Both the position numbers and the translations under genes were made by a program. The notes below the pieces were generated by a model. The model worked only from the letters and a program-made list of their open reading frames with translations, was not told where the DNA came from and ran no database searches. 64,000 nt of DNA from Lactobacillus sp. UCMA15818 (GTDB lineage: Bacteria > Bacillota > Bacilli > Lactobacillales > Lactobacillaceae): assembly GCF_030400225.1 (NCBI RefSeq), contig NZ_VJYB01000002.1, positions 314,207 to 378,206 on the forward strand, given 5' to 3'. Positions 1 through 64,000 of the stretch are shown in pieces (the first letter of the stretch is position 1; each line of letters begins with the position of its first letter).

Positions 1-70
1 AAATCACAGGAAGTGAATCAAAAGCTGACTTTTGAATACCAAAGAAAAGTCAAATATCATTAAAAAAATG

Positions 71-116
71 GATTAATGTTTTCTGTATTCAGCAGACATT
101 AATCTATTTTTTTTGT
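71..116 (+). terminator. Rho-independent terminator of an upstream gene
   Basis: A perfect 9-bp stem (GATTAATGT at 71-79, ACATTAATC at 96-104) is followed by a T-rich run. It probably ends a gene lying left of the window; no coding region is visible in 1-70. Confidence 0.75.
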
Positions 117-465
117 AATTTTTCGCAACAATTAATTAACAAAATAAAATTGTTAACTAAAACTGAAAGCGGTCTTACCATTGTGTCTTATGAGCCATAT
201 TTACACCTCTATCTATATTCTCAACAAGCTAATTAATTCTTTTTCTAGATAATATGCTAAATAATGAGTCAAAACCACTTATAATTCATGAAAGCAATCT
301 GAGAAATTCTCATAAAAAAACAGGCAGCAGCTGATATAATGAAGTTGGATAAAAGAATGTGACATAAGATGTTGAAATTTGAGTGAATAGATTAAGTTTG
401 CAATTTTTGCATTAAAATAGATTGACGCGAATTCTCTAAATATCAGAATTTGCTTTGGAGGGAAT
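117..465. other. Non-coding region upstream of the two-component system
   Basis: No supported gene. AT-rich. It holds an inverted TGAGA/TCTCA pair at 300-312; TCTCA recurs as an 11-bp-spaced direct repeat at 2625-2640 before the downstream operon, so autoregulation by the response regulator is possible. A TTGACG hexamer at 422-427 could be a -35 element, but no good -10 follows at the right distance. Confidence 0.4.
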
Positions 466-468
466 ATG

Positions 469-1158
469 ATGAGTAAAACAATTTTATTAGTAGAAGATGA
501 ACTCGGATTGGTCGCTTCTTTAAAAAAAGAATTACAATTTGAGAATTATCAAGTTTTGACTGCTTCTGATGGTGTCGCAGCTTTGAGCGTTTTTGATAAG
601 AATCAACAGACAATTGATTTAATCATTTTAGATTGGATGCTGCCTAAGTTAGATGGTTTAGGAGTACTTAGGCGAATTCGGCGGGATTATGGTATTCCAG
701 TTATCATGTTGACTGCTCGTGATTATACCGGAGATAAAGTGGCGGGTTTAACTGGTGGAGCAGATGATTATATTACTAAACCATTCGATATTGAAGAATT
801 GCTTGCTAGAATCACGGCTGTTTTGCGGCGACCAAGACAAATATTGGACAACTACCAAGTCTATCAACTCGATGATTTAGTTCTTGATACTGGGAAACGT
901 CGGATTACACGTGGGGACCATAGCATTCAATTGACGCAACGAGAGTATCGGTTGTTAGTGGAGATGTTTAAGGTTGTTGGTAAGGTGTTTACGCGTAATG
1001 AACTGCTTGACTTGGTTTGGGGCAGTGACTTTGAGGGTGAACCTAACATTGTGGATGTGTATATTCGCTATTTACGAAATAAAATTGATGAATTCCCTAA
1101 TTCAAAAAAACTAATTCATACTGTTAGAGGTGTTGGCTATTCACTGACAGACAACTAA
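469..1158 (+). CDS. OmpR/PhoB-family response regulator
   Basis: Response regulator of a two-component system. The N-terminal receiver domain (about 1-120) keeps the acidic pair in LLVEDE, the phospho-acceptor Asp in LILDWMLP (about D55), the switch Thr in MLTAR and the conserved Lys in YITKPF. A winged-helix DNA-binding domain fills about 130-229. I place the start at the second of two adjacent ATGs (469) because the GGAGGG ribosome site at 457-462 is 6 nt from it and only 3 nt from the ATG at 466. The histidine kinase gene follows 16 nt later. It probably controls the envelope operon downstream, by position. The inducing signal cannot be read from sequence. Confidence 0.93.
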   Translation: MSKTILLVEDELGLVASLKKELQFENYQVLTASDGVAALSVFDKNQQTIDLIILDWMLPKLDGLGVLRRIRRDYGIPVIMLTARDYTGDKVAGLTGGADDYITKPFDIEELLARITAVLRRPRQILDNYQVYQLDDLVLDTGKRRITRGDHSIQLTQREYRLLVEMFKVVGKVFTRNELLDLVWGSDFEGEPNIVDVYIRYLRNKIDEFPNSKKLIHTVRGVGYSLTDN

Positions 1159-1174
1159 CGGGAAGTGATGCTAG

Positions 1175-2557
1175 GTGAAGGTAAAGAAGATGAAAATAAA
1201 GATTAAGAAAGAACAAAATAGCGACTCAATTATGCTGCGAAGTTTCTTATTACTGATCACAGCAATAATTGTCAGTTTTAGTATTATTACAACGGTTGCT
1301 GTCGGACATCAGCTGCTGGAAACTAGCCGCACGACTTCAAACAATATTATTAAGAGTCTGGAGCGGACAGTGATTGATGGCGATCATGACTGGAAACAGT
1401 GGCGTTTCAACAGTACTTTGAATACCAGCACGAGTTACGTGCATGTTAGGAATATCCGCCAAGATGCCAAGACGAAAAACTACTATTCACCTGATGCTAA
1501 GAATCTATTGAAAATCAAGCCCCAGAAACTTTTTTTAATTCATGGGCTCTATTATCGTCCTAAGATCGGTTTCCTGCTTTATAATACGGGGCATGCCAAG
1601 GGAATTCATTATAGTTTATGGGTAAAATTGGATTCGCAATTGAAGATTTTGGAAAGAGTTATTATCATAACTGCAATCATTTTAGTTTTAACACTCCTGA
1701 CGCTGCCGTTATATATCAGGCTGATTGCCCAACGATTAACAGGTCCATTGAGTCAGTTAACTAAAAGTGCGGAAGCGATTTCTGTTAAAAAGATTCAGAC
1801 GACGGACAAGCTACCCATTCCGGCAACACCAACAGAAGTCAAGCAGCTGGCTACCAGTTTTAATCGTCTGCTGACAAACTTATATGATAAAACGGGAAAA
1901 GAAAAAATTTTTGTTTCGAACGCCGCCCATGAATTACGAACGCCGATTGCAACTATCCAAAGTCACGTTCAATTAATTCAAAGACATGGGCATGACCATC
2001 CGGAAATCGTTCAGGATTCCTTGGATTATATATACCAGGAAGCCGAACAAACGACAAAACTAATCGAAGAGTTACTGACCCTTTCGCGAGCAGACAAAAT
2101 GACGCTGACACTGCAAAAATATGATATCAGTCAGTCCTTACAGAAGCTTGCCAAGGAAATGAATTTACTTTTTCCACAGCAAATAATTACTGATATTCCA
2201 ACTATGATAGTTATTACAGGGCATCAAAAAAGCATTGAACAGATTCTGATTATCCTGTTGAATAATGCCAGTAAATATTCACCGCGGGATTCAGTAATTG
2301 GACTGACTCTTGAAAGAAGTTCTAACGGATTAATTATTAAGGTTGCTGATCAGGGAAGAGGAATTGCCGCGCAAGATAAGGAACATATTTTTGAAAGATT
2401 TTATCGTGCAGCTGACATTCGTGGTTCAATTACTGGCACAGGGTTGGGGTTGGCAATTGCCCAACAACTAGCTCTTTTAAATCATGCCACTTTGAGAGTT
2501 ACGAATAATCAAACACGAGGCACTATTTTTTCTTTAGAATTTAAAATTAGTTTCTGA
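1175..2557 (+). CDS. Sensor histidine kinase
   Basis: Membrane sensor kinase, 460 residues. Basic N-terminus, TM helix about 22-45, extracytoplasmic domain about 46-160, second TM about 161-183, then a HAMP linker. The H-box NAAHELRTP has the phospho-acceptor at about H252, the N-box is LLNNASKYSP, and the ATP-lid motifs are ADQGRG and GTGLGL. All catalytic boxes are present, so it should be active. The start may be GTG 1175 or ATG 1190; the latter has GAAGGTAAAG just upstream. It pairs with the response regulator before it and ends at a strong terminator, so downstream genes need their own promoter. Confidence 0.92.
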   Translation: MKVKKMKIKIKKEQNSDSIMLRSFLLLITAIIVSFSIITTVAVGHQLLETSRTTSNNIIKSLERTVIDGDHDWKQWRFNSTLNTSTSYVHVRNIRQDAKTKNYYSPDAKNLLKIKPQKLFLIHGLYYRPKIGFLLYNTGHAKGIHYSLWVKLDSQLKILERVIIITAIILVLTLLTLPLYIRLIAQRLTGPLSQLTKSAEAISVKKIQTTDKLPIPATPTEVKQLATSFNRLLTNLYDKTGKEKIFVSNAAHELRTPIATIQSHVQLIQRHGHDHPEIVQDSLDYIYQEAEQTTKLIEELLTLSRADKMTLTLQKYDISQSLQKLAKEMNLLFPQQIITDIPTMIVITGHQKSIEQILIILLNNASKYSPRDSVIGLTLERSSNGLIIKVADQGRGIAAQDKEHIFERFYRAADIRGSITGTGLGLAIAQQLALLNHATLRVTNNQTRGTIFSLEFKISF

Positions 2558-2571
2558 AATAATTTAATTTT

Positions 2572-2612
2572 AGCCCTTAGCGCTGCTAGTCATTCAGCTA
2601 AGGGCTTTTTTG
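2572..2612 (+). terminator. Terminator after the histidine kinase gene
   Basis: Perfect stem AGCCCTTAGC (2572-2581) / GCTAAGGGCT (2597-2606) followed by a T run. It separates the two-component genes from the envelope operon. Confidence 0.9.
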
Positions 2613-2624
2613 TTTCTAAAAAAA

Positions 2625-2672
2625 TCTCATAATCTTCTCAGTGAGCGTTACTTTTAACGATAACTAAAAGTT
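2625..2672 (+). promoter_or_regulatory. Candidate response-regulator box before the envelope operon
   Basis: TCTCA occurs at 2625-2629 and 2636-2640, spaced 11 bp start to start, the spacing typical of direct repeats bound by OmpR-family dimers. Just downstream lies an inverted repeat ACTTTTA / TAAAAGT (about 2651-2672). The position between the kinase terminator and the next gene suits an operator. Binding by the adjacent regulator is inference. Confidence 0.4.
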
Positions 2673-2724
2673 GCTAAACTTGAAATTGTTCAAGTGAGAG
2701 GGGCTAAGAAGGGGGAGATAAGCG

Positions 2725-3342
2725 CTGTTTTTAATTAAAAAAAAGTTCAGTTGGTTAATAACTGGTGCTATCTCTTTAATGTTATACATTATTTTACTGC
2801 TGCTGGTTTATTTAAAAGCACCATATTTCAGGTCCATAGATATGAGCTTGCAACAATTTATGCTGACTGTGAGGTCAAGTGGGCAAAATCAAATTTATCC
2901 CATTGTTTCGTTTTTCAGTAACATTGTAAGCACCTCTGTATTAATAATTATCATTGCAGTTGCTATCTGGCAGTATTTTCAACGAATAATAAATGCTGTC
3001 TGGGTAATATTTGTCCATCTTAGTAGCGTAATGTTAACGCTGTTAATTAATTGGCTTTCACAGGAGCTGCATCTTAAATACCCTGGGTTGGTATTAATTA
3101 ATGATCATATTCTGGCAACAGTCATTATTATCTTAATTGTTCTAACAATTATTCTCCCGATACTTGTTGATCAAGAAGTTCAGTTATTAACAATCTTGCT
3201 AGCTTTTCTGTGGCTGGGGTTGGTAATTACCGCACAGCTGTATAGTGGAGGAAGCTCTTTTACTGGAATGCTGGCAAGTTCGTTAGTAGCACTGGTTTGG
3301 TGGGAAATCATGCGGATAATTTATTTTGCCTGTGACTTTTAA
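2725..3342 (+). CDS. Degenerate, probably catalytically dead PAP2-like membrane protein
   Basis: About 205 residues, polytopic. It aligns along its length with the active PAP2 phosphatase at 5019-5669: both have LxAGW/VW-type helix starts, the tail VWWEIMRIIYF matches TWWEVMKLFYF, and DQEVQLLTIL matches DRELQFVVSL. The three phosphatase signatures are lost: K-x6-RP has become a stretch ending KYPG, PSGH has become INDH (only His kept), and R-x5-H-x3-D has become QLYSGGSSFTGM. The first ATG is 2779, but the open frame extends upstream and the translated LIKKKFSWLITG matches the paralogue N-terminus. A strong GGGGGAG (2711-2717) sits 7 nt before an in-frame CTG at 2725, so I take CTG as the start; ATG 2779 is the fallback. 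Role unknown; perhaps a non-catalytic partner of the active enzyme. Confidence 0.65.
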   Translation: MFLIKKKFSWLITGAISLMLYIILLLLVYLKAPYFRSIDMSLQQFMLTVRSSGQNQIYPIVSFFSNIVSTSVLIIIIAVAIWQYFQRIINAVWVIFVHLSSVMLTLLINWLSQELHLKYPGLVLINDHILATVIIILIVLTIILPILVDQEVQLLTILLAFLWLGLVITAQLYSGGSSFTGMLASSLVALVWWEIMRIIYFACDF

Positions 3343-3370
3343 ATTTTTACATTGAAGAAGAGGATTAAAT

Positions 3371-4312
3371 ATGGAGAAATTAACAATTGTTGTACCAGCT
3401 TTTAATGAAGAAGAAGTACTGAATAATACATTGCAAAGGTTATTAAAGATTGAAAGCAAACTAATTCAAGCTCAAATTCTCGACTATTCTTCTGACATTT
3501 TGGTTGTCGATGATGGCTCGGCTGATCAAACTTGGAAAATTATCAAGCATTATCATGAGAAAAATAAAAGTATTAAAGGAATTAGGTTAAGCAGAAACTT
3601 CGGTCATCAAAATGCATTAATTGCAGGGTTTCAAGCGGTTGTCGCTTCAGCTGATTTGGTAGTAACCATTGATGCGGATTTGCAGGATGATCCAGAATCA
3701 ATTAATGAAATGATCAATTGCTTTGCTGGTGGAGCTGAGATCGTCTATGGAGTCAGAAACGATCGAACCACAGATACTTGGTTCAAGCGTAATTCCGCAG
3801 CCCTGTTTTATAAATTATTAAATATACTTGGAGTTAAGCTGATTCCTAATCATGCCGATTTTAGATTGATGTCGCAGCGGGCGGTTAAAACCTTTTTGCA
3901 GTATAAAGAACGTAATTTATTTATCCGCGGAGTAATTCCATTATTAGGTTTTAGCACGGCTAAAGTCTACTACAAGAGGACTCCGCGATTAGCAGGAAAA
4001 TCAAAATATCCATTCAAGAAAATGCTGGCTTTTGCTTGGAACGGAATTACGTCATTTTCAATCATCCCTGTGAGATTCATCTTAGCACTAGGCATTTTCA
4101 CTAGTTCTCTGGGAGTCGTGATGTTCTTTTATTCAATTATAACTAAATGGCTGGGATTAACTGTTCATGGGTGGTCCTCCTTAATGGTTTCCATCTGGGT
4201 TTTAGGCGGTCTGCAGATGATTAGTCTAGGAATAATTGGTGAGTATATTGGGAAGATAATGACTGAAGTAAAGCAACGTCCACGATATACCATTCAAAGT
4301 TATCTAAAATAA
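3371..4312 (+). CDS. GtrB-like polyprenyl-phosphate glycosyltransferase (GT2)
   Basis: 313 residues. N-terminal GT-A domain with VVDDGSADQT and the metal-binding DADLQDDPE, the family motif GKSKYPFKKM at about 212-221, and two C-terminal TM helices (about 232-255 and 265-290). This matches the GtrB/CsbB/ArnC group, which load a sugar onto undecaprenyl phosphate at the inner membrane face. The sugar cannot be predicted. It lies between a PAP2 paralogue and a DedA gene, with a large GT-C-like protein at the operon end. This fits a system that glycosylates teichoic acid or another envelope polymer outside the membrane. Confidence 0.88.
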   Translation: MEKLTIVVPAFNEEEVLNNTLQRLLKIESKLIQAQILDYSSDILVVDDGSADQTWKIIKHYHEKNKSIKGIRLSRNFGHQNALIAGFQAVVASADLVVTIDADLQDDPESINEMINCFAGGAEIVYGVRNDRTTDTWFKRNSAALFYKLLNILGVKLIPNHADFRLMSQRAVKTFLQYKERNLFIRGVIPLLGFSTAKVYYKRTPRLAGKSKYPFKKMLAFAWNGITSFSIIPVRFILALGIFTSSLGVVMFFYSIITKWLGLTVHGWSSLMVSIWVLGGLQMISLGIIGEYIGKIMTEVKQRPRYTIQSYLK

Positions 4313-4363
4313 GGCAGTTCCAATGTTTTTAAATAGCATATTTCTCAAGAAAAAGGGGTTTCG

Positions 4364-5032
4364 TTGTTAATGATAAATCTAAATAGCTTTATAGTCAGCA
4401 TTGCTGGTCAAGGTACTTGGATAATATATGTCGTATTATTTTTAATAATTTTTTGTGAGACGGGATTAGTAATTATGCCATTCTTACCCGGTGATTCTTT
4501 ATTATTTTTGTGCGGGTCAATGGCAGCTTTATCCAATTCATTTTTTAACATCCAATTGTTGATAATTTTATTATCAATGGCGGCCATTTTGGGTGACAGT
4601 TTGAATTTTGAAGTTGGAAAGTATTTTGCAAGATCTTTTACGCAACCAAAATGGGCAAAATGGATTAATGCCGCTTATCTGAAAAAAGCAAACAGCTTCT
4701 TTAAAAATTATGGTGCCAGTGCAGTTTTTCTAGGTCGTTTCGCTCCCATAATCAGAACCTTGATTCCGTTTACTGCTGGAATTGGCAAAATGCCATATCA
4801 TAAATTTGCCTTCTTTAATATGTGCGGCGGCATTGTATGGGTTAGTTTTGTTCTTCTAAGCGGGTACTTCTTCGGGAATATTCCACTAGTAAAAAATCAT
4901 TTTGAGCTACTAATGATAGTAATTATCTTAATTTCGTTACTCCCAATTGTTTTATTTAAATTCAAGAAAAGTCAGCATTCTACTACTCGCAGTAAAGACT
5001 CGAAAAGAAGTGATTTGGATGAGAAAAAATAA
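4364..5032 (+). CDS. DedA-family membrane protein (UptA-like)
   Basis: 222 residues, multi-pass, with the DedA signature: an early acidic residue in FCETGLVIMPFLPGDSLL, then GDSLNFEVGKYF, and FLGRFAPIIRTLIPFTAGIGKM. DedA proteins include UptA, which returns undecaprenyl phosphate to the inner leaflet, so the neighbourhood (GtrB-like enzyme, PAP2 phosphatases) makes lipid-carrier recycling the best guess. The start is TTG 4364 or ATG 4370; AAAAGGGG at 4351-4358 suits either. The 3' end overlaps the next gene by 14 nt, which indicates translational coupling. The Lys/Arg/Ser-rich tail is cytosolic. Confidence 0.88.
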   Translation: MLMINLNSFIVSIAGQGTWIIYVVLFLIIFCETGLVIMPFLPGDSLLFLCGSMAALSNSFFNIQLLIILLSMAAILGDSLNFEVGKYFARSFTQPKWAKWINAAYLKKANSFFKNYGASAVFLGRFAPIIRTLIPFTAGIGKMPYHKFAFFNMCGGIVWVSFVLLSGYFFGNIPLVKNHFELLMIVIILISLLPIVLFKFKKSQHSTTRSKDSKRSDLDEKK

Positions 5033-5669
5033 ATTTTTAACAATAGTTGGCGGAGTAACGGCATTATTGTTTATTTCCTTGACGATTAGTATTAAAACTT
5101 CGGCGATTTGGCTGCAGACACTTGATACAGCAGTTCAAAATCTGATAGTACCTACTGTAAATCCCGTTGCTACAAAGTATATCAGCTTAATTGCCATTCT
5201 AGGCAGTCCGTTTGTTGCTATTTGCTGGACAATACTAATTGCTTTTCTACTGTGGCGAAAGGAACGCAATTTGATTAATGCAGGGTGGCTGCTGATTACT
5301 CAGTTCAGCGGCTGCGCGGGTGCTTTAATGATAAAGGAACTGGTTCATCGTTTTAGGCCGGCAGATCAAGTTATCAAAAATGGCGGTTTTAGCTTTCCAA
5401 GTGGTCATACTTTTGCAACAGCAATTGTTGTTTTAGCAGTCCTTTATTTCATTGTTCCTTGGCTGCAAGATCGAGAACTACAATTCGTTGTTTCCTTATT
5501 ATCAATCGGCTGGGTGATTCTAATTGGTTTTACACGATTATATTTAAGAGCACATTTCTTTAGCGATGTTTGCGGTAGTTTGCTGCTAGCCATTACTTGG
5601 TGGGAAGTCATGAAGTTATTTTATTTTAGACTTTGGCAAAAGTTCTTTCATACAAATAGGGGAAATTGA
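5019..5669 (+). CDS. PAP2-family phosphatase (UppP/BcrC-like)
   Basis: 216 residues, about six TM helices. All three PAP2 signatures are intact: K106-x6-R113-P114, PSGH at 127-130, and R173-x5-H179-x3-D183. The likely substrate is undecaprenyl pyrophosphate or another lipid phosphate. The open frame extends further upstream, but ATG 5019 matches the paralogue and overlaps the dedA end by 14 nt. It works naturally with the adjacent DedA and GtrB-like proteins in carrier-lipid turnover, and PAP2 enzymes of this type also give bacitracin tolerance in other Firmicutes. Its degenerate paralogue is at 2725-3342. Confidence 0.88.
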   Translation: MRKNKFLTIVGGVTALLFISLTISIKTSAIWLQTLDTAVQNLIVPTVNPVATKYISLIAILGSPFVAICWTILIAFLLWRKERNLINAGWLLITQFSGCAGALMIKELVHRFRPADQVIKNGGFSFPSGHTFATAIVVLAVLYFIVPWLQDRELQFVVSLLSIGWVILIGFTRLYLRAHFFSDVCGSLLLAITWWEVMKLFYFRLWQKFFHTNRGN

Positions 5670-5740
5670 TAAAAGGCAAAGATTTTTTCGAACATAAGAA
5701 ATGACATCCTTTACTCAATTAATTAAGGCAGGAAACGCAT

Positions 5741-7720
5741 ATGAAGTATTTTAAACAATTTTTTATAATTTCTTTGGGTATATCCCTGATAATCGGAATT
5801 ATTTCAAATTTATTTTATCCGCAAAATCTTAGCGAAACATTAATTGTCAGTGCATTATCGCTAGGGATTGGTTTTTGTTTGCCAAAATTCGCTTGCTGGG
5901 CGAATTCACTCTCAAAAAGCAGGGTTTCAAAAATAATTTACCTGATAATGGGTTTGATTTTAGTCGTACAATTGCTGATCCTCATCTTTTTCCCAGCGAC
6001 CGTCTACCATGATCCGTTTCGTGTGCTTCATGAGGCTGAATTACTAAGCCGCAATCACCCTGATTGGGATAATTCAACATATTTTTGGCGTTATTCCAAT
6101 AATGTTCCCTTGGCTTATTTCTTATCCTTGTGGCTAAGGCTGACTAATGTATTCCAGATATCAACTAATGCTGCATTACACATATTGTCCTTGCTTTTTT
6201 TGGATGGATTCATTATTTCAAGCCTGAAAACTTGTCTGAATTTTGTTAAAAGTCATACGCAGGTGTTAGCATTAGCTCTTTTTTTCCTATTAGGTCCATT
6301 CGCCTATACGTATTACCTGCAAGTCTTCTATTCTGATCTGCCAATCTTACTGATACTGTTATTGACCTTTAACTTGTTGGTACGCTGGCCCAAGAGCAAA
6401 AAGACTCAATTCATTAGTGCAATTTTTTTATTTCTAATAATCGTTTGTGGTCAGCTGATTAAAGCTAATCTGATTATTCTTTCAATTGCAATCCTGATTT
6501 TAATCATTGACTTATTTATGTATAAAAAACAGCTTTTGAGAAAAATGATTGTGCCACTTGCCGTGATCTTATTTGCTTTTGCGGCAACATTTCCAGCTAG
6601 TCAGGCAGTTAGTGCTGCTGCAGGTTTCAAGTCCAACAACCGTTATCAATTTCCGGTGGCCCATTGGATCTGGATGAGTTACAATCCTGCCAGCCATGGT
6701 ACATATAACGGCAGTGATGTGGGGAAAATGATTAGTTTGCCATCTAAGTCTTCCCGACAAACATATATTGCCAAGGCTTTGCCGGAACGTTTAAGTCGCC
6801 TAGGAATTAATGGGATATTACGGCAGTGGGTTGCAAAAGTTGGAATTTTGTTAAGTGTTAATGATATTCAGAGTGCTTATACCGGGGGCTTCATTCAAGT
6901 ACCGCGAGTCTATGTCAACTGGCAGTCAAAAGTGCATGTTTTAAGTCAGACGATTATGCGCAGCGGCTTCATCTGGATTTATTTGATTGCTTTGAGCAAA
7001 TGTTTAGAATTGCTTAAACGGCAGACAGAGCTCGATTCTATTCGTGAACTGGCTATCATTTTGGCAAGCGGTTATATTTTTTTTCACATGTTGCTGTGGG
7101 AATCAGAAAGCCGCTATGGACAAGTTCTTTTGCCTTTGCTGTTAATCATCAATACCCTGCCAATAAGAGAAGCAAAGGTTCAAGAAATTCAAAAAATGCA
7201 GGTTCGATTGTTTAGTTCTTTGCATACTAAGCTGGCCCCACTTATTGTTTGTCTGATTGTGATTTTGAGCAATCTTATTAATTGGCATGAACCTGCAGGA
7301 CAGATCATCGCTGCACAAAGAAGCCAGCTTTCCTTGCAGTATCATACGAAGGAGACTTGGGTAGCGCCTGGGAAGTTTGTTGCTCAACAAATGGTCATCA
7401 AGCACGAAGTTACGCTATTTTCAGTGGCAGTTCCGCAGGACTCAAAACTATCTGGAGAATTGATAAATTATCGGACGAAGCGGCATTATCTGCTAAAACA
7501 TGGGTTAAAAGCAGGCAGTTCATCATTAAGCTACCATGGTAAAATCACAGCGGGTTCTTATCAAATCTTTTTAATAAATAAAAATAGTCAGGTGCAGCCC
7601 ATCGAAATTGTTCAGACTGTTAATTATCAACTCGCGCCATACCCAGTCAAGATGAATGCACGGACTATCAGATTTGCATCATTAGTCTATAAGGCAACTT
7701 ATAGCAATGGAAAAAGTTGA
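5741..7720 (+). CDS. Large polytopic membrane protein, probable GT-C glycosyltransferase
   Basis: 659 residues with about 11-12 TM helices through residue ~500, then a soluble C-terminal part with small beta-rich stretches. The first loop after TM 3 carries acidic and histidine-rich segments (VYHDPFRVLHEAELL), as in GT-C enzymes that use polyprenyl-linked sugars. No exact family recognised. By context it should take the sugar made available by the GtrB-like protein (3371-4312) and transfer it to an envelope acceptor, in the manner of B. subtilis YfhO or Listeria Gtl proteins. SD AGGCAGGAAA precedes ATG 5741. It ends the operon; no clear terminator follows. Confidence 0.7.
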   Translation: MKYFKQFFIISLGISLIIGIISNLFYPQNLSETLIVSALSLGIGFCLPKFACWANSLSKSRVSKIIYLIMGLILVVQLLILIFFPATVYHDPFRVLHEAELLSRNHPDWDNSTYFWRYSNNVPLAYFLSLWLRLTNVFQISTNAALHILSLLFLDGFIISSLKTCLNFVKSHTQVLALALFFLLGPFAYTYYLQVFYSDLPILLILLLTFNLLVRWPKSKKTQFISAIFLFLIIVCGQLIKANLIILSIAILILIIDLFMYKKQLLRKMIVPLAVILFAFAATFPASQAVSAAAGFKSNNRYQFPVAHWIWMSYNPASHGTYNGSDVGKMISLPSKSSRQTYIAKALPERLSRLGINGILRQWVAKVGILLSVNDIQSAYTGGFIQVPRVYVNWQSKVHVLSQTIMRSGFIWIYLIALSKCLELLKRQTELDSIRELAIILASGYIFFHMLLWESESRYGQVLLPLLLIINTLPIREAKVQEIQKMQVRLFSSLHTKLAPLIVCLIVILSNLINWHEPAGQIIAAQRSQLSLQYHTKETWVAPGKFVAQQMVIKHEVTLFSVAVPQDSKLSGELINYRTKRHYLLKHGLKAGSSSLSYHGKITAGSYQIFLINKNSQVQPIEIVQTVNYQLAPYPVKMNARTIRFASLVYKATYSNGKS

Positions 7721-7843
7721 AATGGCTTATTTTTTGAATTTGATGAACTAGAATTATGATAAAGATAGTAAAATATTTAGCGAATGGTTTAAGTTTAATA
7801 AATCTGTAGCTATATGTGATTGGCAGTTCTAAGTCTTCTTTTA

Positions 7844-7874
7844 TTGTTAACCTTATTAAAATAATGGTTGACAG
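7844..7874 (+). promoter_or_regulatory. BirA-type biotin operator
   Basis: TTGTTAACC (7844-7852), a 13-nt spacer, then GGTTGACAG (7866-7874). This is the palindrome of Firmicute BirA boxes with two mismatches in the right arm. It overlaps the -35 hexamer of the bioY promoter, so biotin-loaded BirA would block RNA polymerase. The family rule is established; binding here is inferred. Confidence 0.85.
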
Positions 7875-7896
7875 TTAACTTTTGAATATTTACAAT
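7868..7896 (+). promoter_or_regulatory. bioY promoter
   Basis: TTGACA (7868-7873), 17-nt spacer, TACAAT (7891-7896). It is a near-consensus sigma-A promoter; its -35 lies inside the right half of the BirA-type operator. Confidence 0.85.
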
Positions 7897-7926
7897 GAGG
7901 ATATCAAAGTGAGAAGAGGGTAATTT

Positions 7927-8466
7927 ATGAAGAGTCAAAAGCTTCATCTTTTAGTATTATCAGGAATCTTGTTAGCAGCAATGATCGTTTGTTCACAGAT
8001 TACAATTCCGCTGCCAATCGTACCGCTTACAATGCAGACATTTGCAGTTGGGTTGATTGCAAGCCTGTTGCCAGTTACAGATAGTTTTACTGTATTGTGT
8101 ATCTATCTAATAATGGGTGCAATCGGGTTACCGGTTTTCGCCGAATTTTCTAGTGGATTAGCTGTTTTAACAGGACCAACTGCGGGCTATCTTTATTCAT
8201 TTCCAATATATTGTTTGATAACGGGATTGATTCTGAAGTACTGGGGAAAGAATTATTTGTCACTGTTCAGCGCAAATCTAATTGGAATGCTTGCTAGTCT
8301 TTTAATTGGTTCTTTGTGGATGCTTCCAAATCTGCATCTTAGTCTGCATACGGCACTGATGACAGGAATGATTCCATTCATTATTCCAGGAATTATTAAG
8401 GTACTGTTAGCTGTAGTAATTGCACAGCGACTGCAAGGAATAGTCCAAAGACAATTGATAGGGTAG
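7927..8466 (+). CDS. bioY: BioY biotin transporter (ECF S component)
   Basis: 179 residues, about six TM helices, with BioY features such as QITIPLPIVPLTMQTF near the N-terminus and PVFAEFSSGLAVLTGPTAGY in the middle. BioY is the substrate-binding S component that imports biotin, with or without the shared ECF energising module. SD AAGAGGG precedes ATG 7927. The BirA-type operator directly upstream supports the assignment and predicts repression when biotin is plentiful. No biotin synthesis genes are nearby, so the cell probably depends on uptake. Confidence 0.95.
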   Translation: MKSQKLHLLVLSGILLAAMIVCSQITIPLPIVPLTMQTFAVGLIASLLPVTDSFTVLCIYLIMGAIGLPVFAEFSSGLAVLTGPTAGYLYSFPIYCLITGLILKYWGKNYLSLFSANLIGMLASLLIGSLWMLPNLHLSLHTALMTGMIPFIIPGIIKVLLAVVIAQRLQGIVQRQLIG

Positions 8467-8507
8467 TTTAGCGATTCAATTATCTGAAGCAAAATACTTT
8501 TCTATTG

Positions 8508-8516
8508 TGCTATAAT
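8508..8516 (+). promoter_or_regulatory. Extended -10 promoter of the aminotransferase gene
   Basis: TGC-TATAAT, with the consensus -10 hexamer at 8511-8516 and a TG extension. No good -35 is seen. Confidence 0.6.
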
Positions 8517-8558
8517 GTTCCTTAAGTTTGAGATTTATTTACAATAAGGAGCATTCAG

Positions 8559-9725
8559 ATGGTAAATAGTAAATTTAATGAGAAAATCGAGCAAATAGGT
8601 ATTTCAGATATTAGACAATTTGATACAGACACAAGTGATATTCCCGGCATCATCAAGCTGACACTTGGAGAACCTGATTTTAATACACCGGAACATATCA
8701 AGAAAGCTGCCATTAAGGCAATTGAAGATAATCAGTCGCATTATTCTCCTAATGCAGGGATTCCAGCTCTGCGTGAGGCAGTTGCATCGTACTACGACGA
8801 GAAATTCGACTTGAATTATTCGGCACAGCAAGTTGTAACAACTGTAGGAGCAACAGAAGCAATTGCAGCTAGCCTGCAAACCATTATAAATTCGGGAGAT
8901 ACTGTAATTATCCCGACACCAATTTTTCCCATCTACATTCCAATTACAAAAGTTAATGAAGGCAATGTAATCATGGTTGATACAAGTGATGACGGTTTTG
9001 TCTTAACTGCTGAAAAATTGGAGCAGGTGATTGATGAACATCCGCTGGCTCGTGTCAAAGCGGTTGTATTGAACTATCCAAGCAATCCAACGGGAGTGAC
9101 TTACTCGCGTAAACAAGTTGAAGAGTTGGCAGAAGTTATTCGCAACCGTAATCTTTGGGTAATCAGTGATGAAATCTATGCTGAATTGACGTATACCAAA
9201 AAGCATTTTTCTATTGCGCGTGCTATTCCAGACAGGACAATCTTGATTACAGGCCTGTCGAAATCACATGCGATGACTGGTTGGCGGATAGGATATATCC
9301 TAGGACCACAAGATTTTATTGACCAAGTTGTGAAATCACATCAGAACTTTGTTACAGCTGCTACGACGATTTCGCAATTTGCAGCCCTTGAAGCAATGAC
9401 TAATGGTAAAAGTGATAGCAAATTAATGGTAAAAGAATATGGAAAAAGACGCGATTTTATGATGAAGGAGTTAGCAGAAGTTGGATTCAAGATAGCGAGT
9501 CCTGATGGGGCATTCTATATCTTTGCTAAGATTCCTGCTAATTGCCCACAAGATTCATGGACCTTTGTGCGTGCCTTGGCGAATGAAGCACATGTTGCAA
9601 TTATTCCTGGTGTATCATTTGGACCTGGTGGGGATGGTTATGTGCGTATCAGCTATGCAGCAAGTCTTGAAAAATTGAAAGAAGCAGCAAAGCGTATTAA
9701 GACATATGTGAAGAATAGAAAGTAA
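8559..9725 (+). CDS. Class I/II PLP aminotransferase (AraT/PatA-like)
   Basis: 388 residues, fold type I aminotransferase. The LTLGEPDFNTPEHI start, the NYPSNPTGV loop, SDEIYAEL (PLP-contacting Asp/Tyr) and the PLP lysine in GLSKSHAMTGWRIGY are all present; the C-terminal Arg in GYVRISYA contacts substrate carboxylate. It resembles lactic-acid-bacterial aromatic aminotransferase AraT and B. subtilis PatA (N-acetyl-diaminopimelate aminotransferase), and sequence alone does not separate these. It has its own promoter and terminator, so it is monocistronic. SD AAGGAG. Confidence 0.88.
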   Translation: MVNSKFNEKIEQIGISDIRQFDTDTSDIPGIIKLTLGEPDFNTPEHIKKAAIKAIEDNQSHYSPNAGIPALREAVASYYDEKFDLNYSAQQVVTTVGATEAIAASLQTIINSGDTVIIPTPIFPIYIPITKVNEGNVIMVDTSDDGFVLTAEKLEQVIDEHPLARVKAVVLNYPSNPTGVTYSRKQVEELAEVIRNRNLWVISDEIYAELTYTKKHFSIARAIPDRTILITGLSKSHAMTGWRIGYILGPQDFIDQVVKSHQNFVTAATTISQFAALEAMTNGKSDSKLMVKEYGKRRDFMMKELAEVGFKIASPDGAFYIFAKIPANCPQDSWTFVRALANEAHVAIIPGVSFGPGGDGYVRISYAASLEKLKEAAKRIKTYVKNRK

Positions 9726-9733
9726 ATAAAAAG

Positions 9734-9777
9734 GCATAATGACAAAAGCAATTTGATTTTGTTGTTATGCTTTTTTT
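9734..9777 (+). terminator. Terminator after the aminotransferase gene
   Basis: GCATAATGACAAAA pairs with TTTTGTTGTTATGC (one mismatch/wobble), followed by seven T. Confidence 0.85.
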
Positions 9778-9991
9778 GTGCAAAAAACAGTAATTAAAAT
9801 TTAGACACTAGATATCAAATGGTTGTCAAGAAACTATTTTATGAGATTGTATTAAAATTGCATCTTTTGTGAATCTCTTTTATTCTCCGTTTTTTAAATA
9901 AAACTAAAAATAAGAAACAAATTATAAAAATTTGTAACTTATAATCAAACTAATGTAACGGTTTGTTTTAAAAAAAACAGGAGGGGTTAAA

Positions 9992-12900
9992 ATGGATTCA
10001 AAAAAGATACATTACAAGATGTATAAAGCCGGCAAAAACTGGCTATTTGCAAGTATCGTTGTAGTTAGTTTTGGTTTGGGCAGCAGTATGGCAGTAACGA
10101 AGGCAAATGCTGACAGCACTTCTTCGACAAGTACAGCCACCAGCGACAGTACCTCCGCCGTAAGTACAAGCGAGTCGTCTGCAAGTAGCGCCACAGCAAG
10201 TACAAGCAGTGAAGCAACAAAGGCAGCTGCAACATCTGAAGACACAAGTAGTACGACAGCAAGTACAAGCAGTGAAACAACAAAGGCAGCTGCAACATCT
10301 GAAGACACAAGCAGTACGGCAGCAAGTACAAGCAGTGAAACAACAAAGGCAGCTGCAACATCTGAAGACACAAGTAGCGCTGCAGCAAGTACAAGCAGTG
10401 AAACAACAAAGACAGCAGCAACATCTGAAGACACAAGTAGCACCGCAAGCACAAGCAGCACACAAGATTCAACTGCAGCAACTACAAACGGTGAAAGTTC
10501 AAGTAGCAGTGCGGCAGCAAGTACATCGTCTGAAAGTGCAGTAAATACAGCGACAACTGACAATAGTTCAACTAGTACGGATAATGAGTCAAATAGTGTA
10601 CAAGTTTCTTATACGACATTGCTTAGCCAGTTAAATGCTGATGCAACTTTGAGTAGTGCTAATAACAGCTTTGTAAATGTTACCGCAGCAAATTTTCTAG
10701 ATTATTTTACCCTTAACGGGTCAGCAACATATGATGAATCTACAGGTATTGTGACACTTACTACTAATGATAATAATTTAGTGGGGAATTTTTCACTTAA
10801 AAGCAAGATAGACATGAATACAAGCTTTACCCTTACTGGAAGTGTGAACCTTGGTTCTAATCCTAATGGAGCAGATGGAATTGGTTTCGCATTCCATAAT
10901 GGAAACACAAGTGATGTTGGGAATGCAGGGGGTAACCTCGGAATTGGTGGCTTGCAAAATGCAATTGGGTTCAAATTAGATACATGGAGTAATGGTTATC
11001 AAGCACCTGATGAGAATGTTTCGGGTGCACAAGTTCCATCCACTGATTCTAATGGCTTTGGCTGGAATGGTGATTCAATGAGTGCTCCTTATGGTACATT
11101 TGTTACTACAAGCGACAAACAGATTGAAACAAAAGATGGCACAGAAGTTCAAAGATGGTGGGCTGAAGATGTAGCTGGATCTGCGCAATCATTAAGTAAG
11201 ACTGATATTGATGGGCAATTCCATAACTTTGTTGTAAGCTATGATGGCAGTACACGACTTTTAACTATTAAATATACACAAACAGACGGGACAATTTTAA
11301 CATGGAGTACTACAGTGGATTCTTCATATCAGGCAATGGCTTTGATTATCAGTGCTTCAACTGGTGGAGCCAAGAACTTGCAGCAATTCAAGATTACCAG
11401 CTTTGATTTCCAAGAAGCCGCTACAGTTGATGTGAAGTATGTTGATCAACAGGGTAATGTGCTGACAACTGGTGAAGTGACTTATCCAAGTGGACCATAT
11501 GTGAATGGAACTTACACTACAGAGCAAAAAGAAATTCAGAATTATAAGTTCGTTGGGATGGGTAATAGTATGACTGCCAGTGGGAACTTGACTGAAAATG
11601 GCAGCAATGGAACTGTCATTTACGTCTACGCTCCTGACTATCAAGCAACTTCAAAAACAGTTAATGAGACAATTAACTATGTCGACCAAAACGGAAAGAC
11701 GGTAGCGGCTTCATCTACGTCGGCAGTAACCTTTGTCACGGTAACTAATCCAGTTGATGGCAGTATAACCTACTATTATAAGAGCGGAGCGGTTGCTACA
11801 CCGACAATTGGCAACGATGGAGTTCCAGAAGGTGATGGCTGGACGCAGACAGACAGTGCAAGCTTTGCAGAAGTTGCCAATCCAACGGTTGCTGGCTATA
11901 AGGTAATCAGCAACGATGCCCCAGCTAGTGATTTGACAAAAGTTGCAGCACAACAAGTAACAAATGACAGCACAGACCTGAACTATACAGTTGTTTACGC
12001 TCCTGACTACCAAGCAACATCAAAGACTATTAACGAAACTATTAACTATGTTGATCAGAATGGAAAGTCAGTTGCGGATTCATACAAAGCGACACCAGTG
12101 ACATTTGTCACGGTAACTAATCCAGCTGATGGCAGTGTGACCTACTATTATAAGAGTGGAGCAGTTGCCACTCCAACAATTAGCAACGATGGAGTTCCAG
12201 AAGGTGATGGCTGGACAAAGACAGATAGTGCAGACTTTACGGAAGTTGTCAATCCAACGATTGCTGGCTATAAGGTAATCAGCAACGATGCCCCAGCTAG
12301 TGATTTGACAAAAGTTGCAGCACAACAAGTAACAAATGACAGCACAGACTTGAACTATACAGTGGTCTATGCTGCAAATAAGGAAGCTGCTAAGGTCACA
12401 TATATTGACGATACAACTGGTAAGACCTTAAGTGCTAAAGATCTTTCTGGATCATTCGGCACAACAGATGACTATCGGACAGCAGATACGATTAAGGATT
12501 ATGAGAATCAAGGGTATGTTTTAGTCAGTGATGGTTATCCAACTAACGGGGTCGTTTATGACCAAGATGGTGTGGTTAAGAGTTATGAAGTTCATTTGAC
12601 ACATGGCACTACTGAGAATACTGAAAGTAGTAAAGTAAACGAAACAATTCATTATGTTTATAGCGATGGAAGTAAAGCAGCAGATGATTATAATGCAACT
12701 GCACTTGAGTTTACAAGAACAGTTACAACGGATAAAGTAACTGGTGAAAAGACTTACGGGGCTTGGACAGCTAAAGACGGTTCGAGTTTTACAGCGGTAA
12801 CGTCACCAACAATCGCCGGTTACACACCAGATCAAGCTGCAATTGCTCAAATTGATGGAATTACTGGAGATTCAAAGGATATTGAAAAAACAGTTGTTTA

Positions 12901-13222
12901 CACAAAAAATGCTGATCCAGTTGTGCCTACAACACCAGTGACTCCTGCAACACCGACAACACCAAGTAATAATGGTGGCAACAACAATACAAGTAATAAT
13001 ACTACGTTGACTAGTAGTGCATCAGCGACAACAACACCACTGAGCAATGTTACGACAAAGCAAACAGCATCTAAGACAACTACAGCTTCTGCGTCAAGTC
13101 TGCCACAGACTGGTGACGAACAAAGCAGCAAGGTATCTGTCATAGGGACAATTCTAATTGCTTTGGCAAGTATTGGTACATTATTCGGTTTGGGAAAACG
13201 GAATAGGAAAGAGTCAAAATAG
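9992..13222 (+). CDS. LPxTG-anchored adhesin with lectin and MucBP-type repeats
   Basis: 1076 residues. It begins with a KxYKxGKxW-type signal (K9, Y11, K12, G14, K15, W17), used by serine-rich and mucus-binding proteins; cleavage is probably near residue 40. Residues 41-205 are Ser/Thr/Ala-rich with four copies of a 21-residue repeat. About 223-467 is an L-type lectin-like domain (ADGIGFAFHNGN). MucBP-type repeats follow (VKYVDQQGNVL, INYVDQNGK and others), including two nearly identical 123-residue units. A Pro/Thr/Asn-rich wall spacer leads to LPQTG at 1037-1041, a hydrophobic helix and a Lys/Arg tail. Sortase anchoring and adhesion to mucin or glycans are expected. SD AGGAGGGG precedes ATG 9992. 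Confidence 0.93.
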   Translation: MDSKKIHYKMYKAGKNWLFASIVVVSFGLGSSMAVTKANADSTSSTSTATSDSTSAVSTSESSASSATASTSSEATKAAATSEDTSSTTASTSSETTKAAATSEDTSSTAASTSSETTKAAATSEDTSSAAASTSSETTKTAATSEDTSSTASTSSTQDSTAATTNGESSSSSAAASTSSESAVNTATTDNSSTSTDNESNSVQVSYTTLLSQLNADATLSSANNSFVNVTAANFLDYFTLNGSATYDESTGIVTLTTNDNNLVGNFSLKSKIDMNTSFTLTGSVNLGSNPNGADGIGFAFHNGNTSDVGNAGGNLGIGGLQNAIGFKLDTWSNGYQAPDENVSGAQVPSTDSNGFGWNGDSMSAPYGTFVTTSDKQIETKDGTEVQRWWAEDVAGSAQSLSKTDIDGQFHNFVVSYDGSTRLLTIKYTQTDGTILTWSTTVDSSYQAMALIISASTGGAKNLQQFKITSFDFQEAATVDVKYVDQQGNVLTTGEVTYPSGPYVNGTYTTEQKEIQNYKFVGMGNSMTASGNLTENGSNGTVIYVYAPDYQATSKTVNETINYVDQNGKTVAASSTSAVTFVTVTNPVDGSITYYYKSGAVATPTIGNDGVPEGDGWTQTDSASFAEVANPTVAGYKVISNDAPASDLTKVAAQQVTNDSTDLNYTVVYAPDYQATSKTINETINYVDQNGKSVADSYKATPVTFVTVTNPADGSVTYYYKSGAVATPTISNDGVPEGDGWTKTDSADFTEVVNPTIAGYKVISNDAPASDLTKVAAQQVTNDSTDLNYTVVYAANKEAAKVTYIDDTTGKTLSAKDLSGSFGTTDDYRTADTIKDYENQGYVLVSDGYPTNGVVYDQDGVVKSYEVHLTHGTTENTESSKVNETIHYVYSDGSKAADDYNATALEFTRTVTTDKVTGEKTYGAWTAKDGSSFTAVTSPTIAGYTPDQAAIAQIDGITGDSKDIEKTVVYTKNADPVVPTTPVTPATPTTPSNNGGNNNTSNNTTLTSSASATTTPLSNVTTKQTASKTTTASASSLPQTGDEQSSKVSVIGTILIALASIGTLFGLGKRNRKESK
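10196..10444 (+). repeat. Four tandem 63-bp repeats in the adhesin gene
   Basis: Each unit encodes a version of ASTSSETTKAAATSEDTSST; the fourth is one codon short. The near-identity at DNA level makes copy-number change by slippage likely. The region encodes the Ser/Thr-rich stalk. Confidence 0.9.
11639..12376 (+). repeat. Two tandem 369-bp MucBP-type repeats
   Basis: Units start at 11639 and 12008, both encoding YQATSKT(V/I)NETINYVDQNGK and a long shared stretch ending LNYTVVYA. The high nucleotide identity in the second half of each unit suggests recent duplication or gene conversion. Confidence 0.85.
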
Positions 13223-13265
13223 ATAACTGCCTGAAAAAATTAAAAGACAATCTAAAAAGAATGAC

Positions 13266-13297
13266 AAAAAATCGGAATGAAAGACTTCCGGTTTTTT
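13266..13297 (+). terminator. Terminator after the adhesin gene
   Basis: AAAAAATCGGAA / TTCCGGTTTTTT hairpin with one G-T pair and a T run. Confidence 0.85.
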
Positions 13298-13400
13298 GTA
13301 TGCAATTAATAATGTTTAAAAAAAGTATATAGGCACCGACAAAAGTTCTGGAGGGAAGATTATTCTTAGTGTGGCCCTTAGAAGATATCGCAAATCATAA

Positions 13401-13461
13401 TGATAGTTTAGTGAATGTTCTTGATTATGATAGTTTAGTGAATGTTCTTGATTATGATAGT
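13401..13461 (+). repeat. 27-bp tandem repeat in the murI upstream region
   Basis: Two perfect copies of a 27-bp unit (13401-13427, 13428-13454) and the first 7 bp of a third, which then diverges to TATAAT (13461-13466). The third copy appears to carry the working -10, while the equivalent positions in copies 1 and 2 read TTTAGT. Confidence 0.9.
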
Positions 13462-13499
13462 ATAATAGTAAGCATATCGATATAAAGGAAGTATGGCTA

Positions 13500-14276
13500 A
13501 TGTATGAAATAACAAAAGACTGTCCCATTGGAGTCTTTGATTCTGGTATTGGCGGTATCAGCGTTCTCCGTGATTTACATCGTCTTATGCCCCAGGAAGA
13601 TTATCACTTTTTCGGAGACTCGGATAATGCACCATATGGCATCAAAACTACAGATGAGGTCAAAAAATTGAGTTTTGATATTGTTGATCATTTTGTTGAG
13701 CAGGAAGTTAAAGCCATCGTGATTGCATGCAATACTGCTACAAGTGCAGCGGTTGGGGATATTCGGCAAGCTCATCCGAACCTCACAGTAATCGGACTTG
13801 AGCCAGCTATTAAACCAGCAGTGTTACGAAAGCCTAATTCGCAGATTCTAGTGATGGCTACACCGCTGACATTGAGAGAACAGAAGTTCCAAGAATTATT
13901 GAAACAATATGAGAATCTCGCAGACCTAGTGCTGGTTCCGGCACCAGATCTCGTTGAATATATTGAACAAGGCGATCTGAATTCACCAGCTGTGATGAAT
14001 TATCTGACAGAATTGTTAACGCCATATAAGGAAACAGCAGACTCAATCGTATTGGGCTGCACGCATTTTCCATTCGTGAAGTCTGCCATCCAAGAGGTGA
14101 TGGGTGACAAGCAATTCATTATTGATGGCGGGCCAGGAGCAGCCAGAGAACTGCAAAGAATTTTGCGTGACAAGGAATTGTTACAGCCTCTGAATCATCA
14201 GGGGAAAGTTATCTTCGCTAATAGTGAGATAGGGACAGGCAAGATTGAGCTGAGTGAAAGATTGTTCAATGCGTAA
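13500..14276 (+). CDS. murI: Glutamate racemase
   Basis: 258 residues. Converts L- to D-glutamate for peptidoglycan. Signatures: GVFDSGIGG with the catalytic-site Asp/Ser, ACNTATSAA with the first catalytic Cys, LGCTHFPF with the second Cys. Length is normal for the family. Start ATG 13500 has AAGGAAG 8 nt upstream; an ATG at 13493 opens only a four-codon frame. Upstream is an unusual 27-bp tandem repeat running into the -10. No terminator is evident; the gene ends at the edge of the accessory island. Confidence 0.95.
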   Translation: MYEITKDCPIGVFDSGIGGISVLRDLHRLMPQEDYHFFGDSDNAPYGIKTTDEVKKLSFDIVDHFVEQEVKAIVIACNTATSAAVGDIRQAHPNLTVIGLEPAIKPAVLRKPNSQILVMATPLTLREQKFQELLKQYENLADLVLVPAPDLVEYIEQGDLNSPAVMNYLTELLTPYKETADSIVLGCTHFPFVKSAIQEVMGDKQFIIDGGPGAARELQRILRDKELLQPLNHQGKVIFANSEIGTGKIELSERLFNA

Positions 14277-14542
14277 AGGCATGACCTGGCTACAAATGTA
14301 GTAAATTTTTTTGCGATTTTTGATTAATATGTCTTGAAATATGAATTTGCAAAACGTATATATGGATATAGAAGCGGAAGTAAAAAGTATATTGAGCGTA
14401 ATTAAAAAAGCAAGAAATACATTTTAAAATTTAGCTTTTAAGATAAAATAAAGTATGAAAATGGAAAAGTGGCGCCAATATGTTTTAGTGAATACATTCT
14501 ATAGTGCATAACAAAATGAAAAGTATATAAAATCAGAAATTT
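14277..14542. other. AT-rich spacer before the TAC locus
   Basis: No supported gene. An ATG at 14516 is in frame with the toxin fragment but hits TAA after four codons. Neither a ribosome site nor a clear promoter is visible. Confidence 0.5.
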
Positions 14543-14882
14543 TTGCTAAAAAAGGTTATTGATAGTCTTAATGCGTATATAAAATTAGGCTTCGAGTTTA
14601 GAAGTTATAATTATCAAATAGATAATGCAACTAAATTTATTAATATACTGTTAAGTAAAGCACATCCGTATCTCACGAGATACAGATGTGCTATTATATA
14701 TAAAAATGATGCAGTCTGGATGTGTAATTCATTGACCAATGTAGACGATATAAAAATTATAATTAAAGATATTCAAAATAGACGAGAACGTTGGCGGCTT
14801 AGTACTCGGCACAAAAATTTACTGACACTTAGTAGGCTAGGAATAGATCAAGATGTTGCACTTGATATGATTTATAATTTAT
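14543..14882 (+). pseudogene. 5' part of a split MqsR-like toxin gene
   Basis: 113 codons from TTG 14543, with no visible ribosome site. The apparent stop TAG at 14882-14884 is made by the inserted TnpB element: the target supplies T and the element supplies AG. Removing 14883-16275 joins this frame directly to 16276-16469, giving a 177-residue protein. The fragment ends RHKNLLTLSRLGID...MIYNL, the helical part before the toxin core in Gram-positive MqsR-like proteins. An upstream in-frame ATG (14516) is followed by a stop at codon 5. The original start may be this TTG, or the gene may also have been damaged there. Confidence 0.75.
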
Positions 14883-16275
14883 AGGGTCGGTAACTAAGAA
14901 AACTTATGCTTTTAATCGTAAGATGAATTAGTGCCTTGACCGACCAGAATTGTATTCTGTTACTTGGTTCTCAATATGCTGAAATTTTGGAGAAAAGCTT
15001 GACATCAAAGGAGGTGAACCTGAATGTATCAAGGCCTTAAACTACGGATATATCCTAATTTAGAACAACAAAAACAAATAGTTGAGAACTTTGGGGCAAC
15101 TAGATTTGTTTGGAATCAGATGTTGGATATGCAAAGCAAGCGTTATAAAAATAATAAAGATTCTAAGTTCTTAAATGGTTTTGCAATGAACTTCTTATTA
15201 AGGCAATTAAAAACAGAATATCCATGGTTAAAACAAGCTGAGAGCACCTCACTACAAGACACTTGTGAAACTCTAGCTGTAGCTTTCCAAAGATTTTTTA
15301 AGAAGCTTGGGGGATATCCTAAATTTAAGTCGCGAAAATTTCCAAAGCAAAGTTTTAAATCTAAATGTATAAATAACAATGTTAGATTGATTGATAATCA
15401 TTATTTGAAGCTGCCTAAATTAGGCATTATGAAGTACAGAGGGAAATTCACTGATGACAAAATCAAGTCAACGACTATCCAGTTAAGTCCAACAGGCAAG
15501 TTCTATTGCGTTTTACTAATTGAGTGTGAAAATCAAACACAATTTAGTAAGACAAATAAAACTGTCGGTTTGGATATGGGGATAGCTGATTTAATAATTA
15601 CATCAGATGCTGTTAAATATCCGACAATTAGGTTTGATCAGATTCTTGCTAAGAAGAAACACTATTGGGAAAAACGACTAGCTAGAAGAAGGCTATTAGC
15701 ACAAAAAGAAATAGCTTGGGATAAACACAACAAAGTCGTTGAACCTAGAGAACTAGCCAACTTTAAGAACTATACCAAGACTAAACAGATGGTCGCTAAA
15801 TATAGTGAAAAGATAGCTAACCAGAGGAAAGATTATCTTCATAAGATTACAATTGGGTTAGTTAAAGACTATGACAAAATAGTGATTGAAGATTTGAAAA
15901 CTAATAATATGATTAAGAATCACAAACTAGCTAGAGCAATCGCTAATCAATCTTGGAGAATGCTTAGACTAATGTTGGAATATAAGTGCAAATGGTATGG
16001 TAAAGTCCTTAGTGTGGTTAATCCATACAAGACTAGTCAACTCTGCTTTAATTGTGGATATGATGACGGTAAACACGAACTAGATGTAAGAACATGGACT
16101 TGTCCTCAATGCCATACACAGCTAGATAGAGATGTAAATGCAAGTAAAAATATATTAAAACTTGGTTTGGGCTAAACCTTAGTAAATAGAGTAAACCGCT
16201 GTCGAATACTGAAATGTATGAGATAAGTTATGCTTGTTCCTAGAAGCTCGGTACTTTAGTGCCGACGTAAGTCAC
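14883..16275 (+). mobile_element. TnpB-only IS605/IS200-type element inserted in the toxin gene
   Basis: Left end AGGGTCGG begins immediately after TTTAT (14878-14882); right end is GTAAGTCAC ending at 16275. The boundaries are fixed by comparison with the internally deleted copy at 22090-22499, which shares both ends, and by in-frame restoration of the toxin. There are no target duplications or terminal inverted repeats, as expected for the IS200/IS605 superfamily. It carries tnpB but no tnpA, so movement would need a Y1 transposase in trans. The left end holds GGTCGGT...ACCGACC pairing, and the right end a CGGTAC/GTGCCG hairpin. Confidence 0.85.
15024..16175 (+). CDS. tnpB: TnpB RNA-guided endonuclease
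   Basis: 383 residues. N-terminal OrfB domain (YQGLKLRIYPNLEQQKQI, FGATRFVWNQML), RuvC-like core with the first Asp in VGLDMGIADL, Glu in VIEDLKTNNM and last Asp in LDRDVNASKNI, plus a zinc ribbon CFNCGYDD...CPQC. All catalytic positions are present, so it is likely active. Perfect ribosome site AAAGGAGGTGA before ATG 15024. Established work shows TnpB cuts DNA next to a short TAM, guided by an omega-RNA from the element's right end. Two deleted relatives lie at 21335-21668 and 22090-22499. Confidence 0.93.
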   Translation: MYQGLKLRIYPNLEQQKQIVENFGATRFVWNQMLDMQSKRYKNNKDSKFLNGFAMNFLLRQLKTEYPWLKQAESTSLQDTCETLAVAFQRFFKKLGGYPKFKSRKFPKQSFKSKCINNNVRLIDNHYLKLPKLGIMKYRGKFTDDKIKSTTIQLSPTGKFYCVLLIECENQTQFSKTNKTVGLDMGIADLIITSDAVKYPTIRFDQILAKKKHYWEKRLARRRLLAQKEIAWDKHNKVVEPRELANFKNYTKTKQMVAKYSEKIANQRKDYLHKITIGLVKDYDKIVIEDLKTNNMIKNHKLARAIANQSWRMLRLMLEYKCKWYGKVLSVVNPYKTSQLCFNCGYDDGKHELDVRTWTCPQCHTQLDRDVNASKNILKLGLG

Positions 16276-16295
16276 TAACTTGGCAAAATTATATT
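16150..16295 (+). ncRNA. Predicted omega-RNA with guide for the toxin gene
   Basis: The region from the tnpB 3' end to 16275 is strongly conserved in all three copies, although two have lost most of tnpB. It ends with the hairpin CGGTAC-TTTA-GTGCCG and GTAAGTCAC. By the rule for TnpB systems, the next 16-20 nt form the guide: here TAACTTGGCAAAATTATATT (16276-16295), the 3' half of the toxin gene. The preceding TTTAT on the left is the expected TAM. Exact 5' end not determinable. Confidence 0.65.
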
Positions 16296-16469
16296 TCAGG
16301 ACCAATAGCGGATAACCATCAGCCACCTGTTCCTGGCAATATCTGGATTTTTGGGTTAGATATAGATAATCCATCTTGCTATTTAAAATTTCAGGATAAG
16401 CCAAGTGGGACTGTTCTGTGGATTTCATTACACGAAGCAGAACACCCATTGTACTTTCCATATAGATAA
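16276..16469 (+). pseudogene. 3' part of the split MqsR-like toxin gene
   Basis: Read as the continuation of the frame broken at 14882: LTWQNYISGPIADN, then WIFGLDI, CYLKF and WISLHEAEHPLYFPYR, stop TAA 16467-16469. The pattern YxxGP...WxFG...YxKF...ISxHxAExPxxYP is what I recall of Gram-positive MqsR-type toxins (mRNA interferases of the RelE-like fold). It stays open for 63 codons with no start of its own, which is hard to explain unless it was joined to the 5' part. The antitoxin gene starts 36 nt downstream, giving the toxin-first order of mqsRA. Confidence 0.75.
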
Positions 16470-16505
16470 CTAGCTAAAGTTAGTAGAAAAAGAGAGGGTA
16501 TTGCA

Positions 16506-17057
16506 ATGAAAAAAATAAAAAAATTCTATAACCCCGAATTGGAGACTACAGAAAATTATACCGAAGTTTGGAAACCAGAAGTCATAGAAGTTAAAGATGA
16601 GGCTGATTTATTAGTGTTAAATCACTATTGGCAAGATAAACATGGTGACTTGTGGGGAGATTTCGATGATCCAATGGAAAATGTTAGAAGAGGATTTGAC
16701 GCCTATAGAAAACGTAAAGGTTACATGACTCCTGATGACATTAGAAATTTGCGTAATCAATTAAACATATCAGTAAGAGACTTTGCTAATGCTATTGGAA
16801 TTGGATTCTCGTCATTAACACAGATTGAAAACAATCAACGTGTGCAGGTGAGATATCAAGACATTTTATTCAGACTTGTTAAGGAAAATTATGAATATCA
16901 GAAAAAAATACCTGACATTTTGCAAGAACTTCCTGAGCAACCATTACTTAACAAGCTTGACTCATCTTCATATATCTCTGACGATATTTCGTATACTACC
17001 TCGCCGATATACAAAGATAATCTGTTCTTTTACAATAAGTTAGGAGATGTAGCATAG
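16506..17057 (+). CDS. XRE-type antitoxin of a toxin-antitoxin-chaperone locus
   Basis: 183 residues. N-terminal part about 1-72 (contains HYWQDKHGDLWGDFDDP), helix-turn-helix about 75-125 (MTPDDIRNLRNQLNISVRD, GIGFSSLTQIENN), then an acidic/aromatic C-terminal extension about 140-183 (SPIYKDNLFFYNKLG). TAC antitoxins carry such an extension, the chaperone-addiction segment bound by a SecB-like chaperone; that identity is inferred from position. GAGAGGG lies 9 nt before ATG 16506. It overlaps the chaperone gene by one nucleotide. It should bind and neutralise the toxin and repress the operon. Still intact although the toxin is split. Confidence 0.8.
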   Translation: MKKIKKFYNPELETTENYTEVWKPEVIEVKDEADLLVLNHYWQDKHGDLWGDFDDPMENVRRGFDAYRKRKGYMTPDDIRNLRNQLNISVRDFANAIGIGFSSLTQIENNQRVQVRYQDILFRLVKENYEYQKKIPDILQELPEQPLLNKLDSSSYISDDISYTTSPIYKDNLFFYNKLGDVA

Positions 17058-17476
17058 TGAGTGCTTTACAATTTTTGGGATATAAGGTTATGCAAATGAA
17101 ATATGAGCGAAATACAGGATTTGAATCTGTAAAAGAACCTATTTCTTTAGAACCCAAGATGACAACAAAAATCAATTTAGAAGATAATAATATTAATATC
17201 ACATTATCAGTTGTTGTTGGTTCTCTAGAGCATAAAAATATTCCATTCCAAGTTAGCTGTTCTATAATAGGAACCTTTGTTTATAAAACCGATGAAGACA
17301 CCACAAAGATTGGTTTGGACACTTTAATACGTAATAACGCAGTCGCTATTCTTTATCCATATGTCCGTGCCATTATCGCCACATTGACAACGACATCTAA
17401 TGAATTTCCTGGTTATAATATGCCAACTATTAATGTTAGTAAGGTTCTAGCTCAACAAGATAAAAAGAGAGTGTGA
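17057..17476 (+). CDS. SecB-like TA-associated chaperone
   Basis: 139 residues. The beta-strand pattern NINITLSVVVG...IPFQVSCSIIGTFVY, followed by NNAVAILYPYVRAIIATLT and FPGYNMPTINVSKVL, is the SecB signature (compare NILFPYAR and PxLNLPPVNF of SecB). Firmicutes normally lack export SecB, but SecB-like proteins occur as the third member of toxin-antitoxin-chaperone systems, as with Rv1957 of M. tuberculosis HigBA. GTG start 17057 overlaps the antitoxin stop (TAG 17055-17057), so the two are translationally coupled. The role is probably to fold and protect the antitoxin through its C-terminal extension. Confidence 0.85.
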   Translation: MSALQFLGYKVMQMKYERNTGFESVKEPISLEPKMTTKINLEDNNINITLSVVVGSLEHKNIPFQVSCSIIGTFVYKTDEDTTKIGLDTLIRNNAVAILYPYVRAIIATLTTTSNEFPGYNMPTINVSKVLAQQDKKRV

Positions 17477-17534
17477 CATAAGTGAAGTGCCTTACAAAAC
17501 TTGGACATGAAAATTAAGTTTTGGAGGTGCTTTT

Positions 17535-17831
17535 TTGACGCCAAATAATAAGATTAATTGTAGTTTGATTACTTTTGGTTTTACTAAACTAAATGGGGTA
17601 AATACATATTCTCCTGAAAAAATGACTGCGAACCAGTTAACCGATTTTTTTGGAAGAATAACAAACATTATTAATGATGAAACTACTCCTAAGAAGAAGC
17701 AATGGGTTTTAGAGAAAGCGGGATTTACCATGAGTTTACGTGATATGTTAATTGCAGATAATCCTACAGCAAAAGAAGTACTTAAGTATCAAAATAGTTG
17801 CTGCTTATTCAAAACTTATTTTGAAAAGTAG
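17535..17831 (+). CDS. Hypothetical protein, unknown
   Basis: 98 residues from TTG 17535 with a good ribosome site GGAGGTG at 17523-17529. Contains KMTANQLTDFFGRITNIIND and TPKKKQWVLEKAGFTMSLRDM; a small soluble alpha/beta protein of no family I know. It follows the SecB-like gene by 58 nt and may be co-transcribed. Directly upstream, 17484-17520 would translate SALQNLDMKIKF, echoing the start SALQFLGYK of the chaperone, so a decayed second chaperone start may lie here. Function unknown. Confidence 0.5.
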   Translation: MTPNNKINCSLITFGFTKLNGVNTYSPEKMTANQLTDFFGRITNIINDETTPKKKQWVLEKAGFTMSLRDMLIADNPTAKEVLKYQNSCCLFKTYFEK

Positions 17832-17844
17832 GTTTAAGAATAAC

Positions 17845-17967
17845 ATGGATCAATCAGAAATGTCCGAATATCTGGGAATATCTAATGACCCTTATAGATA
17901 GTATGAAGGTGGTTCTTTGGATATGAGTGAATTAGAGTATAAAGAAATTATTAATTTAATCACTTGA
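17845..17967 (+). pseudogene. Decayed small helix-turn-helix gene
   Basis: ATG 17845 reads MDQSEMSEYLGISNDPYR, then an in-frame TAG, then YEGGSLDMSELEYKEIINLI and stop TGA 17965. The shape is that of an XRE repressor HTH (xxMSxYLGIS...YRxYEGG) broken by one nonsense codon. Confidence 0.45.
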
Positions 17968-18038
17968 ATGGGCAAGTCAAACAAGAAAAAGTTAAGAATG
18001 CTAACTTGTTACGGGTATTGAAGAATAGGGGTACGCAA

Positions 18039-18077
18039 CAGTTGTTTATTGGGGAAGCCAGCCCCAATAAACAACTG
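18039..18077. repeat. Perfect 16-bp inverted repeat
   Basis: CAGTTGTTTATTGGGG (18039-18054), 7-nt loop, CCCCAATAAACAACTG (18062-18077). No T run follows, so it is not a normal terminator; possibly a mobile-element end, a recombination site or a replication/mobilisation relic. Confidence 0.8.
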
Positions 18078-18319
18078 ACACAAGCTAAGCAATCTTTAGA
18101 ACGACATAATCAAAAAACGGATAATTACCGACATGAGCACATGGTAGATTATTGACGGACACGTTAATGAACTTACTGTATGACAATCAGCAGGAGCAGA
18201 CACAAGCAAAAAAAAACAAGCGGATCTAGCATATGAATTAAAGAGAAAGCAACGGCAACACCATAAAAAAGGGCGACATTATGGGACGTTACATAGATAA
18301 AGAAATCCTGACTTATCTT

Positions 18320-18347
18320 TTGAATTAAATTCAATATATGATATAAT
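18320..18347 (+). promoter_or_regulatory. Promoter of the HigBA-like pair
   Basis: TTGAAT (18320-18325), 16-nt spacer, TATAAT (18342-18347) with a TG extension. The ATG at 18354 lies only 6 nt after the -10, so the message may be leaderless. Confidence 0.7.
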
Positions 18348-18353
18348 TAACTT

Positions 18354-18725
18354 ATGAAAACACCAAAGTTTAAGAGCTATCAACGATTAAACGGTCATGA
18401 TGAATTTGTGGAGTTTTATCAACAATTGTCGGTCAAAGATCGTAAAAAATTAATTGCATTAATCCAAGCAATTGAACAACAAGGACTATTAACAGCTGCC
18501 AAAATGGAGTGGATCAAGAAATTAGACAGTAATCTATACGAGATTAGGTCCAAAATTGCTTCAAATATTCAAAGAGGCTTGTATTTTCATGCCGAAGAAG
18601 AGCAATACATTATTACGCATGGTTTTACTAAGAAGACCCAGAAAACACCAGTACGTGAAATCAAGCACGCTAAGGAAATTCGAGCAGAATATTATCAACG
18701 AAAGGAAGATGAAAAGAATGGCTAA
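18354..18725 (+). CDS. HigB/RelE-type toxin (phage Gp49-like)
   Basis: 123 residues. RelE-fold toxin of the HigB/Gp49 family: EFYQQLSVKDRKKLIALIQ, then SNLYEIRSK, RGLYFHAEEE and the typical ITHGFTKKTQKTPVREIKHAKE, where the Lys/Thr-rich loop and final helix are family marks. The role would be ribosome-associated mRNA cleavage. There is no Shine-Dalgarno sequence and the promoter -10 ends 6 nt before ATG, so leaderless translation is likely. The stop overlaps the antitoxin start by 8 nt. Reverse gene order (toxin first) is usual for higBA. Confidence 0.88.
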   Translation: MKTPKFKSYQRLNGHDEFVEFYQQLSVKDRKKLIALIQAIEQQGLLTAAKMEWIKKLDSNLYEIRSKIASNIQRGLYFHAEEEQYIITHGFTKKTQKTPVREIKHAKEIRAEYYQRKEDEKNG

Positions 18726-19005
18726 TAAAACTTATTTAACAGATATTGATGATATTTTTACCCAAGATTTAAAAGATCCAACCTTTGCCAATGATGTCAA
18801 AGCAGAACTAAATAAATTGAATAGTGCTGTGGCAGTACGCAATGAACGTGAAGCTTATGGTTGGACACAGCATGATTTAGCAGAAAGGTCAGGTTTACCA
18901 CAATCAACAATTGCGAGAGTGGAAAATGGTGCTAACACAAGCATGGATACCATTTCAAAGATTGCGAATGCGTTTGGCAAGTCACTGCAAATTAGTTTCA
19001 CTTAG
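18718..19005 (+). CDS. HigA-type XRE antitoxin
   Basis: 95 residues. C-terminal XRE helix-turn-helix (REAYGWTQHDLAERSGLPQS, TIARVENGANTSMDTISKIA). Start chosen at ATG 18718, 9 nt from AGGAAG; an ATG at 18709 would abut the ribosome site. Overlaps the toxin gene by 8 nt, which gives coupling. It should neutralise the HigB-like toxin and autorepress the promoter at 18320-18347. Confidence 0.88.
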   Translation: MANKTYLTDIDDIFTQDLKDPTFANDVKAELNKLNSAVAVRNEREAYGWTQHDLAERSGLPQSTIARVENGANTSMDTISKIANAFGKSLQISFT

Positions 19006-19042
19006 TCTGTATGATGATTAATATTTTAAATGGCATTTAAAG

Positions 19043-19072
19043 AGGCATTCATGGATAAACGAATGTCTTTTT
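19043..19072 (+). terminator. Terminator of the HigBA-like operon
   Basis: AGGCATTC / GAATGTCT stem with G-T pair, then six T. Confidence 0.65.
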
Positions 19073-19139
19073 TAATACTTAGTGTGTAATTGAAAATTAA
19101 GACAATAACTTTAGAGTATCAACAAGCTTAAAAAAGAAA

Positions 19140-19260
19140 TTTTAACTGAGTTTGTTAAAGAAAGCTAAAAAGGATGTTGATGTAATAACTGTTGAAAAAT
19201 TAGCATATGTGTTTCAAGTTTCATAAGATGAATTTGGCAGTTTATGGAACATTAGACTTA
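19140..19260 (+). pseudogene. Relic of an XRE regulator
   Basis: Translated AKKDVDVITVEKLAYVFQVS, stop, then DEFGSLWN looks like the recognition part of a XRE helix-turn-helix protein. No start and several stops. The rest of 19073-19471 shows no supported gene. Confidence 0.35.
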
Positions 19261-19474
19261 TTCTAAAAATGAATATAGTGAGTTTGTGACACCAAGCCAA
19301 GACTGTGTTGATATGTATTATTTTTTGGTTAACGATGTGGAGCTCTTTCCTGCAAGGTACTCGGTAACTATTTTAGTACGAAACTCGAAATTGAATCTAG
19401 ACATAGTGAACCCCCAAGGTTGAACACGCAATTACGCTATTGGAAGATTGGTTAGCAAGAAAGGGTGAATAATG

Positions 19475-19732
19475 ATGAGATTAGCAGATTTAAAAACAAG
19501 TTTCTCTTCAATTCCGCTAGATGAAAAGTTTATTATTGATACTATGGCTGAATTATATGCCGAACGGATTAGAAATAACGTGTCACAGCAAGAACTAGCA
19601 GAACGAATTGGTATGAAGCAGCCACAAGTAGCTAAACTCGAAATGTTAGAATCTGTACCAACTCTAAAAACCTTGAACCGATATGCTAAAGGGTTAGGAT
19701 TAAAATTAAAAGTGGATTTAGTTCGTGCTTAA
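19475..19732 (+). CDS. Orphan XRE antitoxin-like protein
   Basis: 85-86 residues. The N-terminal acidic helix (DEKFIIDTMAELYAERIRNN) and HTH (VSQQELAERIGMKQPQVAKL) are typical of HigA/RelB-like antitoxins encoded after a RelE toxin. No toxin gene is adjacent; only decayed sequence precedes it. AAGGGTG lies before the tandem ATGs at 19472 and 19475. Probably a leftover antitoxin that could protect against, or cross-regulate, related toxins. Confidence 0.75.
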   Translation: MRLADLKTSFSSIPLDEKFIIDTMAELYAERIRNNVSQQELAERIGMKQPQVAKLEMLESVPTLKTLNRYAKGLGLKLKVDLVRA

Positions 19733-20065
19733 AATTTTAAAATGAAAAGTCGTCGAAATTTTTAGAGTGATGTGAACTCCTAAAGTTGGAACATAATTTT
19801 GGGGGTGTTTACTTTTATTTTTGGCGTTTCCGGTTTTAGCTAGTCCGTAAACCACGTTGTTATCAGCGCAACCGCAAGTGGGGCAAAGAAAGAAGTAAAC
19901 AATTTTTACACCTCCCAACCGTTGTAGACTGGATAGGTAACGGTTTCAATATACCTTATTAAATATTTTGCCGTATATCATTTATTTTCGGCTTAACCCA
20001 GTATAAAAAAACAACGTGGCTTGTGTAAAAAGTATTATATTATTATCCAAAAATGTGTCCACTTT
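19733..20065. other. Intergenic region with possible transposase debris
   Basis: On the minus strand around 19750-19918 an open stretch starts with MGGVKIVYFFLCPTCGCADN, a two-Cys motif like the N-terminus of small transposase zinc domains; it is too short to call. GTGTTTAC (19805-19812) and GTAAAC (19894-19899) form an imperfect inverted pair around it. No gene supported. Confidence 0.35.
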
Positions 20066-20320
20066 ATGGAGCCTTTGAACTTCTCAGCCTATGCATTGGC
20101 AAAGAAGATCAATGTACCAACGTCTAGAATACAAGATATTTTACATGACCGGCGACAAATCACTGTTGATACATCTGTTAGATTAGGCAGGTTTTTTGGA
20201 GTTTCTGACCGCTATTTTTTAAACTTACAAAATGATATAGATATTCGTAATGCCGAAGAAGAAAAAGGGAATGAGTATAGTCAGATTCGACAATATCAAT
20301 TTAATAGCCATGAATCATGA
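20066..20320 (+). CDS. HigA-family antitoxin, N-terminally truncated
   Basis: 84 residues from ATG 20066. EPLNFSAYALAKKINVPTSR, ILHDRRQITVDTSVRLGRFF and FLNLQNDIDIR match the HigA addiction-module HTH family almost end to end, but the usual N-terminal HPGEILxEE is missing; the open frame upstream carries unrelated residues and there is no ribosome site. No toxin gene is next to it. It is either a short-form antitoxin or a decayed remnant. Confidence 0.6.
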   Translation: MEPLNFSAYALAKKINVPTSRIQDILHDRRQITVDTSVRLGRFFGVSDRYFLNLQNDIDIRNAEEEKGNEYSQIRQYQFNSHES

Positions 20321-20348
20321 TTTTAGATTCGGGGTCCATAATTAAAAA

Positions 20349-20378
20349 TCCCCCCATCTATGATGTAGATGTTGGGGA
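20349..20378 (-). terminator. Terminator, mainly for the MazEF-like operon
   Basis: TCCCCCCATCTA / TAGATGTTGGGGA hairpin; on the minus strand it is followed by ATTTTTAATT. On the plus strand it may also end the HigA-like gene. Confidence 0.7.
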
Positions 20379-20416
20379 CTATTTTGCTGTTTTTATTAAT
20401 AAATGACATCTGTTTT

Positions 20417-20764
20417 TCAGAAAAATTGTTGGACTTTTGTACTAATTGAACTAATTTCTTGCTGAGATAAAGTGGCCACAACTTCTCCATCTGATTGTTT
20501 TGTTGGATCGACGGCACGGACATGTTGTAATAACGCTGTTCCGTGGACTTCTCCCTTGTCTACTCCAATAAATAAAGGTGATTCAACATACTTTTCTAAG
20601 GTGCGATATTTATCAGACGTACTGATTGGTACAACCAGTATCGTATTAAAATAGCGATTATAGTGATCGTTGCTTATAACTAAACACGGTCGCTTTTTCT
20701 TAGTTTCAGTGCCTTTAGCTGGATCCAAATTAATCCACAAAATAGCGCCTTGTTTTAATTTCAT
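20417..20764 (-). CDS. MazF/PemK-type endoribonuclease toxin
   Basis: 115 residues. MazF fold: KQGAILWINLDPAKGTETKK, then RPCLVISND with the conserved Arg/Pro, VVPISTS, and GTALLQHVRAVDP. Such toxins cut mRNA at short motifs. All key positions are present. Its ATG overlaps the antitoxin stop, so the two genes are coupled, antitoxin first, as in mazEF. A terminator follows. Confidence 0.92.
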   Translation of the reverse strand: MKLKQGAILWINLDPAKGTETKKKRPCLVISNDHYNRYFNTILVVPISTSDKYRTLEKYVESPLFIGVDKGEVHGTALLQHVRAVDPTKQSDGEVVATLSQQEISSISTKVQQFF

Positions 20765-21027
20765 TAATCAAAATCTTCACTTTCTACGTCTTTACCCCAA
20801 TCAACTTCTGTTGTACTGAGATTTCCGAACTTTTTTTCTTGTTCATCAACAAGGTGCCATAGATCAGGTTTGCTGCGTACAATCATTACCTTACCACTTG
20901 GCTCAATTTGCCACTCAATCGTATCAGCAGATTGAACTTTTAACAGCTCACGTACTGTTTTAGGAACTGTAATCTGATTTTTACTTGTGATTTTCGAACT
21001 AACTTTAGTTACGTTACTTGCGCTCAC
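20764..21027 (-). CDS. AbrB/MazE-type antitoxin
   Basis: 87 residues. N-terminal swapped-hairpin AbrB domain (SSKITSKNQITVPKTVRELL) and an acidic tail (EVDWGKDVESEDFD) that would occupy the MazF active site. GTG start at 21027-21025 with AAGGAGAT upstream. It should bind its own promoter and neutralise the toxin encoded directly downstream. Confidence 0.9.
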   Translation of the reverse strand: MSASNVTKVSSKITSKNQITVPKTVRELLKVQSADTIEWQIEPSGKVMIVRSKPDLWHLVDEQEKKFGNLSTTEVDWGKDVESEDFD

Positions 21028-21334
21028 AATATCATCTCCTTACTTTTTCCTTACATAAATAATAACATAACTATTTTTATATCTCAAGAAAAGGAGAAAA
21101 AATTATGCAATAAATTGTCTTACATATTAAAGACTCAAACATCCTGCAACGAATTCAAAAATATTTGTTAGAAGATTTTCAGGTTGGTAAAGCTACTTTT
21201 TCAGCAGTCTCTAGTTATTAGATTGATCGTTTTTATTTTCTGCGTCTATCTGTAATATAGCAATCATTGGACTTTTGTGTTAACGTTTGGCTAGTATTAG
21301 ATATCCCTTGTATAATTAAAAATTGTAGAAAAAT

Positions 21335-21668
21335 TAAGGCAATTAAAAACAGAATATTCATGGTTAAAACAAGCTGAGAGCACCTCGCTGCAAGACACTT
21401 GTGAAACTCTAGCTGTAACTTTCCAAAGACTTTAAAAAAACTTGGTGGATATCCTAAATTTAAGTCTCGAAAGTTTCCAAAGCAAAATCCTTAGTGTGGT
21501 TAATCCATACGCAGCTAGATAGAGATATAAATACAAGCAAAAATATATTAAAACTTGGTTTGGGCTAAACTTTAGTAAATAGAGTAAACTGCTGTCGAAT
21601 ACTGAAATGTATGAGATAAGTTATGCTTGTTCCTAGAAACTTGGTGCTTTAGTGCCGATGTAAGTCAC
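21335..21668 (+). mobile_element. Deleted TnpB-element copy 2 (left end lost)
   Basis: Starts within tnpB (equivalent of about 15198), with frameshifts and a deletion fusing the middle to GCAGCTAGATAGAG, and keeps the complete right end through GTAAGTCAC (21668). The junction CCATAC-GCAGC is the same as in copy 3, so both descend from one deleted ancestor. No functional protein. The right-end RNA region is retained. Confidence 0.85.
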
Positions 21669-21697
21669 ATGAAATATATTCAACTTGATAAATTAGG

Positions 21698-21730
21698 CTC
21701 TCTAGATTAATTTCTAGGGAGACTTTTTTT
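21698..21730 (+). terminator. Plus-strand terminator-like hairpin (unit A)
   Basis: CTCTCTAGA / TCTAGGGAG with T run. It could end transcription read out of the element's right end. Conserved in unit B. Confidence 0.7.
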
Positions 21731-21734
21731 GTGC

Positions 21735-21772
21735 ATAAAAATAGACCCTCAGAGAGTTAAGTCTGAGAGTCC
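21735..21772 (-). terminator. Minus-strand terminator, possible antisense RNA end (unit A)
   Basis: GACCCTCAG (21744-21752) / CTGAGAGTC (21763-21771); on the minus strand the T-rich TATTTTTAT follows. A second hairpin GTGGA/TCCAC lies at 21780-21799. Together they could form the 3' part of a small RNA transcribed against the peptide mRNA leader. Confidence 0.5.
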
Positions 21773-21950
21773 ATGAGTGATGTGGATTGATTAAGTCCAC
21801 TTTTAAAGGGATTAACCCAATAACTATCACAATCTCTATGCTCATATTAGCATGCTCTATCAACATTGTCTAGTATCTGATATACTGATTAAGGCTACAG
21901 TACAAGGCTGATTACCTTTAATTAAACTGTATGCTAAGGGGTGAAACCCA

Positions 21951-22031
21951 ATGACTTTAACAATCTCAGCTTCTTTAGTCGTTCAACTATTTATCATTTA
22001 TTTGATATTTAGAGATGATGATAAGAAGTAG
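21951..22031 (+). CDS. 26-residue hydrophobic peptide A, type I toxin-like
   Basis: ATG 21951 with AAGGGGTG 7 nt upstream. The peptide reads MTLTISASLVVQLFIIYLIF and ends RDDDKK: one TM helix and a charged tail, the layout of Fst/Ldr/TxpA-type type I toxins. I do not recognise the exact family. The paralogue B differs at only a few residues, which suggests purifying selection on the peptide. Terminator CACTGGGATA/TATCCTAGTG plus six T at 22041-22070. Confidence 0.65.
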   Translation: MTLTISASLVVQLFIIYLIFRDDDKK

Positions 22032-22040
22032 TTTACTGAG

Positions 22041-22070
22041 CACTGGGATATTTTTATCCTAGTGTTTTTT
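22041..22070 (+). terminator. Terminator of peptide A mRNA
   Basis: CACTGGGATA / TATCCTAGTG with one G-T pair and six T; conserved in unit B. Confidence 0.85.
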
Positions 22071-22089
22071 AAATCTGTTTTCAATTTAT

Positions 22090-22499
22090 AGGGTCGGTAA
22101 CTAAGAAAACTTATACTTTTAAGCGTAAGATGAATTAGGGCTTTGATCGCCCAGAATTGTATTCTGTTAATTGGTTCTCAATATGTTGGAACTTTGGGGC
22201 AACCAGATTTGTTTGGAATCAGATGTTGGATATGCAAAGTAAACGCTATAAGAACAATAAAGATTCTAGGTTCTTAAATGGTTTTGCAATGAACTTCTTA
22301 TTAAGGAAATTAAAAACAGAATATTCATGGTTAATCCATACGCAGCTAGATAGAGATATAAATACAAGTAAAAATATATTAAAACTTGATTTGGGCTAAA
22401 CCTTAGTAAATAGAGTAAACTGCTGTCGAATACTGAAATGTATGGAATAAGTTATGCTTGTTCCTAGAAGCTTGGTACTTTAATGCCGATGTAAGTCAC
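22090..22499 (+). mobile_element. Deleted TnpB-element copy 3 (both ends present)
   Basis: Left end AGGGTCGG follows TTTAT (22085-22089), right end GTAAGTCAC ends at 22499. Two internal deletions (joined at GGTTA and at CCATAC) leave about 410 bp. The remaining 80-codon frame is only fused fragments of tnpB, without RuvC residues, and is not a gene. A MITE-like non-autonomous derivative that keeps the end structures and the omega-RNA region. Confidence 0.85.
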
Positions 22500-22776
22500 A
22501 TGAAATATATTCAACTTGATAAATTAGGCTCTCTAGATTAATTTCTAGGGAGTCTTTTTTGTACATAAAAATAGACCCTCAGAGAGTTAAGTCTGAGAGT
22601 CCATGAGTGATGTGGATTGTTCAAGTCCACTAAGATGTGATAATCTTGACCTATCACTATTTCCAACTAAATGATAACATTTTCTATATTTAATGTCTAG
22701 TGTCTGATAGCCTGATCAAGGCTACAGTAAAAGACCGTTCATCTTTAGTAACACTGTATGCTAAGAGGTGTTATTC

Positions 22777-22857
22777 TTGACTTTAACAATTTCCGCTTCT
22801 TTAGTCATCCAACTATTTATCATTTATTTGATATTTAAAAAGGATGATAAGAAGTAG
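22777..22857 (+). CDS. 26-residue hydrophobic peptide B, type I toxin-like
   Basis: TTG 22777 with AAGAGGTG 6 nt upstream; peptide MTLTISASLVIQLFIIYLIF and tail KKDDKK. Same length as peptide A, with conservative changes only. Start changed from ATG to TTG, which may lower expression. Minus-strand hairpin GACCCTCAG/CTGAGAGTC conserved at 22574-22601. Confidence 0.65.
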   Translation: MTLTISASLVIQLFIIYLIFKKDDKK

Positions 22858-22866
22858 TTTACTGAG

Positions 22867-22896
22867 CACTGGGATATCTTTATCCTAGTGTTTTTT
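22867..22896 (+). terminator. Terminator of peptide B mRNA
   Basis: CACTGGGATA / TATCCTAGTG with six T. Confidence 0.85.
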
Positions 22897-22914
22897 AAAT
22901 CTATTTTCAATTTA

Positions 22915-23382
22915 TTAGGCCTCTTTGAGATGCTTAATGAATTGACTTCGATTGGGATACTTCTTTTTTAAATCTAATAGGCAATTTTTAATTTCTACAT
23001 CCTTATCTATGTCCCAACCATCGGCTTGTGGATCTTTGTAATAATGAATGGGATTTCTGGTACCTTTAAAAGGTTTATTGATCCATCTATCATAAATTGG
23101 GTCACCAGGAGTTAAAGGTGTACCTTCAAAGTAATATCGATTATCCGATTTTGGATATTCTTTAATATCATGGATCTTGGCTACTAATTTTACTGAGCCG
23201 TTAAAAATTAATGCTACATATGACTCAAATAAAGCTCGCTTACCGAGCTTCCATATCCCCAAGTTATGTTCCCAAAGTTCTTTTGCAGTAGCAGTGAATG
23301 AATAGCCAACCCATTCGATAGGAGTTATATTTGGATAATCAAGTTTGGCTTCCTGCTGACTAGGTAAAGTAATAAATATCAT
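22915..23382 (-). CDS. Hypothetical protein, unknown family
   Basis: 155 residues from ATG at 23382, chosen because GGAGGAAAATTA precedes it; a longer frame upstream lacks a ribosome site. Soluble, aromatic-rich: ITPIEWVGYSFTATAKELWE, WKLGKRALFESYVALIFNG, VKLVAKIHDI, then RYYFEGTPLTPGDPIYDRWI and NPIHYY. The strand-helix pattern with KLVAKI and a Pro/Tyr-rich end vaguely recalls small PUA/EVE-like domains found near defence genes, but I cannot assign a family. The stop lies at the end of toxin-like unit B, convergent with it. Confidence 0.65.
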   Translation of the reverse strand: MIFITLPSQQEAKLDYPNITPIEWVGYSFTATAKELWEHNLGIWKLGKRALFESYVALIFNGSVKLVAKIHDIKEYPKSDNRYYFEGTPLTPGDPIYDRWINKPFKGTRNPIHYYKDPQADGWDIDKDVEIKNCLLDLKKKYPNRSQFIKHLKEA

Positions 23383-23563
23383 TAATTTTCCTCCAAATAA
23401 GTCTAATCTTTTCTTTTCTGTTACGTATCCCTTTTTGTTTCTAATGGAAATTATAGCACATTGAGTTTGAAAAATTATTATGTAATAAGTTTTCAAAAAA
23501 ATTATGGATTTAATCATGCAAAATAATAATCTACTCTTTGAGTATTTTTACAATCTTAGATCA

Positions 23564-23616
23564 AAAAAATGAGGGATAAAATTCTTGGATTTTAAGAATT
23601 TTATCCCTCATTTTTT
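23564..23616 (-). terminator. Strong terminator (23-bp perfect stem)
   Basis: A 23-bp perfect inverted repeat (23564-23586 / 23594-23616) with 7-nt loop, A run on one side and T run on the other. On the minus strand it lies just after the sigma-factor gene. Confidence 0.9.
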
Positions 23617-23656
23617 GTAGACATAGATTAGGCTTTGACTGATATTTTATTTAAAA

Positions 23657-24217
23657 TCACCGCTCAATAATTTTCTTCGCCTTATCAATCACTCCAGCGC
23701 GCCACTTATAGATGGATTGCCTAGATACACCCAGCATCTGCGCCATCTTGGTTATGCTCATACCTGCAACACGATTCGCAAGATACGCTTGTTCCTGCAT
23801 TGAGCACTTCTCCCAGAGCTCTTGGAAGAATGCACTGGCAAGGATCTCACCTTCAAAGTTCAAAGCAAGTGGGTCTGGATGTACGAACTCTTGCCCGGAA
23901 TCTGAATCACCTGCAACCACTAGTGACAGAGGTTCACAGTGTGCTTGCTGTCTAACTTCTTTGCGAATACAGTCGAGCAGGCGCCACTTAATTCGGCGAA
24001 ATGCATATGGACCGAATAACTCTAGATCTTCATGTGAATGTGTTGCAAAGAAGGTCTCGTAAGCATCAACGTATAATAAGCAGCCCTCTTGGTATAGATC
24101 CTGATAATCACTTCTAGAAGGTGCAATTCCCAAACTTTTTAGTACCCCATGGATTAGCTTTGTATTGTTGTCTTGTAACAGATGTTTAAATGCAAAAGTG
24201 GATATCTTATCATTCAT
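23657..24217 (-). CDS. SigH/ComX-like alternative sigma factor
   Basis: 186 residues. Region 2 (DYQDLYQEGCLLYVDAYETF, YAFRRIKWRLLDCIRK) and region 4 HTH (MSITKMAQMLGVSRQSIYKW) of a small sigma-70-type factor. Length and layout fit the SigH/ComX group which turn on competence genes in lactobacilli and streptococci. It is divergent from a ComK-like gene, supporting a competence link. Other small sigma factors or phage RinA-like regulators are possible. Followed by a strong terminator. Confidence 0.7.
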   Translation of the reverse strand: MNDKISTFAFKHLLQDNNTKLIHGVLKSLGIAPSRSDYQDLYQEGCLLYVDAYETFFATHSHEDLELFGPYAFRRIKWRLLDCIRKEVRQQAHCEPLSLVVAGDSDSGQEFVHPDPLALNFEGEILASAFFQELWEKCSMQEQAYLANRVAGMSITKMAQMLGVSRQSIYKWRAGVIDKAKKIIER

Positions 24218-24422
24218 TTTTGAATCACTCCAGTTGATTTGAATTGATTCAAGGCCTTAAATCATCTTCAGAGTACACAAAAATACTGATTCTAGTAACA
24301 TAGAAGAAATGGTTAAATAGGTAGATTAAAATTAATATGGTAATTTATTAGAGCAAACTTTATAATAGAAGTAGAGCGATGTAAGCGATGACAAAAATGA
24401 AAAAGGGTAGAGGGGACAGCAA

Positions 24423-25175
24423 ATGCATCATGAAAAAATTTTATTTCATGGATTCGACCTTGATGAGATTATCTTCAATTCGGAGTTGGATACAAAAGCG
24501 GTGATTAATCCGCAAAGTACGCTTTTTGTTCTTAATTGTCTTAATTACAAAAAGCTGGGATGCAAATCAATCTTGGTTGACAAGTACAGGGGGATTGTCA
24601 GAACTAACAAGGAGACTAAGAAGTTAATTAATCAATTTGTGAACAATCAGGCAGTTAGCTTCTTGGGAACAAGGATGATGGCACAAAGCAAAGAGGGGCT
24701 ACCATACGTCTATGGTAGAAAGGTGATAGTACCAATGTCTGGAGCAACGCAGCATTCGACTGATTGGCTGCTGGTAAATAATACGATTTGCGTCACATTT
24801 ACAGAGAATAAAAGAAATATGACGATGATCTTCAAAGAGTTCTTAGGTGCACCACTAAAGATGGACTTAATGGTTAACAAGATAGTAGTTAAGCGACAGC
24901 TGCGAATAGCTGGAAATATTATGTTGAAGCAATGCGAAGTAGTGGATGAGGTCAATGTTGAATTTCAAGATATTAAACAATCAGATGTCTATAATATTTG
25001 TAGACAGTATTCAGATCAGGAATCTGAATGCAGCTCGCTAAAGAATGAGTTGGATTGGGGAGTCCATTATATTATTGAATCTGTGCTCAAGCATGTTCTA
25101 GGTGATGATGTATCAGAGGGATTAGTTGCAGAGATTGCGAAGGATATTAAGAGAAAAAGCAGGGAAATCATCTAA
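24423..25175 (+). CDS. ComK-like competence regulator
   Basis: 250 residues. The core resembles ComK: a short antiparallel start (SILVDKYRGIVRTNKETKKL), then SFLGTRMMAQ, GRKVIVPM and STDWLLVNNTICV where ComK proteins have the GRKxxT...PIxVxP...WIxxxHI pattern, then a TF-like strand with a TM(T/I)FKEF motif. The C-terminal 60 residues are extra compared with B. subtilis ComK. ComK is a minor-groove-binding activator of DNA-uptake genes. Assignment is by recalled pattern and by its divergent sigma-factor neighbour. GGGGACAGCAA precedes ATG 24423. Confidence 0.6.
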   Translation: MHHEKILFHGFDLDEIIFNSELDTKAVINPQSTLFVLNCLNYKKLGCKSILVDKYRGIVRTNKETKKLINQFVNNQAVSFLGTRMMAQSKEGLPYVYGRKVIVPMSGATQHSTDWLLVNNTICVTFTENKRNMTMIFKEFLGAPLKMDLMVNKIVVKRQLRIAGNIMLKQCEVVDEVNVEFQDIKQSDVYNICRQYSDQESECSSLKNELDWGVHYIIESVLKHVLGDDVSEGLVAEIAKDIKRKSREII

Positions 25176-25265
25176 TGTTAAACCAAAATTTTTTTACAAA
25201 CGGAGGTAGAAAAAAAGTAAGTCAAATGATATTTGTTAGATTAATGTAAAACACAAGATAAACGG

Positions 25266-25296
25266 ATAACATATTACTACAATATGTTATTTTTTT
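25266..25296 (+). terminator. Terminator after the ComK-like gene
   Basis: ATAACATATT / AATATGTTAT perfect stem and a T run. It separates the competence genes from the EPS locus. Confidence 0.85.
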
Positions 25297-25368
25297 GTTC
25301 AATCACAAGCGTTAGTAGGTTTTATGATTTTTTCTATGATTTTTTGGGTATTCTAATTTACTTAAATA

Positions 25369-25378
25369 TGTGTATAAT
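25369..25378 (+). promoter_or_regulatory. Probable EPS cluster promoter (extended -10)
   Basis: TATAAT at 25373-25378 preceded by TGTG; no strong -35. It lies 56 nt before the first EPS gene. Confidence 0.5.
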
Positions 25379-25434
25379 TAAAATGTAATTGTTCTTCTGT
25401 TAGACAGCTTATTTTAGAAGGGGGAGTCGTAGGT

Positions 25435-26112
25435 GTGAATGATGATTTACAAGGAATTAGTTTCAGTAATAGCAGGATTCTTGATCGTGAGAAACTCAGA
25501 AGTCGTCATCTATACCATTTCTGTAAGAGAATCATAGATATGGTGTTAAGTGCCTGCGGGTTGGTAATATTATCTCCAGTGCTTCTAGCAGTTGCTGGAG
25601 GTATTAAACATGAGGAAAAGGGCGGCACAGTTATTTATAGGCAGCAGCGTGTGGGTAAGAACGGTGAATTATTTTCAATATACAAGTTCCGCTCAATGTG
25701 CATGGGTGCCGATAAGAAGCTTGAAGAATTGAAGCAGCTCAATGAAGTTGAGGGTGCGATGTTCAAGCTGCATAATGATCCTCGCGTTACCAAAATTGGC
25801 AAGTTACTTAGAAGAACGAGTCTTGATGAATTACCACAATTATACAATGTCCTAAAGGGTGACATGAGTCTTGTAGGTCCGCGTCCCCCGTTGCCTAATG
25901 AGGTTGCACATTATTCTGAATACGATAAGCAGCGTTTGCTGGTTGTACCAGGCTGTACTGGTCTGTGGCAAGTGAGTGCTAGAAATGAAGTCGGGTTCCA
26001 TGAGATGGTGGAATTGGATCTGCAATATATACAAAAAAGCGGCTTATTGTATGATTTGGCATTAATCTTAAAAACAATAAAAATAATGATAGTTCCGAAT
26101 GGGGCATATTAG
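25435..26112 (+). CDS. Undecaprenyl-phosphate sugar-phosphate transferase (EPS priming)
   Basis: 225 residues. Bacterial sugar transferase: one N-terminal TM helix (about 33-55), then [47 protein letters not shown] and the C-terminal [14 protein letters not shown]. It transfers the first sugar phosphate (often Gal-1-P or Glc-1-P) to undecaprenyl phosphate and so starts the repeat unit. GTG start with AGAAGGGGGAG upstream. First gene of the EPS block. Confidence 0.92.
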
Positions 26113-26126
26113 AGAAGGCAGAATTT

Positions 26127-26252
26127 ATGAAGATAGGAGTAGCGGGGACTGGATATGTTGGGTTGAGTATTGCCTCATTATTATCACAACATTATGAAGT
26201 AACAGCGGTGGATATTATCCCTGAAAAAGTAAATAGGTTAGCTTTATTTTAA
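26127..26252 (+). pseudogene. Truncated UDP-sugar dehydrogenase (ugd fragment)
   Basis: ATG 26127 reads [20 protein letters not shown] and continues to [14 protein letters not shown], stop TAA 26250. This is the Rossmann N-terminus of UDP-glucose/GDP-mannose dehydrogenases, cut after 41 residues of about 390-400. The break falls just where the sequence turns sharply AT-rich, so it marks a recombination point where the glycosyltransferase block was exchanged. Confidence 0.85.
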
Positions 26253-26417
26253 ACAAAATTGAGAAACTTAGTGAAATTGATTGTTGTAATAGAAAAGATA
26301 AAAAGAGTAATATAGTTGCTTATATTATAGTTGGTTTAAAAATTAAATTAATTTATTTAATTTTTTGTTATCAAATGTTAATTGAGAAATAAAAAATCTA
26401 TTAGGAGCTATTATTGT

Positions 26418-27575
26418 ATGAAAGATGTATTTATTGTTGGTTCTAAAGGTATTCCAGCAAACTATGGTGGATTTGAAACTTTTGTTGATAACTTGGTGAC
26501 TCGAAAAAAAGATAAAAAAATAAAATATCATGTAGCTTGTATGACGTTTAAAAAAGCAAAAAGATATGAGTATAATGGTGCTGATTGTCAACAAATTACA
26601 GTTCCAAATATTGGGGGAGCAAGAGCTATTGTTTATGATCTAAAAGCGCTAAGTTGGGCCTTGAAAATTATTAAACAAAATAATATCAAAAATGGAATTG
26701 TTTATATTCTAGCTTGTCGAGTTGGACCGTTGTTACATTATTATGTTAAAGAATTTCATAAATATGGTTTTAAAATCTGGGTTAATCCAGATGGACATGA
26801 ATGGAAAAGGGAAAAATGGTCATTTCCTGTTCGAAAATATTGGAAATTTTCCGAGAAATTAATGATTAAAAATTCAGATTTTATTATTTGTGATAGTAAG
26901 ACAATTGAAAAGTATATTCAGCGAGAATATTCAAAATATAATCCAAAAACTACATTTATTGCGTACGGTGCAGACATAATTCAATCATTCTTAACTAAAA
27001 AGGACAAATCTGTTAAGGAATGGTATGAGAAAAATAAAGTTATATTAGATAGTTATTTTTTAATTGTTGGGCGGTTTGTACCTGAAAATAATTTTGAGAT
27101 AATGATTCGAGAGTTTATGAATAGTAATATTGAGGAAGATTTGATTATAGTTACTAATGTTGAAAAAAATAAGTTTTATGAAAATTTGAAACGGAAAACA
27201 CATTTTGAAAAAGATCCACGAATTAAATTTGTTGGAACGGTGTATGACCAGCAACTGCTAAAATTTATTAGGGAACATGCTATGGCGTATGTACATGGTC
27301 ATTCTGTTGGGGGAACAAATCCTTCATTGCTGGAAGCTTTAGCTAGCACAAAACTAAACTTATTATATGATATTGGGTTTAATAGAGAAGTGGGAAGAGA
27401 TGGGGCATTTTATTGGTCTGAATCAAAGGGTTCTTTAGGCAACCTTTTAAATCTTACAATATCGTTACATGAAAAGGAAATTATGGATAAAAATTCAGTA
27501 AGCAAAAAAATAATATTAGATTCTTATTCTTGGGAAAAAATAGTTGATGAGTATGAGCTATATATAGAATTATAA
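26418..27575 (+). CDS. DUF1972-type rhamnosyl/glycosyltransferase (GT4-like)
   Basis: 385 residues. Starts MKDVFIVGSKGIPANYGGFE, the hallmark of the DUF1972 + GT4 transferases (WchF/Cps2T type, often adding rhamnose as the second sugar). The C-terminal nucleotide-sugar domain has VGRFVPENNFEIMI, KFVGTVYD and VHGHSVGGTNPSLLEALA. Start ATG 26418 has TAGGAGC 8 nt upstream; an earlier in-frame ATG has no ribosome site. Cytosolic side of the membrane; follows the priming transferase. AT-rich, like the next eight genes. Confidence 0.88.
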   Translation: MKDVFIVGSKGIPANYGGFETFVDNLVTRKKDKKIKYHVACMTFKKAKRYEYNGADCQQITVPNIGGARAIVYDLKALSWALKIIKQNNIKNGIVYILACRVGPLLHYYVKEFHKYGFKIWVNPDGHEWKREKWSFPVRKYWKFSEKLMIKNSDFIICDSKTIEKYIQREYSKYNPKTTFIAYGADIIQSFLTKKDKSVKEWYEKNKVILDSYFLIVGRFVPENNFEIMIREFMNSNIEEDLIIVTNVEKNKFYENLKRKTHFEKDPRIKFVGTVYDQQLLKFIREHAMAYVHGHSVGGTNPSLLEALASTKLNLLYDIGFNREVGRDGAFYWSESKGSLGNLLNLTISLHEKEIMDKNSVSKKIILDSYSWEKIVDEYELYIEL

Positions 27576-27606
27576 ATAGTTATATTAAAAAAGGAGTAAG
27601 TTTTTA

Positions 27607-28560
27607 ATGAATGATTTTTTGAAATTTTTTAAAAAAATTGATGGTTTTGACGTGATAAGAAAGACAATATATAATCATATCTTTTTCCGTACTTGTATTC
27701 TGTTACTTATTTCAGGGCCTTCAAAAAAATCATTGGAAATTACACGCTTATTTATTCAAAATAAAATAGTTTGTAAATTAAGAAGAAAATACAAAAGTTA
27801 TATATTGGGTGAAAAAGAAAAAATTTCAATGAGCGGAGATATTCAACGTAGTGAATGTAGAAAAATATGGTTTTTTTGGGCACAAGGAATTGAAAATGCC
27901 CCTGTAATTGTTAAAAAATGCTATGAGTCACTATGTGAAAATTTAAAGAACAGGAATATAGTAGTTTTAGATGAATATAATTATAAAAAGTATATTAGTT
28001 TTCCAAATTATATTCAGAGGAAAATTGATACAGGGATAATAACAAAAACTCATATATCTGATTTGCTAAGAGTTGCTTTATTATCTGAATACGGTGGAAC
28101 TTGGATTGATGCAACGGTTTATTGTTCTGGTGATAATTATGAAAATTATATGTTTGACTCTGATTTATTTGTTTTTAGTTCATTAAAACCAGGACTTGAT
28201 GGGAAGTCAACTCAAATTTCAAGTTGGTTTATTACTTCATCGCCTAAAAATCCTATCATTTTGTTAACCAAAAAATTGCTCTATAGATACTGGTTGTCGA
28301 ATAATAAGATGATTGATTATTTTCTTCTTCATGATATGTTTCAATTAGCTATTGAAACATATCATGAAGAATGGGGAAAAATAGTTCCATTTGATAATTC
28401 TACACCTCACATTTTATTGCTCCGCCTGTTTGATAAGTATGACGAAAAGACATGGGCGGCTATAAAGAAGAGGACCTCATTTCATAAATTGAGTTATAAA
28501 TTCAACTTAGAATCAATGGATACCTACGATACTTATTATGAAAGAATAATTAAATTATAA
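27607..28560 (+). CDS. Capsular polysaccharide glycosyltransferase (GT32-like)
   Basis: 317 residues. Contains KIWFFWAQGIENAPVIVKKC near residue 85-105 and HISDLLRVALLSEYGGTWID with the DxD-like region, the signature of Caps_synth/GT32 proteins. GDP- or UDP-sugar dependent; acceptor unknown. AAGGAGTAAG precedes ATG 27607. Lies 31 nt after the DUF1972 gene, same operon. Confidence 0.85.
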   Translation: MNDFLKFFKKIDGFDVIRKTIYNHIFFRTCILLLISGPSKKSLEITRLFIQNKIVCKLRRKYKSYILGEKEKISMSGDIQRSECRKIWFFWAQGIENAPVIVKKCYESLCENLKNRNIVVLDEYNYKKYISFPNYIQRKIDTGIITKTHISDLLRVALLSEYGGTWIDATVYCSGDNYENYMFDSDLFVFSSLKPGLDGKSTQISSWFITSSPKNPIILLTKKLLYRYWLSNNKMIDYFLLHDMFQLAIETYHEEWGKIVPFDNSTPHILLLRLFDKYDEKTWAAIKKRTSFHKLSYKFNLESMDTYDTYYERIIKL

Positions 28561-28639
28561 CCAAAGCATAGAACAAATCATTTATTTAAAAATATTTTGC
28601 CGGTATTTAGGCTTTATGCTAGTTTAGAAGGAGAAAAAA

Positions 28640-29611
28640 GTGGATCTTTCAATTATAGTTCCAATTTACAATACTGAAAATGAAAAGCTAATAAGATGTT
28701 TAAAGTCATTAACTAAATTTAAGAATATATCTTTCGAAGTGCTAATGATCAATGATGGATCCTTATCATACATAGAGACTATTTGTGCCAAATTCACTAA
28801 AAACAATTCAAATTTTAATTATTTGTGGAAGGAAAATGGTGGAGTAAGTAGTGCAAGAAATTATGGATTGAAATGTGCACAGGGAGAATACGTACTTTTT
28901 GTGGATGCTGATGATTTTATATGGGCAGATAAAATAGAAAAGAGTTATCTTAGAGGTGATTTCATCATTTTTGATACTTTAAAAAAAAATCATGTAAAAC
29001 AACCTATTTTCAAAAATAATTATACTGGGAAAATAGAAAAAATAGAGTTGGTAAAAGCAGTAACAACTACAGATTTGCTAAATGGTATTGCGGGTAAAAT
29101 TATTAAAAAAAAATCCTTTTCTGAATTGAAATTAAATGAGAATTTGGTAACAGGAGAAGACTTAGATTTTGTTATAAGAATTATCAAAAAATCAAAGTAT
29201 GTATTATACATTAAAGAATACATGTATATGTATGAATATGATTCTAAGAGTGCAAAAAAAAGACTTACTGAACAACCGTATAAATTTTTAATGTCTATTA
29301 TGAAAAATTATAAAGATCGTTTAAAATTAATAGATATGTATTTGTGCAATGAAAAACACAAAAGAAATTTTGTTAGAAAAACAAATAATATTTTTATGAA
29401 CAAAATTGTGGGTTTTATGTATTCTCTATATCTTGAAAAAATAGACGGGAAATTATTCAAAAGAATTATATATAGTGTATGTATAACCATTAACTGGAAT
29501 GAGTTGTGTGTTTTTTCAAAAGAATTTTTAATATGGAATCTGATTATAAATAAAAAATGGGATTTTCTTGTGTGTCTTTTTAAATATAGAAAAATTGTAA
29601 TGGGGGATTGA
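28640..29611 (+). CDS. GT2-family glycosyltransferase
   Basis: 323 residues. GT-A fold: LSIIVPIYNTENEKLIRCLK, MINDGS, NGGVSSARNYGLKCAQGEYV and the DxD in VDADDF. The catalytic acidic motif TGEDLDFVIRI is also present. GTG start with AGAAGGAG upstream. Adds one sugar of the EPS repeat; specificity not predictable. The C-terminal third is Lys/Ile-rich and may be membrane-associated. Confidence 0.88.
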   Translation: MDLSIIVPIYNTENEKLIRCLKSLTKFKNISFEVLMINDGSLSYIETICAKFTKNNSNFNYLWKENGGVSSARNYGLKCAQGEYVLFVDADDFIWADKIEKSYLRGDFIIFDTLKKNHVKQPIFKNNYTGKIEKIELVKAVTTTDLLNGIAGKIIKKKSFSELKLNENLVTGEDLDFVIRIIKKSKYVLYIKEYMYMYEYDSKSAKKRLTEQPYKFLMSIMKNYKDRLKLIDMYLCNEKHKRNFVRKTNNIFMNKIVGFMYSLYLEKIDGKLFKRIIYSVCITINWNELCVFSKEFLIWNLIINKKWDFLVCLFKYRKIVMGD

Positions 29612-29615
29612 ACTA

Positions 29616-30575
29616 ATGGAAACAGTTACAGTTTTAATTGTTACATATAATAGAAGTGACTGTTTAATAAAACTTCTTAAATCTTTACTTATTCAAAGTT
29701 ACAAATTAGAGAGAATTGTGATTTTTGATAATAATTCAACAGATAAAACAACATGTAAGCTTCAAAAAAATGGCTATATAAAATCGTCAATTGTTGAGAA
29801 AAACAAATTATATATAAATAAGAAGGATAATGTAGAAACCATTTACCTAAAAAGTTCTAAAAATACTGGTGGCTCTGGTGGATTTTATTCTGGTATGAAA
29901 ATGGCTAACAGTTTTGGCTCTGATTATATTTGGTGTATGGATGATGACGTATTGCCAGATGAGGGTTGCTTAAATGAAATGTTGTCATCCTTCGACAAAA
30001 ATGTTGGAATTGTAATTCCAAATAGGAGTGATAATTATTTTAGCGATAATGCTATAGTGGACTTTAATTTGAAAAATCCTTTTTTGTTTAGACTTGGAAT
30101 GCAAAAGAGGATTATTAGTAGTAGTGATATTGGCGATAATTCAATTGAAGTAGTTGATATGCCTTTTGAAGGTCCATTAATTAAGTCTGATATTATAAAC
30201 AAAGTTGGTTATCCTAATAAAGACTTCTTTATTTTGTTTGATGACACTGAGTATGCATATCGGTGTCGCAAATATGGGCTGATTATTTTTAATACAAGAG
30301 CTCATTTGCATAGGCAAATACGACCAGTTGTAACTTTTCCAAAAAAGAAACGTATGAACTGGAAAGATTATTATTTCTATAGAAACCAATTCTTTTTTGA
30401 GAAAAAATATGGTGAGAATTTTGCTGTAAGGAATGTAAGAAATTTTTTTTTAGTAATAGATTTATCCGTACGAGCTATTGCTTTACGTAAGTGGTCAAAT
30501 TTGAGAATCATATATTTAGCATATTTAAATGGTGTGGCAGGTAATTTAGGTGATAACTTTAAAGGGAAAAAATAA
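29616..30575 (+). CDS. GT2 glycosyltransferase, GlfT2/rhamnosyltransferase-like
   Basis: 319 residues. TVLIVTYNRSDCLIKLLKSL, FDNNSTDKT, the characteristic KNTGGSGGFYSGMK, and WCMDDDVLPDE. NTGGSGGF and DDD-V/I patterns are typical of galactofuranosyl- and rhamnosyltransferases. It starts 4 nt after the previous stop and ends 2 nt before wzy, so it is tightly coupled. The sugar is a guess: galactofuranose would need UDP-galactopyranose mutase (glf), which is not in the window. Confidence 0.87.
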   Translation: METVTVLIVTYNRSDCLIKLLKSLLIQSYKLERIVIFDNNSTDKTTCKLQKNGYIKSSIVEKNKLYINKKDNVETIYLKSSKNTGGSGGFYSGMKMANSFGSDYIWCMDDDVLPDEGCLNEMLSSFDKNVGIVIPNRSDNYFSDNAIVDFNLKNPFLFRLGMQKRIISSSDIGDNSIEVVDMPFEGPLIKSDIINKVGYPNKDFFILFDDTEYAYRCRKYGLIIFNTRAHLHRQIRPVVTFPKKKRMNWKDYYFYRNQFFFEKKYGENFAVRNVRNFFLVIDLSVRAIALRKWSNLRIIYLAYLNGVAGNLGDNFKGKK

Positions 30576-30577
30576 AT

Positions 30578-31807
30578 ATGAAAATAAAAATTTCAAATAT
30601 ATATATATTTATCATCTACATTATATTAACTTTTAATTTAGGTATTTTTTACTTTAAAGAGATCCCAAATTTATCATTATATGTTTCTTCAGTATTAACA
30701 GTTATAATCTTTGTATTATTTCTAATTTTTGAAAAAAAAGGTAAAAATATTGCTAAAAAAAGGTCAATTGAATTGATCTATCTGATAGTTCTTTATGGTT
30801 ACTTAATATTTCAATTTCTCAGATCACAAGTATACAGTACAACAAATATTTTTACGGCAATGTATGTTTTATTGCCTTATCTGTACCTTTTACTTGTATT
30901 TCCTATTAAAGAAGTAATTGCTCGTAAGGGATTAATTAAGATTTTAAAAAATATTGCTTTTTACGATTTAATAGCAACTTCTTTTAGATTTTTTATTTGG
31001 TACTTGTATAATTATCATTCAAGCAGTTTTTTTTCTATTTTATTTGATCAAAATGGGAGGGAATGGACTAAATCGAATGGAAGTATTAGATTAGCAGCAA
31101 CTGCTTTTAATGGAATTTCATTTGTTCTTTTTGCTTATATATTAATGAATAGTAAAAAAATGAAGAATAAGTTAATGTCAATGTTAGGCATTATTATTTT
31201 AGGCTTGTATGCATGTTTTGTATATATGTCTAGAAGTCAGCTGATTAGTTATTTTATCGTTCTATTAATAATGTATTTTGTAAAAAATATCCATTCTAGA
31301 AGTGCTGTTTTGTCATACATGCTTATGTGCATATGGCTAGTATTTCTTTTCTACACACCTTTTCTACAAAATTTTTTAAATTCATTTAGTTTAGGTAGCT
31401 CTCAAGGAAGTTCTACATATGCTCGCTTTTTAGAACTGCAGTATTTTAGTGGATTAATGAAAGAAAAATATTTTGGTGTTTTTTTTGGAATTGGAATTTT
31501 AAATGATTCTAATTCTTTAAATGCTTTAAAGTTTTACTTGTCAGATCTTGGAATTATTGGACAATATTTTCGTTATGGAATAATAGGTATAATTATTTTT
31601 TGTTATCCTTTCATTATGGCTTTTTCTAAGAGATATTTAGGAAGAAAGTCTTGTTTCAATTTGTTAACAATTGGGACTTTGTGTTACACAATTTTGGCAT
31701 CATTTATGTCACAAAGTATCTTTGATAATGTACGAATAATAGCTCTACCATTCTTATTAGCCATTATTTGGTCGGAGAAGCCATATCAAGCTATTACTAA
31801 AAAATAA
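30578..31807 (+). CDS. wzy: EPS repeat-unit polymerase (Wzy)
   Basis: 409 residues, about 10-11 TM helices with a larger outer loop, very AT-rich and without strong sequence motifs, as is usual for Wzy. SRSQLISYFIVLL and FLELQYFSGLMKEKYFGVFF resemble the conserved Arg-containing loops of O-antigen polymerases. It polymerises lipid-linked repeat units on the outer face. No matching Wzx flippase is found among the neighbours. Confidence 0.82.
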   Translation: MKIKISNIYIFIIYIILTFNLGIFYFKEIPNLSLYVSSVLTVIIFVLFLIFEKKGKNIAKKRSIELIYLIVLYGYLIFQFLRSQVYSTTNIFTAMYVLLPYLYLLLVFPIKEVIARKGLIKILKNIAFYDLIATSFRFFIWYLYNYHSSSFFSILFDQNGREWTKSNGSIRLAATAFNGISFVLFAYILMNSKKMKNKLMSMLGIIILGLYACFVYMSRSQLISYFIVLLIMYFVKNIHSRSAVLSYMLMCIWLVFLFYTPFLQNFLNSFSLGSSQGSSTYARFLELQYFSGLMKEKYFGVFFGIGILNDSNSLNALKFYLSDLGIIGQYFRYGIIGIIIFCYPFIMAFSKRYLGRKSCFNLLTIGTLCYTILASFMSQSIFDNVRIIALPFLLAIIWSEKPYQAITKK

Positions 31808-32012
31808 TATTAGAGTTACTTGTATAGCTAGCATGTGATTGGTACTTTAGATAATTGGTCATAAGTCAAAAATGTAATTTAATTACGGGGAAAATAATTC
31901 TATATCAATTGATTAAAGGCAATGATAATTAGACGTTATACTGTAGTACTTAACAAGCAAAGTAATATTTGATTGGTGGGTCAAATCATAATAATATGAG
32001 GAGAAATTAAAG

Positions 32013-32870
32013 GTGAAATTAATAAAATTAGAAGGTCATTCTCTGAAAAAATATCAAAATGCAGTTTTGAGTGTAGCTGTAGACGTTATAGAAGTGTTAG
32101 AAAAAGAACATATTAAGTACAGCCTTACTGGTGGAAGTGCGCTTGGTGCGGTAAGGCATAAGGGATTTATTCCATGGGACGATGATATTGATATAAATAT
32201 CCCAAGGGAGGATTATAACAAACTTTTACGGGTTTTTGATAAGTATTTAGGGAATGATTATTACATACAGACTCCTTTAAATTCTCCGCAAATTGGACTA
32301 TTATTAACGCAAATTAGAAAAAAAAATACAATTGCTAAAAGAAAATATGACCTTTATGAGGACGAAAAGAAATGTGGTATTTCAATTGATTTATACGTAG
32401 TCGAAAATGTTTTTAATAATAAATCTCTTCGGTGGATACAAACTTATTTTAGCCTTTTCTTTGCTTTCATTGTGTCATGCAATAGATCATTTAAGAATAG
32501 GGGAATACCTAAACAAGTTTTTAATGAGGAATCTAGGAAGTTAAAATATGGTGTATTAAAATACATCATAGGTTTTTTATCACAAATATTACCATTGACA
32601 ATCTACATTAAATTGTCAAACGTTTTTTTTTCGTTATGTAAAAACAATAAATCAAAATATGTATCCGTACCTTCTGGTAGAAAACATTTTAATGGAGAGC
32701 TGGATTTGAGAGAAAACCTGTGCAAATACAGAAAGTGTAGATTTGAGAATGAGTTTTTTAACATTCCATTTTATGCCGAAAAATATCTAGAAAAATTTTA
32801 TGGCAATTATATGAAAATTCCCTTGGAAGAAAAAAGAGAACAGCATATTTTTTTAAAATTAGAATATTAA
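32013..32870 (+). CDS. LicD-family phosphotransferase
   Basis: 285 residues. YSLTGGSALGAVRHKGFIPW and DDDIDINIPREDY are the nucleotidyltransferase-fold motifs of LicD/FKTN proteins, which transfer a phospho-alcohol (phosphocholine, ribitol or glycerol phosphate) from a CDP-linked donor to a glycan. The next gene encodes a cytidylyltransferase, which fits such a donor. GTG start with GAGGAGAAATTAAAG upstream. A 205-nt spacer after wzy could contain an internal promoter. Confidence 0.87.
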   Translation: MKLIKLEGHSLKKYQNAVLSVAVDVIEVLEKEHIKYSLTGGSALGAVRHKGFIPWDDDIDINIPREDYNKLLRVFDKYLGNDYYIQTPLNSPQIGLLLTQIRKKNTIAKRKYDLYEDEKKCGISIDLYVVENVFNNKSLRWIQTYFSLFFAFIVSCNRSFKNRGIPKQVFNEESRKLKYGVLKYIIGFLSQILPLTIYIKLSNVFFSLCKNNKSKYVSVPSGRKHFNGELDLRENLCKYRKCRFENEFFNIPFYAEKYLEKFYGNYMKIPLEEKREQHIFLKLEY

Positions 32871-32934
32871 GTAAAATAAATTTTTAGTTGGAGTTTAAAT
32901 TTGTCTCAAAAACATTAAAAATAGGGGATGCGAA

Positions 32935-33663
32935 ATGAATATAGCAGTTATTTTTGCTGGTGGCGTTGGAAAAAGAATGAATAGTAAAGAATTACCTAAA
33001 CAATTTTTGAAGATACATGGTAAGCCAATAATTATTCATACATTAGAATTATTTGAAGAGAGTTCTGAAGTGGACGCTATCATTGTTGTGTGTGTAGAAA
33101 GTTGGATAAATTATTTGAATAATTTGATTAATAAATATAATTTGCACAAAATTAAAAAAGTAGTCAAAGGTGGTAAAACGGGACAAGAATCTATATATCA
33201 TGGATTAGTAGCGGCAGAAAAAATAAGTAAAGATAGCAGAGATATTGCTATAATTCATGACGGAGTTCGTCCATTAATAACTTTAAAAACAATTCATGAT
33301 AATGTTAAATCTGTCATAAAAAATGGCTCAGCAATTACATCTATCAAAGCTAAAGAAACACTACTTATTGTTGATGAGGATGAGGCAATAGACACTGTTC
33401 CAGATAGATCTCATTCAAGATTAGCTCGTGCTCCACAAAGTTTTTACTTAGAAGATATTCTTGCTGTACACAAAAAAGCAATCAAAGACGGGAAACTAAA
33501 TTTTATTGACTCATGTTCAATGATGAAATTTTATGGTAAGACGCTTTTTCTAGTTGATGGACCGCAAGAAAATATAAAAGTAACCACTCCGGATGATTTT
33601 TATATAATGAGGGCTATGTTAGATGCAAAAGAAGATGCGCAAATATACGGAATTGGTGATTAA
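32935..33663 (+). CDS. IspD/TarI-like cytidylyltransferase
   Basis: 242 residues. AVIFAGGVGKRMNSKELPKQ is the CTP-binding loop; IIHDGVRPLI, KAKETLLIVD and RLARAPQSFYLEDI are the IspD/TarI signatures. The mevalonate pathway gene mvaS in this window argues against a need for MEP-pathway IspD, so a CDP-alditol role (for example CDP-ribitol) with the LicD-like enzyme is more likely. Followed after 3 nt by an epimerase/reductase gene. Confidence 0.87.
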   Translation: MNIAVIFAGGVGKRMNSKELPKQFLKIHGKPIIIHTLELFEESSEVDAIIVVCVESWINYLNNLINKYNLHKIKKVVKGGKTGQESIYHGLVAAEKISKDSRDIAIIHDGVRPLITLKTIHDNVKSVIKNGSAITSIKAKETLLIVDEDEAIDTVPDRSHSRLARAPQSFYLEDILAVHKKAIKDGKLNFIDSCSMMKFYGKTLFLVDGPQENIKVTTPDDFYIMRAMLDAKEDAQIYGIGD

Positions 33664-33666
33664 TTT

Positions 33667-34716
33667 ATGGGGAATGAGATATTAAAAGATGATATAGCTA
33701 ATTTTATAAAAAGCAAACAAATTGAATTTAACGAATTTTCTAATAAGGTTTTCTTTATTACTGGAGCCACTGGTTTGATAGGGTCATTAATAATTAAAAC
33801 ATTATTGTGTATTAATAGGACGAAAAAATTAAATATTAAAATAATTGCTGTCGTTAGGAATGAAATAAAAGCCAAAAAAATTTACAGATCTTATTTGCCT
33901 TGTGACTCTCTTTCTTTCTATAAAGTTAATTTGGGTGTAGACAAGATAAATTTTACAGGGAACATAGATTTTATTGTCCACGCTGCTTCCATAACGTCAT
34001 CTAAATTAATAATTGATAATCCTGTAGGAACAATAAGAACTGCAGTTGATGGTACCCGTGATGTACTAGAATTTGCCAAAAGAAGCAACATTGATTCAAT
34101 GGTTTATGTTTCATCTATGGAAATTTATGGTCAAATACTAAAGAATGGTAAAGTTTCCGAAGAAGATTTGGGTTATATTGATTTAACCAATCCAAGATCT
34201 TCTTACTCAGAAGGAAAAAGAATGTGTGAGATGCTGTGTACTGCATATCATACACAGTATGGATTGAATATAACTTCTGCTAGGTTGGCCCAAACCTTTG
34301 GTGCTGGAATTTTATCAACCGAAAATAGAGTTTTTGCTCAATTTGCCAGAAGTGCAATTAGAGGAGAAAATATAGTTTTGCATACAAAAGGTTTATCAGA
34401 GGGAAATTATGTTTATACAATGGATGCAATTTCCGCTATTTTAGTTTTATTGCTTAAAGGGAAACCTGGAGCAGCATATAATGTTTCAAATGAGAACAAT
34501 CATACTACAATTAAAAATATGGCTAAAATAGTAGCTGAGGAATTTTCATATGGGAAAAGCAAAGTTGTAATTGATATTCCAGATACAAATTTTGGATATG
34601 CGCCCGATGTAAAAATATGGTTAGATAATTCAAAAATTAAGTCTTTAGGTTGGACACCTAAAGTTGGGTTAAGAGAGTCATATAATAGAATGATTATGTA
34701 TATGAAGCTAGAATGA
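33667..34716 (+). CDS. NAD-dependent epimerase/dehydratase (extended SDR)
   Basis: 349 residues. Rossmann GATGLIGSLI near residue 35, VHAASITSS, YVSSMEIYG and the catalytic Y-x3-K (SSYSEGKRMCE). Probably makes or modifies the sugar or alditol used by the LicD-type transferase and the cytidylyltransferase before it. The same three-gene cassette (LicD, IspD-like, SDR) recurs in polysaccharide loci of Firmicutes. ATG 33667 with weak ribosome site GGGG... coupled to the preceding stop. Confidence 0.85.
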   Translation: MGNEILKDDIANFIKSKQIEFNEFSNKVFFITGATGLIGSLIIKTLLCINRTKKLNIKIIAVVRNEIKAKKIYRSYLPCDSLSFYKVNLGVDKINFTGNIDFIVHAASITSSKLIIDNPVGTIRTAVDGTRDVLEFAKRSNIDSMVYVSSMEIYGQILKNGKVSEEDLGYIDLTNPRSSYSEGKRMCEMLCTAYHTQYGLNITSARLAQTFGAGILSTENRVFAQFARSAIRGENIVLHTKGLSEGNYVYTMDAISAILVLLLKGKPGAAYNVSNENNHTTIKNMAKIVAEEFSYGKSKVVIDIPDTNFGYAPDVKIWLDNSKIKSLGWTPKVGLRESYNRMIMYMKLE

Positions 34717-34810
34717 TTTCTAGAGCTAAAGTATTTATTTATTAGTTAGGTATACTTAATGATATTATTTCATATAAGAATTATATGATATTGGGGAAGG
34801 AAATGTATAT

Positions 34811-35773
34811 ATGTCTGAAAATAAAAAAAGGTTATCAGGTCATAGGCATCATCATCAAAGTAAAAAAAGAAAAATTTGGAGCATTGTAATTGCTTTACTT
34901 ATTTTATTTTTCGTAATCGATGGTTTAATAATTGCCAAGGTGTATAACGATACTAGGAGTGCCGTTGATACTACATATCATAAGGTTAAAAACAAAAGTG
35001 AGCGAGATGCTACAAGAACTATCAGTAATGGTAAGCCATTTTCCATCTTACTTTTGGGGACCGATACAGGAGACTATGGACGTACATATAAGGGACGGAC
35101 TGATACGATGATGGTCGCGGTGGTGAATCCAAATACGAAGAAGACGGCTTTGGTAAGTATTCCACGTGATACAGAAGTTGCTATTCCCGGTCATGGCTTT
35201 GAGAACAAGATTAACTCTGCCTATACATATGGTGGAACCAGTATGGCAATGAATATCGTGCAGAGTTATCTGAATGTTCCCATTGATCATTATATTGAGA
35301 TGAACATGGGAGGTTTGGTCCAGTTATCTTCTGCATTGGGATCAATCAAGGTAAAAAATGACTTGGACTTCACTAATCTAGGTTATCATTTCAAAAAGGG
35401 TACAGTGACAATTAATAAAAGTAATATTCTGGCGTATACACGAATGAGATATCAAGATTCTCGCGGTGATTATGGACGGCAATTGCGCCAGCGACTGGTG
35501 TTAGAAGGACTTGTTAAAAAAATTGCGACTGTTCAAGGTATCACTAACTATCAGAATATTTTATCAGCCCTTTCCAGCAACATGAAGACCGACATCACAT
35601 TCAATGAAATGAAGACGATTGCGACCAAGTACCGTTCTGCTGATAAAGTTAAGCAGATTCAGCTTCAAGGATATGGTAAGATGATTGATGGAATCTCATT
35701 TCAGGTCGTTCCACAAAAGAACGTTGACGCTGTAACGACCGAATTAAAAAGTGCATTGGAACTGACTAAATAA
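34811..35773 (+). CDS. LytR-CpsA-Psr (LCP) family protein
   Basis: 320 residues. Basic His/Lys-rich start, one TM helix (about 25-48), then the extracellular LCP domain: LLLGTDTGDYGRTYKGRTDT, VSIPRDTEVAIPGHG, INSAYTYGG, and ARMRYQDSRGDYGRQLRQR-type conserved Arg motif. LCP enzymes attach glycopolymers from the lipid carrier to peptidoglycan. The high-GC turn compared with the genes before it shows that the conserved, older part of the EPS locus begins here. GGGGAAGGAAA precedes ATG 34811. Confidence 0.92.
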   Translation: MSENKKRLSGHRHHHQSKKRKIWSIVIALLILFFVIDGLIIAKVYNDTRSAVDTTYHKVKNKSERDATRTISNGKPFSILLLGTDTGDYGRTYKGRTDTMMVAVVNPNTKKTALVSIPRDTEVAIPGHGFENKINSAYTYGGTSMAMNIVQSYLNVPIDHYIEMNMGGLVQLSSALGSIKVKNDLDFTNLGYHFKKGTVTINKSNILAYTRMRYQDSRGDYGRQLRQRLVLEGLVKKIATVQGITNYQNILSALSSNMKTDITFNEMKTIATKYRSADKVKQIQLQGYGKMIDGISFQVVPQKNVDAVTTELKSALELTK

Positions 35774-35792
35774 ACAGTATAGGAGTAGATTG

Positions 35793-36566
35793 ATGAGTGA
35801 AGAAGCAAATAATGAGACAGTGATTGATCTTCGGCGATTGTTTGTCTTACTTAAAAAGAATTATCTAGGGATTATTTTGTGGGGTGTTCTTGGAGCCATC
35901 GTAGCTATGCTGGTTTCCTTTATATTAATGACACCCAAGTATAGTGCTTCAATTGATTTATTAGTTAACCAAAAGGCAAGTAATCAAAGTTTACAATATA
36001 ATGTACAGCAAGCAGATCTGCAGGCAATCAATACTTATAAGGATGTTATCCAAAAGCCAGTTATCTTAGCTCCTGTCGTGAAGGAATTGCGCCAAAAGGA
36101 TAATTATTCGGGATCAGTTGAGTCACTTGAGAAATTAGTAGCGATTTCTAATGAAACAAATTCGCAAGTGGTGACTGTCACCGTTACTGATACGAATGCA
36201 TATACCGCTGCTGATCTTGCTAATACGATTGGTAAGGTCTTCAGCCAGAAGATTAAGAAGATGATGAAGGTCGATAATGTGACGGTCGTTACCAAGGCAA
36301 CTGCAGATACAGATCCAGTGTCTCCTAATAAGAAGCTTAACTTATTAATTGGAATCGTTGTTGGTTTGCTAATTGGAGTGGCAATCGTTGTTATCAAGGA
36401 CTTGCTTGATACAACTGTTCGTGATGAGAAGTTCTTAGTTGAAGAACTTGGACTTACGAGCTTGGGTGCAATTAGTCATATTCAGAGTAAGAAGTATCGT
36501 CGAGTCGTTAATGTCGTGATTGGTGGCAATGTAGATGGTGAAAAGCTTTCACGACGCAGAGTATAG
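35793..36566 (+). CDS. wzd: Wzd/CpsC chain-length regulator (tyrosine-kinase modulator)
   Basis: 257 residues. Wzz domain: VIDLRRLFVLLKKNYLGIIL with the first TM, an outer domain (SASIDLLVNQKASNQSLQYN...), and second TM about 180-200 after the Pro-rich DTDPVSPNKKLNLLI. It partners the Wze kinase. Start ATG 35793 (7 nt from AGGAG) rather than the TTG at 35790. Unusually it keeps a 60-residue cytosolic tail after TM 2. Confidence 0.92.
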   Translation: MSEEANNETVIDLRRLFVLLKKNYLGIILWGVLGAIVAMLVSFILMTPKYSASIDLLVNQKASNQSLQYNVQQADLQAINTYKDVIQKPVILAPVVKELRQKDNYSGSVESLEKLVAISNETNSQVVTVTVTDTNAYTAADLANTIGKVFSQKIKKMMKVDNVTVVTKATADTDPVSPNKKLNLLIGIVVGLLIGVAIVVIKDLLDTTVRDEKFLVEELGLTSLGAISHIQSKKYRRVVNVVIGGNVDGEKLSRRRV

Positions 36567-36583
36567 GAAGGAGGTCAAAAATA

Positions 36584-37339
36584 ATGTTTGGATTTAAGAA
36601 TAAAAAGAAGAAAAAGAAAGAATTGTCAATGGATTCAATGCAGAACGGTGTTGAAATGATTTCTGCTGCCGATCCAAGTTCAGTGATTGCTGAACAGTTC
36701 AAGACAGTCCGCACTAATATTCAGTTCTCTAATGCTGATCATCAGTATCGCAATATCCTTTTGACCTCCTCGATGGCTTCAGAAGGTAAGTCGACGATTG
36801 CTGCGAATCTAGCAGTTACATTTGCAAGTCAGGGCTTAAAGACTCTCTTGGTTGATGCCGATATGCGTAGACCAACAATCAACGCAACTTTTAGCATTGC
36901 CAATCCTAAGGGGCTGACTAACTATCTGACAGACCGTGACTTCGATGTCAATCAGGCAATCTACGAGACTTCAATCGAGAATCTCTTCGTTATGCCAAGT
37001 GGACCGGTACCGCCTAATCCAGCTGAATTATTGAACTCGAAGCGGATGGATCTCCTAATCAAGGCACTCTCGGAGCAACTCGACTTGGTTATCTATGATG
37101 CTCCACCATTGTTATCAGTAACAGATGCGCAGGTGCTCTCAACCAAGGTCGAGGGTACAATCCTTGTGACACGCCAGAACACTACTGAGAAGGAAGCCGT
37201 GAAGCATGCTGTCGACTTATTGAAACATGTAAATGCTAATGTCATTGGTTCAATCTACAATGATGTTCATGCAGAAGGTGGGAGTGGATACTATGGCTAT
37301 TATGGAGACGGATACTACGGCAAGTCTGACAAAGAGTAA
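36584..37339 (+). CDS. wze: Wze/CpsD tyrosine autokinase
   Basis: 251 residues. BY-kinase: Walker A SSMASEGKSTIAANLAV, Walker A' LLVDADMRRP, Walker B LVIYDAPPLL, and a C-terminal tyrosine cluster GYYGYYGDGYYGK for autophosphorylation. It controls EPS polymerisation with Wzd and is dephosphorylated by the next gene's product. The 3' end overlaps wzb by 47 nt. Confidence 0.94.
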   Translation: MFGFKNKKKKKKELSMDSMQNGVEMISAADPSSVIAEQFKTVRTNIQFSNADHQYRNILLTSSMASEGKSTIAANLAVTFASQGLKTLLVDADMRRPTINATFSIANPKGLTNYLTDRDFDVNQAIYETSIENLFVMPSGPVPPNPAELLNSKRMDLLIKALSEQLDLVIYDAPPLLSVTDAQVLSTKVEGTILVTRQNTTEKEAVKHAVDLLKHVNANVIGSIYNDVHAEGGSGYYGYYGDGYYGKSDKE

Positions 37340-38105
37340 TAAGATTATTGACCTGCATTGTCATTTAATCCCTGGGATTGATGATGGCTCTCCTGATCTG
37401 GAACATTCACTAGAACTTGCGCATCAAGCCGTTGCTGAGGGAATAACACATATCTTGGCAACTCCGCATCATTTGGATGGTGATTATGTTAACCATCGAG
37501 ATGATGTAATTAAGCACGTTACTGATTTTCAGCGTGAACTAGATCATCACGGAATACCGCTTGTTATTTTTCCTGGACAGGAAGTTCATATTAATGGAGA
37601 CTTGACTGAAAAGTACGATGATTTACTGGGAATTGATGAAGATAAGAAGTACATGCTGATTGAATTTCCTCATGGCTCAGTTCCTGCATACGCTAAGCGT
37701 TTATTCTTTGAGTTGCGTAAGCTAGGAACAACTCCGGTGATCGTTCATCCAGAACGCAATCATGAGATTCAAGGAGATTTGAATCTTTTATATGATTTTA
37801 TTGCTGATGGGGCGTTATCACAACTGACGGCAACCAGTTATGTCGGTGGTTTTGGTGAGAAGGTTCAGCATATCTCTGAACAGCTCGTTGAACATAACCT
37901 TGTTCAGATTTTTGCATCTGATGCCCATGCACTGAAAGGTCGCAGCTTCGCATTACGAGAGGCATTTATGAAGTTGCGAACAGAGTTGGGACAGACCGAA
38001 GTTGATGAATTCGAAGGTAATGCGGAGAATTTACTTAATGGAATGCCAGTTTTTGCCAGAGATTATTCGCGGGTTGATAAGAAGAAAAAGTTTTGGCTTT
38101 TTTAG
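37293..38105 (+). CDS. wzb: Wzb/CpsB protein-tyrosine phosphatase (PHP type)
   Basis: 270 residues. PHP-fold metal motifs DLHCHLIPGIDDGS, ATPHHLDGDY, PGQEVHI, VIVHPERN and ASDAHALKGR. Removes phosphate from the Wze tyrosine tail. Start ATG 37293 is preceded by AGGTGGGAG at 9 nt; the open frame extends further upstream but without a ribosome site. Last gene of the EPS locus. Confidence 0.93.
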   Translation: MAIMETDTTASLTKSNKIIDLHCHLIPGIDDGSPDLEHSLELAHQAVAEGITHILATPHHLDGDYVNHRDDVIKHVTDFQRELDHHGIPLVIFPGQEVHINGDLTEKYDDLLGIDEDKKYMLIEFPHGSVPAYAKRLFFELRKLGTTPVIVHPERNHEIQGDLNLLYDFIADGALSQLTATSYVGGFGEKVQHISEQLVEHNLVQIFASDAHALKGRSFALREAFMKLRTELGQTEVDEFEGNAENLLNGMPVFARDYSRVDKKKKFWLF

Positions 38106-38712
38106 AAAAAGTATAGTATAAGTGGAGTAAGTATTTGTTTCTTAGATGAAATGGATGCTTATTTTTTCAATATAAATTTAATTGGCTAATCAATGTGAAT
38201 GCTCATATAAATTAAAAAAAGTTTGCTTTGTTGAAGATAATATATCACTAAATTTGCAAATTAAATATTTAGAAAAGATTTCTTTTGTTTAGTAGTTTTA
38301 GGTATTAAAATATGATAGTATTAGTGGCAGTAAGTTGCAAGTCATTATATTATTTATTATGAGCTGATTCTGATACTATCCAAAATCTTAATTAAATGAG
38401 GAAACATGCTTGTTCGTATTAATATAGAAAGGCTGTTTCAAGATTAATTTTTGAGATTCGGTATATTTTGAACCAGCCTTTTCCTACGTTTAGTCAAAGT
38501 TTACCTTTTCAATGTTGGTATTTTATTTTTAAATAAATTGCAAAAATGGTGCATTGGTTTCAAGAAAATGTTTTCGGAATAAAATTTATAATGGCTAGGC
38601 ATAAAAGGTAGAGAAGATAAAGTTTGAGTTTTTGTTGTGTAGTAGATAAGATGGAAGCTAACTTAATGGAGTGTTAGCTTTTTAACTGCATAATACTTTT
38701 AAGGATTTTTGG
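38106..38712. other. 600-bp non-coding region between EPS and c-di-GMP loci
   Basis: No supported gene. It holds a long imperfect hairpin AAGGCTGTTTCAA / TTGAACCAGCCTT at 38429-38480 followed by TT, a likely EPS terminator, and AGCTAAC / GTTAGCT with a T run at 38656-38683, which lies just before the first GGDEF gene and could be an attenuator-like leader structure. Confidence 0.5.
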
Positions 38713-39843
38713 GTGGTTGAATATAAAATGCTAGAGATATTTATTTTGGGCTTCATCGCTCCGCTAATTACAATCTGTTTTTTATTCTGCAAGTACTACT
38801 TCTTTAGAATATATGTTGTTTCCTTAGAGCATCAACTCTGGGCCGACATCATCTTCTATTTTTTCTTAGGTACTTTCTATTTTGTGGTGGAAAGCCTTAC
38901 TTTTTTCTATTTTGAAATTATATGTTTCCAATATGTGGTTGGAATTACCGCCTTTTTTCTTGATGGTAGAATTAGAGGATACCTTGCTTTTGCATTGATG
39001 CCGCCAGTCCTAATGCTTGTAGAACTAGTGAATGGAATATATTCTCCGGCGACGATTCAGTATGTCTTCGTACTGATGGTTGCTTCCATTATTTTTTGTG
39101 AACTGATTAACTTTTTGGTTGATATTGACCTATTTTCGAAATATGCTACTTCGTTGGTTATAGCCAATATTGTGTCACCAGTCTTGATAGGTGCACAGTG
39201 GCGAAGTACTATTGGAACAAGTACGTCAGATGTCTATGTACCAATTTTAATTGGATCTGTTATTATTTTGAGCTTTGTCTATGGTTATTCTGCAGCATTG
39301 CAGCGCAAAGAAGTCCAGATACTAGAGCTTAGGTATGAAGCCACATATGATGGATTGACTAATCTCTTAAATTATAATTCTTTTGCCGATTATGTGACTG
39401 GTAAGAAGGAAGAAAAACCACAGCATCATGTCGTAGTCATGTTGGATATTGATAATTTTAAACAAATTAATGATACTTTTGGGCATTTGGAAGGCAACAA
39501 TGTAATCAAGTTCTTCTCAACAAGTTTAAAAATCTTTTTCAATAGGAACTGCCCAAAGAATGTTGAAGTATATCGATTTGGCGGAGAAGAGTTCTGTATC
39601 TTATTCCAAGACCGAAATATTGAAGATTGCTTTTCATTGATGTTGCGGTTCCAAGAAGAACTTAGTGCAAAAAACTTTTTGACAGACGATAAACAAGCAG
39701 TTGCGGTGACATTCTCTGGCGGTGTTGCTGAAGCAAATGAATTTAATGAAATTGATCAGGCGGTAAAAGAGGCAGATATGGCCTTGTACTTGGCAAAAAG
39801 AGCGGGACGAGCGCAAGTTATCTGTCCTGCTTGCCAGATCTAA
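38713..39843 (+). CDS. Membrane diguanylate cyclase 1 (GGDEF)
   Basis: 376 residues. About six N-terminal TM helices (5TM-like sensor region, residues 1-195), a short coiled linker ELRYEATYDGLTNLLNY, then a GGDEF domain with MLDIDNFKQINDTFGH and active site RFGGEEF. No RxxD inhibitory site five residues before the motif, so product feedback is probably absent. GTG 38713 or ATG 38728 start. It makes c-di-GMP; the 778-residue exported protein and a second cyclase follow. Confidence 0.9.
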   Translation: MVEYKMLEIFILGFIAPLITICFLFCKYYFFRIYVVSLEHQLWADIIFYFFLGTFYFVVESLTFFYFEIICFQYVVGITAFFLDGRIRGYLAFALMPPVLMLVELVNGIYSPATIQYVFVLMVASIIFCELINFLVDIDLFSKYATSLVIANIVSPVLIGAQWRSTIGTSTSDVYVPILIGSVIILSFVYGYSAALQRKEVQILELRYEATYDGLTNLLNYNSFADYVTGKKEEKPQHHVVVMLDIDNFKQINDTFGHLEGNNVIKFFSTSLKIFFNRNCPKNVEVYRFGGEEFCILFQDRNIEDCFSLMLRFQEELSAKNFLTDDKQAVAVTFSGGVAEANEFNEIDQAVKEADMALYLAKRAGRAQVICPACQI

Positions 39844-39934
39844 TAATAGTTTTGTTTAAATTAACCTTGTGTTATGAGTACTATTCCAATTATAATGAAA
39901 AAGAATTAAAGGTTTAATAAAAGGGGATTAACGA

Positions 39935-42271
39935 GTGAAAAGATGGGGTTTGGGGATAGTAGTTATCTTATTTGGTTCGCTTTTTGCGCTCTTGCTGGCT
40001 AACCAAAAGCCAAATCAGATAACGAACGCTAATAAACAGGCTAACAATTCAACAATTCTGGCTAAAAAGGGTTTGGAAAAGCAAGGAACCTCTTTTGCTT
40101 TACAGAACAGTAATAAGTTAGCAAAACTGCAAGAAGAAAAAACACCGACGGCTGCTATAAGTAGTACTGCACTGTCGAGTCCGGCTAAATTGGCGAGTAG
40201 TGTAGATGATAACAGTGCTCGCATAACAATCGCTGGTGTTTTATCACAGAAAAGTGGGGCAGCTTTGAGCGACCAAGTTGTATATGCTAAAAGCTCGACT
40301 GAAGAGATTAGGCTTTCTACGGATGGAGAAGGCGATTTTTTTGTGCATTTATTAAGTAACCAAAACTATACTTTGACCACTTCGAATGGGATGCAGCTCG
40401 GCAGCATTACAACTGGTGCTACTAAGAGTGTTGTCAATGATGATGGCGTAATTGAACTCGGAAGAACATTCAAAAGTGAATCTTCTTCCGGTTATGTGCA
40501 GCTTAATTCAAATGTTATTTATTTTCCAGAATCTGAGATATCTTCGGCAAGTAGCACTAGCATTATTGTCAACGGAATACAGAATGTATACGTTGGTGAT
40601 ATTGTACTTGCAGATGAGAGCCTGAATCATTTGACAGCAGTGGCTATTGAGGTAACCAGTGTTCAATATGAGAATAACAAAACAATTTTAAATGGTACAC
40701 CGCTAGCCATGACTTCAATCTTTCAAGAAATTCATTCAGGAAGTTATGGGAGTTTTGGTACAGTGAAAGTCACGCCCAACACACAAGTTGCAAGTCGCAA
40801 CAATAATGATGGCAATGACAATCAGAATGAGAACAGTCTAGTAGTCAATGATGGACAAGGCAGCACATTCAATGTGGAAGTAGGGCTGACACCATCCCTG
40901 AAGATTGATTATTCAAACACAAGTGGGACAAAGCAGATTGCAGCATCGTTTAAGACGACTGCCAAAGTTCAAGGGAGTATTAGCGCAGGTCGAACAAATT
41001 CCCAAAATTATGATATCGGCACTGCAACGATCACAACTGATCTTCCTTTTTTATCCGTTACGGTACCGTTAACCCTAAATGAGTCTTTGCAATCCGTTAA
41101 GGAACACAGTGTAAATGTCACAGGTGAGTATACTTCAAGCGTAAATTTGCAAATCAACGGTGACAAACTGACGAAAACAGCTAGTCATACTGCCGCTGTT
41201 AATTTGTCTGGTGGCACAGATTCGTTGAGCCTAAGCTTGGGTGTCACAGCTGCCCCAAGTATTTCAATGGCAGGAAGCGAACTGCTCAACATAAATGCTT
41301 GCTCAGGCTTTAGTGAGAATGTAGATGCTGCTGCGAACGAGACTCAAAGTAGTCATTATAGTGATGAGATTGAGAGCCCATTTTTGGAAAGGTCATATAG
41401 TTCAGCAGATGATATTCCCATTTTTAAAACGGCTGATATGCAGATAAATACTGCTACAGCAGACAATGTAAGCGACATAACTTTGGCTCCGGGAGAAAAA
41501 AAGATACTGTATTTGCCAGATTATAGTAGTGGTAACACTGACTTAACTCTTAACGAGAATGGTCCAATCACGGTTACAAAATTAGCAAGCGGTGTATATG
41601 AAGTGGTCGCGAATGCGGCGGCTGTGCCTGAAACGAGTGCCAATCTTGCATTTTTGGATGCTTCTTCAAATGGACATCTTGTTAATAGTAAGGGGCAACT
41701 TACCGTAAACATTGTCAACGCAGACAAGACTAGTATCAGTGGTCGTATACTAGATGCTTCGAAGCAAACGGGAATCCAGAATGCACAAATAACCTTGATC
41801 AATGAAGCGACTGGTGCTACTTATAGGACAGTCTCCAACGCTAACGGCGAATATGTGCTAGAACTGCCAAGTGGTAATTATCAGAGTACGGTTACAGCAA
41901 GCGGGTACCAATCTGCGAATGCAGTACTCGGTAATATTGATACAGAAGGGTTGAAGCATGACACTGAATTGTCTTTGAATGTTTCTAATCTTCATGGAGT
42001 TATTAAGGATTCAGTGACAAGCGCGAAGATTGCTGGAGCGTCGCTATCTTTTAGGGCGGGTGCTGATAATACGATAAGTGAACCTGTAGCAAGCAGCGTT
42101 ACTGATGAGAATGGCGAATACCATCTTAGTCTGCCTGCAGGTGATTACACAGTTGCGCTAATGAGCAATGGTTTTGTTACGGGCTATGAAAATATTACTG
42201 TGGGTCAAAATAGTGAAGATACTGAGGTAGATGGTCTGCTGGCTAAGGAAAGTACAGACTTTAGCAGGTAA
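39935..42271 (+). CDS. Large exported protein with carboxypeptidase-regulatory-like domains
   Basis: 778 residues. N-terminal signal/TM (about 5-22), no LPxTG, so secreted or held by the N-terminal helix. Ser/Asn/Thr-rich. Three Ig-like beta sandwich units of the CarboxypepD_reg type: about 95-170, 601-670 (ISGRILDASKQTGIQNAQIT, SNANGEYVLELPSG) and 671-745 (LHGVIKDSVT, TDENGEYHLSLPAGDYT). The middle is an unassigned beta-rich region. GTG start with AGGGGATT. Lying between two cyclase genes, it may be an extracellular matrix or adhesin protein controlled by c-di-GMP. Family not recognised. Confidence 0.75.
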   Translation: MKRWGLGIVVILFGSLFALLLANQKPNQITNANKQANNSTILAKKGLEKQGTSFALQNSNKLAKLQEEKTPTAAISSTALSSPAKLASSVDDNSARITIAGVLSQKSGAALSDQVVYAKSSTEEIRLSTDGEGDFFVHLLSNQNYTLTTSNGMQLGSITTGATKSVVNDDGVIELGRTFKSESSSGYVQLNSNVIYFPESEISSASSTSIIVNGIQNVYVGDIVLADESLNHLTAVAIEVTSVQYENNKTILNGTPLAMTSIFQEIHSGSYGSFGTVKVTPNTQVASRNNNDGNDNQNENSLVVNDGQGSTFNVEVGLTPSLKIDYSNTSGTKQIAASFKTTAKVQGSISAGRTNSQNYDIGTATITTDLPFLSVTVPLTLNESLQSVKEHSVNVTGEYTSSVNLQINGDKLTKTASHTAAVNLSGGTDSLSLSLGVTAAPSISMAGSELLNINACSGFSENVDAAANETQSSHYSDEIESPFLERSYSSADDIPIFKTADMQINTATADNVSDITLAPGEKKILYLPDYSSGNTDLTLNENGPITVTKLASGVYEVVANAAAVPETSANLAFLDASSNGHLVNSKGQLTVNIVNADKTSISGRILDASKQTGIQNAQITLINEATGATYRTVSNANGEYVLELPSGNYQSTVTASGYQSANAVLGNIDTEGLKHDTELSLNVSNLHGVIKDSVTSAKIAGASLSFRAGADNTISEPVASSVTDENGEYHLSLPAGDYTVALMSNGFVTGYENITVGQNSEDTEVDGLLAKESTDFSR

Positions 42272-42346
42272 GCTTGTAGTAATCTGGTTTTTGAATTCTG
42301 ACTTAGTTGAAGTTAGTTTATACTTTTAAGACATTAAATTAAGGTT

Positions 42347-43504
42347 GTGATAATTTATATGCTCAGTGTATTGTTTGTTATGGTATTGATTCCTACATCG
42401 ATTGTTGGCTTTATATATGAGTTGTGCGTGTTAAGTGAAAGCGAAGAGATGCAGAAAGTACATTCACTTTTCAAATATGCTGCATTGCTTTTTTTGTTCG
42501 TTGTACAGGAATATTTTATTGCATATATAACATACAATACCGTTGGCTTTATCTGTTTTCAGTATACAATCAGCATTGCTACCTTTATGATTTCTCGTAA
42601 ATTTGCATTGATCACAGGTTTGTTCACGCCGATTGTGATCAACTTATTTTTGTACAATATTGGTGAATTTACGCCTTTATTTTGTGTACTGAGCTGTGTG
42701 GCTGTGTTGTTTGTCTTTCAGGCAATGAATGCTTTCTTAGATAAGTCGTTCACTGTTCAGCTTTACCGGTACAGCGGGACCTTGATTTTAATTAGTTTAT
42801 TGACGATGAACCCTGCTACGGGGACTTTTACTATTCATTTTTACACTGTGGCGAAGTTTTTGAAGGTGTTTTTAGGATGTCTGCTTATTATTTGGTTTTC
42901 ATATATTTTCTTTAGAGAAATCGAGCAGAAGAAAAATCGGATAAGTGAGCTGGAGTACATGAAAGCTCACGATAAATTGACAGGTCTTTATAATTATCGG
43001 GAATTCAGAAATAATTTGAATACTATAGATGAATCTTCTGATAAGAATTATCTTGCTGCAATGCTGGATCTTGATAATTTTAAGAAGTTCAATGATGAAT
43101 TCGGACATGACGAGGGAAATAGGTTTCTTGAGAGTTTTGCGAAAAAGCTGGTGAATTATATGCGAAGAAATAATGATACTAATGTAACTGTTTATCGCTT
43201 CGGCGGTGAAGAATTTTGTATTCTGATTAAGAACACACCTGTTGAAATGGCTCATATAAAGTTAAACGACTTCATTATTTTCTTACAGGCAGATAAGTAT
43301 AAAACCAATTCAGGAAAAGAAATGCGTGTTTCTTGTTCTGCGGGTATTTCAGATGCACGTAAATTTGACTCAATCTATGCCGCTGTGAGAGCTGCTGATG
43401 ATGCACTTTACCAAGCTAAGAGAGAAGGAAAAGGACGTGTTGTTACTAATAATATAGGGGACAGCCTTAGTTTACGAAGCATGGTTTCTGATTCTGCGCA
43501 ATAG
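42347..43504 (+). CDS. Membrane diguanylate cyclase 2 (GGDEF)
   Basis: 385 residues. Six TM helices (about 1-190), linker ELEYMKAHDKLTGLYNYREF, GGDEF domain with MLDLDNFKKFNDEFGHDEGN and active RFGGEEFCILI. A paralogue of the cyclase at 38713-39843 with the same architecture. Start GTG 42347 or, with slightly long spacing, ATG 42359. No RxxD inhibitory site seen. Probably senses a different membrane signal. Confidence 0.9.
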   Translation: MIIYMLSVLFVMVLIPTSIVGFIYELCVLSESEEMQKVHSLFKYAALLFLFVVQEYFIAYITYNTVGFICFQYTISIATFMISRKFALITGLFTPIVINLFLYNIGEFTPLFCVLSCVAVLFVFQAMNAFLDKSFTVQLYRYSGTLILISLLTMNPATGTFTIHFYTVAKFLKVFLGCLLIIWFSYIFFREIEQKKNRISELEYMKAHDKLTGLYNYREFRNNLNTIDESSDKNYLAAMLDLDNFKKFNDEFGHDEGNRFLESFAKKLVNYMRRNNDTNVTVYRFGGEEFCILIKNTPVEMAHIKLNDFIIFLQADKYKTNSGKEMRVSCSAGISDARKFDSIYAAVRAADDALYQAKREGKGRVVTNNIGDSLSLRSMVSDSAQ

Positions 43505-43575
43505 TACATCTTCTGAGATTCAGGCCATAAGTGGTAAAGATTCATAATTGTAAGAGAGAAAGGTGTAAAGTAATT

Positions 43576-44349
43576 ATGTTTTGGATTATTATATTTCTAG
43601 TAATTGCCGGTTTTCTTGCCGGTTTACTGCAGTCTGTGGCAGGATTAGCATCATTAGTATCTTATCCAGCGCTGTTAATAGTAGGCGTTCCTCCGGTAAT
43701 TGCCAATGTTACTAATACAACCGCATTGATTTTTTCGGGAATTGGTTCACTAATCTCTTCATCCAAGGAATTGAAGGGACACTGGAAGAAATTATCATTC
43801 TTTATTGTTTTGTCGCTGATTGGAAGTGTGGGTGGAAGCTACTTACTGTTGCATTTGCCATCTGCATCGTTTGAGAAAGTTGTGCCATTTTTTATTTTTG
43901 GTGCGGGAGTTCTTTTGTTGCTGTCTAGTCGTAAGAAGAAAGCGATTGATGGTAGTAGTCTGGCTGGAAGTAAGAACTTACAAGGTACATGGAAGCTGAT
44001 TATTAGTGCAATTTGTATAGTTCTAGTTGGGGGATACACTGGTTATTTTGGAGCAGCCGGCGGTGTGTTATTCCTTGCAATTCTCTCGGCAATTACAGAT
44101 GAAGAATTTCATATTGTAAATGCAATGAAGAACGTAATAACTTTTGTCGGGAATTTAACTGCAACATGCATCTTTATCTTTAAGTCACATATTGCATGGC
44201 ACTATGTGATTCCAATGGGTATAGGATTGCTTGCTGGTGGTTATGTAGGACCGATTATTGTGAGGCATGTCAATATTCATTTGTTGCGGATTCTAATTGC
44301 TTTTGCCGCCTTTGGACTTGCTGCTTATTTGTTGCTTGCTGCGTATTAG
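43576..44349 (+). CDS. TauE/SafE-family sulfite/anion exporter
   Basis: 257 residues, about 8 TM helices. AGFLAGLLQSVAGLASLVSY and the repeated half VGGYTGYFGAAGGVLFLA are the two TauE/SafE motifs; KNVITFVGNLTA and GGYVGPIIVRH follow. Start ATG 43576 with GAAAGGTG upstream; the 15 codons before it lack a ribosome site. Substrate unknown (sulfite, sulfonates or other small anions in relatives). Confidence 0.88.
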   Translation: MFWIIIFLVIAGFLAGLLQSVAGLASLVSYPALLIVGVPPVIANVTNTTALIFSGIGSLISSSKELKGHWKKLSFFIVLSLIGSVGGSYLLLHLPSASFEKVVPFFIFGAGVLLLLSSRKKKAIDGSSLAGSKNLQGTWKLIISAICIVLVGGYTGYFGAAGGVLFLAILSAITDEEFHIVNAMKNVITFVGNLTATCIFIFKSHIAWHYVIPMGIGLLAGGYVGPIIVRHVNIHLLRILIAFAAFGLAAYLLLAAY

Positions 44350-44400
44350 GTTAAGTGAGAGTGCCAACAGGTGAATTGGAGCATTAATTATGAGTAACAC

Positions 44401-44584
44401 ATGATTGAAAAAAGAAGGTATTCAATTATTATTGAGAAATATCGTTCACTAGGTCTGAAAGAGGTATGACCCGTATTTGATTTCAGATATCAACGGAAAT
44501 GTTTCATCAATTGAATTTCAAAGTGCAAAAATTATTAATGAATTGAACAAAATAGAATGGTCTGAATTTAGTGTAGCATTCTAA
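44401..44584 (+). pseudogene. Frameshifted small hypothetical gene
   Basis: ATG 44401 reads MIEKRRYSIIIEKYRSLGLK and stops; in another frame YLISDINGNVSSIEFQSAKI continues to ...WSEFSVAF and stop 44582. The two pieces together would make a protein of about 64 residues. Unknown family. The rest of 44350-44680 holds only the terminator below. Confidence 0.35.
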
Positions 44585-44598
44585 ATTTAATTAAAACA

Positions 44599-44645
44599 AA
44601 ACATCACAGTAAGAAGACTTTTCATTTTCTTACTGTGATGTTTTA
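44599..44645. terminator. Bidirectional terminator
   Basis: AAAACATCACAGTAAGAA / TTCTTACTGTGATGTTTT perfect stem with A and T runs on both sides; it ends the minus-strand DUF2922 gene and any plus-strand transcript. Confidence 0.9.
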
Positions 44646-44680
44646 TTTTGTAATATTCCTATATGTCAGGTTTTACCTAA

Positions 44681-44902
44681 TTATTCGAAAATCGGTGTAT
44701 TCGTTGTTTCTACATATTTTGCAGAGATTGGTGTCGTATAGAGTTGTTCACCAGTCTTATTGATAAAAATCCCAAGTTCAGCTAAATCTGTCATTGCTTT
44801 TTGAATGACTTCTTTGTTCAGATCGCTATTTGCATAACTAAGACGGAAGTGATTCTTTGTTTTACCAGATTGACTGCCAAAAACCATGTCTAATTGTTTC
44901 AT
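44681..44902 (-). CDS. DUF2922-type small protein
   Basis: 73 residues. KQLDMVFGSQSGKTKNHFRL and the later VIQKAMTDLAELGIF match the DUF2922 family of small Firmicute proteins of unknown function, usually encoded beside a DUF1659 protein, as here. AGGAGGAATTC precedes the ATG at 44902. Confidence 0.82.
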   Translation of the reverse strand: MKQLDMVFGSQSGKTKNHFRLSYANSDLNKEVIQKAMTDLAELGIFINKTGEQLYTTPISAKYVETTNTPIFE

Positions 44903-44939
44903 TTGAATTCCTCCTAATTTTTATTTAGTACCTTTGAAG

Positions 44940-45140
44940 TTATTTTGCAACTTTTTCAATGGTGGTAAGCTTTGTTTCTGAGATCTCATCAGCCAGCAAA
45001 GTATTTAAGATTGCGGTGAAAGCAATAATGTTCGCTTCTGTTAAACCGTCTTTAAGATTATTAAAAGAATGCTTAATTTCTGAGCCATCTGCACTGACAC
45101 CTGTTGTTGCGATACTTGATTTAACCCATGCTTTACTCAT
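44940..45140 (-). CDS. DUF1659-type small protein
   Basis: 66 residues: MSKAWVKSSIATTGVSADGS, SFNNLKDGLTEANIIAF and ISETKLTTIEKV are typical of DUF1659. ATG at 45140, 8 nt from GGAGG; a GTG at 45149 is less likely. Forms an operon with the DUF2922 gene 37 nt downstream. Role unknown. Confidence 0.82.
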   Translation of the reverse strand: MSKAWVKSSIATTGVSADGSEIKHSFNNLKDGLTEANIIAFTAILNTLLADEISETKLTTIEKVAK

Positions 45141-45235
45141 GTAAAACACCTCCAGTTTTATTTTGTAAGTGCTGCAGCTGCTTACACTTATACAAACGAA
45201 AGCAAAACTAAAAATGTTAACCTGATTTTATTTTT

Positions 45236-45372
45236 TTGAGAATCCGAACTTAGAGTGTGTTTTGCTATGAATAATCCACAGTTACCTAGAGAATTCTGAC
45301 CCATGGAGTATGTTTATTCGGAATTAATAATGAGACTGAATTTAAAATCCGATTTATGACTCAGTTCGTTAG
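45236..45372. repeat. Dispersed intergenic repeat, copy 1
   Basis: TTTGCTATGAATAATCCACA..., GAATTCTGACCCATGGAGTA..., and GAGACTGAATTTAAAATCCG match in order the copy at 47205-47350 and in part the hairpin at 62133-62178. Its left arm is degenerate. The rest of 45150-45631 shows no gene. Confidence 0.6.
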
Positions 45373-45631
45373 AAGAGCATTCTAGATTGTTGAAAAAATA
45401 GAGATTAAAGTAGTTTAAAAAAATAAAATTAGTTTTCTTGAAACTAAACAATATTGCGCTTACATTAAGAAAATACATAAAAATAGTACAGTTAACTTTT
45501 GAAAGCAAGAAAAAAAGTTCAAATCAGCAGAATCATGTTACAAAAGCGGACATGAAATATAGCGATAAAATTGACATTCTAAGAATATGATTATAAAATC
45601 ATTAATACATCAAATGAAAGGTGATGTTTGT

Positions 45632-47041
45632 ATGAGTAGTGTTTTTAGAAAGAAAAGTGTAGCAGAGCTTACAAGTGGGGTAACTCCTCTTAGACGTACA
45701 CTGCGCACTGTGGATCTGACATTTCTAGGAATTGGCGCTATTATTGGTACAGGGATTTTTGTTTTAACAGGTAAGGGTGCTTTAACAGCTGGTCCTGCAT
45801 TGTCTTTATCATTTTTAATTGCCGCTATCTGTTGTGGATTTGCTGGTCTGTGCTATGCAGAATTTGCATCAATTGCTCCCGTTGCTGGTTCGGCTTATAC
45901 ATATTCCTATGTAGCATTTGGTGAAATTGTTGCTTTTATCATTGGTTGGGATTTGATTTTGGAATATGCATTAGGTGCCGCGACGGTTTCAGTTGGGTGG
46001 TCTGGGTATTTTGTTAACCTCTTGGACAATATGGGGATTCACATACCGACCGTTCTTACTGCAGCCGCTGGGACAACACCTGGTGTCAATACATTATTCA
46101 ATTTGCCAGCATTCCTAATCGTTATCTTAATTACTTGGATTATCTCGATTGGGATTAATTCAACCAAGCGTGTTAATGATACAATGGTTATTCTGAAGCT
46201 TGCTGTTATTGTATTGTTTATTGTATGTACCGTTTGGTATATCAAGCCACATAATTGGGTACCATTCTCACCTTATGGCTGGTTCTCAACACATGCTGGC
46301 GCGAAAGCCGGGATTATTCCGGCAGCATCAATTGTGTTCTTCGCCTTTATTGGTTTTGATTCTGTTGCTTCAAGTGCTGAAGAAACAATCAATCCAAGCA
46401 AGACGTTGCCACGTGGTATTTTGATTTCACTTTTGATTTCTACGGTACTCTATATTATCATGACGTTAATCATGACAGGTGTTGTTAAATACACTGTATT
46501 CAGTAAATATCTGAATGCTCCCATCTTGGCGGTACTTGCTTCAACGGGTCAGACATGGTTATCAATTATTGTAAGTATCGGTGCAATTCTAGGTATGACA
46601 ACTGTTATTTTAGTTCAACTTTATGGTCAATCAAGAATTACTTATTCAATGTCGCGTGATGGATTATTTCCTAAGTTTTTCGGTGAAGTTAATGAGAAGT
46701 ATAAGACACCATTCAAGGGAACTTGGTTCTTCGGCATTATTACAGCCATTGCAGGTGGATTAATCAACCTGAATATTTTATCAGAACTTGTAAATATTGG
46801 TACCTTGACAGCCTTTATTTTAGTTTCTGCAGGTGTTCTCTGGATGCGTAAGTCACAACCAGATCTTCATCGTGGGTTCCGTGCACCAGGTGTTCCTGTA
46901 ACTCCAATTATTGCTATTATTTTCTGTTTAGTTTTGGTTGCCGGACTAAACTGGGAAACTTGGTTAAGGTTCCTTGTCTGGTTTGCAATTGGGATGGTTC
47001 TTTACTTCACATACGGTCGCAAACATTCATTAATGAATTAA
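45632..47041 (+). CDS. APC-family amino acid permease
   Basis: 469 residues, 12 TM helices. [20 protein letters not shown] is the APC helix-1 signature, [20 protein letters not shown] and [20 protein letters not shown] mark the YfnA/CAT (cationic amino acid) subgroup. Start ATG 45632 with AAAGGTGAT upstream; the 15 codons before it form a frame without ribosome site. Imports an amino acid by proton symport; substrate not certain. Confidence 0.9.
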
Positions 47042-47102
47042 CATAATTAAGATTAGGATAAACAAAAACAACAGCACGTTAACATAAATTTTAATATTTC
47101 AT

Positions 47103-47143
47103 GAGAGGGTTGGACCAAAGGAAACATTTTGGTCTAGCTCTTT
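47103..47143 (+). terminator. Terminator after the APC permease gene
   Basis: GGACCAAA / TTTGGTCT stem within a longer GAG...CTC hairpin, followed by TTTTG. Confidence 0.75.
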
Positions 47144-47204
47144 TGTTTGACTCCATCCAAGGATTTTCCATAAGGGAGTGTGCCATAAGTTGGGAAAATT
47201 TGAG

Positions 47205-47350
47205 TACTAACTCGAAATTACGAACATAGCAGACACTTTGCTATGAGTAATTCGAAGTTAGACGGAGAGTTTTGACTTATGAAACACGTTTATACGGAAT
47301 AAATAGAGAACTGAATCAAAATTTAACTTTTGATCCAGCCCCATTCTTAG
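47205..47350. repeat. Dispersed intergenic repeat, copy 2
   Basis: An imperfect palindrome CTAACTCGAAATTACGAACA.../TGCTATGAGTAATTCGAAGT is followed by GGAGAGTTTTGACTTATGAA and the terminator-like GAATCAAAATTTAACTTTTG. Matches copy 1. The rest of 47042-47474 has no gene beyond the terminator. Confidence 0.7.
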
Positions 47351-47474
47351 ATAATGAGTGCAAATTTCAATCTAAAAAAGAAATAAAAGAATATACAGCA
47401 AGAACTTCTTCTCTAATTAGTAATATTATAATATACTTTGTTGTTAGGAAATTAAGAAGGGGAGCGAGAATCAA

Positions 47475-48836
47475 ATGAACAATAATAAAGAAAAGCTTTT
47501 AAGTGTTTCCATTGAGGAACGCCGGACATCATCTTGGGATATGTTTGCAACATGGGTGGGTGCAAATGCTAATAATGGTACGTGGTATATTGGGGGAGTT
47601 CTTGCAGCGTGCGGCTTTTTTGCTGCAATAAATGTTTTGGTGTTCTCATCGGCTTTATCGTATCTTTTCTTATCATTGATTGGTTTCATAGGTTACAAGA
47701 CGGGTGTTTCAACAATGGGTATCAGTCGGGCCTCGTTTGGAATTCGGGGAAGCTTCTTGCCATCATTGATTAATTTTACACAATTTATTGGATGGACTGC
47801 GGTCAATACTTTTATTGCTGCTACATCGGTTAGTTATCTCTTACATGATCTAATGGGCTTGCCATTATTTGGGCACTCTGGTGGCAATATCGGGATGTTC
47901 CTAGGAATTGCAGTAATGAGCGTTCTACATATTATCAGTATTGCAAGTGGTTCACGCTCTGTTCAATTGATTGAACGGATTGGGATAGTTCTAGTATTTA
48001 TTTTTGTATTTTGGGAATCAATCGTTGTATTTAAGACGGTGTCACTTGATCAGATTGCTGCATGGCATGTGCCAAGTAAGCTCAAGATGAACATTGGTGC
48101 AGCAATCGATACAGTCGCAGCTTTCAACCTTGCTTGGGTAACTGCTGGTGCTGATTTTACTCGTTTTACGAAGAAGAAGAGCGGTTCAACCACAATTCCT
48201 TTTGCAGGTGCATTAATTGGGGTTCTATGGTTTGCATTTATTGGTTTGGTTGCAACAATCAGCATTGCAGTTGCTTCAGGTGCATATGACCCGAATAACT
48301 CTGATCCCAGCACAATAGCAAGTAAATTGGGTCTGGGAATCATTGCGCTGCTTGTTATTATTTTAACCAGTATGACTGCAAATGCTGTTAATTTGATGGC
48401 CGCAGGTTCGGCTCTTTCAAATGTTTTTCCAAAGTTGAGTTTGAAGATTTCCCTCTGGATTGTTGCTTTACTGGCTACGATTGTGACTTTTATCCCAATG
48501 ATTTTGGGTAGTTTCTTAGATGCCTTCACTGTTTTTCTTGATTATATCGGAATGGTGCTTGGTCCGATCATCAGCATTATCATAGTAGATTTTTATATTT
48601 TGAAGAAAAAAGAATATCAAGTAGATGAATTAACAAAGCAAAATGGAAGATACTGGTATCATGGCGGGATTAACTGGCTTGCGGTTATCACATGGATAAT
48701 CGGTGCAGCCTTCTTCTTTGTTTTACAAAAAATTACTTTTTTAAACATCACAGTTGGGGCAACATTTATTGATATGCTGCTTAGTGCGGTATTATATTAT
48801 ATTTTGATGAAATTTATGGAGAAAAGGAGAGATTAG
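47475..48836 (+). CDS. codB: Cytosine permease (NCS1)
   Basis: 453 residues, 12 TM helices. EERRTSSWDMFATWVGANAN is the NCS1 N-terminal motif; ISRASFGIRGSFLPSLINFT and VTAGADFTRFTKKKSGSTTI follow. The downstream cytosine deaminase gene abuts its stop codon, so cytosine is the likely cargo. GGGGAG precedes ATG 47475. Confidence 0.93.
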   Translation: MNNNKEKLLSVSIEERRTSSWDMFATWVGANANNGTWYIGGVLAACGFFAAINVLVFSSALSYLFLSLIGFIGYKTGVSTMGISRASFGIRGSFLPSLINFTQFIGWTAVNTFIAATSVSYLLHDLMGLPLFGHSGGNIGMFLGIAVMSVLHIISIASGSRSVQLIERIGIVLVFIFVFWESIVVFKTVSLDQIAAWHVPSKLKMNIGAAIDTVAAFNLAWVTAGADFTRFTKKKSGSTTIPFAGALIGVLWFAFIGLVATISIAVASGAYDPNNSDPSTIASKLGLGIIALLVIILTSMTANAVNLMAAGSALSNVFPKLSLKISLWIVALLATIVTFIPMILGSFLDAFTVFLDYIGMVLGPIISIIIVDFYILKKKEYQVDELTKQNGRYWYHGGINWLAVITWIIGAAFFFVLQKITFLNITVGATFIDMLLSAVLYYILMKFMEKRRD

Positions 48837-50075
48837 ATGCTAATCAGCAATGTTCATATTGACAATCAGCAGGAATTGAAAAGTATCCGGATTGAAGATG
48901 GTAAATTTGCAGCGATTGCAGCCAAATTACAGCCAAAGGCAGGAGAAGAGGTGCTTGATGGCGGAGGTCATTTATTGTTGCCTCCCTTTATTGATTCGCA
49001 TATCCATCTAGATGCAACTCTGACAGCGGGGCAGCCGGAATGGAATCAGACAGGTACTCTCTTTGATGGAATTAGAATCTGGTCGGAGCGCAAAAAGAGC
49101 TTAACCATTCGAGATGTTAAGGAACGTGCGCGCAAAACAATCTATCAGCAGATTAAATTTGGAATTCAATTTGTTCGCAGCCATGTGGATACGACAGACC
49201 CTAACTTGATTGCCCTACAAGCATTATTGGAGCTTAGAGAAGAGTTAAAAGATGTTGTTAACTTACAATTGGTGGCCTTCCCGCAAGAGGGTATTCTGTC
49301 ATTTCCAAATGGTAAGGAACTATTGGAGCAAGCTCTCAAGGAAGGTGCAGATGTTGTCGGTGGGATTCCGCATTATGAATTCAATCATTTTTATGGTGCC
49401 GATTCACTCAAGTATCTGGTCGGCTTGGCAGAAAAATATGATACATTGGTTGACGTCCATTGTGATGAGATCGATGATCCCGCGACACGGAATCTTGAAG
49501 TTCTTGCAACCTTGGCGTATGAGTCAGGATTGAAGAATCGTGTGACAGCAAGTCATACAACAGCCATGGGTTCATACAACGATGCATATACCTATAAGTT
49601 ATTCAGGTTATTGAAGATGGCAGAAATGAATTTTGTCTCTAATCCACTGGTTAACATGCACTTAGGCGGACGCTTTGATACATATCCTAAGCGGCGTGGA
49701 CTAACACGTGTCAAGGAATTGTCAGAAGCGGGAATCAACGTGTCTTTTGGTGAAGATGATGTGCAGGATCCTTGGAGTCCCTTAGGCAATGGGAACATGT
49801 TGGACCCAGTCCATATGGGTGTCTATGCCGCACAGTTAATGGGGTATGAGCAGTTGCAATCTTCATATAATTATGTGACCTATAATGCAGCTAAGACTCT
49901 GAATATTAGTGAAAAGTATGGAATCAAAGTTGGTTTGCCAGCAAATTGTATTTTGTTAAATGGAGCAGACTTTTACAATGTATTGAACAAACACGCAGAG
50001 GTTCTCTACAATATCAGAGGTGGGAAAGTTTTAGCCAAGACTGTTCCGGCACAAACTGAGCTGTTTCTAAAATAA
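48837..50075 (+). CDS. codA: Cytosine deaminase
   Basis: 412 residues, amidohydrolase superfamily. Metal ligands in DSHIHLDATLT, the VDVHCDEIDD and ASHTTAMGSY motifs, and the catalytic FGEDDVQDPWSPLGNGNM are all present. Converts cytosine to uracil for salvage. ATG 48837 follows codB without a gap, with AAAAGGAGAG inside the codB end. Length matches E. coli CodA (about 427). Confidence 0.95.
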   Translation: MLISNVHIDNQQELKSIRIEDGKFAAIAAKLQPKAGEEVLDGGGHLLLPPFIDSHIHLDATLTAGQPEWNQTGTLFDGIRIWSERKKSLTIRDVKERARKTIYQQIKFGIQFVRSHVDTTDPNLIALQALLELREELKDVVNLQLVAFPQEGILSFPNGKELLEQALKEGADVVGGIPHYEFNHFYGADSLKYLVGLAEKYDTLVDVHCDEIDDPATRNLEVLATLAYESGLKNRVTASHTTAMGSYNDAYTYKLFRLLKMAEMNFVSNPLVNMHLGGRFDTYPKRRGLTRVKELSEAGINVSFGEDDVQDPWSPLGNGNMLDPVHMGVYAAQLMGYEQLQSSYNYVTYNAAKTLNISEKYGIKVGLPANCILLNGADFYNVLNKHAEVLYNIRGGKVLAKTVPAQTELFLK

Positions 50076-50186
50076 TTGAATAATTTAGATTGTTATTTGC
50101 GCAGAAAGCAGCCAGTTAAAGTTGCTAAATTGTAAGTAAAGTTGCAATATAAGGGTATAGTTACTGAAAAGGAAGTGCAGATAATT

Positions 50187-51221
50187 ATGGTTGAAATGAT
50201 GAATGCCGTTGGATACACAGAGCATTTGCCGATATCTGACGAAAAAAGCTTGTTTGATTTCAAGACAATCAAACCAACGCCTAATGGTCGCGACTTGTTA
50301 GTTAAGATAGAGGCAATTGCAGTGAACCCAGTTGATATTAGTATTCGTAAGAATGAAAAGGAACAGCTGGATGAGAGTCATCCGAAAATTCTTGGTTGGG
50401 ATGCGCTTGGTGAAGTTGTTGATTGCGGTGGTGAAGTTCGTTTGTTCGAAAAGGGAGAGCGTGTCTTCTATGCTGGTGCAGTTGATCGTCCAGGGTCTAA
50501 TGCAGAATATCAGCTGATTGATGAACGCCTCGTTGCACTTGCACCAAGGAAGTTGACCCAGCAGCAAAGTGTTGCGATGCCGCTAACCTCATTAACGGCT
50601 TGGGAAGCATTATTTGAGAAGCTTCAGATATCAAGAACTAATAGAATTGAAAATGCAAAGAAAATGATTCTGATCATCAATGGTGCCGGTGGAGTGGGGT
50701 CGATTGCTACCCAACTTGCTGCTTGGGCAGGACTTAAGGTTATTGCAACCGCATCGAGAGAAGAGACAATTCACTGGACATTGGCACATGGTGCAGCTGA
50801 TACGATTAATCACAGAGTTGACATGCCAACTCAGTTAAAAGCAAAGGGAATTGCTGGGGTTGATTATATCTTGCAGCTTAGCGATATCGATGGACATTGG
50901 GCAGAGATGGCAGAAATGATTAAGCCTAATGGACGAATTACTTCAATCACAGGCAACCAAGCACCACTTGATCTGGGGTTATTGAAACCTAAAAGTGTCA
51001 CTTTTTCATGGGAATGGATGTATACCAAGTCTTTCTACCAGCTGCCGGAGATGATCTCGCAGCATGAGATTCTTGAACGGATTTCAACAATGCTGAATGA
51101 TGGTGTCCTCAAATCGACCGTGACGGAAGTGTTGCATACAGTCAATGCCGCAACCTTGCGCAAGGCACATAAGATGATTGAGACTAATCGCACGATTGGC
51201 AAGATTGTTATCTGCAATTAA
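50187..51221 (+). CDS. Zinc-type alcohol dehydrogenase-like / quinone oxidoreductase
   Basis: 344 residues, MDR family. VEMMNAVGYTEHLPISDEKS start, DVSIRK-like segment, GWDALGEV, and nucleotide-binding ILIINGAGGVGSIATQLAAW. No structural zinc cysteines, so it is a zinc-free ZADH/QOR type. Start ATG 50187 with AAGGAAGTG upstream; the longer frame has no ribosome site. NAD(P)H-dependent reduction of quinones or enones is typical; the true substrate is unknown. Confidence 0.87.
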   Translation: MVEMMNAVGYTEHLPISDEKSLFDFKTIKPTPNGRDLLVKIEAIAVNPVDISIRKNEKEQLDESHPKILGWDALGEVVDCGGEVRLFEKGERVFYAGAVDRPGSNAEYQLIDERLVALAPRKLTQQQSVAMPLTSLTAWEALFEKLQISRTNRIENAKKMILIINGAGGVGSIATQLAAWAGLKVIATASREETIHWTLAHGAADTINHRVDMPTQLKAKGIAGVDYILQLSDIDGHWAEMAEMIKPNGRITSITGNQAPLDLGLLKPKSVTFSWEWMYTKSFYQLPEMISQHEILERISTMLNDGVLKSTVTEVLHTVNAATLRKAHKMIETNRTIGKIVICN

Positions 51222-51278
51222 TGGAGCTATATCACATGAAGTCATATTTTCTCTATCATAATTTTGGAGGGATTCTTA

Positions 51279-52214
51279 ATGAAAAAGGCACTTATACTTG
51301 TGAACTTAAAAGATACACAGGTGGAACAACTGAGGACTAAGTATCCAACTGTTGAATTTACAACAGACCCAGGCGATTATCTGGACGCGGAAATTATTCT
51401 GGGATGGAAAGTATCTCAAGCGGATGAATTGCTTAAAAGCAAGAAACTCAAGTGGGTTCAAGCAAAGTCGGCTGGTGTCGATTATTTTCCACTAGAAGAG
51501 TTTGCAAAACGCAAGATTAAGCTGACAACTGCTTCTGGCCTACATTCACGTTATATTGCCGAGACTGTTGCGGCATATTTGCTGATTGAAAATCGTGGAT
51601 TAAGACCTGTTATCAAGAATCCAGGAATGTGGGATGAGCCAGAGGTCTATGAGACTTCTGAACAGACTGTGCTGATTTTTGGAACAGGTAATATTGGCAA
51701 GGAGATCGCACGCTACTGCCATTTCTTTGAGATGAAAACAATTGGTGTCAATCGTCACGGCGCAGATACTCAATTGGCAGCTGATTTCGATGAGATTATC
51801 AGAATGGATGAATTTGAAGCGACTAAGGATAAGTATGATGCTGCATATGTTATCAATATTCTTCCTGGAACCAAATCTACCAATAGATTTTTTAATAAAG
51901 ACAGTTTGAAGAAAATTAATCCAGGATACTCTTTCATTAATGTTGGTCGCGGAACCTCAGTGGTTACCTCTGATTTAGAACACCTATTAGCTGATGACTA
52001 TATTAAGAGTGCATATCTGGATGTCTTTGAAGAAGAACCGCTCAAGCAGGATTCACCACTGTGGCATTCGCCTAAAATTATATCAACACCTCATATTTCA
52101 GGTTTAATGGCACATTTTAAGGAGGAGCTTCTTCCTTTATTTGATGATAATCTTGAGAGGTACTTAGCAGACGAGCAATTACACAATTTAGTTGATCTGG
52201 ATGCAGGTTATTAG
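51279..52214 (+). CDS. D-isomer 2-hydroxyacid dehydrogenase
   Basis: 311 residues. NAD-binding FGTGNIGKEIARY and the catalytic triad Arg in NVGRGTSV, Glu in DVFEEEPL and His in STPHISG. Resembles the phosphoglycerate/hydroxyacid dehydrogenase group in which lactobacilli have several paralogues (2-ketoacid to D-2-hydroxyacid). Start ATG 51279 with GGAGGG upstream. Unclear terminator; a T-box leader follows. Confidence 0.9.
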   Translation: MKKALILVNLKDTQVEQLRTKYPTVEFTTDPGDYLDAEIILGWKVSQADELLKSKKLKWVQAKSAGVDYFPLEEFAKRKIKLTTASGLHSRYIAETVAAYLLIENRGLRPVIKNPGMWDEPEVYETSEQTVLIFGTGNIGKEIARYCHFFEMKTIGVNRHGADTQLAADFDEIIRMDEFEATKDKYDAAYVINILPGTKSTNRFFNKDSLKKINPGYSFINVGRGTSVVTSDLEHLLADDYIKSAYLDVFEEEPLKQDSPLWHSPKIISTPHISGLMAHFKEELLPLFDDNLERYLADEQLHNLVDLDAGY

Positions 52215-52269
52215 AGTAATCATTATTGATTTTACTAATTATTTATTGTAAAATTACATCATTGAATTC

Positions 52270-52520
52270 TTAATATTGACTGTGAGAGAATGAGTAATCT
52301 TCGGATTTTCACAAGAGAGTCGCGGTAGCTGAGAAGCGATGCAGGTCTGGAGGCGAATATGGTTCTTTAGAAGTCTGAGATGGTGAGTTGATCAGTAATA
52401 AGCCATTATCCGGTTAAAACCGTTATTGATTGATATCTTAGATATTATAAGGGACCAGTATGGTCTGAAGATTGGTGGTACCGCGCTTGAGCGCCCTTTC
52501 ATTGAAGGGGTGCTTTTTTT
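52270..52520 (+). ncRNA. T-box riboswitch leader, probably methionine-responsive
   Basis: Stem I region with AGAGAG and GCGGTAGCTGAGAAGCGATG, a likely specifier loop GGCGAATATGGTT (52352-52364), the T-box TTGGTGGTACCGCG (52472-52485) that pairs with uncharged tRNA, and the competing terminator GCGCCCTT/AAGGGGTGC with T8 (52491-52520). The specifier codon could be AUG (52359-52361) or UAU (52358-52360); the downstream UPF0397-type transporter, known to be under methionine control in lactobacilli, favours AUG. Confidence 0.85.
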
Positions 52521-52577
52521 ATTGCAGTCGATTTTAAGAGCAATAAATAATTTATTAATTAAGGAGATGTATTACTA

Positions 52578-53135
52578 ATGTCAAACAAGAATAGGTCTGT
52601 TCAAACCGTTGTAGCTACAGGGATTGGTGCTGCAATTATCTTTGTCTTAATGAAGTTCATTGCCATTCCAACAGGTATTTCAAATACACAGGTGAATGTA
52701 GCTGAAGGGTTCTTGCCATTATTAGCTGCAATCTATGGACCAGTTGCGGCTGGATTAGCGATGTTTATCGGCCATTCTTTAAATGACTTTGTTACTTATG
52801 GTTCGCCTTGGTGGACATGGGTCATCGTTGATGGTTTGGTTGGGGTAGCTTTTGGGTTATTCAAGCGTCAATTAGACATCCAAAGTGGCAAGATCTCAGC
52901 TGCTAAATTAGTTCTTTTTAATGTATACCAGATTGTAGTTAATTTTATTGGTTGGGTTTTGCTTGCTCCAACGGGTGATATTTTGATTTATCATGAACCA
53001 GCAAGTAAGGTATATCTTCAAGGAGTTGTAACTTGGTTGTTGAACAGTGCTTCTGTTGCAATTATTGGGACAATTCTTTTGATATTATATGCAAAAACAA
53101 GAACAAAACGTGGCAGCTTGAAGAAGGAAAAGTGA
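52578..53135 (+). CDS. ECF transporter S component, UPF0397/MtsT-like
   Basis: 185 residues, about five TM helices: VVATGIGAAIIFVLMKFIAI, NVAEGFLPLLAAIYGPVAAG, FIGHSLNDFVTYGSPWWTW are UPF0397 family marks. This family is predicted to be the substrate-binding protein of a methionine ECF transporter. ATPase and T-component genes follow in the operon (gap 1 nt), and a T-box precedes it. Substrate methionine is inference from the T-box and family regulation. Confidence 0.88.
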   Translation: MSNKNRSVQTVVATGIGAAIIFVLMKFIAIPTGISNTQVNVAEGFLPLLAAIYGPVAAGLAMFIGHSLNDFVTYGSPWWTWVIVDGLVGVAFGLFKRQLDIQSGKISAAKLVLFNVYQIVVNFIGWVLLAPTGDILIYHEPASKVYLQGVVTWLLNSASVAIIGTILLILYAKTRTKRGSLKKEK

Positions 53136-53136
53136 G

Positions 53137-54840
53137 ATGGCAGAACCACTAATTAGTTTCAAGGATTTCTCATTCAAATATGATTCGCAGGCTGAAGATA
53201 CATTGAAACATATTGATCTTGATATTTATCCTGGTGAGAAAGTCTTGATAGCCGGTGCATCAGGCTCTGGCAAGTCAACGTTGGGTCGTGTCATCAATGG
53301 ACTGATTCCACATGCTTATCCGGGGACGATCAGCGGGTCATGTATTGTGAATGGCAAGGAGGTTGCGGACAGTTCATTATTTGATTTATCTTTTGATGTT
53401 GGAACTGTCCTGCAAGATTCTGACAGCCAGTTTGTTGGCTTAACTGTTGCTGAAGACATGGCGTTTTCACTTGAAAATGATCAGGTACCACAAGCTGAAA
53501 TGCGAAGTGCGGTTACCAAGTGGGCAAAAACGCTGCAACTAAATGAACTGTTGAAGAACTCACCGCAAGAAATCTCTGGTGGACAGAAACAGCGAGTTGC
53601 AATGGGCGGCGTCTTGATTGATGAAAGTCGAATTTTATTATTTGATGAACCACTCGCTAGTCTTGATCCGGCAGCTGGACTTGCTTCAATGGAACTAATC
53701 AATGATTTGGCAACAAAGCAGAATTTGACGGTAGTAATTATTGAACATCGAATTGAAGAGGCCTTGCATGCCAATATTGATCGACTTGTAGTATTGCAAG
53801 ATGGTGAGATTGTCGCAAATGATAAACCAGATAGAATCCTTGTATCTGAAAAAATTATTGAGCTTGGACTAAGAGAACCGCTATACTTGAGTGTTCTAAG
53901 ACGTGCTGGGATTGCAATAGCAGATTGTCAACAAATTAGTCATGCTGAAACAATAACAAATCCTGCAATTGCTAAGAGTTTAAAGTCATGGACGAGAGAT
54001 GTTAAGTTGAATCAGGCAGATGAGAAAAAGTCAAACTTGTTGGAGCTGCAGAACATAAAATTCGCCTATGATGATGGCAAGAATGTGATTGATAATGTGA
54101 ATCTGGTTGTTCATCGAGGTGAAATGATCAGCCTTGTAGGTCAGAATGGTACAGGTAAGTCGACGCTAAGTAGCTTGATTACAGGTTTCTTGACGCCAAC
54201 TAATGGCAAAATATTATTTGCCGGAGAAGATATGGCTGAACTGTCTGTCAAAGAACGGGCTGAAAAAATTGGATATATTCTGCAGGATCCTAACCAAATG
54301 ATTTCTAAGACAACTGTTTTTGAAGAGGTTTCTTCTGGGCTAGTATTGCGCCAGATAGCAAGCAAAGAAATTCAGGGGCGTGTCAATAAAATTTTGAAAA
54401 TCTGTGGTCTGTATGAGATGCGGCACTGGCCAATATCGGCGCTCAGCTTTGGACAGAAGAAACGAGTTACAATCGCATCAATTCTTGTACTTGATCCAGA
54501 GATGCTGATTCTTGACGAGCCAACTGCCGGTCAGGATTTCAGACACTATACTGAAATAATGAGTTTTTTGGAGAAGGTCTGTGCAGATAAGGATCTGACA
54601 ATTATTCTGATTACCCATGACATGCATCTAATGCTTGAGTACACTATGCGGACAATTGTCTTGGATGCTGGTCATGTTATTATGGATGATATACCAGCCA
54701 AGGTCTTGACTAATGCTGATGTATTGCAGCGCGCGTCCCTTGCAAAAACGAGTCTGTATACACTGGCTCAGCGCTTTGGATTGCCGTCTGCAGATGATTT
54801 TGTCGCAAAATTCATTGAATCAGAAAGGCGGGCAAGATAA
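53137..54840 (+). CDS. ECF transporter ATPase, two ABC domains fused
   Basis: 567 residues. Domain 1 (about 5-240): Walker A GASGSGKST, signature ISGGQKQR, Walker B ILLFDEPLASLDP. Domain 2 (about 300-530): GQNGTGKST, LSFGQKKR, LILDEPTAGQDF. Fused A1-A2 subunits are typical of dedicated group I-like ECF systems. Second signature has SFGQ in place of SGGQ. Overlaps the T-component gene by one nucleotide. Confidence 0.94.
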   Translation: MAEPLISFKDFSFKYDSQAEDTLKHIDLDIYPGEKVLIAGASGSGKSTLGRVINGLIPHAYPGTISGSCIVNGKEVADSSLFDLSFDVGTVLQDSDSQFVGLTVAEDMAFSLENDQVPQAEMRSAVTKWAKTLQLNELLKNSPQEISGGQKQRVAMGGVLIDESRILLFDEPLASLDPAAGLASMELINDLATKQNLTVVIIEHRIEEALHANIDRLVVLQDGEIVANDKPDRILVSEKIIELGLREPLYLSVLRRAGIAIADCQQISHAETITNPAIAKSLKSWTRDVKLNQADEKKSNLLELQNIKFAYDDGKNVIDNVNLVVHRGEMISLVGQNGTGKSTLSSLITGFLTPTNGKILFAGEDMAELSVKERAEKIGYILQDPNQMISKTTVFEEVSSGLVLRQIASKEIQGRVNKILKICGLYEMRHWPISALSFGQKKRVTIASILVLDPEMLILDEPTAGQDFRHYTEIMSFLEKVCADKDLTIILITHDMHLMLEYTMRTIVLDAGHVIMDDIPAKVLTNADVLQRASLAKTSLYTLAQRFGLPSADDFVAKFIESERRAR

Positions 54841-55676
54841 TGGCAAAAAATCTCTTTGTCGGTTACAACGAACGGGATACATTCTTGCATCGCTTGAGTG
54901 GCAGCACCAAATTAATTGGCTTTGTCAGCTTATCGATCATTGGAATGCTGACTTTTGATACACGGTTTCTTTTAGGTATCTTTTTGTTTTCAGTAATTTT
55001 ATTTTGGAAATCAAAAATAAAATTCAGCGAGATTTCTTTTATTTTGAAGGTAATCATAGCCTTTGCAATTTTCAATATTATTTTAGTGTATGTTTTCTCA
55101 CCAAGTTATGGAATGTCCATTTATGGGAGCCAGCACATGATATTTGGAGACCCAAATCATTTTTTTAACTTGTCTTGGGAAGAACTGCTCTATCTCTTCA
55201 ATGTGATGCTAAAGTACACTTTTGCTGTGCCACTCGCCTTGGTCTTCTTATTGACTACCGAACCAAGCGAGTTTGCAGCAAGTCTTAATAAGATTGGAAT
55301 CTCTTATCGAATCAGCTATTCAGTGGAAATTACGTTAAGATATATCCCAGATGTTCAGCGGGATTACCGGACTATCAGCTTAGCACAGCAGGCACGTGGT
55401 TATGAGATTTCTAAGAAGGCGAATCTGATGACACGGGCAAAGGGTGCGATTCAGATTATTTTGCCGTTAATTTTTACTAGCTTGGATCGAATTGAGACTG
55501 TTAGTCAGGCAATGTCGTTAAGACGTTTTGGAAGGCATAACAAACGCACATGGTATATGGCACGCCGCTTCAAAATGGCGGATTATCTAGCACTTTTTTT
55601 GATTCTTTTAATTGTAATCATCGGAATCACATTATTTAAAGTCAATAATGGACGTTTTTGGAATCCATTTAAGTAA
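54840..55676 (+). CDS. ECF transporter T component
   Basis: 278 residues, about five TM helices. The ATPase-contacting coupling motifs are QQARGYE and SLRRFGR. ATG 54840 overlaps the ATPase stop (TAATG). Completes the S-A-T operon under the T-box. A terminator follows. Confidence 0.93.
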   Translation: MAKNLFVGYNERDTFLHRLSGSTKLIGFVSLSIIGMLTFDTRFLLGIFLFSVILFWKSKIKFSEISFILKVIIAFAIFNIILVYVFSPSYGMSIYGSQHMIFGDPNHFFNLSWEELLYLFNVMLKYTFAVPLALVFLLTTEPSEFAASLNKIGISYRISYSVEITLRYIPDVQRDYRTISLAQQARGYEISKKANLMTRAKGAIQIILPLIFTSLDRIETVSQAMSLRRFGRHNKRTWYMARRFKMADYLALFLILLIVIIGITLFKVNNGRFWNPFK

Positions 55677-55727
55677 TTTTGAATTGTGTTGGAGATATTG
55701 TAATTTACAGAAATTAGTAACAAAAAG

Positions 55728-55775
55728 AAACTTCGGGCTTTGTTTTGACAACTTTTTCAGCCGAAGTTTTTTTGA
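55728..55775. terminator. Bidirectional terminator
   Basis: AAACTTCGG / CCGAAGTTT with A and T runs, between two convergent genes. Confidence 0.85.
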
Positions 55776-55805
55776 TTGGGGAAATATTAATAAAGAAAGT
55801 CGGAG

Positions 55806-56372
55806 CTATTGATAACTACGCAGTTTTGGTGGAGAGTATGTATGGATAAATGCTGCTGCTTCATTCAGAGACTTTGCAAAACATAACTTATTTAGATGTG
55901 CAGTACTCAAGAAGTCTTTATCTACCATCTGGTTGAAGAATTGTTCAAGTAGATCATAATAGTGATCAATATTCAACAACACACATGGATTGGGATTGTC
56001 GCCAATGCGGGCCCATGAATATGCCTCGACAATTTCTTCAAGTGTTCCAGCTCCACCGGGAAGTGCTAGGCAAACATCTGCTAGTTCAATCATTCTTTTT
56101 TTGCGCAGAGCCATATCAGAAACAACTTCAAGTTTTGTGATGCTTGCAAGGGCAACATTGCGGTCGAATAAATTTTGGGGGATTATGCCAGTGACTTTTC
56201 CGCCATTATCTAGGACGGTGTTGGCCAATGTACCCATCAATCCATATTTTCCTCCGCCGTAGATTAGTTCGTAGTTATGCGAAACAATCCATTTGGCGAG
56301 TTCGACAGCAGCATCTTTAAAGTGTGGATTATTGCCAGTTGATGCACCACAATATACTGCAATTTTTTTCAA
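55806..56372 (-). CDS. LOG-family (TIGR00730) nucleotide 5'-monophosphate phosphoribohydrolase
   Basis: 188 residues. IAVYCGASTG start, IYGGGKYGLMG and the catalytic ALPGGAGTLEEI of LOG/YvdD proteins; hydrolyses nucleotide monophosphates (cytokinin-type or purine). The start I choose is TTG 56372, 4-5 nt from GAGGTGAT; an ATG at 56396 adds eight non-homologous residues. Convergent with the ECF operon. Confidence 0.88.
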   Translation of the reverse strand: MKKIAVYCGASTGNNPHFKDAAVELAKWIVSHNYELIYGGGKYGLMGTLANTVLDNGGKVTGIIPQNLFDRNVALASITKLEVVSDMALRKKRMIELADVCLALPGGAGTLEEIVEAYSWARIGDNPNPCVLLNIDHYYDLLEQFFNQMVDKDFLSTAHLNKLCFAKSLNEAAAFIHTYSPPKLRSYQ

Positions 56373-56487
56373 ATAAATCACCTCATAAATAGTCATTGAT
56401 TATCTAATTGTAGCACATCGTATTACTATCATATTAGCAGAACTGTTTCATTATTGATTTTGTTTCAAGTATTGGGAGGGGAGAATA

Positions 56488-56880
56488 ATGATCAACTTTA
56501 AAAATATCATGAGCATAGCCTTTTTTGGATTTATTGGCGGAATTCTCCGTTATTTGCTGGGAGTCTGGTTTGCTTTCAACGGGACAATCATTGTCAACAT
56601 TATTGGTTGCTTTTTGCTAGCCTTTCTAACCTATTTCCTGCTTGAGTCGGGAACACCGGCTTCTTGGGTTACACTTGGACTGGGAACTGGATTAATTGGT
56701 TCCTTTACGACTTTCTCAAGCTTTTGTTTAGATGTCGTCAAACTTGCTGAATTACATTCGAATACATATATGCTGACCTACTTGACAATAAGTATTGCTG
56801 GCGGATACTTGAGTGCATTTTGCGGTATGAAGCTTGGTAAGTTAAGTGGGCACAGTATGAAATGGAGGAATAAGATGTGA
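56488..56880 (+). CDS. crcB: Fluoride channel subunit CrcB/Fluc 1
   Basis: 130 residues, four TM helices. GFIGGILRYLLG, NIIGCFLLAFLT, and GLIGSFTTFSSFCLD carry the Asn, Phe and Thr/Ser residues of the Fluc pore. Paired with a second copy, as is usual in Firmicutes where the two form a heterodimer. SD GGGAGGGG. No fluoride riboswitch motif is seen upstream. Confidence 0.92.
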   Translation: MINFKNIMSIAFFGFIGGILRYLLGVWFAFNGTIIVNIIGCFLLAFLTYFLLESGTPASWVTLGLGTGLIGSFTTFSSFCLDVVKLAELHSNTYMLTYLTISIAGGYLSAFCGMKLGKLSGHSMKWRNKM

Positions 56881-57239
56881 TATATCTTGTAGGGATTGGA
56901 GCAGCCTTAGGATCTGTTTTGCGGTATTTGATTACTACAGTGATTAAAAAGAAATCACGAACGATTTGGCCGACGGCTACATTACTAATTAATTTATCTG
57001 GTTCATTCTTATTGGGAACATTATATGGGTTAGCAACGATTAAAGTTGCGTACTTAATAATAGGAGTTGGTATACTAGGCGGGTTTACAACATTTTCAAC
57101 AATGAATACGGAAATTTTAGGATTGTTTGGAAGCAAAAAGAGTATATATGCATGGTGGTATGCAAGCATTAGTTATTTATTGGGGATTGCCTTATCTGTC
57201 TTAGGTGTCATTATCGGTGTTATAATGAAATCACATTGA
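56877..57239 (+). CDS. crcB: Fluoride channel subunit CrcB/Fluc 2
   Basis: 120 residues, four TM helices. GIGAALGSVLRYLI, NLSGSFLLGTLYG and GFTTFSTMNTE keep the fluoride-pore residues. GTG 56877 overlaps the end of subunit 1 by 4 nt (translational coupling). Inverted-topology partner of subunit 1. Confidence 0.92.
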   Translation: MIYLVGIGAALGSVLRYLITTVIKKKSRTIWPTATLLINLSGSFLLGTLYGLATIKVAYLIIGVGILGGFTTFSTMNTEILGLFGSKKSIYAWWYASISYLLGIALSVLGVIIGVIMKSH

Positions 57240-57514
57240 TGTTCCTGTTGTTAGAACTTATTAAAGATAATCATGATTAGGGTATTTAAAATTCTGTTTT
57301 ATTTCCGATATATGTTTATAGCGCCTAGAATAATTACCTAATTTTTAAATTAATAAATATGCATCTTAATACATCTTTTTGATGTACAATGTTATTAGAT
57401 GAAAGTTGCTTTTTTCAAGTTTTTAATAACGTATGTAATTTTTATTGAGTTAAAAGCGAAAGTTACGCTACAGACCGCTGATTTCATAATTATATCTTTT
57501 AAAGGAATGGTCAA

Positions 57515-58276
57515 ATGACAGAAGATGGTGTTTGTATAGTAGACGAATTGCAACAATTTTATTTAGTTTGTCAACCTATTATAAGGATTAGATCAAGCCA
57601 GTTGATTGAATCGGTTGCTGACTATGAAGTTTTGATTCGTTCTAAAAGAGATAACAAGTTTCCTTTTAATGCTTTTAGGAAGTTGATTGAATGTGAAGCT
57701 TACAATGATGTTTTTATCGAGTGGTTCGAAAAAGAATTTAATTATTTGCTACAGAAGTTTCCAAATTATAAATTTGACATTAATATTGATCCACAACAGT
57801 TTAAATATCCAAGAACATGGATTTTTATAGATAGTATTTTACCTGAGTGTCGTAGAATTGCTGTCGAAATTACTGAGGCGATTCCGCTTAATAAAGAATT
57901 TGCAGCACAGGACAAATTTTTCAAAAAATCGCCACTATCTGTGTTAAAAAAAATGGGCTTTAAGACCGTAGTAGATGATATAGGTACTGGACAAAATTCA
58001 CTGCAATTTGTAGCTAATAACTTGCAAGATATCGATAGACTGAAGATATCCTTGGTTGCCTTCAGGGGCCTGAGAGATGACGTCACTTATCTTTTTTTAA
58101 AAGCATGGTTTCATTTAGCAAACAAATATAACTTTGAATTTGTGGTTGAGGGAATTGATAATGAGATTACTGCGACTTCACTGATTTCTAGCGGTCTTGA
58201 CATGCAGCAAGGCTTTTTCTGGCAAAAGCCGCATGTATTAAAAGAGACTGCTAAAAGGCTAAATAATATCTACTAA
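57515..58276 (+). CDS. EAL-domain protein (c-di-GMP phosphodiesterase-like)
   Basis: 253 residues, a stand-alone EAL domain without TM helices. Key positions: EVL in YEVLIRS, Asn in INIDPQQF, VEITE, DD in VVDDIGTGQ, Lys in DRLKIS, Glu in VEGIDNE and QQGFF. The metal-pair DD and most ligands are kept, but KxD is KIS and DDFG is DDIG, so activity may be weak or the protein may be a c-di-GMP receptor. AAAGGAAT precedes ATG 57515. It complements the two GGDEF proteins 14-19 kb away. Confidence 0.85.
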   Translation: MTEDGVCIVDELQQFYLVCQPIIRIRSSQLIESVADYEVLIRSKRDNKFPFNAFRKLIECEAYNDVFIEWFEKEFNYLLQKFPNYKFDINIDPQQFKYPRTWIFIDSILPECRRIAVEITEAIPLNKEFAAQDKFFKKSPLSVLKKMGFKTVVDDIGTGQNSLQFVANNLQDIDRLKISLVAFRGLRDDVTYLFLKAWFHLANKYNFEFVVEGIDNEITATSLISSGLDMQQGFFWQKPHVLKETAKRLNNIY

Positions 58277-58301
58277 CGCTTTTTTTGTTGTAAATAATTC
58301 A

Positions 58302-58343
58302 TAAAAGTTTCTATTGGAATTTTACCATTAGAGACTTTTTTTC
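58302..58343 (+). terminator. Terminator after the EAL gene
   Basis: AAAGTTTCTA / TAGAGACTTT hairpin with T run. Confidence 0.75.
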
Positions 58344-58388
58344 GTGTATTATTAAATTAATAGCTTTCAGAAGCGAGGAGTGAAACTA

Positions 58389-59552
58389 ATGAAAATTGGG
58401 ATTGACAAAATAGGCTTTGCCACATCTGATTTATACTTAGATATGGCGGATCTAGCGTACGCACGCCATGAAGACCCGAATAAATATCTGATTGGTATCG
58501 GACAATCCAAGATGGCAGTAATTCGTCCGACACAGGATGTTGTAACAATGGCTGCAGTCGCAGCAAAAAAAATTATCAGTCAAGCAGACAAGGAAAAAAT
58601 AAGTTATGTTATTTTTGCAACTGAATCTGGAATAGATAATTCAAAGGGAGCTGCAATATATTTAGCTGATTTGTTAGGTCTTTTGCCGCGGATTCGAACG
58701 ATTGAACTGAAACAAGCATGCTATGGTGCAACTGCTGCACTTCAACTTGCAAAGGGATACATTGCACTGAATCCTGAAACTGAGGTCTTGGTAATCGGTG
58801 CTGATAATGCTCGTTATGGGATTAATACTCCAGGTGAACCAACACAAGGCGGGGGTGCGATTGCAATGATTATCAGCAGTAAACCCAAGATTCTTGAATT
58901 AGAGCATGAAACGGCCGCATATGCAGAAGATATTATGGATTTTTGGCGTCCATTGGGACATTCAAAGGCTTTAGTAGATGGTAAGTATTCTGCTGGAGTA
59001 TATCTTGATTTCTTGAAGAACGTTTGGGATGAACAACTGCAAAAAACAGGCTATCAACCGCAAGATTATGGTGCGTTGCTTTTTCACCTGCCGTACACCA
59101 AGATGGGACTGAAAGGTCTTAGACAGATACTTCAGAATGCCTCAATTGAAGATAGTAGTCGCTTGCTCAGAGAATTTGAATATGCAAGACAGTTCAATCG
59201 TGAAGTTGGAAATCTCTATACAGGTTCGCTTTATCTGAGTTTCTTATCACTGATTGTTAATAGTCCTAATATCAAAAGTGGTGAGCGAATCGGATTCTTC
59301 AGTTATGGTTCGGGTGCACAAGCCGAGTTTTTTTCCGGTATATTACAGACTGATTATCAAAAAGGTCTTGCTGGAGTCGACTATCAGGCAATATTGAATA
59401 AGCGGCAAGCTGTTTCTGTTGCAGAATATGAAGAACTTTTTGAAAATCACGTTTTTGATGTAGAAAATATTGAACTTGATTATCAAGAAGATAAGTCTAA
59501 TTTTATTTTGGCAGGGGTTCAGGATTATAGAAGAAAATATTTAAGCCGATGA
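58389..59552 (+). CDS. mvaS: Hydroxymethylglutaryl-CoA synthase
   Basis: 387 residues. KIGIDKIGFATSDLYLDMAD start, catalytic Cys in KQACYGATAAL (about C110), GDNARYG-type segment and the active-site His in FHLPYTKM. Condenses acetyl-CoA with acetoacetyl-CoA in the mevalonate pathway. ATG 58389 with GAGGAG 8 nt upstream; the GTG at 58380 overlaps the ribosome site. Confidence 0.95.
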   Translation: MKIGIDKIGFATSDLYLDMADLAYARHEDPNKYLIGIGQSKMAVIRPTQDVVTMAAVAAKKIISQADKEKISYVIFATESGIDNSKGAAIYLADLLGLLPRIRTIELKQACYGATAALQLAKGYIALNPETEVLVIGADNARYGINTPGEPTQGGGAIAMIISSKPKILELEHETAAYAEDIMDFWRPLGHSKALVDGKYSAGVYLDFLKNVWDEQLQKTGYQPQDYGALLFHLPYTKMGLKGLRQILQNASIEDSSRLLREFEYARQFNREVGNLYTGSLYLSFLSLIVNSPNIKSGERIGFFSYGSGAQAEFFSGILQTDYQKGLAGVDYQAILNKRQAVSVAEYEELFENHVFDVENIELDYQEDKSNFILAGVQDYRRKYLSR

Positions 59553-59678
59553 ATCCCATATATTGGGGGATTTAGGATTAAAATGTTATAATTATAATGG
59601 ATTTGTTTAATCTTATTAAGGTTTCAAAAAATAAGCACGAATTATAAGTAGAAATCATAAGTGTAAGGGGAGATTATT

Positions 59679-60569
59679 TTGGCAAATGGTAATACAGTGA
59701 GTAATGGAGAGTACTTGCAGGCAACACAAGAACTCACAAAGGCTGTTGCTAGCAAGATTCGCTATCTGCAGACATTGGCGACAGCGATAGATAACAAAAA
59801 TGATCGTTTGGTGTACCAATTAATTGATGGTGATCGCTATTCAGAACAGATCATCCAAGCGCGACATGGCAGTGCGGATGTTGACAATGAGAACCTTGTA
59901 AGCGATATTGCGGCTAAACTAAGCCAGTATTTGAGTACCAACCTCTTAGCGTACTTAGCAGCAACGTATCCATTTTTTTATTTTGAACAAATCGATTTAG
60001 GCAAATTTCAATTTTATTTTGGTAATTGGTGGGATCGCCGACTCTTTGGTGAATTAAATATCATTAAAGCCCAGTTCATTTTTGATCCTGCTGAATATGA
60101 AAAGCTAAGAAGAGCATTTGAATTGGAAAGCCAGAGCAAGCGCTTGAATAGCGACAAGATTGGCATGCTGTCAAGTCAGGCGGATCAATTGCAGGCTTTG
60201 ATTGATTCACAGGAACAAAGAGATGGAGAGAAAGAAAAAATCAGATTGCAATTAAAGAAGGCTGCGCAGGAAAAAGTTATGCCATGGGAGGCTTCTAAAG
60301 CAAAAGAAGCCAAACAGCAGCTTGTCAATCAACTTTCAAACTTGACTGAACAGGATGAAAAAGCACAGGATGCATATCGTTTGATCAAAGATAATGAGAA
60401 AAAAGTGCTTGAATTGTCTAAGGAAGATACGTTGATTGGTTATGAGAAACAAAGTATTATCGCTAAATTCGGAAGTTTTGATGCTTTCGAAGCCCGCTGC
60501 GAATCCTTGTATCGTGATTACATTGCCGATTTAATAGCGACAAACGGGAGGATGAATACGAATGAGTAG
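59679..60569 (+). CDS. Unknown protein with coiled coil (operon gene 1)
   Basis: 296 residues from TTG 59679 with AGGGGAG upstream. N-terminal half has a membrane-free alpha/beta region (YPFFYFEQIDLGKFQFYFGN); residues about 150-250 are strongly charged and coiled-coil-like (SQADQLQALIDSQEQRDGEK...). The stop overlaps the next gene by 8 nt. I do not recognise the family; it appears to be a conserved lactobacillus protein. A structural or partner-binding role is the most one can say. Confidence 0.7.
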   Translation: MANGNTVSNGEYLQATQELTKAVASKIRYLQTLATAIDNKNDRLVYQLIDGDRYSEQIIQARHGSADVDNENLVSDIAAKLSQYLSTNLLAYLAATYPFFYFEQIDLGKFQFYFGNWWDRRLFGELNIIKAQFIFDPAEYEKLRRAFELESQSKRLNSDKIGMLSSQADQLQALIDSQEQRDGEKEKIRLQLKKAAQEKVMPWEASKAKEAKQQLVNQLSNLTEQDEKAQDAYRLIKDNEKKVLELSKEDTLIGYEKQSIIAKFGSFDAFEARCESLYRDYIADLIATNGRMNTNE

Positions 60570-61563
60570 AGAGTATGAAAAACCAACCGAAGTTTTTAGA
60601 CCCCAGAATAGTTCAGATGTTGAACCCACCGAAAGTGCAACAACTTTGAGTACCTCTGGTAGATTAATTTCTTATAATAATCAGTTAAAGGATGGACTTG
60701 CAAATGGAGCTAATTTTACAAAATTATTGGATCAGCTAATTACAACGACCCGCACTGATGAATTGTTTGAAGCAGCACAGGCCTTGAGTACATATCAATT
60801 GGACACTGCATACTTGACCTTTCCGCAGCAGTACAGCCAATCTGATTTTTATTTAATCTTTATTAATCGTCTCTTAGCGCTTCATAGCAGGGAACGTGTA
60901 ATCTTACAATCTTCTGAACGATACGATGAACTTTATCATGAATTCCCAGGGATTAATTCAGCTGGTTATTTTATCTTTAAGTTAGAAAATGCTGTTCAAG
61001 GTGGAGCCTACTACACAGAAAAGGCAACTGGTGAAGCTTTATTCTATTTGAATTTTGAGAAACATGTGCTGCGTTTCAATAGTCGTGCTGTAACACAATT
61101 GTTATTGGTTGAATACCATGACTCAATTGGAAAGGAAGCTATTAAGGGCTTTGCAAATTACCTGCTGGATATTGGTAATTTCTTGAAGGAAGATTATGGA
61201 TTTGACGTTGATTTTACGTTGCTTGATCCTTCAAACAGTGCGATTTACCAATTAGCAGATGCGAATCTTCCACGTTCGATTATTGACCAACTGTTTGTTG
61301 AAGCAGGAAATGGTGGTAGAATGCTCGAATTAGGGGAGAATAGCTCACCGATTTTGAGACTCGACCATGGAATTGTTATTGAATTATTTGAACAACATAA
61401 TTATGAAGAGGATGTTGATCTAGGCTGGGGAATCAAGGTTTACGATCAACAACATGAAGTTGCTTGGTTTGATGTATTGTTACGTTATGAATTCTTGAGA
61501 TCATGGTATCTTGATAATTTGGCTACACTAGAGATTCAATCAGACGCTCTTTATTTTAACTAG
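60562..61563 (+). CDS. Unknown protein (operon gene 2)
   Basis: 333 residues. No TM helix, no known motif. About 20-30 % acidic/hydrophobic helices: YSQSDFYLIFINRLLALHSR, GAYYTEKATGEALFYLNFEK, then FANYLLDIGNFLKEDYGFDV. GAGGATGAATACGA before ATG 60562 within the previous gene. Coupled to genes 1 and 3; function unknown. Confidence 0.7.
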   Translation: MSREYEKPTEVFRPQNSSDVEPTESATTLSTSGRLISYNNQLKDGLANGANFTKLLDQLITTTRTDELFEAAQALSTYQLDTAYLTFPQQYSQSDFYLIFINRLLALHSRERVILQSSERYDELYHEFPGINSAGYFIFKLENAVQGGAYYTEKATGEALFYLNFEKHVLRFNSRAVTQLLLVEYHDSIGKEAIKGFANYLLDIGNFLKEDYGFDVDFTLLDPSNSAIYQLADANLPRSIIDQLFVEAGNGGRMLELGENSSPILRLDHGIVIELFEQHNYEEDVDLGWGIKVYDQQHEVAWFDVLLRYEFLRSWYLDNLATLEIQSDALYFN

Positions 61564-61587
61564 AATACACATGAGGAGCATTAAATA

Positions 61588-62082
61588 ATGGATATTAAAA
61601 AACTAACGGATGCAGTTCGCTTTCGTCAGATTGGTCATGAATATAGAATTGAACAAAGAATTCCTGCTAATAAGTTAATGAATGCTTATTTTGAGTTGAA
61701 CTATCGTATAGGAGAACTTTTCAAGCAAACACTGGTTGCTGACAAGGACACTGGAGATTCTGTAGAAACTTTGGACTTATATTGCGAAGCATTAATTCCT
61801 TTTTTTCAAGTAGCTAATGATAAAAAATGGACATATTTGTTATTAGTATCTGATGAGGAATTACACGAACTTGAAGGTAAGTGGAAGACACAATCATTTG
61901 CAAAGATTTATTTGATTTTACAAAAGATGCTCAATCAAAGTTATTTTGAACATCAATCCAACTCATTCCAACATGCCTGGCATCTATTTCTGAAGTTTGG
62001 CGTTGTTGAGCTGGGGCTTTCACTTAATCAGATTGAAGAGTGTTTTCTCAGCTTGTGTGCCAAAAATGAGTCTGATTCTTAA
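61588..62082 (+). CDS. Unknown protein (operon gene 3)
   Basis: 164 residues, all-alpha (VRFRQIGHEYRIEQRIPANK, FAKIYLILQKMLNQSYFEHQ). GAGGAGC precedes ATG 61588, 24 nt after gene 2. No recognised family. The operon ends at the hairpin 62133-62178. Confidence 0.68.
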   Translation: MDIKKLTDAVRFRQIGHEYRIEQRIPANKLMNAYFELNYRIGELFKQTLVADKDTGDSVETLDLYCEALIPFFQVANDKKWTYLLLVSDEELHELEGKWKTQSFAKIYLILQKMLNQSYFEHQSNSFQHAWHLFLKFGVVELGLSLNQIEECFLSLCAKNESDS

Positions 62083-62132
62083 GACAAGTTCATGAGATAC
62101 AATTTTGAGAATATGTTTTTATCCAAAACAAA

Positions 62133-62178
62133 ATAGGGACTGGGTCAAAAGTTAAATTTTGATTCAGTCTCTATTTAT
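62133..62178. terminator. Bidirectional terminator, member of the dispersed repeat
   Basis: GGGACTGGGTCAAAA / TTTTGATTCAGTCTC hairpin, flanked by A-rich and T-rich stretches. Its reverse complement matches the segments at 45336-45372 and 47305-47350. Confidence 0.8.
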
Positions 62179-62233
62179 TACGAATAACCCTGTTGCATAT
62201 TTTGACATTTATGTGCTTTAGAAATACAGAATA

Positions 62234-63163
62234 TTATTGCTGCTTCTTATCTACGAAATCAAATAATGCACCTTCACGCAATCCATGGTTTGAAAATAGT
62301 ATTTGTGGAATATGTAGTGTCCGCAGAATTAGGGAAATTGGCATAAGACCACCTACAATAACGTCAGCACGAGCCTTTGCAAGCCCCGGGATCTTCTCTC
62401 GTTCACTCTTATCCAAGTCTACTAGTTCAGCAAAGATAGTAAAAGCAGCATCACTGCTCAGTGTAAAGCCATGAACGTCTGGCGGATTTTCGGCATCAAT
62501 TTTGCGACGGGCAATCTTTGCCAAAGTACGATTACTTCCGCCCAGAACTACGAGGTTTGTCTTGTGAGCATCCACTAGCCAGTCAACATCTGTCAAGGCT
62601 TTTTCTACATCAGTCATTGCGAGAAACAATTCAGAAGCTTTAATCTTGTTGTCAAGGTTGAACGCTTGAGAGATAGTTACGGATCCGAGTGGGAGACTTA
62701 TTAGGTGTGCTACTTGCTTTTGCTTTACCAGAATCAATTCGGTACTTGCACCGCCCGTGTCAATAATTAGGCAATTCTTGCCAACATCGAGAGTCCGAGT
62801 TACTCCCAAAAAGTCTAGATAGGCTTCGCGTTCACCGGTAATTACCTCGAAGTCAATGCCAACCTTTTCTTTTACAAGTTTCAAGAATTCCGCTTGATTG
62901 GTTGCAACTCGAACAGCTGCAGTTGCCAAAGCTTCAATATGAAGATGAGGGATTTTTTCGTAAACCGTTTCAAATTTTTCAAGTGCATCAAGTGTCCGTT
63001 CAATAGGTTCTTTTTGAAGGACCTTTTCTGCACCCATGTTTTCTGAAAGACGAACCATTTCTTTTAATTGGTGAGTAACCTTGGTTGTACCATCATCATT
63101 GATCTGAGTTATAGTCATTCTGACTGAATTAGATCCAAGATCAATCACCGCAAAATTAATCAT
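62234..63163 (-). CDS. ppx: Ppx/GppA-type exopolyphosphatase
   Basis: 309 residues. AVIDLGSNSVRMTITQI, EALATAAVRVATN, VITGEREAYLDFLG and CLIIDTGGASTELILV are the acetate/sugar kinase-fold motifs of Ppx/GppA. Releases phosphate from polyphosphate or from pppGpp. Start ATG 63163 with AGGAGGAA upstream; it lies 4 nt after the ppk stop. Short form (about 310) as is usual in lactobacilli. Confidence 0.92.
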   Translation of the reverse strand: MINFAVIDLGSNSVRMTITQINDDGTTKVTHQLKEMVRLSENMGAEKVLQKEPIERTLDALEKFETVYEKIPHLHIEALATAAVRVATNQAEFLKLVKEKVGIDFEVITGEREAYLDFLGVTRTLDVGKNCLIIDTGGASTELILVKQKQVAHLISLPLGSVTISQAFNLDNKIKASELFLAMTDVEKALTDVDWLVDAHKTNLVVLGGSNRTLAKIARRKIDAENPPDVHGFTLSSDAAFTIFAELVDLDKSEREKIPGLAKARADVIVGGLMPISLILRTLHIPQILFSNHGLREGALFDFVDKKQQ

Positions 63164-63167
63164 TTCT

Positions 63168-64000
63168 TTATTCCTCCTTACCACTACCGGGCAGTTGTGG
63201 AGAAACGTCGTGATGAGTCATCGGAATAAAAGTTGAAGTATTCCTTTTTTCTGCACGCTGCTGATCCAGTAGCAATTGATTTTTTTGTTCTGCCTCTTTT
63301 ATAAAGTGTTCTTGTGCATTCAGACGTGTATGACCACGACGATCTATATGTGTAAAGATATTGTCTTGCAACGTCCGTGTCTTAACATTATCATCCCACA
63401 TTGTCCCAAAAATTGAAATGATTTTCTGTCTGATATTATCATCTAATGCAGGAAATAGTAATTCTACTCTCCGATTAAGATTCCTAGTCATCATATCTGC
63501 ACTAGAAAGATAGACATCTTCATTTCCTTCGTTATAAAAGTAATAGATACGACTATGTTCAAGGAAACGGCCAACAATTGAATGAACTTCTATGTTGTCG
63601 CTAACACCGGGAATATTGGTCTTTAGACAGCATATTCCGCGAATAATCAATTGAATTTTGACGCCAGCCGCAGAAGCTTCATACAAATGCTCAATAATCT
63701 CCTGATCGGACAAAGAGTTCATCTTCATTTTGATGGTGGCTTTGTGTCCTGCTTTTGCAGCCAAGATTTCATCATCAATCTTTTTATTAATGAATGACCG
63801 AATACGCTTAGGGGAGATATGCAATTTATGGAAATATGGTGGCTCTGAATAACCTGACAGCATATTAAATAAATTAGAGGCATCGATTCCAATGTCGCCG
63901 TTAGCGGTGATAATTCCCATATCGGTATAGAAGTTAGCAGTCACATCATTATAATTACCAGTTCCAAGATGAATATACCTACGGATTCCATCATTGTCAT
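63168..64000 (-). CDS. ppk: Polyphosphate kinase, C-terminal part (runs off the window)
   Basis: The visible 277 codons continue past the edge: YIHLGTGNYNDVTANFYTDM then ...GRFLEHSRIYYFYN, with the PPK phospho-His (EHSR), YLSSADMMTRNLNRRVELLF and PFIRRI-like segments. PPK1 makes polyphosphate from ATP; the full enzyme is about 690-720 residues, so about 430 residues lie outside. Operon with ppx. The Gln/His/Pro-rich tail after residue ~225 of the visible part is specific to the lineage. Confidence 0.95.
   Translation of the reverse strand, partial: DNDGIRRYIHLGTGNYNDVTANFYTDMGIITANGDIGIDASNLFNMLSGYSEPPYFHKLHISPKRIRSFINKKIDDEILAAKAGHKATIKMKMNSLSDQEIIEHLYEASAAGVKIQLIIRGICCLKTNIPGVSDNIEVHSIVGRFLEHSRIYYFYNEGNEDVYLSSADMMTRNLNRRVELLFPALDDNIRQKIISIFGTMWDDNVKTRTLQDNIFTHIDRRGHTRLNAQEHFIKEAEQKNQLLLDQQRAEKRNTSTFIPMTHHDVSPQLPGSGKEE

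Follow-up and report, generated by a model that had tools for sequence, protein, structure and literature searches.

We analyzed a stretch of 64,000 nucleotides from Lactobacillus sp. UCMA15818 (contig NZ_VJYB01000002.1, positions 314,207 to 378,206 of the forward strand), which is referred to as the window in the following. It contains a trio of genes coding for two membrane GGDEF proteins (DGC1 and DGC2) and, between them, an exported protein (EXP), and a gene for a stand-alone EAL protein further downstream. The features of the locus are listed here with their positions in the window.

38106..38712, no strand: spacer of 607 bp from CpsB to DGC1, where relatives carry an exosortase G (XrtG) system
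38654..38681, plus strand: attenuator- or terminator-like element (z -2.89) made up of a hairpin and a T run, its end about 31 nt from the start of DGC1
38713..39843, plus strand: DGC1, membrane GGDEF protein of 376 aa, GTG start, RFGGEEF motif, predicted active cyclase
39935..42271, plus strand: EXP, 778 aa, exported, probably N-terminally membrane-anchored, beta-rich
40220..40414, plus strand: CarboxypepD-like unit 1 of EXP, approximately aa 96-160 as read from the alignment
40460..41728, plus strand: aa 176-598 of EXP, the middle region, without a known family
41732..41929, plus strand: CarboxypepD-like unit 2 of EXP (about aa 600-665)
41990..42205, plus strand: CarboxypepD/SpaA-like unit 3 of EXP (about aa 686-757, approximate limits)
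42347..43504, plus strand: DGC2, membrane GGDEF protein of 385 aa, GTG start, RFGGEEF motif
43531..44349, plus strand: gene for a TauE/SafE family permease, ending the same-strand run
44598..44644, plus strand: strong intrinsic-terminator-like hairpin 3' of the run (z -8.24)
57515..58276, plus strand: stand-alone EAL protein of 253 aa, predicted c-di-GMP phosphodiesterase

The gaps from DGC1 via EXP and DGC2 to the TauE/SafE gene are 91, 75 and 26 bp, all genes lie on one strand, and a terminator scan found no candidate between the genes of the trio. For the TauE/SafE gene, a later ATG start at position 43576 has a better ribosome-binding site. Scanning positions 37900-45700 against Rfam yielded no c-di-GMP riboswitch and three weak matches, all of them to microRNA families on the terminator. 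The adjacent EPS locus in the window is of the Wzy type.

The initial annotation had described two near-equal membrane GGDEF proteins with active motifs, and their GGDEF identity is confirmed by Pfam scores of 104.9 bits for DGC1 and 108.6 bits for DGC2 (cut-off 23.8). Both proteins keep the RFGGEEF motif and the upstream D-x-D-N-F-K-x-x-N-D region and are predicted from these features to produce c-di-GMP. An RxxD I-site is absent five residues before the motif, where the two cyclases carry PKNV and DTNV, respectively; this site is common in diguanylate cyclases and not required. The N-terminal partners of the GGDEF domains are multi-helix membrane halves according to hydropathy, without a Pfam sensor domain. 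In the window genome of 2.58 Mb, DGC1 and DGC2 represent the only Pfam GGDEF matches, accompanied by two EAL matches. One of the latter is the stand-alone protein at 57515-58276 (92.4 bits vs. a cut-off of 31.3), which keeps ExLxR, N, EITE, DDIGTG, K, EGI and Q, residues that we take to be catalytic. For the DgcA protein of L. acidophilus, a version lacking the membrane part is reported in PMC6123363 not to have worked as a cyclase in vitro.

When 14 cyclases were placed in an unrooted tree, the DGC1 proteins of all four genomes containing EXP (the window genome and genomes G066, G190 and G256) clustered with those from G225 and G271. DGC2 clustered with the cyclase from G030, and each of the two splits had a support of 100. 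The DGC1-type relatives are XrtG-linked in G271 and Pss-linked in G225. Because DGC1 and DGC2 fall into separate groups of this tree, they represent two old cyclase lineages that were joined rather than products of a recent tandem duplication. At the matching locus, near the same amino-acid permease, genomes G030 and G169 have a cyclase gene of the DGC2 type but neither DGC1 nor EXP, and the copy of G169 is interrupted.

The exported protein of 778 residues between the cyclases was confirmed as containing three CarboxypepD-like units, which scored 103.3 bits with the CarboxypepD_reg model (cut-off 32.3). Its middle region indeed belongs to no known family: the window member (aa 176-598) gave no Pfam match at E<=1, those of the relatives gave weak Pfam matches alone (E of 0.07 or more), and a search of PDB sequences returned a single match with an E value of 0.11. 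Hydropathy indicates one hydrophobic stretch at the N-terminus and no second one, and the protein is predicted to consist of an N-terminal helix followed mostly by β structure. The tail shows neither a visible LPXTG motif nor a Gram_pos_anchor match, the marks of an LPXTG sortase substrate; similarly, neither EXP nor its G190 orthologue matched the Firmicu-CTERM signal (TIGR04145) of XrtG substrates. An AlphaFold2 model of the whole protein, based on a three-row alignment, reached a mean pLDDT of 34.9. A separately modelled β part of 171 residues reached 60.0, with about aa 311-445 forming long beta strands. When this part was compared by Foldseek to PDB and BFVD, neither database contained a match at E<=0.001; the TM-scores among the best 50 matches listed per database did not exceed about 0.4. 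Weak matches to pore proteins in PDB were taken as chance matches of a long-stranded sheet. About 130 positions of EXP (unit 1 and the following part; profile positions 122-251) are also present in a LysM protein of 1267 aa, encoded in a genome from a different family within the order; this genome has no GGDEF match. Because this module also occurs in a LysM protein of a GGDEF-free genome, its distribution argues for a wall- or matrix-facing role of EXP rather than one specific for c-di-GMP.

Of 397 Lactobacillaceae genomes searched for the middle region of EXP, four gave a match, including the window genome, and all four belong to a single genus (14 genomes in the sample). The initial annotation had suggested checking whether the three genes are conserved together, and this was the case: far from occurring mostly without the cyclases, EXP lies directly between DGC1 and DGC2 in 4/4 genomes. 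In all four, an EAL gene follows DGC2 at a distance of about 11-14 kb (the order of the genes was verified in G190), and none of them has a Pfam GGDEF match outside the trio locus. The EXP proteins of the relatives are 53-63% identical to the window copy. Comparing the trio genes of three genomes yielded dN values of 0.13-0.35 with dS above 1, i.e., near saturation; EXP (dN 0.25-0.35, dS 1.0-1.3) evolves faster than DGC1, DGC2, the TauE/SafE gene and the next permease gene. In G256, a stop codon lies within the GGEEF motif of DGC2, and the remaining three copies are open. DGC2 may thus be dispensable in G256, unless the stop codon is an assembly error. A single-sequence search of genome contigs found no relative of EXP, an alignment-based search of genome contigs found two records of Liquorilactobacillus mali only, and three records of PLSDB matched, all over the C-terminal CarboxypepD-type part and none covering 80%. 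Phages gave no match to the middle region. An order-wide profile search for the middle region in 345 genomes returned the window itself and one partial match of 66 positions; the three other EXP genomes were not among the matches, so this search is no repeat of the result from 397 genomes. The argument that c-di-GMP gene sets are uncommon in lactobacilli had to be abandoned, because 202 of the 397 genomes of the Lactobacillaceae have a GGDEF match, which exceeds the curated cut-off in 190 of them and stays below it in 12.

In G066, G190 and G256, a complete XrtG system lies between CpsB and DGC1, directly upstream of the trio. It consists of a Firmicu-CTERM protein, XrtG, glycosyltransferases of the TIGR03111 and TIGR03766 types and a 6-pyruvoyl protein (TIGR03112). 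We ran the corresponding NCBIfam models (TIGR03110, TIGR03111, TIGR03112, TIGR03766 and TIGR04145) on the proteins of G190, which scored far above the cut-offs. XrtG (TIGR03110) exceeded its cut-off in 8/14 genomes of the genus and in 85/397 of the family, and the window genome gave no match to it. The spacer of the window resembles the two ends of this stretch in G190: positions 38159-38317 (about 160 bp, 70% identical) match the gap between CpsB and the CTERM gene in G190, i.e., the leader of the CTERM gene, and positions 38586-38632 and from 38691 onward match the gap between the TIGR03766 gene and DGC1 together with the start of DGC1. A tblastn search of the window spacer revealed no XrtG gene sequence. 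From these alignments, a loss of XrtG in the window lineage is plausible. A gain in the three relatives is equally possible, because a comparison of the flanking genes places the window genome outside the three XrtG-bearing EXP genomes (support 75).

To see how far cyclases and XrtG go together in the family, we compared their occurrence at the level of genomes and of loci. GGDEF was present in 82 of the 85 XrtG genomes vs. 119 of the 312 genomes without XrtG, where the counts ignore kinship and may each be off by one, as the list used contains 201 of the 202 GGDEF genomes. Because an earlier sample of 20 XrtG loci had contained two GGDEF-positive ones, both chosen for known adjacency, we examined 88 XrtG loci from all 85 genomes, several of the stretches ending at contig ends. 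The custom GGDEF profile employed recovered 30/30 known GGDEF loci in a control. A GGDEF gene within 10 kb of XrtG was observed in 15 of the 85 genomes, representing seven genera. Random placement would give 2.28 genomes, with a maximum of 10 in 20,000 simulations that ignore kinship; this expectation is perhaps somewhat low, as per-genome GGDEF counts up to 9 were used though some genomes have more candidates. Among the XrtG genomes with a single GGDEF gene, 7/20 have it within 10 kb of XrtG (expected 0.19). Within the same distance, EAL was found in 12 genomes, either GGDEF or EAL in 19, and BcsB in two. G356 shows the order EAL, cyclase, CTERM, XrtG, and its cyclase frame shares 8 bp with the CTERM frame. 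In G296, where the GGDEF gene seems to be divided into two frames, one GGDEF frame overlaps CTERM by 4 bp; at the other end, there is an overlap of 4 bp between an EAL frame and the 6-pyruvoyl frame. Starts were set mechanically in both genomes. Adjacency of GGDEF and XrtG as a general rule was rejected, since 70/85 XrtG genomes lack GGDEF in the examined stretch. Titles and abstract openings of mainly open papers contained nothing joining XrtG with c-di-GMP and named no trigger for the Gram-positive exosortase XrtG. Transcripts of the XrtG system are reported as over-expressed in some strains of Lactiplantibacillus plantarum in the available part of PMC12854382, which does not mention c-di-GMP.

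A putative target of c-di-GMP in the window genome itself is an operon-like run coding for a GT2 synthase and a BcsB-like subunit (112.8 bits vs. a cut-off of 21) at about 64.5-72.9 kb of contig C12. This Pss-like operon lies on the same contig as the trio at a distance of about 280 kb and is not linked to it. The last protein encoded there starts with membrane helices, after which comes a GGDEF-like region that is so degenerate that Pfam gives no match. In both the window genome and G225, it carries REND, i.e., an RxxD motif, five residues before the lost GGDEF position. Its assignment as PssE-like is based on this motif plus a profile alignment that is weak, with a probability of 6.7% and an E value of 0.0054. 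The PssE of Listeria carries RxxD five residues before the lost motif, binds c-di-GMP with a Kd of 0.79 uM and is required for Pss EPS, as stated in the accessible text of PMC4125290. The Pss-like operon was the only candidate c-di-GMP effector recognized in the window genome. In G225, a DGC1-type gene lies directly upstream of the Pss-like run; G271 has the same flanking genes, as judged from the listed sequence ends, but contains a cyclase, EAL and an XrtG set instead of Pss. Cyclase and EAL genes thus border either a Pss-like operon (G225) or an XrtG set (G271). Among the 14 genomes of the genus, BcsB was found only in the window genome and G225, neither of which has XrtG, and the other three EXP genomes gave no BcsB match. 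A mutual exclusion of XrtG and Pss holds for these 14 genomes and fails in the family, where 29 genomes share XrtG and BcsB (17.6 expected).

The closest known counterpart is the dgcA-dgcB-lmo1913-pdeC cluster of Listeria monocytogenes with its output operon pssA-E, as far as described in the text available from Chen et al. (2014, PMC4125290). Both loci combine two membrane cyclases, a non-signalling gene and a stand-alone EAL gene, and the Listeria output, an EPS synthase with a BcsB subunit and, as its last component, a degenerate GGDEF protein serving as I-site receptor, may have its counterpart in the putative output of the window genome. However, the Listeria cyclases are adjacent (20 bp), whereas those of the window are parted by EXP. 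According to the same text, lmo1913 codes for a predicted six-hairpin glycosidase; EXP is exported and beta-rich and gave no glycosidase match, only matches to beta-domain models (CarboxypepD, SpaA, PEGA and others) and a sub-threshold one to an ECF subunit. Unlike in Listeria, an XrtG system is located next to the cyclases in the relatives of the trio. Another likeness is represented by the dgcA-pdeA and gtsA-gtsB-pdeB genes of Lactobacillus acidophilus (He et al. 2018, PMC6123363), where c-di-GMP genes are linked with an EPS glycosyltransferase and overexpression of DgcA led to more EPS and co-aggregation. In contrast to the trio, the portion of that paper available to us describes one cyclase, a degenerate EAL receptor instead of an I-site protein and no exported partner, and the word exosortase is absent from it. 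The XrtG models, in turn, include no c-di-GMP protein, whereas the XrtG system adjoins the trio in G066, G190 and G256.

Taken together, we consider with moderate confidence that the trio represents a c-di-GMP control module attached to an output of surface polysaccharide or XrtG-dependent surface protein, with EXP as an outward accessory. This reading is based on gene content, motifs, conservation, synteny and co-location statistics, from which we infer the enzymatic activities, the route by which the signal reaches Pss or XrtG and the function of EXP. Several observations speak against it: the Pss-like operon is remote from the trio in the window genome, the other three EXP genomes gave no BcsB match, 70/85 XrtG genomes show no GGDEF in the examined stretch, XrtG and BcsB co-occur in the wider family, DGC2 is interrupted in G256, the profile alignment to PssE is weak, an EXP module occurs in a GGDEF-free genome, and the truncated DgcA of L. 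acidophilus was inactive. The local signalling-to-surface unit suggested by the initial annotation is strengthened because a full XrtG system neighbours the co-conserved trio in three relatives; the part of its case built on rarity fell, and the picture is incomplete, with XrtG missing from the window. In the proposed scheme, the two anciently different membrane cyclases would produce c-di-GMP upon envelope signals, and the EAL protein at 57515-58276 would degrade it. In the close relatives, this module would be coupled to the XrtG system directly upstream. In the window organism, c-di-GMP would most likely act on the Pss-like exopolysaccharide synthase encoded elsewhere on the contig, via the I-site of the degenerate GGDEF protein that forms the last subunit, as in Listeria. 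EXP would be exported and held by its N-terminal helix with the beta domains outside, and may serve as an outward accessory by binding to matrix or wall or as a sensory partner of the cyclases.

The last option can be extended to a different reading of the whole locus, with EXP as the signal-input partner. Its extracellular beta domains would then recognize a ligand in the wall or a carbohydrate, contact both cyclases at their membrane halves and set their activity, and the output would be whatever c-di-GMP controls. Such a function would suit a protein that is placed between the cyclases in 4/4 genomes, has no match in the other 393 of 397 and carries an N-terminal anchor without a visible LPXTG or CTERM sorting signal, next to cyclases with multi-helix membrane halves and no Pfam sensor domain. 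We still regard it as unlikely, since cyclases of the DGC1 type (G225, G271) and of the DGC2 type (G030, G169) exist without EXP, and the whole-protein model is unusable at its mean pLDDT of 34.9. Conversely, EXP may be an ordinary surface adhesin or matrix protein whose gene was inserted by chance at a locus already holding DGC2, between cyclases with other targets. The DGC2-type genes of G030 and G169 at this locus without DGC1 or EXP are consistent with such an event, as are the EXP module in the LysM surface protein of a GGDEF-free genome and the restriction to four genomes of a single genus. A chance placement nevertheless appears improbable to us, because the trio was kept together though EXP differs by 37-47% from the window copy, and because the genes follow each other on the same strand at distances of 91, 75 and 26 bp, in which the scan detected no terminator.

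If a deletion removed the XrtG output from the lineage of the window, the cyclases and EXP might also be leftovers without a present target. The window genome indeed lacks an XrtG match, and the spacer retains sequence matching the XrtG leader and the right-hand gap of the relatives, between which no XrtG gene sequence was detected. We consider such a remnant very unlikely, as all three frames are open, dN is well below dS and the Pss-like operon offers a target, and XrtG may equally have been gained by the three relatives. Returning to the reading of the trio as a control module with a surface output, it may be tentatively extended beyond this locus. The XrtG systems of lactobacilli would then be under the control of c-di-GMP, which would switch how a glycosylated surface component processed by XrtG is assembled or displayed, and the trio would represent the control half of such a system, left on a Pss-type polysaccharide where XrtG is missing, with EXP as a new outward component. 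Little functional work on c-di-GMP in lactobacilli has been reported so far. The cyclases and EAL enzymes located in or beside XrtG loci of seven genera yield a testable prediction on the role of c-di-GMP in these bacteria and on the timing of XrtG action, which bears on how food and probiotic strains aggregate and on the properties of their surface.

Within the spacer upstream of DGC1, the first of the two predicted membrane GGDEF cyclases, there are two hairpins (window coordinates):

38427-38482, hairpin, z -3.4
38654-38681, hairpin, z -2.9, ending some 31 nt upstream of the DGC1 start

The latter is positioned as an attenuator or terminator upstream of DGC1 would be. The window also codes for a further surface protein:

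9992-13222, adhesin of 1076 aa with a KxYKxGKxW signal, a legume-type lectin domain, MucBP-type repeats and an LPXTG anchor

A 130-residue module is common to EXP, the exported protein encoded between the two cyclase genes, and a LysM surface protein of G657 (L130 7067-10870). On contig C14 of the window genome (L072 7763-10150), its second EAL gene is adjoined by two genes, one for a WxL surface protein and the other for a WxL-interacting protein.

In three genomes of the genus, a GGDEF gene is broken by a stop codon or a disrupted reading frame:

L040 13152-14240, genome G256
L101 7774-8985, genome G169
L098 8256-9361, genome G241

These broken genes suggest recurrent cyclase loss in the genus, or else assembly errors.

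Directly 3' of the XrtG-associated TIGR03766 gene of G295, a 616-aa frame (L162 13028-14878) matches both GGDEF and EAL profiles, and the XrtG system of G110 is directly adjoined by a Pss/Bcs-like operon with a BcsB match (L112 10304-19567). The loci of G225 (L094/L095) and G271 (L077) share their flanking genes, and both contain cyclase and EAL genes. These adjoin a Pss-like operon in G225 and the XrtG set in G271, a pattern that resembles a swap of outputs.
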